From: Chloroflexota bacterium | Lineage (GTDB): Bacteria > Chloroflexota > Anaerolineae > Ardenticatenales > Ardenticatenaceae | NCBI GenBank assembly: GCA_003520455.1 | Contig: DOUV01000222.1 | Span: 1-13,791, forward strand | DNA: 13,791 nt | Direction: 5' to 3' | Shown here: piece by piece, positions 1-13,791 of the stretch | Layout: every line of letters starts with the position of its first letter | How positions within the stretch are numbered: the stretch's first letter is position 1 | Program-made: the position numbers and the translations under genes | The notes under the pieces: model-generated | What the model was told of the DNA's origin: nothing | Database searches by the model: none | The model's input: only the letters and a program-made list of their open reading frames with translations

Positions 1-56
1 GCGCAAGTCGGCTGAAGCCGACTCCAGATGCCGCCGGGCGATTGAAATCGCGGCTG
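1..56. repeat. Pair of short palindromes, REP-like intergenic repeat (cut by window edge)
   Basis: Two compact palindromes lie about 30 bases apart. The first is GTCGGCT-GA-AGCCGAC (7-bp perfect arms, 2-base centre) near positions 7-22. The second is GCGATT-GA-AATCGC (6-bp perfect arms) near 39-52. Short GA-centred palindromes in tandem are typical of REP-like elements scattered between genes. From memory, very similar units occur in many copies in Chloroflexota genomes; I could not search for this. The element probably continues left of the window. It could mark a gene boundary or act as an RNA hairpin. Confidence 0.55.
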
Positions 57-618
57 GGGGCCGCCGGCCGGGCGTACCCGGAGGGGCACGCTGTTTGTCA
101 GATTAGATGGGAAAAGCGCCATGGCGTATTTGGGCTTTTGGCCCTGGAGTTGTTTCCGAGGGCAAGTCACCCACCCAGAGTCGCGCGATTATTTCCTCAT
201 GTCCTCTCAGTGACCTCTCGTTGCGAACAGGCGAGCAGGCGTACGAATGCCTTGTGGCGACAAGAGGATTGGCCCTTTGCTGAATCAGATGGCTATGGAT
301 CGCCTGGTGCCCATCTCCTTGTGGGCGGGAATCACCCCACGGATTCAGACGGAATCGAGGCCTCGGCGGTCCTCTGCATCGCCGCCCTCCCACTCTCGCA
401 CCACCACCAAGTGGCGAAGCGACGCATGAATGCGATGATTGGGCGCACTGCAGACTCCGGGACAGCCGGCGACTCGACCGCGGGGCGACGCCGGCGTACA
501 TGGTGCGCCACCAGGCACTCGCTGGCGCCGCCAGACATGATTCGGACGCCGCTCTCAGCTTTCCCGCGCCGAGCGGCGTTCGTGCGTTTTATGATACGTG
601 CTGCCTGCGACGAAAACA

Positions 619-650
619 GGGGGCCTCCGATCGTGGAGGCCCCTTCTTTT
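619..650 (+). terminator. Strong rho-independent terminator
   Basis: The arms GGGGCCTCC (620-628) and GGAGGCCCC (635-643) form a perfect 9-bp GC-rich stem around the 6-base loop GATCGT. The TTCTTTT tract at 644-650 follows directly. G619 and T644 can add a wobble pair. A GAAAAC run just before the stem gives a weaker T-rich tail on the opposite strand, so it might work in both directions. No gene is recognised immediately upstream on the + strand, so the RNA it ends is unknown. Confidence 0.85.
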
Positions 651-836
651 GCCGGCGAACGTGGGTGCAGGTGGTTCAGGACCCAGGGGCTGGGATACCA
701 TGCCCGAGGGCCTGCCGGGGACAACGAGGATCAGCACCATGAGGGGCCTGGAATAGCGTTGGCAGGCACGATCGTGGCCTCCAAGCAAAAGTGAAGGCAG
801 ACCCCCCGCGGCATTATGGCCCTACCAGGCAAGATC

Positions 837-876
837 TATAGTCGATTGGCTGGCACAGGTACCCCGGAAAGGAGGT
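837..876 (+). promoter_or_regulatory. Possible -10 element and strong Shine-Dalgarno ahead of a small ORF
   Basis: TATAGT at 837-842 matches five of six bases of the sigma70 -10 consensus, but the -35 region (TTATGG at 814-819) is poor. AAAGGAGGT at 868-876 is a near-perfect anti-16S match, nine bases before the ATG at 885. The ribosome site is the convincing part; the promoter call is weak. Confidence 0.3.
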
Positions 877-884
877 AAGCAAGA

Positions 885-1103
885 ATGGTTGGCAAAGCCT
901 TGCGAGCGTGCATAGCCTGGCTGGAAACACCAGTGCTTCCCCTTTATCGTCACGCTTTTCGAGGACAGACAGGAGGGTGGCGCACCCTCCCGGAGGACGA
1001 GAAACAGAGAGTGGGGCAAACGCTGCTTGTGAGCTTTGGCATCCGTATGGCAATCACCATAAGAACTGCTGGAGCCAGGGCCAGAAGAAGTTCAAAGCTT
1101 TGA
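885..1103 (+). CDS. Doubtful small ORF, 72 residues, unknown function
   Basis: I do not recognise this protein. The case for translation is the ribosome-binding site AAAGGAGGT at 868-876, as good as any in the window, nine bases before the ATG. The product would be basic, with a moderately hydrophobic N-terminal part (residues 1-20), a central charged segment (PEDEKQRVGQ) and an Arg/Ser-rich C-terminus. There is no signal peptide or known motif. A perfect hairpin (972-990) sits inside the frame. From about 1074 a different frame looks more protein-like, so this may be the front half of a frameshifted or decayed gene, or a leader ORF. Chance is also possible. Confidence 0.25.
   Translation: MVGKALRACIAWLETPVLPLYRHAFRGQTGGWRTLPEDEKQRVGQTLLVSFGIRMAITIRTAGARARRSSKL
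972..990. other. Perfect 8-bp hairpin, 3-base loop
   Basis: GGAGGGTG (972-979) and CACCCTCC (983-990) are exact reverse complements around GCG. No T-tract follows on either strand, so this is not an intrinsic terminator. It lies inside the doubtful ORF at 885-1103. It could be an RNA structural element, a protein-binding palindrome or part of a degraded repeat. Confidence 0.5.
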
Positions 1104-1258
1104 CGAAACGCGATCTGTCGGCAGAAATAGCCATAGATTTGTTACCAAGTGGTGAATTGTTCGTCGATGTAAGTTGCAAAACATTAAGCGTCAGCGGTGA
1201 CAAGGCGTACGTAGTGAAAAAGTTCACAAAATTGCGTGCGGATTTTATAACCTGAAAA
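1074..1258 (+). pseudogene. Possible coding remnant in AT-richer DNA
   Basis: This frame stays open back to an ATG at 908, but only its last 60 residues or so look protein-like. They alternate hydrophobic and polar residues as beta strands do (IAIDLLPSGELFVDVSC, then KAYVVKKFTK) and stop with TGA just before the regulator promoter. I do not recognise a family. Positions 1141-1200 are about 43 percent G+C, clearly lower than the operon that follows. This could be the tail of a gene whose front lies in the frame starting at 885, joined by a frameshift near 1050-1080, or it may simply be regulatory DNA. Low confidence. Confidence 0.18.
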
Positions 1259-1263
1259 CCCCC

Positions 1264-1292
1264 TTGACAAATCATTCGTACTTTGTTATTGT
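1264..1292 (+). promoter_or_regulatory. Sigma70-type promoter for the regulator and probably the operon
   Basis: A perfect -35 hexamer TTGACA (1264-1269), a 17-base spacer and the -10 hexamer TATTGT (1287-1292, four of six consensus bases) lie in the AT-rich gap before the TetR gene. Transcription would start near 1299. The leader then carries GGAGAGGGG (1322-1330) before the ATG at 1334. This is the best promoter in the window, and no intrinsic terminator follows in the array, so it may drive all downstream genes. Confidence 0.65.
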
Positions 1293-1320
1293 AGCCAAAC
1301 ATACTCAACCAACCAGTTGA
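1267..1320. promoter_or_regulatory. Candidate operator palindromes over the promoter
   Basis: Two imperfect dyads overlap or follow the promoter. ACAAA (1267-1271) and TTTGT (1282-1286) are inverted arms 10 bases apart, filling the space between the -35 and -10 boxes. TCAAC (1305-1309) and GTTGA (1316-1320) are inverted arms 6 bases apart in the early leader. TetR dimers commonly bind such dyads next to their own gene and block RNA polymerase. The arms are only 5 bp, so either could occur by chance. Confidence 0.35.
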
Positions 1321-1333
1321 TGGAGAGGGGTAG

Positions 1334-1933
1334 ATGTCCGAACCAGCTGACCGCAAAACGAACCGCCAAGAGGAGATCATCGAGGCGGCGGTCAAACTCT
1401 TCTCGGATAACGGCTTTCATAATACTGCCGTTCAGACGCTGGCAGACGCCGTTGGTCTCAATAAGGCTACCCTTTACTACCACATCCACAGTAAGGAAGA
1501 GCTCCTCTACCGGATCCACCGGGCGATCATCGACGACTTTCTGGCCGATCTGGACGCAATCTGTGCTCAGCCCAATCTGACGCCTACTGATCGCTTACAC
1601 CGTGCTATCCAAGCCCATATCCGCCACGTGGCGGAACGCCAAGCAGAAGTCAAAATCTTCTTTCGCGAGCGAGATAGCATCGGGGAAGAAATGCGCGTCC
1701 GGATTGCCGAGCGTCGACGCCGGTACCAGGACCTGCTTGTGGGCATCATTGAGGAGGGTATGGCGGCCGGTGAGTTCAGAGACGTAGATGCCAAAGTGGT
1801 GGCGAGCTTCATTGTCGGGATGTCTAATTGGCTCTATCAATGGTATGAGCCGGGTGGCCGGCTTACGGCCGATGAAATCGCCAAGGCTGCCAGCAAGTTT
1901 GCATTGGCTGGCTTACGCGCCACTGATGGTTAA
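1334..1933 (+). CDS. TetR/AcrR-family transcriptional regulator, KstR2-like
   Basis: Predicted dimeric repressor of 199 residues, a normal length for the family. An N-terminal TetR DNA-binding domain spans about residues 10-57, with the helix-turn-helix around 32-52 (TLADAVGLNKATLYYHIHSK), a textbook TetR recognition helix. The C-terminal part (about 75-195) carries FFRERDSI and GMSNWLYQWYEPGGRLTADEIA. I associate that pattern with the KstR2/fatty-acid-type TetR regulators that bind CoA thioesters. The ATG at 1334 is chosen because GGAGAGGGG precedes it. The gene heads the transporter and CoA-enzyme array, 49 bases from the next ORF, so it is probably the pathway-specific repressor, released by the acid or its CoA ester (inference). 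A promoter with dyads lies directly upstream, consistent with autoregulation. Confidence 0.9.
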   Translation: MSEPADRKTNRQEEIIEAAVKLFSDNGFHNTAVQTLADAVGLNKATLYYHIHSKEELLYRIHRAIIDDFLADLDAICAQPNLTPTDRLHRAIQAHIRHVAERQAEVKIFFRERDSIGEEMRVRIAERRRRYQDLLVGIIEEGMAAGEFRDVDAKVVASFIVGMSNWLYQWYEPGGRLTADEIAKAASKFALAGLRATDG

Positions 1934-1982
1934 GGTGATCCTCTTCTCTTTCCCCACCCTATAAGGGCAAAAGGAGGTCGCG

Positions 1983-3056
1983 ATGGACTACCGGACCGCG
2001 CGTTTCTACTTCGTTGTGGCGATCCTGCTCATCTCGTTCGTAATCATGGCTGTTGGCTGTGGCCCCCAGCCACAACCTCAATCAAGCGGATCGGCTGAAT
2101 CAAGCGCCTTGAGCGGGCAAGCATTGATCGATGCTGCAAAAAAAGAGGGCCAGCTCAACTGGTATACCATGATCCAGCGCGACACCGCCGAGGAAATGGC
2201 CAGGCGTTTCAAGGAGACCTATGGGATCGACGTCGAAATCGTCCGCGAGACCTCGGCGAAGGTCCTGCAGAAGTTCGAGCTGGAAGCCAAATCGGGCCAG
2301 GTCAATGCCGACGTGATGATGGCATCCGATCTCGATGCTGTCATTGGTTTCCAGGAGGCGGGCTACCTCGCCCCCTCCCAGAGCCCTAATGGCATGCGAC
2401 AGGCTACGCCCCAATTTCGAGACGAGGACGGCCACTGGTACACCTTCTACAATCTAGTCTACCTGATGGCCTACAATAGCAAGCTCGTGCCCGACGCAGA
2501 AGCACCCAAGAGCTGGAAGGACCTGGCTGACCCTCAATACAAAGACAAATTAGTCATTGCTGGCCTCTTCCCTTCAGGAGCACCCTTTGTCGTCTTAGTC
2601 GAATGGTACAAGCTGTTCGGCGAGGAGTGGTTGAGTGCGGTAGCCGCGAACAACCCGATGCTGGTCGAAGGGCATGCCCAGATGAATACGGTCGTCTCTG
2701 CCGGCGAGCGCGGGATTATGGCGGAGAACGCCATCCATCTGATTCGCCAAGCTGAGGAAGCAGGGGTCAAACCGGTGTGGCCGACTGAAGGCCCCATGCT
2801 TTTCCCAGTCGCAGTGACAAAAGCGAAGGGGGCGCCTCATTCAGCTGCCGCCGACCTCTTCATTGATTGGGTTCTATCACCTGAGATCCAAGCCTGGTTT
2901 ACGGAAAACTATCCATCTGCATCGGCCTTCCCCGACATACCACTCCTCTATGACATCCCCCCCATCGACAAGGCGATTGTGCCAGACCTGGGCTATGTGA
3001 ATTCGAACCGCGACAAGGTGTGGGATATCTGGAAGACGAAGATGAATCTCAAGTAA
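1983..3056 (+). CDS. ABC transporter solute-binding lipoprotein, ferric/organic-solute (type 2 PBP) family
   Basis: Extracytoplasmic substrate-binding component of the importer encoded with the next two genes; 357 residues. The N-terminus has an Arg at residue 7, a hydrophobic stretch (about 8-24) and a lipobox-like AVGC with lipidation cysteine C26, followed by a Pro/Gln/Ser linker. The mature domain begins near residue 45 and shows the family pattern of AfuA/FbpA-like proteins: AKKEGQLNWYT, then VNADVMMASD, PKSWKDLADPQYKDKL and a late DLFIDWVLSPEIQ. The segment where ferric-binding proteins carry two adjacent tyrosines reads GIMAENAIH (244-252), with no Tyr pair. I therefore infer an organic solute rather than Fe3+, in keeping with the catabolic genes downstream. 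AAAAGGAGGT lies five bases before the ATG. Confidence 0.9.
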   Translation: MDYRTARFYFVVAILLISFVIMAVGCGPQPQPQSSGSAESSALSGQALIDAAKKEGQLNWYTMIQRDTAEEMARRFKETYGIDVEIVRETSAKVLQKFELEAKSGQVNADVMMASDLDAVIGFQEAGYLAPSQSPNGMRQATPQFRDEDGHWYTFYNLVYLMAYNSKLVPDAEAPKSWKDLADPQYKDKLVIAGLFPSGAPFVVLVEWYKLFGEEWLSAVAANNPMLVEGHAQMNTVVSAGERGIMAENAIHLIRQAEEAGVKPVWPTEGPMLFPVAVTKAKGAPHSAAADLFIDWVLSPEIQAWFTENYPSASAFPDIPLLYDIPPIDKAIVPDLGYVNSNRDKVWDIWKTKMNLK

Positions 3057-3094
3057 TCTCCCATCGGATACGGTAGGATTCGATGAGTAGGAGA
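3057..3094 (+). other. Stem-loop between the binding protein and permease genes
   Basis: Directly after the TAA stop, TCTCC-CATCG (3057-3066) can pair with CGATG (3081-3085) and, across a 4-base bulge, GGAGA (3090-3094): ten base pairs in two blocks. No T-run follows. In other ABC operons, hairpins after the binding-protein gene stabilise upstream mRNA so that more binding protein than permease is made. The same role is inferred here. Confidence 0.4.
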
Positions 3095-3172
3095 GGTTTG
3101 TCAGAAAGACGACAGTGCCAGACGGTAGCTAAACGGACTCGGCCTCTTTCAGATGAGCAGTAAGCGAGAGGG

Positions 3173-4903
3173 ATGGAGACGAAGTTATCAGTGGCCGACG
3201 AGGTACGCTTAACACAACGATGGTTTCACCGACTCAGGATGCGTTTCATTGCTCCACGGGCGGAGACCCTTGTGTACGGCTTTGTCGTCGTGCTGTTGGC
3301 ATTCCTCGCCCTCTACCCTCTCGCGTTCATCATCAACGAAGTGTTGATTGGTCCCCATAGTGTGGGAACGGTCATCCGCACACTTGTCTCTTCGCCGGCT
3401 TTTCGTGAGGCCTTGGTAAACTCACTCACTGTTGCCACGGTGGTCACCATTGTTTGCGTCCTGGTCGGGGTGCCGGCTGCCTGGTTTGTCACCGTAACGG
3501 ATATGCCGGGACGGGGACTCTTTCGGTCTCTCTTTCTATTGTGTTATATGACGCCTAGTTTCATCTTCGCGACTGCCTACGTGATTCTCCTCGGCCGTGC
3601 AGGCGTTCTCAATAAGTTCCTGGTCAATACCTTTGCTCTGAGCGAACCACCTTTCACCATCTTCAGTATGGGAGGGCTGATTTTGGTCGTTTCGCTCTTC
3701 TGCTTTCCCTTTGTCTTCCTTTCGACCTCAGCAGCACTAGAAGGTCTCGATCCAACGTTTGCCGAGGCGGCTCGGATCTCGGGTGGCTCGCCACTCACTA
3801 CGATCAGGCATGTTACACTTCCGCTTGTCACTCCAGCAATTAAAGCCGGAGCGATCCTATCATTTGTCCAGAGCATCACCCTCTTCGGGGCACCGATTTA
3901 CCTTGGCGTTCCCGCTCGCATTCCAATTCTCACGACGGAAATCTATAAGTACATGGCGACCTACCCATCGCGATTTGATCTAGCGGCGGCCATCTCCGTC
4001 GTCTTGATGGGACTAAGCCTCATCCCTCTCGTCCTCCAAAATTTGACGCGTGGTGAGGCGCGCCGGTTTGTGACCATCGCCGGTCGCAGTGCGGGGACAC
4101 GCTTGCTGCCCCTTGGGAAAGCGCGGCCCCTCGCACTCGCGTTCTGTCTCAGCTTGGCGGCGATTAGCGTCTTCCTCCCGTATGGCATCATCTTGCTCAC
4201 AGCCTTGCGCAAGCACTGGACAGACCCTATCTCTCTGGAGAACCTCACTCTGGAGCACTTCGCGTGGGTGCTGTCAGACCGCCTGACAGTACGCGGCATC
4301 GGCAATAGCTTCCTGCTCGGCGGGGTTTCGGCTGCCATAATCGTCCTGCTGAGTTTGTTTGCCGCTTACGCCGTTTTGCGCGCCCGTGGCGTTATACGAT
4401 TGGCTACCGATTTCCTCTCACTCATACCGCTAGCGATTCCTGGCACTACCCTCGCCGTCGGCCTGGTTCTCGCCTACATCCGGCCACCGCTGCGACTCTA
4501 CGGAACAGTCTGGCTGTTCCTGATTGCGTATGTGACTCATTTCATGCCATTAGCTGTGCGTGTATTGGAAGGCAGCTTGGTGCAACTCGACCCTGTGCTG
4601 GAGGAAGCGGCGCGGATGGCGGGGGCCAGTTGGGTGCGGGGTTTCAGGAGTATCGTCGCTCCCTTGCTGAAGCCAGCTATGGCGGCAGCCTTTATCCTCG
4701 TATTTATCCCAGCGATGAAGGAGTTCACCATTGGCATCCTAATCTACCGGATGCCGTGGGTCACGATGTCCATCGCCCTCTACGAGATCTACACCGCCGG
4801 TCAGTACGAACGTGTTACGGCCCTCGCCACGGTGTTCATGATCCTCGTTCTGGCTGTGTTCGCCCTGGCGCAGCGCTTTCTGCGTCGGCCGCTCGTCGCC
4901 TAG
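3173..4903 (+). CDS. ABC transporter permease, fused double domain (ThiP/FbpB type)
   Basis: Inner-membrane channel of the importer. At 576 residues it contains two complete permease domains in one chain, so one polypeptide can supply both halves of the pore. Each half has about six hydrophobic segments. The first spans about residues 30-290 with the ATPase-coupling EAA loop at 198-216 (EAARISGGSPLTTIRHVTL). The second spans about 320-570 with its EAA loop from 478 (EAARMAGASWVRGFRSIVA). Fused permeases of this kind occur in ferric, thiamine and related importers with type 2 binding proteins. The start is uncertain: the purine run GAGAGGG abuts the ATG at 3173 with no spacing, and an ATG at 3239 (residue 23) is an alternative that keeps all membrane segments. 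The ATPase gene begins 25 bases after the stop. Confidence 0.92.
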   Translation: METKLSVADEVRLTQRWFHRLRMRFIAPRAETLVYGFVVVLLAFLALYPLAFIINEVLIGPHSVGTVIRTLVSSPAFREALVNSLTVATVVTIVCVLVGVPAAWFVTVTDMPGRGLFRSLFLLCYMTPSFIFATAYVILLGRAGVLNKFLVNTFALSEPPFTIFSMGGLILVVSLFCFPFVFLSTSAALEGLDPTFAEAARISGGSPLTTIRHVTLPLVTPAIKAGAILSFVQSITLFGAPIYLGVPARIPILTTEIYKYMATYPSRFDLAAAISVVLMGLSLIPLVLQNLTRGEARRFVTIAGRSAGTRLLPLGKARPLALAFCLSLAAISVFLPYGIILLTALRKHWTDPISLENLTLEHFAWVLSDRLTVRGIGNSFLLGGVSAAIIVLLSLFAAYAVLRARGVIRLATDFLSLIPLAIPGTTLAVGLVLAYIRPPLRLYGTVWLFLIAYVTHFMPLAVRVLEGSLVQLDPVLEEAARMAGASWVRGFRSIVAPLLKPAMAAAFILVFIPAMKEFTIGILIYRMPWVTMSIALYEIYTAGQYERVTALATVFMILVLAVFALAQRFLRRPLVA

Positions 4904-4927
4904 AGTTGACAAAGGGTCAAGGGACTT

Positions 4928-6004
4928 ATGAAGGCTGTTGAAGTTGTTAGCTTGATGAAACGATTCGGCGGCTTCCTCGCCGTCGATGACGTGAGCTTTA
5001 GCGTCGCCGATGGAGAGTTACTCACGCTGCTCGGCCCCAGCGGCTGTGGCAAGTCCACCACCCTCCGCTGTATCGCCGGTCTGGAACGGCCAGAAGGCGG
5101 GAAGATTCTGATCGGCGGCAAGCTTATGAGTTTGGCAGAAGAACGTGTATACATCCCTCCGGAGCATAGGCGATTGGGGATGGTCTTTCAGTCGTATGCC
5201 GTGTGGCCGCATATGACCTGCTTCGAAAACGTCGCTTTTCCGCTCCGACTTCGGAAGCTCAACCGGAGCGAAATCCAGCGCCGGGTGCACCACGTTCTGG
5301 AGATGGTCCAACTTACAGGCCTCGAGGACCGCTACCCGTCGCAGCTCAGTGGTGGTCAACAGCAGCGCGTTGCCTTCGCCCGCAGCCTGGTGTACGACCC
5401 TCAGGTGCTGCTTCTTGATGAACCCCTGAGCAACCTGGACGCCAAGCTGCGCGACCAGATGCGAGCCGAGATCAGTTCTCTCCAGAAGCGACTCAATATC
5501 ACCTTTATTTACGTGACCCACGACCAGACAGAGGCCCTGGCCCTCTCGAACCGTATTGCCGTCATGAATGCTGGCCGCATCATCCAGATTGGCACACCGC
5601 ACGAGATCTACCTCCATCCGATGAGCCGCTTCGTGGCCGACTTTGTCGGCGCCACGAATCTTATCCCGGGTGAGGTGGTGAGCGCGAAGCCAGGGCAAGT
5701 CGTTGTGCGGACCCCATCCGGTTTGGTCGTCACAGTGCAGGAAGCCAACCGCTCTTCAGGCCAGGTTCTGGTTGCCGTTCGCCCCGAGCGCCTACGCCTC
5801 TCCCGCGAGCCGGACACGAGTGGTCCGAACATTTGGGCGGCAACGATCAAGGAGCGCACCTTCCTGGGGAATACCAACGACTATGCTGTGGTCATAGAGG
5901 GGCTAACCCTGCGGATCTTAACTCCAGAGTGGTTTGATGTGAAAGAGCGTGTCTTTGCCTCAGCTCTCCCCTCTGACTGCCTGATTGTCAACGACTCGAT
6001 ATGA
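4928..6004 (+). CDS. ABC transporter ATP-binding protein (FbpC/PotA/UgpC-like)
   Basis: Cytoplasmic ATPase that powers the importer; 358 residues, the usual length for the subfamily with a C-terminal regulatory domain. All motifs are intact: Walker A GPSGCGKST (36-44), Q-loop Gln88 in MVFQSYAVWPHMT, signature LSGGQQQRVAFARSL (140-154), Walker B LLLDEP (161-166), D-loop SNLDAKLR and switch His198 in VTHDQTEA. The C-terminal 110 residues form an OB-fold (TOBE) module as in ferric, polyamine and glycerol-phosphate importers. Sequence alone does not fix the substrate. The gene is close behind the permease gene and shares its direction, so the three importer genes are almost certainly one transcript. 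Confidence 0.95.
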   Translation: MKAVEVVSLMKRFGGFLAVDDVSFSVADGELLTLLGPSGCGKSTTLRCIAGLERPEGGKILIGGKLMSLAEERVYIPPEHRRLGMVFQSYAVWPHMTCFENVAFPLRLRKLNRSEIQRRVHHVLEMVQLTGLEDRYPSQLSGGQQQRVAFARSLVYDPQVLLLDEPLSNLDAKLRDQMRAEISSLQKRLNITFIYVTHDQTEALALSNRIAVMNAGRIIQIGTPHEIYLHPMSRFVADFVGATNLIPGEVVSAKPGQVVVRTPSGLVVTVQEANRSSGQVLVAVRPERLRLSREPDTSGPNIWAATIKERTFLGNTNDYAVVIEGLTLRILTPEWFDVKERVFASALPSDCLIVNDSI

Positions 6005-6063
6005 GGTCGAAGTTCTCTTAATTCTCTTCAAGCGTCACAGGCCACGAATCAAGGAGGTTCGAA

Positions 6064-6978
6064 GTGACAAAAAACGAGAGGTTGCGCCAGCTCCTCAGCG
6101 CCCCCGAGGCGCTTCAGGCCGTGGGCTGCATTGATCCGTTCACAGCCCGGATAATCCAGGACGTCGGATTCGATTGTGCCTATCTCGGCGGCTATGCCAC
6201 GGGCACTCACTATGCCGTGAGCGAGCCGCTGGTGACGCTCACCGAACAGGTCAGCCACGCCGCAAACATCGCGCGCGTGATCGATGTGCCGCTCATTGTC
6301 GATGCCGGCGCTGGCTTTGGGGATGCGGTCCACACGGCGCGCACGATTCGAGAGTTCGAACGTGCGGGTGTCTCTGGAGTACACATCGAGGACCAGATCT
6401 ATCCGAAAAAGATGCACTACCACACGCTGCCCGCTCCCACGGAGCATGTGATCTCGGTCGAAGAAATGTCCTTCAAGATCAAGGCGGCTGTGAACGCGCG
6501 AAGCGACAAGAACTTCGTGGTGATTGCTCGCACTGATGCGATCGGTGCTTCCAACGGTGGCGTTCAGGAAGCGATCCGGCGCGGCAACCTCTATGCCGAA
6601 GCAGGCGCCGACATTGTTCTCATGTTCCCAATCAACGAGGAGCAGACCCGGCTGCTGCCCCGTGAGGTCCATGCGCCGCTCGCCTACATCTACAGTGAAG
6701 GTACACACCGGCCCCGGTTCAGCCGGCAAGAGCTGACCGACATGGGCTGGAAGCTCATCATCTATGCCTCCACCATCGTCATGACGATTGGCCGTGCGGT
6801 CTGGGATATCTTTACCGAACTGAAGACCACAGGGCGCACCTCCTTCGACCATGACGAGATGTCGAAAATGCGCGAGCGAGTCCAGGCGGTGATCGGTATC
6901 CCCGAGCTGATCGCGCTTGAGAAGGAGACGCGCCCTGAGTATCGCGACGCTCCCTATCTCGCGCCCGACAAAAAGTAA
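6064..6978 (+). CDS. Isocitrate lyase/PEP mutase superfamily enzyme, variant active site
   Basis: A TIM-barrel enzyme of 304 residues from the family of methylisocitrate lyase, PEP mutase, 2,3-dimethylmalate lyase and oxaloacetate hydrolase/decarboxylase. Family landmarks are LGGYATG (41-47), the metal-site strand VDAGAGFGD (79-87), HIEDQ (107-111) and VVIARTDA (152-159). Two key positions differ from classical lyases. The KKCGH loop with the catalytic Cys reads PKKMHYH (114-120), with Met117 in the Cys position. The DxD metal pair reads D80-A-G82, losing the second Asp. I recall an uncharacterised subfamily with this VDAGAGFG...HYH pattern. Lyase chemistry that needs the Cys is therefore unlikely; decarboxylation, hydrolysis or phosphorus-independent C-C chemistry on a 2-oxo or malate-like acid is possible. 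The GTG start at 6064 is supported by AAGGAGGT at 6051-6058. Confidence 0.85.
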   Translation: MTKNERLRQLLSAPEALQAVGCIDPFTARIIQDVGFDCAYLGGYATGTHYAVSEPLVTLTEQVSHAANIARVIDVPLIVDAGAGFGDAVHTARTIREFERAGVSGVHIEDQIYPKKMHYHTLPAPTEHVISVEEMSFKIKAAVNARSDKNFVVIARTDAIGASNGGVQEAIRRGNLYAEAGADIVLMFPINEEQTRLLPREVHAPLAYIYSEGTHRPRFSRQELTDMGWKLIIYASTIVMTIGRAVWDIFTELKTTGRTSFDHDEMSKMRERVQAVIGIPELIALEKETRPEYRDAPYLAPDKK

Positions 6979-6993
6979 GCTTCCCTTCTGCCT

Positions 6994-7016
6994 GGGGCTG
7001 GTCTGCATCCGGCCCC
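6994..7016 (+). other. Intercistronic hairpin before the thiolase gene
   Basis: GGGGCTGG (6994-7001) and CCGGCCCC (7009-7016) form an 8-bp stem with one G-U pair around a 7-base loop. It lies between the lyase-family gene and the thiolase start. No T-tract follows, so it is not a classical terminator. It may tune mRNA stability or expression of the downstream half of the operon. Confidence 0.4.
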
Positions 7017-7043
7017 TCTATGGCACCTCGTGGAGTCGGTCGT

Positions 7044-8234
7044 ATGTCTGAAACTGTAATCGTCGCGGCTGCCCGGACGCCGTTTGGTCGTTTTGGTGGC
7101 ACCCTGAAAGACGTACATAGCACTGACTTGGGTGCTCATGTCATTCAGGAGGTATTGCGCCGGGCCGCCTTTCCCGCGTCGCGGACCGATTTTGTCTGCA
7201 TGGGCCATGTCCAACCCAGCGCCGGGCAGACGCCAACGCGTCAGGCCGTGCTCAAGTCGGGGCTGCCCCAGGAAACGCTCTCTTTGACCCTTGACCGTGC
7301 GTGTTGCTCTGGTCTTACGGCTGTCGGGCTGGCCTTCACCCAAATCCGTGCTGGGGAGTCCCATGCCGCCGTCGCCGGAGGCATGGAGAACATGAGCCGA
7401 ACGCCACTCCTCGTTCACAACGCCCGCTGGGGCACCCGCCTGGGTGTCCTTGAGACTGAAGATCCCAATGTGATGGTCAATCCTTTCCTCAAGACCCCGC
7501 GCGTCATCTACGTGGCAAAGGCCGCACTCGAACACGGCGAGGGGCGCGAGGCGCAGGATCGTTGGGCACTCCTCAGCCAGCAACGCTACGCAGCTGCGGA
7601 ACAGGCCGGAAAGTTTGTGGATGAAGTTGTCCCCATAGTCGTGCCCCAAAAGAAGGGGCCACCCATCCGTTTCAACAGAGATGAGCCACCGCGGCCGGAC
7701 ACGACTTACGACAAGCTGGCTGCCCTTCCCACGGTCTACGGGAGTGAGACTGTCACGGCAGGTAACGCCCCAGGTCTCAATGATGGTGCCGCCGCCTTGC
7801 TCCTGCTCTCAAGTGAAGAGGCGCGCCGTACTGAGAAGAGCGCTCTCGCCTCAATTGTTTCCTATGCTGCGGTCTCCGGCGATCCAGTCTATTCAGTGCG
7901 ACTGCCGGCTGCTGCGATCCAGAAGGCGCTTGATAAAGCGAAGCTCCCGCTGGATGAGATGCACCTCATCGAGATTAACGAGGCCTACGCCGCGATGCCT
8001 CTGGTCAGCACGCGCCTGCTTGCTGACGGTGATGAGCGGCGGCTCGCCGCACTCCGTGACCGGACTAATGTCAATGGCGGCGCAGTTGCCATTGGTCACG
8101 CTATCGGTGCAAGCGGGGCGCGCATCCTCATGACTCTTCTCTATGAACTCCAGCGGCGGGGTGGCGGCTATGGTGTCGCGGCTATCTGTGGAGGCATCGG
8201 GCAGGCCGATGCGATGGTAATCAAGGTAGACTGA
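7044..8234 (+). CDS. Acetyl-CoA acetyltransferase / 3-ketoacyl-CoA thiolase family protein
   Basis: Predicted to cleave a 3-oxoacyl-CoA with CoA to give acetyl-CoA (or propionyl-CoA) and a shortened acyl-CoA, or to run the reverse condensation. The 396-residue length is typical. The nucleophile is Cys87 in DRACCSG, followed by VAGGMENMS (110-118), a NASGINDGAAA-like loop (NAPGLNDGAAA), NEAYA (312-316, usually NEAFA), catalytic His352 in GHAIGASG (usually GHPxGASG) and Cys382 in AICGGIGQADAM. All four catalytic elements are therefore present. The segment that usually reads MGxTAE is changed (VIYVAKAALEHG). I use the ATG at 7044 because MSETVIVAAARTPFG is the standard thiolase start and TGGAG lies eight bases upstream; an ATG at 7020 would only add eight non-conserved residues. 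The acyl chain preference cannot be read from the sequence. Confidence 0.93.
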   Translation: MSETVIVAAARTPFGRFGGTLKDVHSTDLGAHVIQEVLRRAAFPASRTDFVCMGHVQPSAGQTPTRQAVLKSGLPQETLSLTLDRACCSGLTAVGLAFTQIRAGESHAAVAGGMENMSRTPLLVHNARWGTRLGVLETEDPNVMVNPFLKTPRVIYVAKAALEHGEGREAQDRWALLSQQRYAAAEQAGKFVDEVVPIVVPQKKGPPIRFNRDEPPRPDTTYDKLAALPTVYGSETVTAGNAPGLNDGAAALLLLSSEEARRTEKSALASIVSYAAVSGDPVYSVRLPAAAIQKALDKAKLPLDEMHLIEINEAYAAMPLVSTRLLADGDERRLAALRDRTNVNGGAVAIGHAIGASGARILMTLLYELQRRGGGYGVAAICGGIGQADAMVIKVD

Positions 8235-8264
8235 AACCATTAGATAGAAGGAGGACGGCAGGCG

Positions 8265-9971
8265 ATGCAGACGCGTGAGCAAGTTGAGTGGTCCACCTCC
8301 GTGCAGTCCGAAGATGATCCCATCGCTCAGATTGGAGAGGTCAAGGCTCACTGGGAGCAAGAGCATCCGTCGCTGCGGGGACGGCGCCCGGAGTTCTTTA
8401 CAAGTAGTGGGCTTTCCATCAACCGCGTGTATACGCCGCTTGATGTGGCTCAGACCGACTACTTGCGCGATATCGGGTTGCCAGGCTCCTACCCGTTTAC
8501 CCGCGGAATTACCGCGGACGGATACCGCGAAAAACTCTGGCATATCGCTCAATACTCGGGCTTCGGGTCGGCTCGGGATGCCAACGAGCGCTACAAGCTG
8601 CTGCTCGACGCAGGCCAGACGATGCTCATTGTCGCTATGGATCTTCCGACACAGATAGGTTACGACCCGGACGACCCACGGGCACTTGGCGAGGTGGGTC
8701 GGGTGGGCGTTTCGCTCGCCTCTCTGGCAGACTTCGAGGCCCTGTTCGACGGGATTCCCCTGAGTCGCGCCCGAATGTGTACTGTCGCGAACGGTATTGG
8801 CCCGATTGCCCTCGCATGGTTTCTCGCCCTCTGCGAGAAGCAAGGCCTTTCTCCTGACCGGGTGATCGTCAACATCCAGAACGACCCACTCAAGGAGTTT
8901 ACCGGTCGTGGTACCTGGATCTACCCGGTTGAGCATCACATCCGGCTAGCGACGGATGTCCTCGCCTATGCGGCTCGGCATCTGCCCACCTGGGAGCCGC
9001 TGAACGTCTGCGGCACCCACTTGCGCTGGGCCGGCGCCAATGCAGTGCAAGAACTTGGCTTCGCGATTTCCAACGCAATCTGCTACATCGAAAGCACCCT
9101 ACAGAAGGGGCTGAAGATTGATGACTTCGCGCACAAAATCGAGCTACATCTGAATGCCGGCCAAGACCTGTTCGAGGAGGTGGCCAAGTTTCGAGCCGCT
9201 CGCCGTATCTGGGCTCGACTGATGAAGGAGCGCTACGCAGCCAGGGAGCCGCGCTCGATGGCAGCCCGTATCAGTGTCTATACGGCCGGGTATGCGTTGA
9301 CAGCCCAGCAACCACTCAACAATGTGGTGCGAATCGCGATGCAAACCCTGTCTGCCGTTCTTGGCGGCGTCCAGTACATCAACACGTCATCTTATGACGA
9401 GGCCTTGGCGATACCGACCGAAGAGGCCGCTGTCCTCTCAACGCGCACGCAGCAGATTATCGCGTATGAGTGCGGGGTAACCGAAACGGTCGACCCCCTG
9501 GGCGGATCGTACTACGTTGAAAGTCTGTCGAACACGATCGAAGAGGGCGCCTGGAGTTACATCCGCCAGGTCGAGGCTATGGGCGGTGCCACCGCCGCCG
9601 TCGGAAATGGCTATTACGACCGGGAAATGGGGGACGGTGCCTACCAACGCCTACGCCAGGCTGAATCGGGGGAGGCCGTCGTTGTCGGCCTCAACAAGTT
9701 CGCGGTGGACGAGGAGATCCCAGTTCGAATCTTCCGACCGAAACAGGAGGTGCATGCCGAGCAGGTTCACCGCATCCAGCGCCTGCGGGCGGAACGCGAT
9801 AACGCCCGGGTAGAGGCGGCGCTTTCAGCCGTCGAGGACGCAGCGCGCGGCGATCACAACGTCGTGCCCTCAGTGCTGGCTGCCGTCAAGGCCTATGCCA
9901 CGATCGGAGAGATTTGCAACGTCTTCCGCAACGTGTATGGCGAGCATCAAGAGCAGCTCGTACGTTTCTAG
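8265..9971 (+). CDS. Coenzyme B12-dependent acyl-CoA mutase, large subunit (methylmalonyl-CoA mutase family)
   Basis: Predicted to catalyse a 1,2-carbon-skeleton rearrangement of an acyl-CoA by adenosylcobalamin radical chemistry. At 568 residues it contains only the substrate-binding TIM barrel and must pair with a separate B12 subunit, as in isobutyryl- and 2-hydroxyisobutyryl-CoA mutases; the partner is at 11581-12000. Against Propionibacterium MutB (recalled from memory), the key residues are kept: Tyr97 (Tyr89), Gln205 (Gln197), Arg215 (Arg207) and His252 (His244). Tyr plus Arg is the methylmalonyl-type pattern that binds a carboxylate; isobutyryl-type enzymes have Phe and Gln. Many channel residues differ: Arg82 to Lys90, Thr85 to His93, Arg87 to Ala95, Arg283 to Lys291, His328 to Ser337, Gln330 to Tyr339. 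Substrate is therefore unknown; methylmalonyl-, ethylmalonyl- or alkylsuccinyl-CoA-like esters are candidates. AAGGAGG at 8248-8254 supports the start. Confidence 0.9.
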   Translation: MQTREQVEWSTSVQSEDDPIAQIGEVKAHWEQEHPSLRGRRPEFFTSSGLSINRVYTPLDVAQTDYLRDIGLPGSYPFTRGITADGYREKLWHIAQYSGFGSARDANERYKLLLDAGQTMLIVAMDLPTQIGYDPDDPRALGEVGRVGVSLASLADFEALFDGIPLSRARMCTVANGIGPIALAWFLALCEKQGLSPDRVIVNIQNDPLKEFTGRGTWIYPVEHHIRLATDVLAYAARHLPTWEPLNVCGTHLRWAGANAVQELGFAISNAICYIESTLQKGLKIDDFAHKIELHLNAGQDLFEEVAKFRAARRIWARLMKERYAAREPRSMAARISVYTAGYALTAQQPLNNVVRIAMQTLSAVLGGVQYINTSSYDEALAIPTEEAAVLSTRTQQIIAYECGVTETVDPLGGSYYVESLSNTIEEGAWSYIRQVEAMGGATAAVGNGYYDREMGDGAYQRLRQAESGEAVVVGLNKFAVDEEIPVRIFRPKQEVHAEQVHRIQRLRAERDNARVEAALSAVEDAARGDHNVVPSVLAAVKAYATIGEICNVFRNVYGEHQEQLVRF

Positions 9972-10007
9972 ACCAATCGTAGCTGCAATGAGGATTCAGA
10001 TACGATC

Positions 10008-11564
10008 ATGAATACGAACGTTCTGGTCGACAGGGCCGCCCACCAGTTCCCGTCGAATGTTGCTGTTAAGTGTCATGGCACGTCCTACACTTATGCGGAG
10101 GTCAACGAACGGGCCAACCGGCTTGCGAATGGCTTGCTGGCGCTCGGTTTACAGAAGGGCGACCGAGTCGGCTTGCTCGTTCGGAATTGCGCCGAATATC
10201 TGGAGATAGAGTTTGGTCTGGCGAAGGCTGGGCTTGTTGCGGCCCCAATGAATGTACGGCTGGCGCTCCACGACTTTGGCTATATCAGCAATGATGCGGG
10301 GATCAGCGCCCTAATATTCGACGCTACGTTCGCTGCCACCGTGCGGCAACTCGCGTTGAAACTCGACCGCCCGTGCCATTTGATTTGCCTCGGAGAAGAT
10401 CACGGCAGATTCCTCGAATACGAGAGGTTTCTTTCGACTTGTTCCGGCTCTCATCCTGAGATTCAGGTAGATGAGGACGATCTGCACACCCTCATGTACA
10501 CGTCGGGCACGACCGGCCGGCCGAAAGGAGTCATGCAGACCCACCGAAATCGGACAACTGTCACCTTTAACCTTCTGATGGAGATGGGGCCTCACTCACA
10601 GGCCGATTGTATTCTGCACGTTGCACCGCTTACGCACGGGACCGGTATGTTTCTCCTCCCGTACTTCACTCGAGGCGCTTGCAGCATTGTCCTACAGGAG
10701 TTCACTCCACAGCTCGTATGTGAGACGGTTGAGCGGGAGCGTGTGACTGTTTTCAAGCTGGTCCCCACCATCTTGCTCCGTCTTCTAGCCTTTCCGGAGT
10801 TGCAGCACTATGATCTCAGTAGCCTGCACACCATTATTTACGGTGCGTCCCCAATGCCACCGGAGAAGCTTAAGCAGGCAGTTCGCATCTTTGGGAATGT
10901 CTTCATGCAACTGTACGGTCAGGCCGAAGCCGCAATGAGCATTACGGTGCTGCGTAAGGAGGATCACGTGATCGACGGACAACCCGAGGCTGTGAGACGC
11001 TTAGCCTCGGCGGGCTGTGTCTGGCCGACAGTCGAACTTCGCGTGCGTGACAAGGATGGGGCCGACCTTGGCCCGGGGGAGGTCGGCGAGGTTGCTGTGC
11101 GGGGCGACCATGTCATGAGGGGATACTGGAAGCTACCTGAGGAAACAGCTGAAGTCTTGCGTGATGGTTGGCTATACACACGCGATATGGGCTGGCTCGA
11201 TGGATACGGCTATCTTTACCTGGTTGATCGAAAAAGCGACATGATTATCAGTGGCGGCTTCAATATCTACCCGCGGGAAATCGAGGACGTGTTGCACCAA
11301 CATCCTGCCGTGCAGGATGTAGCAGTCGTGGGTGTGCCTGATGAAGAGTGGGGCGAAGCCGTGAAGGCGCTTGTGGTAGTACACCGCGGTATGCGGGTTT
11401 CCGCCGGGGAACTGGCGGCGTTTTGCAAGGAGCATCTACCCAGTTTTAAGAAACCCAAAACCATCGAGTTCATTGATGCAGTACCAAGAAACGCGTATGG
11501 CAAGCCACTCCGTCGCGTGCTCCGTGAGCGCTACTGGCAGGGGTTTGACCGGCGCGTTCATTAA
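10008..11564 (+). CDS. AMP-forming acyl-CoA synthetase (ligase)
   Basis: ANL-superfamily enzyme of 518 residues that would join a carboxylic acid to CoA at the cost of ATP, through an acyl-adenylate. The phosphate loop is [12 protein letters not shown] (164-175). Further motifs are APLTHGTG (206-213), YGQAEAAM (303-310, with Ala306 where YGxTE usually has Thr), [12 protein letters not shown] with Asp393, [21 protein letters not shown] (hinge/CoA region, about 407-427) and the adenylation Lys499 in NAYGKPLRR. The enzyme is complete. It sits between the two mutase subunit genes, so it probably activates the very acid the mutase rearranges (inference). Ribosome-site match is weak (GAGGA about 14 bases upstream). 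The acid specificity cannot be read from sequence. The B12-subunit gene starts 16 bases after the stop. Confidence 0.93.
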
Positions 11565-11580
11565 AAAGGCGAGAGATCCC

Positions 11581-12000
11581 ATGGATCAGAGACCCGTGCG
11601 AGTGCTTGTGGCGAAGCCAGGCTTGGATGGGCACAGTGTTGGGGCGAAAGTCATCGCCCGGGCTCTGCGCGATGCCGGGATGGAGGTGATTTACACAGGA
11701 CTGCGCCAAACTCCGGAGATGATTGTCGACACGGCCATTGAGGAGGATGTCGATGTGATTGGGCTTAGCATCCTATCCGGGGCACACCTTGAACTCTCCG
11801 CCCGGCTTCTTGAGCTTCTGAAAGCGCACGATGCCGATGATATTTCGGTTGTGCTTGGCGGTATCATTCCTCAAGAAGACATCCCGGCACTGCACCAACT
11901 TGGAGTGGTGGGGGCCTTCGGGCCAGGAACTCCCCTCAGTGCGGCTGTCGACTTCATCTACCAGACCGGATTGCATCATGCTGCGCTTGACGGGCGCTGA
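11581..12000 (+). CDS. Coenzyme B12-binding small subunit of the acyl-CoA mutase
   Basis: A stand-alone cobalamin-binding Rossmann domain of 139 residues, the size of IcmB/HcmB. It carries the base-off/His-on signature D16-G-H18-S-V-G21, where His18 is the lower axial cobalt ligand. It also has the SxL motif at Ser63-Leu65 (GLSILSGAH) and the glycine pair GG (93-94, VLGGIIP), and close family resemblance throughout ([26 protein letters not shown]). With the large subunit at 8265-9971 it should form a heterotetrameric mutase. I place the start at the ATG at 11581, where family similarity begins. The frame is open further upstream inside the synthetase gene, but that extension is out-of-frame read-through of the synthetase and should be discarded. 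Purine-rich AAAAAGGCGAGAG precedes the ATG. Confidence 0.93.
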
Positions 12001-12011
12001 GAGGGAAGAGA

Positions 12012-13175
12012 ATGGATTTCGAATTATCCGAAGAGCACCGTCTGGTTCGAGATACCGTTCGCAAACTGGCTCGGGAGAAAGTTGCACCTAGGGCCGCGGA
12101 GATCGACTGGTCAGGAACCTATCCTGAGGATATCTTCCAACTTTTCAAGGAGCAAGGGCTGCTGGGACTGGTGTTTCCCGAGGAGTATGGTGGTAGTGGA
12201 CTCGGAACTTTGGCGCTTTGTGTGGCTGTCGAGGAGGTAGCCAAGGTTTGCTCCAACTCGGCACTCATCTTGTTGTTGACCCGTTTACCGACCATGCCGA
12301 TCCAGTTAGCCGGTTCGCGGTCGCAGAAGTCCTACTGGCTGAGAGGTGTCGCCGAGGGGCGCTTTCGAGGAGCTTTTGCACTGACAGAGCCGGAGGCGGG
12401 CTCTGATGTCGCCGCCATTCGTACGACGGCGGTACGAGATGGCAAGGCATACGTTCTCAACGGTACGAAGCGATTCATTACCGGCGCCACCGTCGCGGAC
12501 TTTATCATCGTCTTTGCCAAGACGGCTCCTGACGCCGGCTCCGCTGGCATCAGTTGCTTCCTGGTCGAGAAAGGAACTGCAGGACTTGCAATCGGAAAAG
12601 CCGATCAAAAAATGGGAATGCGAGGCATACCGACCACCGAGGTCATCCTTGAGAACTGCTGCATACCATATGAGAATCGAGTTGGCCGGGAGCATGACGG
12701 CTTCAAAATTGCCATGCAGTCTTTGGCAACGGTGCGTCCAATCGTAGGGGCGCGCGGTCTCGGACTGGCCGAAGGGGCACTAGACTATGCGATCGCCTAC
12801 GCGAAGATGCGACATACGTTCGGGAAACCAATCGCCGAGCATCAAGGCCTGCAATTCATGATGGCTGACCTCGTGACGCGGATCGAAGCAGCCCGGTGGC
12901 TCGTCTATCACGCCGCCTGGTTGGTCGATCGCCGAGGCTACGACCGCGACCACACCCCCTATCTCTCAATCGCGAAGGCCTTCGCCACTGATATGGCCGT
13001 GGCGGCCTCATCGGATTGTCTCCAGATTCTAGGAGGCACAGGCTACATGGATGGAGTTCTTACCGAGCGCTTTTACCGTGACGCGAAGCAGTTACAACTG
13101 GTCGAGGGGACGAACCAGATCCATCGCTTGATCATTGCCCGCGGCTTGCTGGAAGGCATCTTTCAGTATGGGTGA
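12012..13175 (+). CDS. Acyl-CoA dehydrogenase (FAD flavoprotein)
   Basis: Predicted to insert an alpha,beta double bond into an acyl-CoA, passing electrons to electron-transfer flavoprotein. The 387-residue length fits short-chain and branched-chain members. The N-terminal helical domain (about 1-118) starts MDFELSEEHRLVRDTVR. The beta domain has AFALTEPEAGSDVAAI (121-136) and LNGTKRFITGA. The C-terminal helical domain has MRHTFGKPIAEHQGLQFMMADL, LQILGGTGYMDG and the catalytic base Glu365 in LVEGTNQIHRL, the position used by short-chain and glutaryl-type enzymes. It lacks the long N-terminal extension of methylsuccinyl-CoA dehydrogenase. GAGGGAAGAG lies immediately upstream, 11 bases after the B12-subunit stop. 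The context makes the mutase product, or the ligase product, its likely substrate. Confidence 0.95.
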   Translation: MDFELSEEHRLVRDTVRKLAREKVAPRAAEIDWSGTYPEDIFQLFKEQGLLGLVFPEEYGGSGLGTLALCVAVEEVAKVCSNSALILLLTRLPTMPIQLAGSRSQKSYWLRGVAEGRFRGAFALTEPEAGSDVAAIRTTAVRDGKAYVLNGTKRFITGATVADFIIVFAKTAPDAGSAGISCFLVEKGTAGLAIGKADQKMGMRGIPTTEVILENCCIPYENRVGREHDGFKIAMQSLATVRPIVGARGLGLAEGALDYAIAYAKMRHTFGKPIAEHQGLQFMMADLVTRIEAARWLVYHAAWLVDRRGYDRDHTPYLSIAKAFATDMAVAASSDCLQILGGTGYMDGVLTERFYRDAKQLQLVEGTNQIHRLIIARGLLEGIFQYG

Positions 13176-13371
13176 GCACCCGAGGAACCTGCACCAAACT
13201 TTCTTTCGCAGCCTGGTTGGTGGAGTCGGGGTTCCGGGCCGGGCTCAACCACAGCCTTTCATCGTACCATCGCGAAATGGTCTCTATAGAAAATGGCGAC
13301 CGGATCAAGCGCCTAGCAAACAGAACTGCTGAGATCACTTCTCAGCAACAGTCTCCGCTGACCAACCACCA
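13176..13371. other. Intergenic gap between the dehydrogenase and MFS genes
   Basis: About 195 bases without a recognisable gene. A GTG at 13172 overlaps the dehydrogenase stop by four bases and opens a 93-codon frame, but its translation has no family features and it runs out of frame through the start of the MFS coding sequence, so I do not call it. I see no intrinsic terminator with a T-tract. The hairpin at 13327-13347 is the only clear structure. Confidence 0.5.
13327..13347. promoter_or_regulatory. Perfect 8-bp inverted repeat upstream of the MFS gene
   Basis: TGCTGAGA (13327-13334) and TCTCAGCA (13340-13347) are exact reverse complements around the loop TCACT. No T-run follows, so it is a weak terminator at best. 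Its position just before the predicted MFS start makes an operator or a leader RNA hairpin plausible. It may separate the catabolic operon from the exporter gene. Confidence 0.45.
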
Positions 13372-13791
13372 GTGTTCTCCCGCGCGCGTTTGCAACTCTT
13401 TTCCTCTTTGCGCCACCACGATTATGGCTATCTCTGGATCGGCGTCCTACTGATGAGCGCTGGCCAGTGGATCCAACAGATCACCCTCGGCTGGCTCCTT
13501 TATGATCTGACCAACTCCCCACTGCTGCTGGGAGCGCTCAATGGACTCCGTTCACTCCCCTTCCTGGTATTTGGTCCCCTTGCCGGCGTGGCTGCCGACC
13601 GCATGGATCGTCGCCAGTTAATGCTCATTACGCAGGCTGTGCTCATGTGCACCGCTTTGGGCATCTGGCCATCGGTAGCGCTGAGGATCGTTCAGACCTC
13701 GCATCTATTTCTGTTTACTCTGAATGGGTGTGGCCCGCGTGTTCGGAGCGTGGAAGGGAGGTTTCGGGCCGATGGGGTGGGGAGGTGGAAG
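13372..13791 (+). CDS. MFS transporter, MFS_3/EntS-like exporter (5' part only)
   Basis: The N-terminal part of an inner-membrane major facilitator exporter, cut by the window end. The translation contains LFSSLRHHDYGYLWIGVL, then WIQQITLGWLLYDLTNSP (first transmembrane segments) and LVFGPLAGVAADRMDRRQLM, the cytoplasmic loop motif GxxaDRxdRRxl between helices 2 and 3. This pattern matches the transmembrane-secretion-effector/enterobactin-exporter-like group, which has 400 or more residues. The start is unclear: the frame opens after a TGA at 13330. GTG 13351, GTG 13372 and TTG 13390 are candidates without a clear ribosome site, while ATG 13453 would remove most of helix 1. From about 13719 the frame stops looking like a transporter, and family-like sequence continues in another frame, suggesting sequencing or assembly error near the end. 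Confidence 0.75.
   Translation, partial: MFSRARLQLFSSLRHHDYGYLWIGVLLMSAGQWIQQITLGWLLYDLTNSPLLLGALNGLRSLPFLVFGPLAGVAADRMDRRQLMLITQAVLMCTALGIWPSVALRIVQTSHLFLFTLNGCGPRVRSVEGRFRADGVGRWK

What the first reader, a model, noticed from the sequence alone, without database searches (positions are those of the whole stretch)
8265..9971. B12 mutase keeps catalytic residues but has a heavily altered substrate/CoA channel
In a nearly gapless alignment to Propionibacterium MutB (recalled), Tyr89, Gln197, Arg207 and His244 are conserved as Tyr97, Gln205, Arg215 and His252. Changed positions include Tyr75-Pro-Thr77-Met78 to T-A-D-G (83-86), Arg82 to Lys, Thr85 to His, Arg87 to Ala, Tyr243 to Thr, Arg283 to Lys, Ser285 to Glu, Phe287 to His, His328 to Ser and Gln330 to Tyr. 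It lacks the isobutyryl signature (Phe/Gln) and the 2-hydroxyisobutyryl signature (Ile with a nearby Asp). That is a radical-competent mutase with a different pocket, so a new substrate is likely.
Basis: partly seen in the sequence, partly recalled or inferred. Interest (0 to 1): 0.75.

Follow-up and report, generated by a model that had tools for sequence, protein, structure and literature searches.

The report
B12 mutase with relined substrate barrel
This is a vitamin-B12 enzyme that rearranges carbon skeletons; it keeps the catalytic residues of the well-known methylmalonyl-CoA mutase but has rebuilt the inside of the barrel that holds the substrate, and it belongs to a large branch for which no characterised member was found, so it probably acts on a compound that the known enzymes do not handle.

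Summary
The finding holds. The 568-aa ORF at 8265-9971 is a coenzyme-B12 mutase large subunit; its small subunit lies at 11581-12000 in the same run of genes. Tyr97, Gln205, Arg215 and His252 (MutB 89, 197, 207, 244) are kept and the listed pocket residues are changed. Some listed positions (75-78, 82, 283, 285) also vary in MCM-type sequences; the telling ones are 85, 87, 243, 247, 287, 328, 330. A tree built without 18 pocket columns puts the protein in a superclade of 100 of 329 sequences (support 99) that excludes the MCM, ICM-type, HCM and IaaG-type members. The AU test rejects joining it to MCM, HCM or IaaG rows. The change is wider than reported: 22 of 101 otherwise conserved positions are replaced throughout the window's clade, 17 of them on barrel strands, among them small Ser/Thr residues that known types keep although their acyl groups differ. 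Arg215 and Tyr97 suggest a carboxylated substrate. Neighbouring genes (importer, thiolase, CoA ligase, acyl-CoA dehydrogenase) suggest breakdown of an imported acid through CoA esters. The substrate is unknown; a free-acid substrate is the boldest reading left open.

The parts
8265..9971 (+). B12-dependent mutase large (TIM-barrel) subunit, 568 aa; catalytic Tyr97, Gln205, Arg215, His252 kept, barrel lining replaced
11581..12000 (+). B12-binding small subunit, 139 aa (ATG start; a longer TTG-started ORF begins at 11473 inside the ligase gene); DGHSVG fits the cobalamin motif DxHxxG (motif recalled)
   Evidence: TIGR00640 157.7 bits (cut-off 57.45), PF02310 93 bits; sequence
10008..11564 (+). 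AMP-forming acyl-CoA ligase, 518 aa; 41-44% identical to the ligases beside the superclade mutases L027 and L070
12012..13175 (+). acyl-CoA dehydrogenase, 387 aa; active-site triplet VEG (catalytic Glu kept), not the GGG of decarboxylating benzylmalonyl-CoA dehydrogenase
   Evidence: motif meaning from PMC8360864 (passages)
7044..8234 (+). thiolase (ATG at 7044; the open frame reaches back to an ATG at 7020); a 51%-identical thiolase lies directly upstream of the superclade mutase in L139
   Evidence: TIGR01930 380.7 bits (cut-off 240.55)
6064..6978 (+). isocitrate lyase / PEP mutase family protein, 304 aa, lacking the catalytic Cys (KKMHYH where 3eoo has KRCGH) and with VDAGAG where 3eoo has VDIDTG
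   Evidence: relative P0190 is listed with a longest contig of 12,728 bases, the same number as mutase relative P0076
1983..3056 (+). ABC importer, solute-binding protein (SBP_bac_6 type)
3173..4903 (+). ABC importer, two-domain permease, 576 aa
4928..6004 (+). ABC importer, ATPase
1334..1933 (+). TetR-family regulator (TetR_C_24; best NCBIfam model is FadR, below its cut-off), first gene of the run

Best explanation
The ORF is the large subunit of an adenosylcobalamin-dependent carbon-skeleton mutase, working with the small B12-binding subunit at 11581-12000. Shown here: family, predicted fold, kept catalytic residues, replaced barrel lining, own clade. Inferred: the usual mechanism (Co-C homolysis, 5'-deoxyadenosyl radical abstracts H from substrate, 1,2-shift, H returned), with Arg215 and Tyr97 holding a carboxylate and His252 the migrating carbonyl. 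The substrate is therefore most likely a carboxylated acyl group (a substituted succinyl / substituted methylmalonyl-type pair) carried as a thioester but held differently from methylmalonyl-CoA, with the more polar His295, Ser337, Tyr339 and Glu293 near the altered group. Inferred pathway: the ABC importer brings in an organic acid; the AMP-forming ligase makes its CoA ester; the mutase rearranges the skeleton so that the acyl-CoA dehydrogenase and thiolase can finish it by beta-oxidation-like steps; the ICL-like protein handles a C-C cleavage or side product. The exact substrate is not identified.
Against: No substrate is shown by any computation here. Loss of the Ser/Thr lining argues against threading CoA as MCM does, so 'CoA ester' rests on neighbouring genes alone, and two of the eight other superclade loci read with flanks (L081, L082) show no ligase, CoA-transferase or thiolase among their listed genes. 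In the window clade the residues said to bind CoA phosphates (82, 321; recalled) are only partly kept (82 K,K,R,R; 321 R,H,R,E). None of the ten window proteins scanned is a MeaB, adenosyltransferase or enoyl-CoA hydratase, so the pathway is incomplete as drawn. The window clade has only four distinct sequences, none with a named organism.
Confidence: 0.55

Rival explanations
1. Free-acid mutase: the barrel axis no longer takes pantetheine, and the enzyme rearranges a free di- or tricarboxylic acid, as glutamate mutase and 2-methyleneglutarate mutase do. The CoA ligase, dehydrogenase and thiolase then act on the product, and the ICL-family protein cleaves the rearranged acid, as dimethylmalate lyase does in nicotinate fermentation (pathway recalled).
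For: Much of the Ser/Thr lining kept by known types is replaced by bulkier residues: summed side-chain volume at 20 inward positions is 2722-2790 in the window clade, 2714 (sd 112, n 100) in the superclade and 2541 (sd 30, n 229) in known types. Position 82 is K/R in 226 of 229 known types but 21 of 100 superclade members; 321 is K/R in 178 of 229 against 30 of 100; a new Arg stands at 164 in 76 of 100. Glutamate mutase holds its free substrate with three Arg and a Glu (PMC10947579, passages). The ICL-like gene stands one gene away from the mutase in the window, and a relative of each is listed with the same longest contig length, 12,728 bases.
Against: The window clade itself has Cys, not Arg, at 164 and keeps K/R at 82. 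CoA-activating genes sit near the mutase in the window, L027, L070, L072, L160 and L161, and the L139 thiolase is next to its mutase. Inward positions were inferred from predicted strands, not measured on coordinates. The IaaG-type protein, a CoA enzyme, has itself lost some lining residues (114, 241, 362, 364).
Confidence: 0.22
2. An aryl- or alkylsuccinyl-CoA mutase of the IaaGH or alkylsuccinate kind, reached independently.
For: IaaGH shows that Tyr89/Arg207 enzymes can take bulky arylsuccinyl substrates (PMC8360864, part 1 of 6 and passages). The IaaG-type protein in L136 is 43% identical to the window's and is changed at three of the same positions, 287, 328 and 330. An acyl-CoA dehydrogenase is in both clusters (37% identical).
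Against: AU test rejects window plus IaaG (p 2.9e-5). The IaaG type keeps 13 of the 20 inward residues of MutB, the window 3 of 20. The window dehydrogenase has VEG, not GGG. None of the ten window proteins scanned is hydantoinase-like or a CoA-transferase.
Confidence: 0.1
3. An ordinary methylmalonyl-CoA or ethylmalonyl-CoA mutase whose pocket has drifted.
For: 38-52% identity to MCM-type sequences and the same catalytic residues.
Against: Trees and AU tests. Human, Propionibacterium and L087 enzymes have the same 20 inward residues and the ECM-type L093 keeps 14 of them. Window-clade replacements are shared down to 52% identity.
Confidence: 0.05
4. A catalytically dead paralogue with a structural or regulatory role.
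For: Some barrel residues that the 229 known-type sequences never change are changed.
Against: All four catalytic residues and the small subunit's DGHSVG motif are intact and the gene sits in an apparent catabolic gene run.
Confidence: 0.04

Closest known systems
Methylmalonyl-CoA mutase (MutB/MMUT)
   Different: 32-34% identical in the structural alignments; of 20 inward barrel residues, which MutB and the human enzyme share in full, 17 are replaced here (only Y89, A116 and Q197 kept); AU rejects one clade
2-Hydroxyisobutyryl-CoA mutase (4r3u)
   Different: 4r3u has Ile89, Asp116, Gln207 and a lining that otherwise differs from MutB only at 239 and 285; AU p 2.7e-28
Benzylmalonyl-CoA / phenylsuccinyl-CoA mutase IaaGH (L136, identified here by its gene cluster)
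   Same: Tyr89/Arg207 pair; acyl-CoA dehydrogenase and CoA ligase in the cluster
   Different: among the 13 scored pocket positions the IaaG type changes only F287N, H328I, Q330G; AU p 2.9e-5
Ethylmalonyl-CoA mutase (L093; assigned by length, a recalled motif and its genome)
   Same: Tyr89/Arg207 pair
   Different: ECM type keeps R87, S114, S164, T166, T195, Y243, R283, S285, F287, Q330; open frame of 679 aa
Isobutyryl-CoA mutase (ICM-type L015 second copy; fused L092; PDB 4xc6)
   Same: same barrel family
   Different: Phe89/Gln207
L027/L070 mutases (Rhodobacteraceae MAG HLUCCA12 and a MAG labelled Bacteroidales; uncharacterised)
   Same: Glu285, His287, Ser243 (window clade Thr/Ser) shared; small subunit and a 41-44% identical ligase alongside
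   Different: TRAP importer and a Thiolase_C_1-type thiolase with ChsH2-like partner instead of ABC importer and classical thiolase
Hexylmalonyl-CoA mutase ActD/MatB (proposed in PMC5719088, passages)
   Same: a mutase proposed to have a substrate new to the family, split subunits
   Different: [quoted passage not shown] its sequence was not obtained here, so no direct comparison

Membership tests
B12-dependent acyl-CoA mutase superfamily (Pfam MM_CoA_mutase) | large-subunit domain over the curated cut-off | tested here: met
   614.4 bits, cut-off 22.1
B12-dependent acyl-CoA mutase superfamily (Pfam MM_CoA_mutase) | cobalamin-binding domain or subunit with DxHxxG | tested here: met
   11581-12000, DGHSVG; TIGR00640 157.7 bits
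B12-dependent acyl-CoA mutase superfamily (Pfam MM_CoA_mutase) | catalytic Tyr/Gln/Arg/His (MutB 89, 197, 207, 244; Tyr and Arg differ in ICM and HCM) | tested here: met
   Y97, Q205, R215, H252
Methylmalonyl-CoA mutase | places with proven MCM | tested here: not met
   AU p 1.5e-5 for window clade plus 13 MCM-type rows, two of them proven; outside in both trees
Methylmalonyl-CoA mutase | T85, R87, Y243, F287, H328, Q330 as in MutB and the human enzyme | tested here: not met
   H, A, T, H, S, Y
Methylmalonyl-CoA mutase | turnover of methylmalonyl-CoA | not testable with these tools
   needs the purified enzyme
Ethylmalonyl-CoA mutase | places with the ECM-type protein | tested here: not met
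   L093 falls beside the MCM rows (97/90), outside the superclade; no AU test was run for it, its branch is long, and its ECM label is mine
Isobutyryl-CoA mutase | Phe89/Gln207 | tested here: not met
   Tyr97/Arg215
2-Hydroxyisobutyryl-CoA mutase | Ile or Val at 89, Asp at 116, Gln at 207, clade with 4r3u | tested here: not met
   Tyr, Ala, Arg; AU p 2.7e-28
Benzylmalonyl-CoA mutase IaaGH | clade with IaaG; iaa gene cluster with GGG dehydrogenase, hydantoinase-like and CoA-transferase genes | tested here: not met
   AU p 2.9e-5; window dehydrogenase VEG; none of the ten window proteins scanned is of those kinds
Glutamate / 2-methyleneglutarate mutase (free-acid B12 mutases) | same fold family by structure | tested here: inconclusive
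   [not shown]
Glutamate / 2-methyleneglutarate mutase (free-acid B12 mutases) | acts on a free acid | not testable with these tools
   needs the purified enzyme

The most novel reading that the evidence does not exclude
A whole superclade of methylmalonyl-CoA-mutase-fold B12 enzymes, the window's among them, has closed or rebuilt the barrel tunnel that carries pantetheine in its known relatives, and rearranges free carboxylic acids (or a differently carried substrate). It would be a glutamate-mutase-like way of working reached on the acyl-CoA-mutase chassis.
Probability: 0.22. Interest if true: 0.85.

Novelty: new variant of a known kind. Interest (0 to 1): 0.62.

Why it matters
Known enzymes of this family differ mainly in a few residues that touch the acyl group, while much of the barrel lining is constant (S164, T166 and T195 in 229 of 229 known-type sequences; R87 in 229 of 229 by the pocket-blind tree). 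A large branch that has replaced this lining while keeping the catalytic residues is a natural experiment on what the barrel is for, and a directly testable source of B12 radical chemistry on new substrates. The gene run also marks a breakdown route for an organic acid that I could not assign. None of the ten literature searches listed a paper that I recognised as describing this branch, but the library holds only openly licensed papers, two searches returned nothing, and most listings were seen only as titles and abstract openings.

Tried and rejected
MCM, HCM and IaaG membership: rejected by AU tests. ECM and ICM: rejected by residues and tree position only. IaaF-like decarboxylating dehydrogenase in the window: rejected, VEG not GGG. 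Results that went against or did not help: ten altered positions are not more conserved than background inside the four-sequence window clade (6 of 10, p 0.24); the order of subgroups inside the superclade is unsettled (window plus P0152 plus L027/L070 at 99/95, with window plus P0152 at 96/70; open; support 96 in the pocket-blind FastTree, which also put L072 there).

Search for close relatives in genomes: the scan of one genome per species kept 80 of 226 confirmed stretches. Read by signature, none of the 80 loci is in the window clade and three (L027, L070, L072) belong to the superclade. The other 146 were not shown. 398 Pseudomonadota genomes (three candidates at most scored per genome, 169 genomes matched) gave 30 loci that were read: only the centre genome G001 itself is superclade; weaker matches were not read. 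400 Chloroflexota genomes gave three matches over a strict threshold, of which one (L130) is superclade; a second query with a stricter threshold found none, which shows nothing. Of 385 genomes of the L072 phylum 192 matched; only the 20 with loci were read, and L140, L141 and L159 are superclade. Plasmid searches with the window and L027 mutases gave 427 matching records each, all under 60% identity; of these I read six regions, in which only the odd Sphingobium pair L081/L082 is superclade.

No whole genome is held for the window, so host, paralogues and the missing MeaB and hydratase could not be looked for. Rfam: no family at gathering score in the window, so no cobalamin riboswitch seen. 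No tRNA or tmRNA. The CoA-contact roles of MutB residues 75, 77, 82, 85, 87, 114, 164, 166, 195, 283, 285, 321 and 362 are recalled from published crystal structures, and no coordinates were available to check them; two papers that might help were not held. In two papers opened for this the matches were reference entries only.

The 100/229 split used for the counts was made by Arg87 (with L072 set by hand on the superclade side); one search shows that it is the same set as the pocket-blind tree's.
Full report
What is there. The window carries an apparent run of ten genes on the + strand: TetR regulator, three ABC-importer genes, an isocitrate lyase/PEP mutase family protein, thiolase, mutase large subunit, AMP-forming CoA ligase, mutase small subunit and acyl-CoA dehydrogenase. 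Gaps are short (11-116 bases by the coordinates) and AGGAGG stands before the solute-binding protein, ICL-like and mutase starts. A partial MFS-like frame runs off the right end (by eye). The mutase ORF is at the stated coordinates and scores far above the curated cut-offs.

Observation. Catalytic Tyr, Gln, Arg and His are kept. Positions 75-78, 82, 283 and 285 vary in MCM-type sequences too and should not be counted as signs of a new substrate; 85, 87, 243, 247, 287, 328 and 330 should.

Placement. A careful tree of 72 mutases and one of 68 with more references, including an IaaG-type protein, put the window protein with P0002, P0004 and P0076 (100/98) inside a superclade (47 rows, 100/98; 40 rows, 100/99) apart from the MCM, ECM-type, ICM-type and HCM rows and, the IaaG-type row. 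AU tests reject window plus IaaG (p 2.9e-5), window plus MCM (p 1.5e-5) and window plus HCM (p 2.7e-28). A FastTree of all 329 sequences with the 18 pocket columns removed gives a superclade of 100 members (91 database proteins including the window's, 9 loci), support 99, so the split is not made by those residues. The ECM-type row (L093) was not in the 329 set; it is and in the lining table.

How IaaG was found. Benzylmalonyl-CoA mutase IaaGH is the known arylsuccinyl-type enzyme (PMC8360864: part 1 of 6, passages). I looked for anaerobic aromatic degraders among the 398 Pseudomonadota genomes with TIGR02261 (2 of 398) and found in one of them, G194, a cluster (L136) with an AMP ligase, a hydantoinase-like gene, an acyl-CoA dehydrogenase with the GGG motif that the paper gives for IaaF, a B12 small subunit, a mutase and a family III CoA-transferase. 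I take this as an iaa cluster; the assignment is mine. Its mutase keeps T85, R87, Y243, R283 and S285 and changes F287N, H328I and Q330G, and in the 20-position lining also S114N, S241C, S362T and H364A. So in a known kind of enzyme for a bulky carboxylated substrate 13 of 20 inward residues stay; in the window 3 of 20 do.

The wider change. With AlphaFold2 strands (21-row alignment, mean pLDDT 84.4) I listed columns invariant in the window clade (four sequences) and at least 95% conserved in the 229 known-type sequences: 101 columns, 22 replaced in the window clade. Of the 101, 22 lie on the eight barrel strands; of the 22 replaced, 17 do (hypergeometric p 6e-11, columns taken as independent). 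At 20 positions taken as inward-facing (alternation fixed by Tyr89, Gln197 and the known pocket residues) MutB reads TRYGSASTTQSSYRSFHQSH, the human enzyme the same, HCM TRIGSDSTTQNSYRAFHQSH, IaaG type TRYGNASTTQSCYRSNIGTA, ECM type LRYGSASTTQNCYRSFGQAQ, and the window HAYMIACVNQNCTKEHSYYN. Summed volume is 2722-2790 in the window clade, 2714 (sd 112) in the superclade (n 100) and 2541 (sd 30) in known types (n 229). Over the superclade 23 of 121 columns conserved in known types are lost; by the strand limits I count 16 of the 23 on barrel strands. S164 becomes Arg in 76 of 100, but Cys in the window clade.

Reading. Lining residues shared by MCM, HCM, ICM-type and, mostly, IaaG- and ECM-type enzymes, whose acyl groups differ, most simply contact what these share, the CoA arm (inference; the specific contacts are recalled, not checked). 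Their loss suggests that the superclade holds its substrate's carrier differently or has none. Arg207/Tyr89 predicts a carboxylate on the substrate: human Arg228 makes a salt bridge with malonyl-CoA (PMC10356863, passage; equated with MutB 207 by recalled numbering), and Gln stands there in all 8 sequences with the ICM or HCM kind of residue at 89.

Neighbourhoods. L027 (Rhodobacteraceae MAG) and L070 carry TRAP-type importer genes (by eye), mutase, small subunit, a Thiolase_C_1-type thiolase with ChsH2-like partner (family-scanned in L027 only), and a ligase 41-44% identical to the window's; the IaaB-type, Shinella and L072 ligases are 27-34% identical. L027 also has an Fe-dependent alcohol dehydrogenase, MeaB, hydratase and dehydrogenase genes. 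L072 has MeaB (by eye), SDR, metallo-beta-lactamase-fold and Thiolase_C_1-type genes and a distant ligase. L160 has a TRAP DctM gene, a CoA-transferase and a LUD protein; L161 looks the same by protein starts only; neither fetched stretch shows a B12 small subunit by tblastn with the window's. L139, holding the superclade mutase L130, has a thiolase 51% identical to the window's directly upstream of the mutase, a small subunit and a distant two-domain permease; its other genes were not annotated. L081 and L082, Sphingobium plasmid loci whose mutases also fall in the superclade, list no ligase, thiolase or CoA-transferase. So a ligase, CoA-transferase or thiolase lies near the mutase in 6 of 8 other superclade loci read with flanks (L070 being close to L027 and L161 to L160). 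In G001, home of L027, an MCM-type (717 aa) and an ECM-type (679 aa) mutase are also present. This favours CoA-level catabolism of imported acids and disfavours, without excluding, a free-acid substrate.

The ICL-like gene. It has Met where 3eoo has the catalytic Cys, and VDAGAG where 3eoo has VDIDTG. Of the 120 listed homologues 119 lack Cys at that place (Ala 77, Val 21, Ile 10, Met 9, others 2) and 118 lack the second Asp, so this belongs to a recurrent group and is not a defect of this gene.

Verdict. A confirmed and non-random observation; interpretation right in direction, incomplete in scope. The enzyme is a new variant of a known kind: a radical mutase whose catalytic set is kept and whose barrel lining is rebuilt, in a superclade without a characterised member that I could find. 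Substrate and carrier remain open.

Noticed in passing
L081 (plasmid of Sphingobium sp. TomTYG46) and L082 (S. herbicidovorans pMSHV), mutase at about 7960-9690: A B12-mutase homologue next to a small subunit and a MeaB/ArgK-type gene that has Val at 89, 197 and 207, Ala at 243 and Gln at 244, i.e. none of the usual catalytic residues. Matches of 41-42% identity to the window mutase are listed on ten further Sphingobium plasmids, not read. Worth its own study.
   Followed up: partly
L083, L085, L101/L137, L102/L138, L103/L135: A separate uncharacterised mutase group (100/100, five sequences) with signature TRYQRAHDRSFGV: Y243A, E247D, H328G, Q330V with the rest of the scored set intact. On the Marinobacter and Diaphorobacter plasmids it sits with an enoyl-CoA hydratase, a small subunit and a CoA-transferase, on the latter also a GTP-binding protein.
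   Followed up: partly
window 6064-6978: ICL/PEP-mutase family protein without the catalytic Cys (KKMHYH), in a recurrent group (119 of 120 listed homologues lack that Cys); near the mutase in the window and probably on a 12,728-base contig elsewhere.
   Followed up: partly
L160, L161: Superclade mutases with no B12 small subunit found in the 18-19 kb fetched around them; the small subunit may lie elsewhere.
   Followed up: no
superclade alignment, MutB position 164: A Ser that is invariant in 229 known-type sequences is Arg in 76 of 100 superclade members, reminiscent of an extra carboxylate-binding Arg; not in the window clade.
   Followed up: no
window 13372-13791: Partial frame running off the right end that looks like the start of an MFS transporter (by eye).
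   Followed up: no
window 1-1330: No gene recognised in the first 1.3 kb although ORFs up to 250-263 aa are open; none was tested against families.
   Followed up: no
L070: Locus of a MAG labelled Bacteroidales whose mutase, importer and ligase gene order matches the Rhodobacteraceae MAG L027 closely; possibly a mis-binned contig.
   Followed up: no
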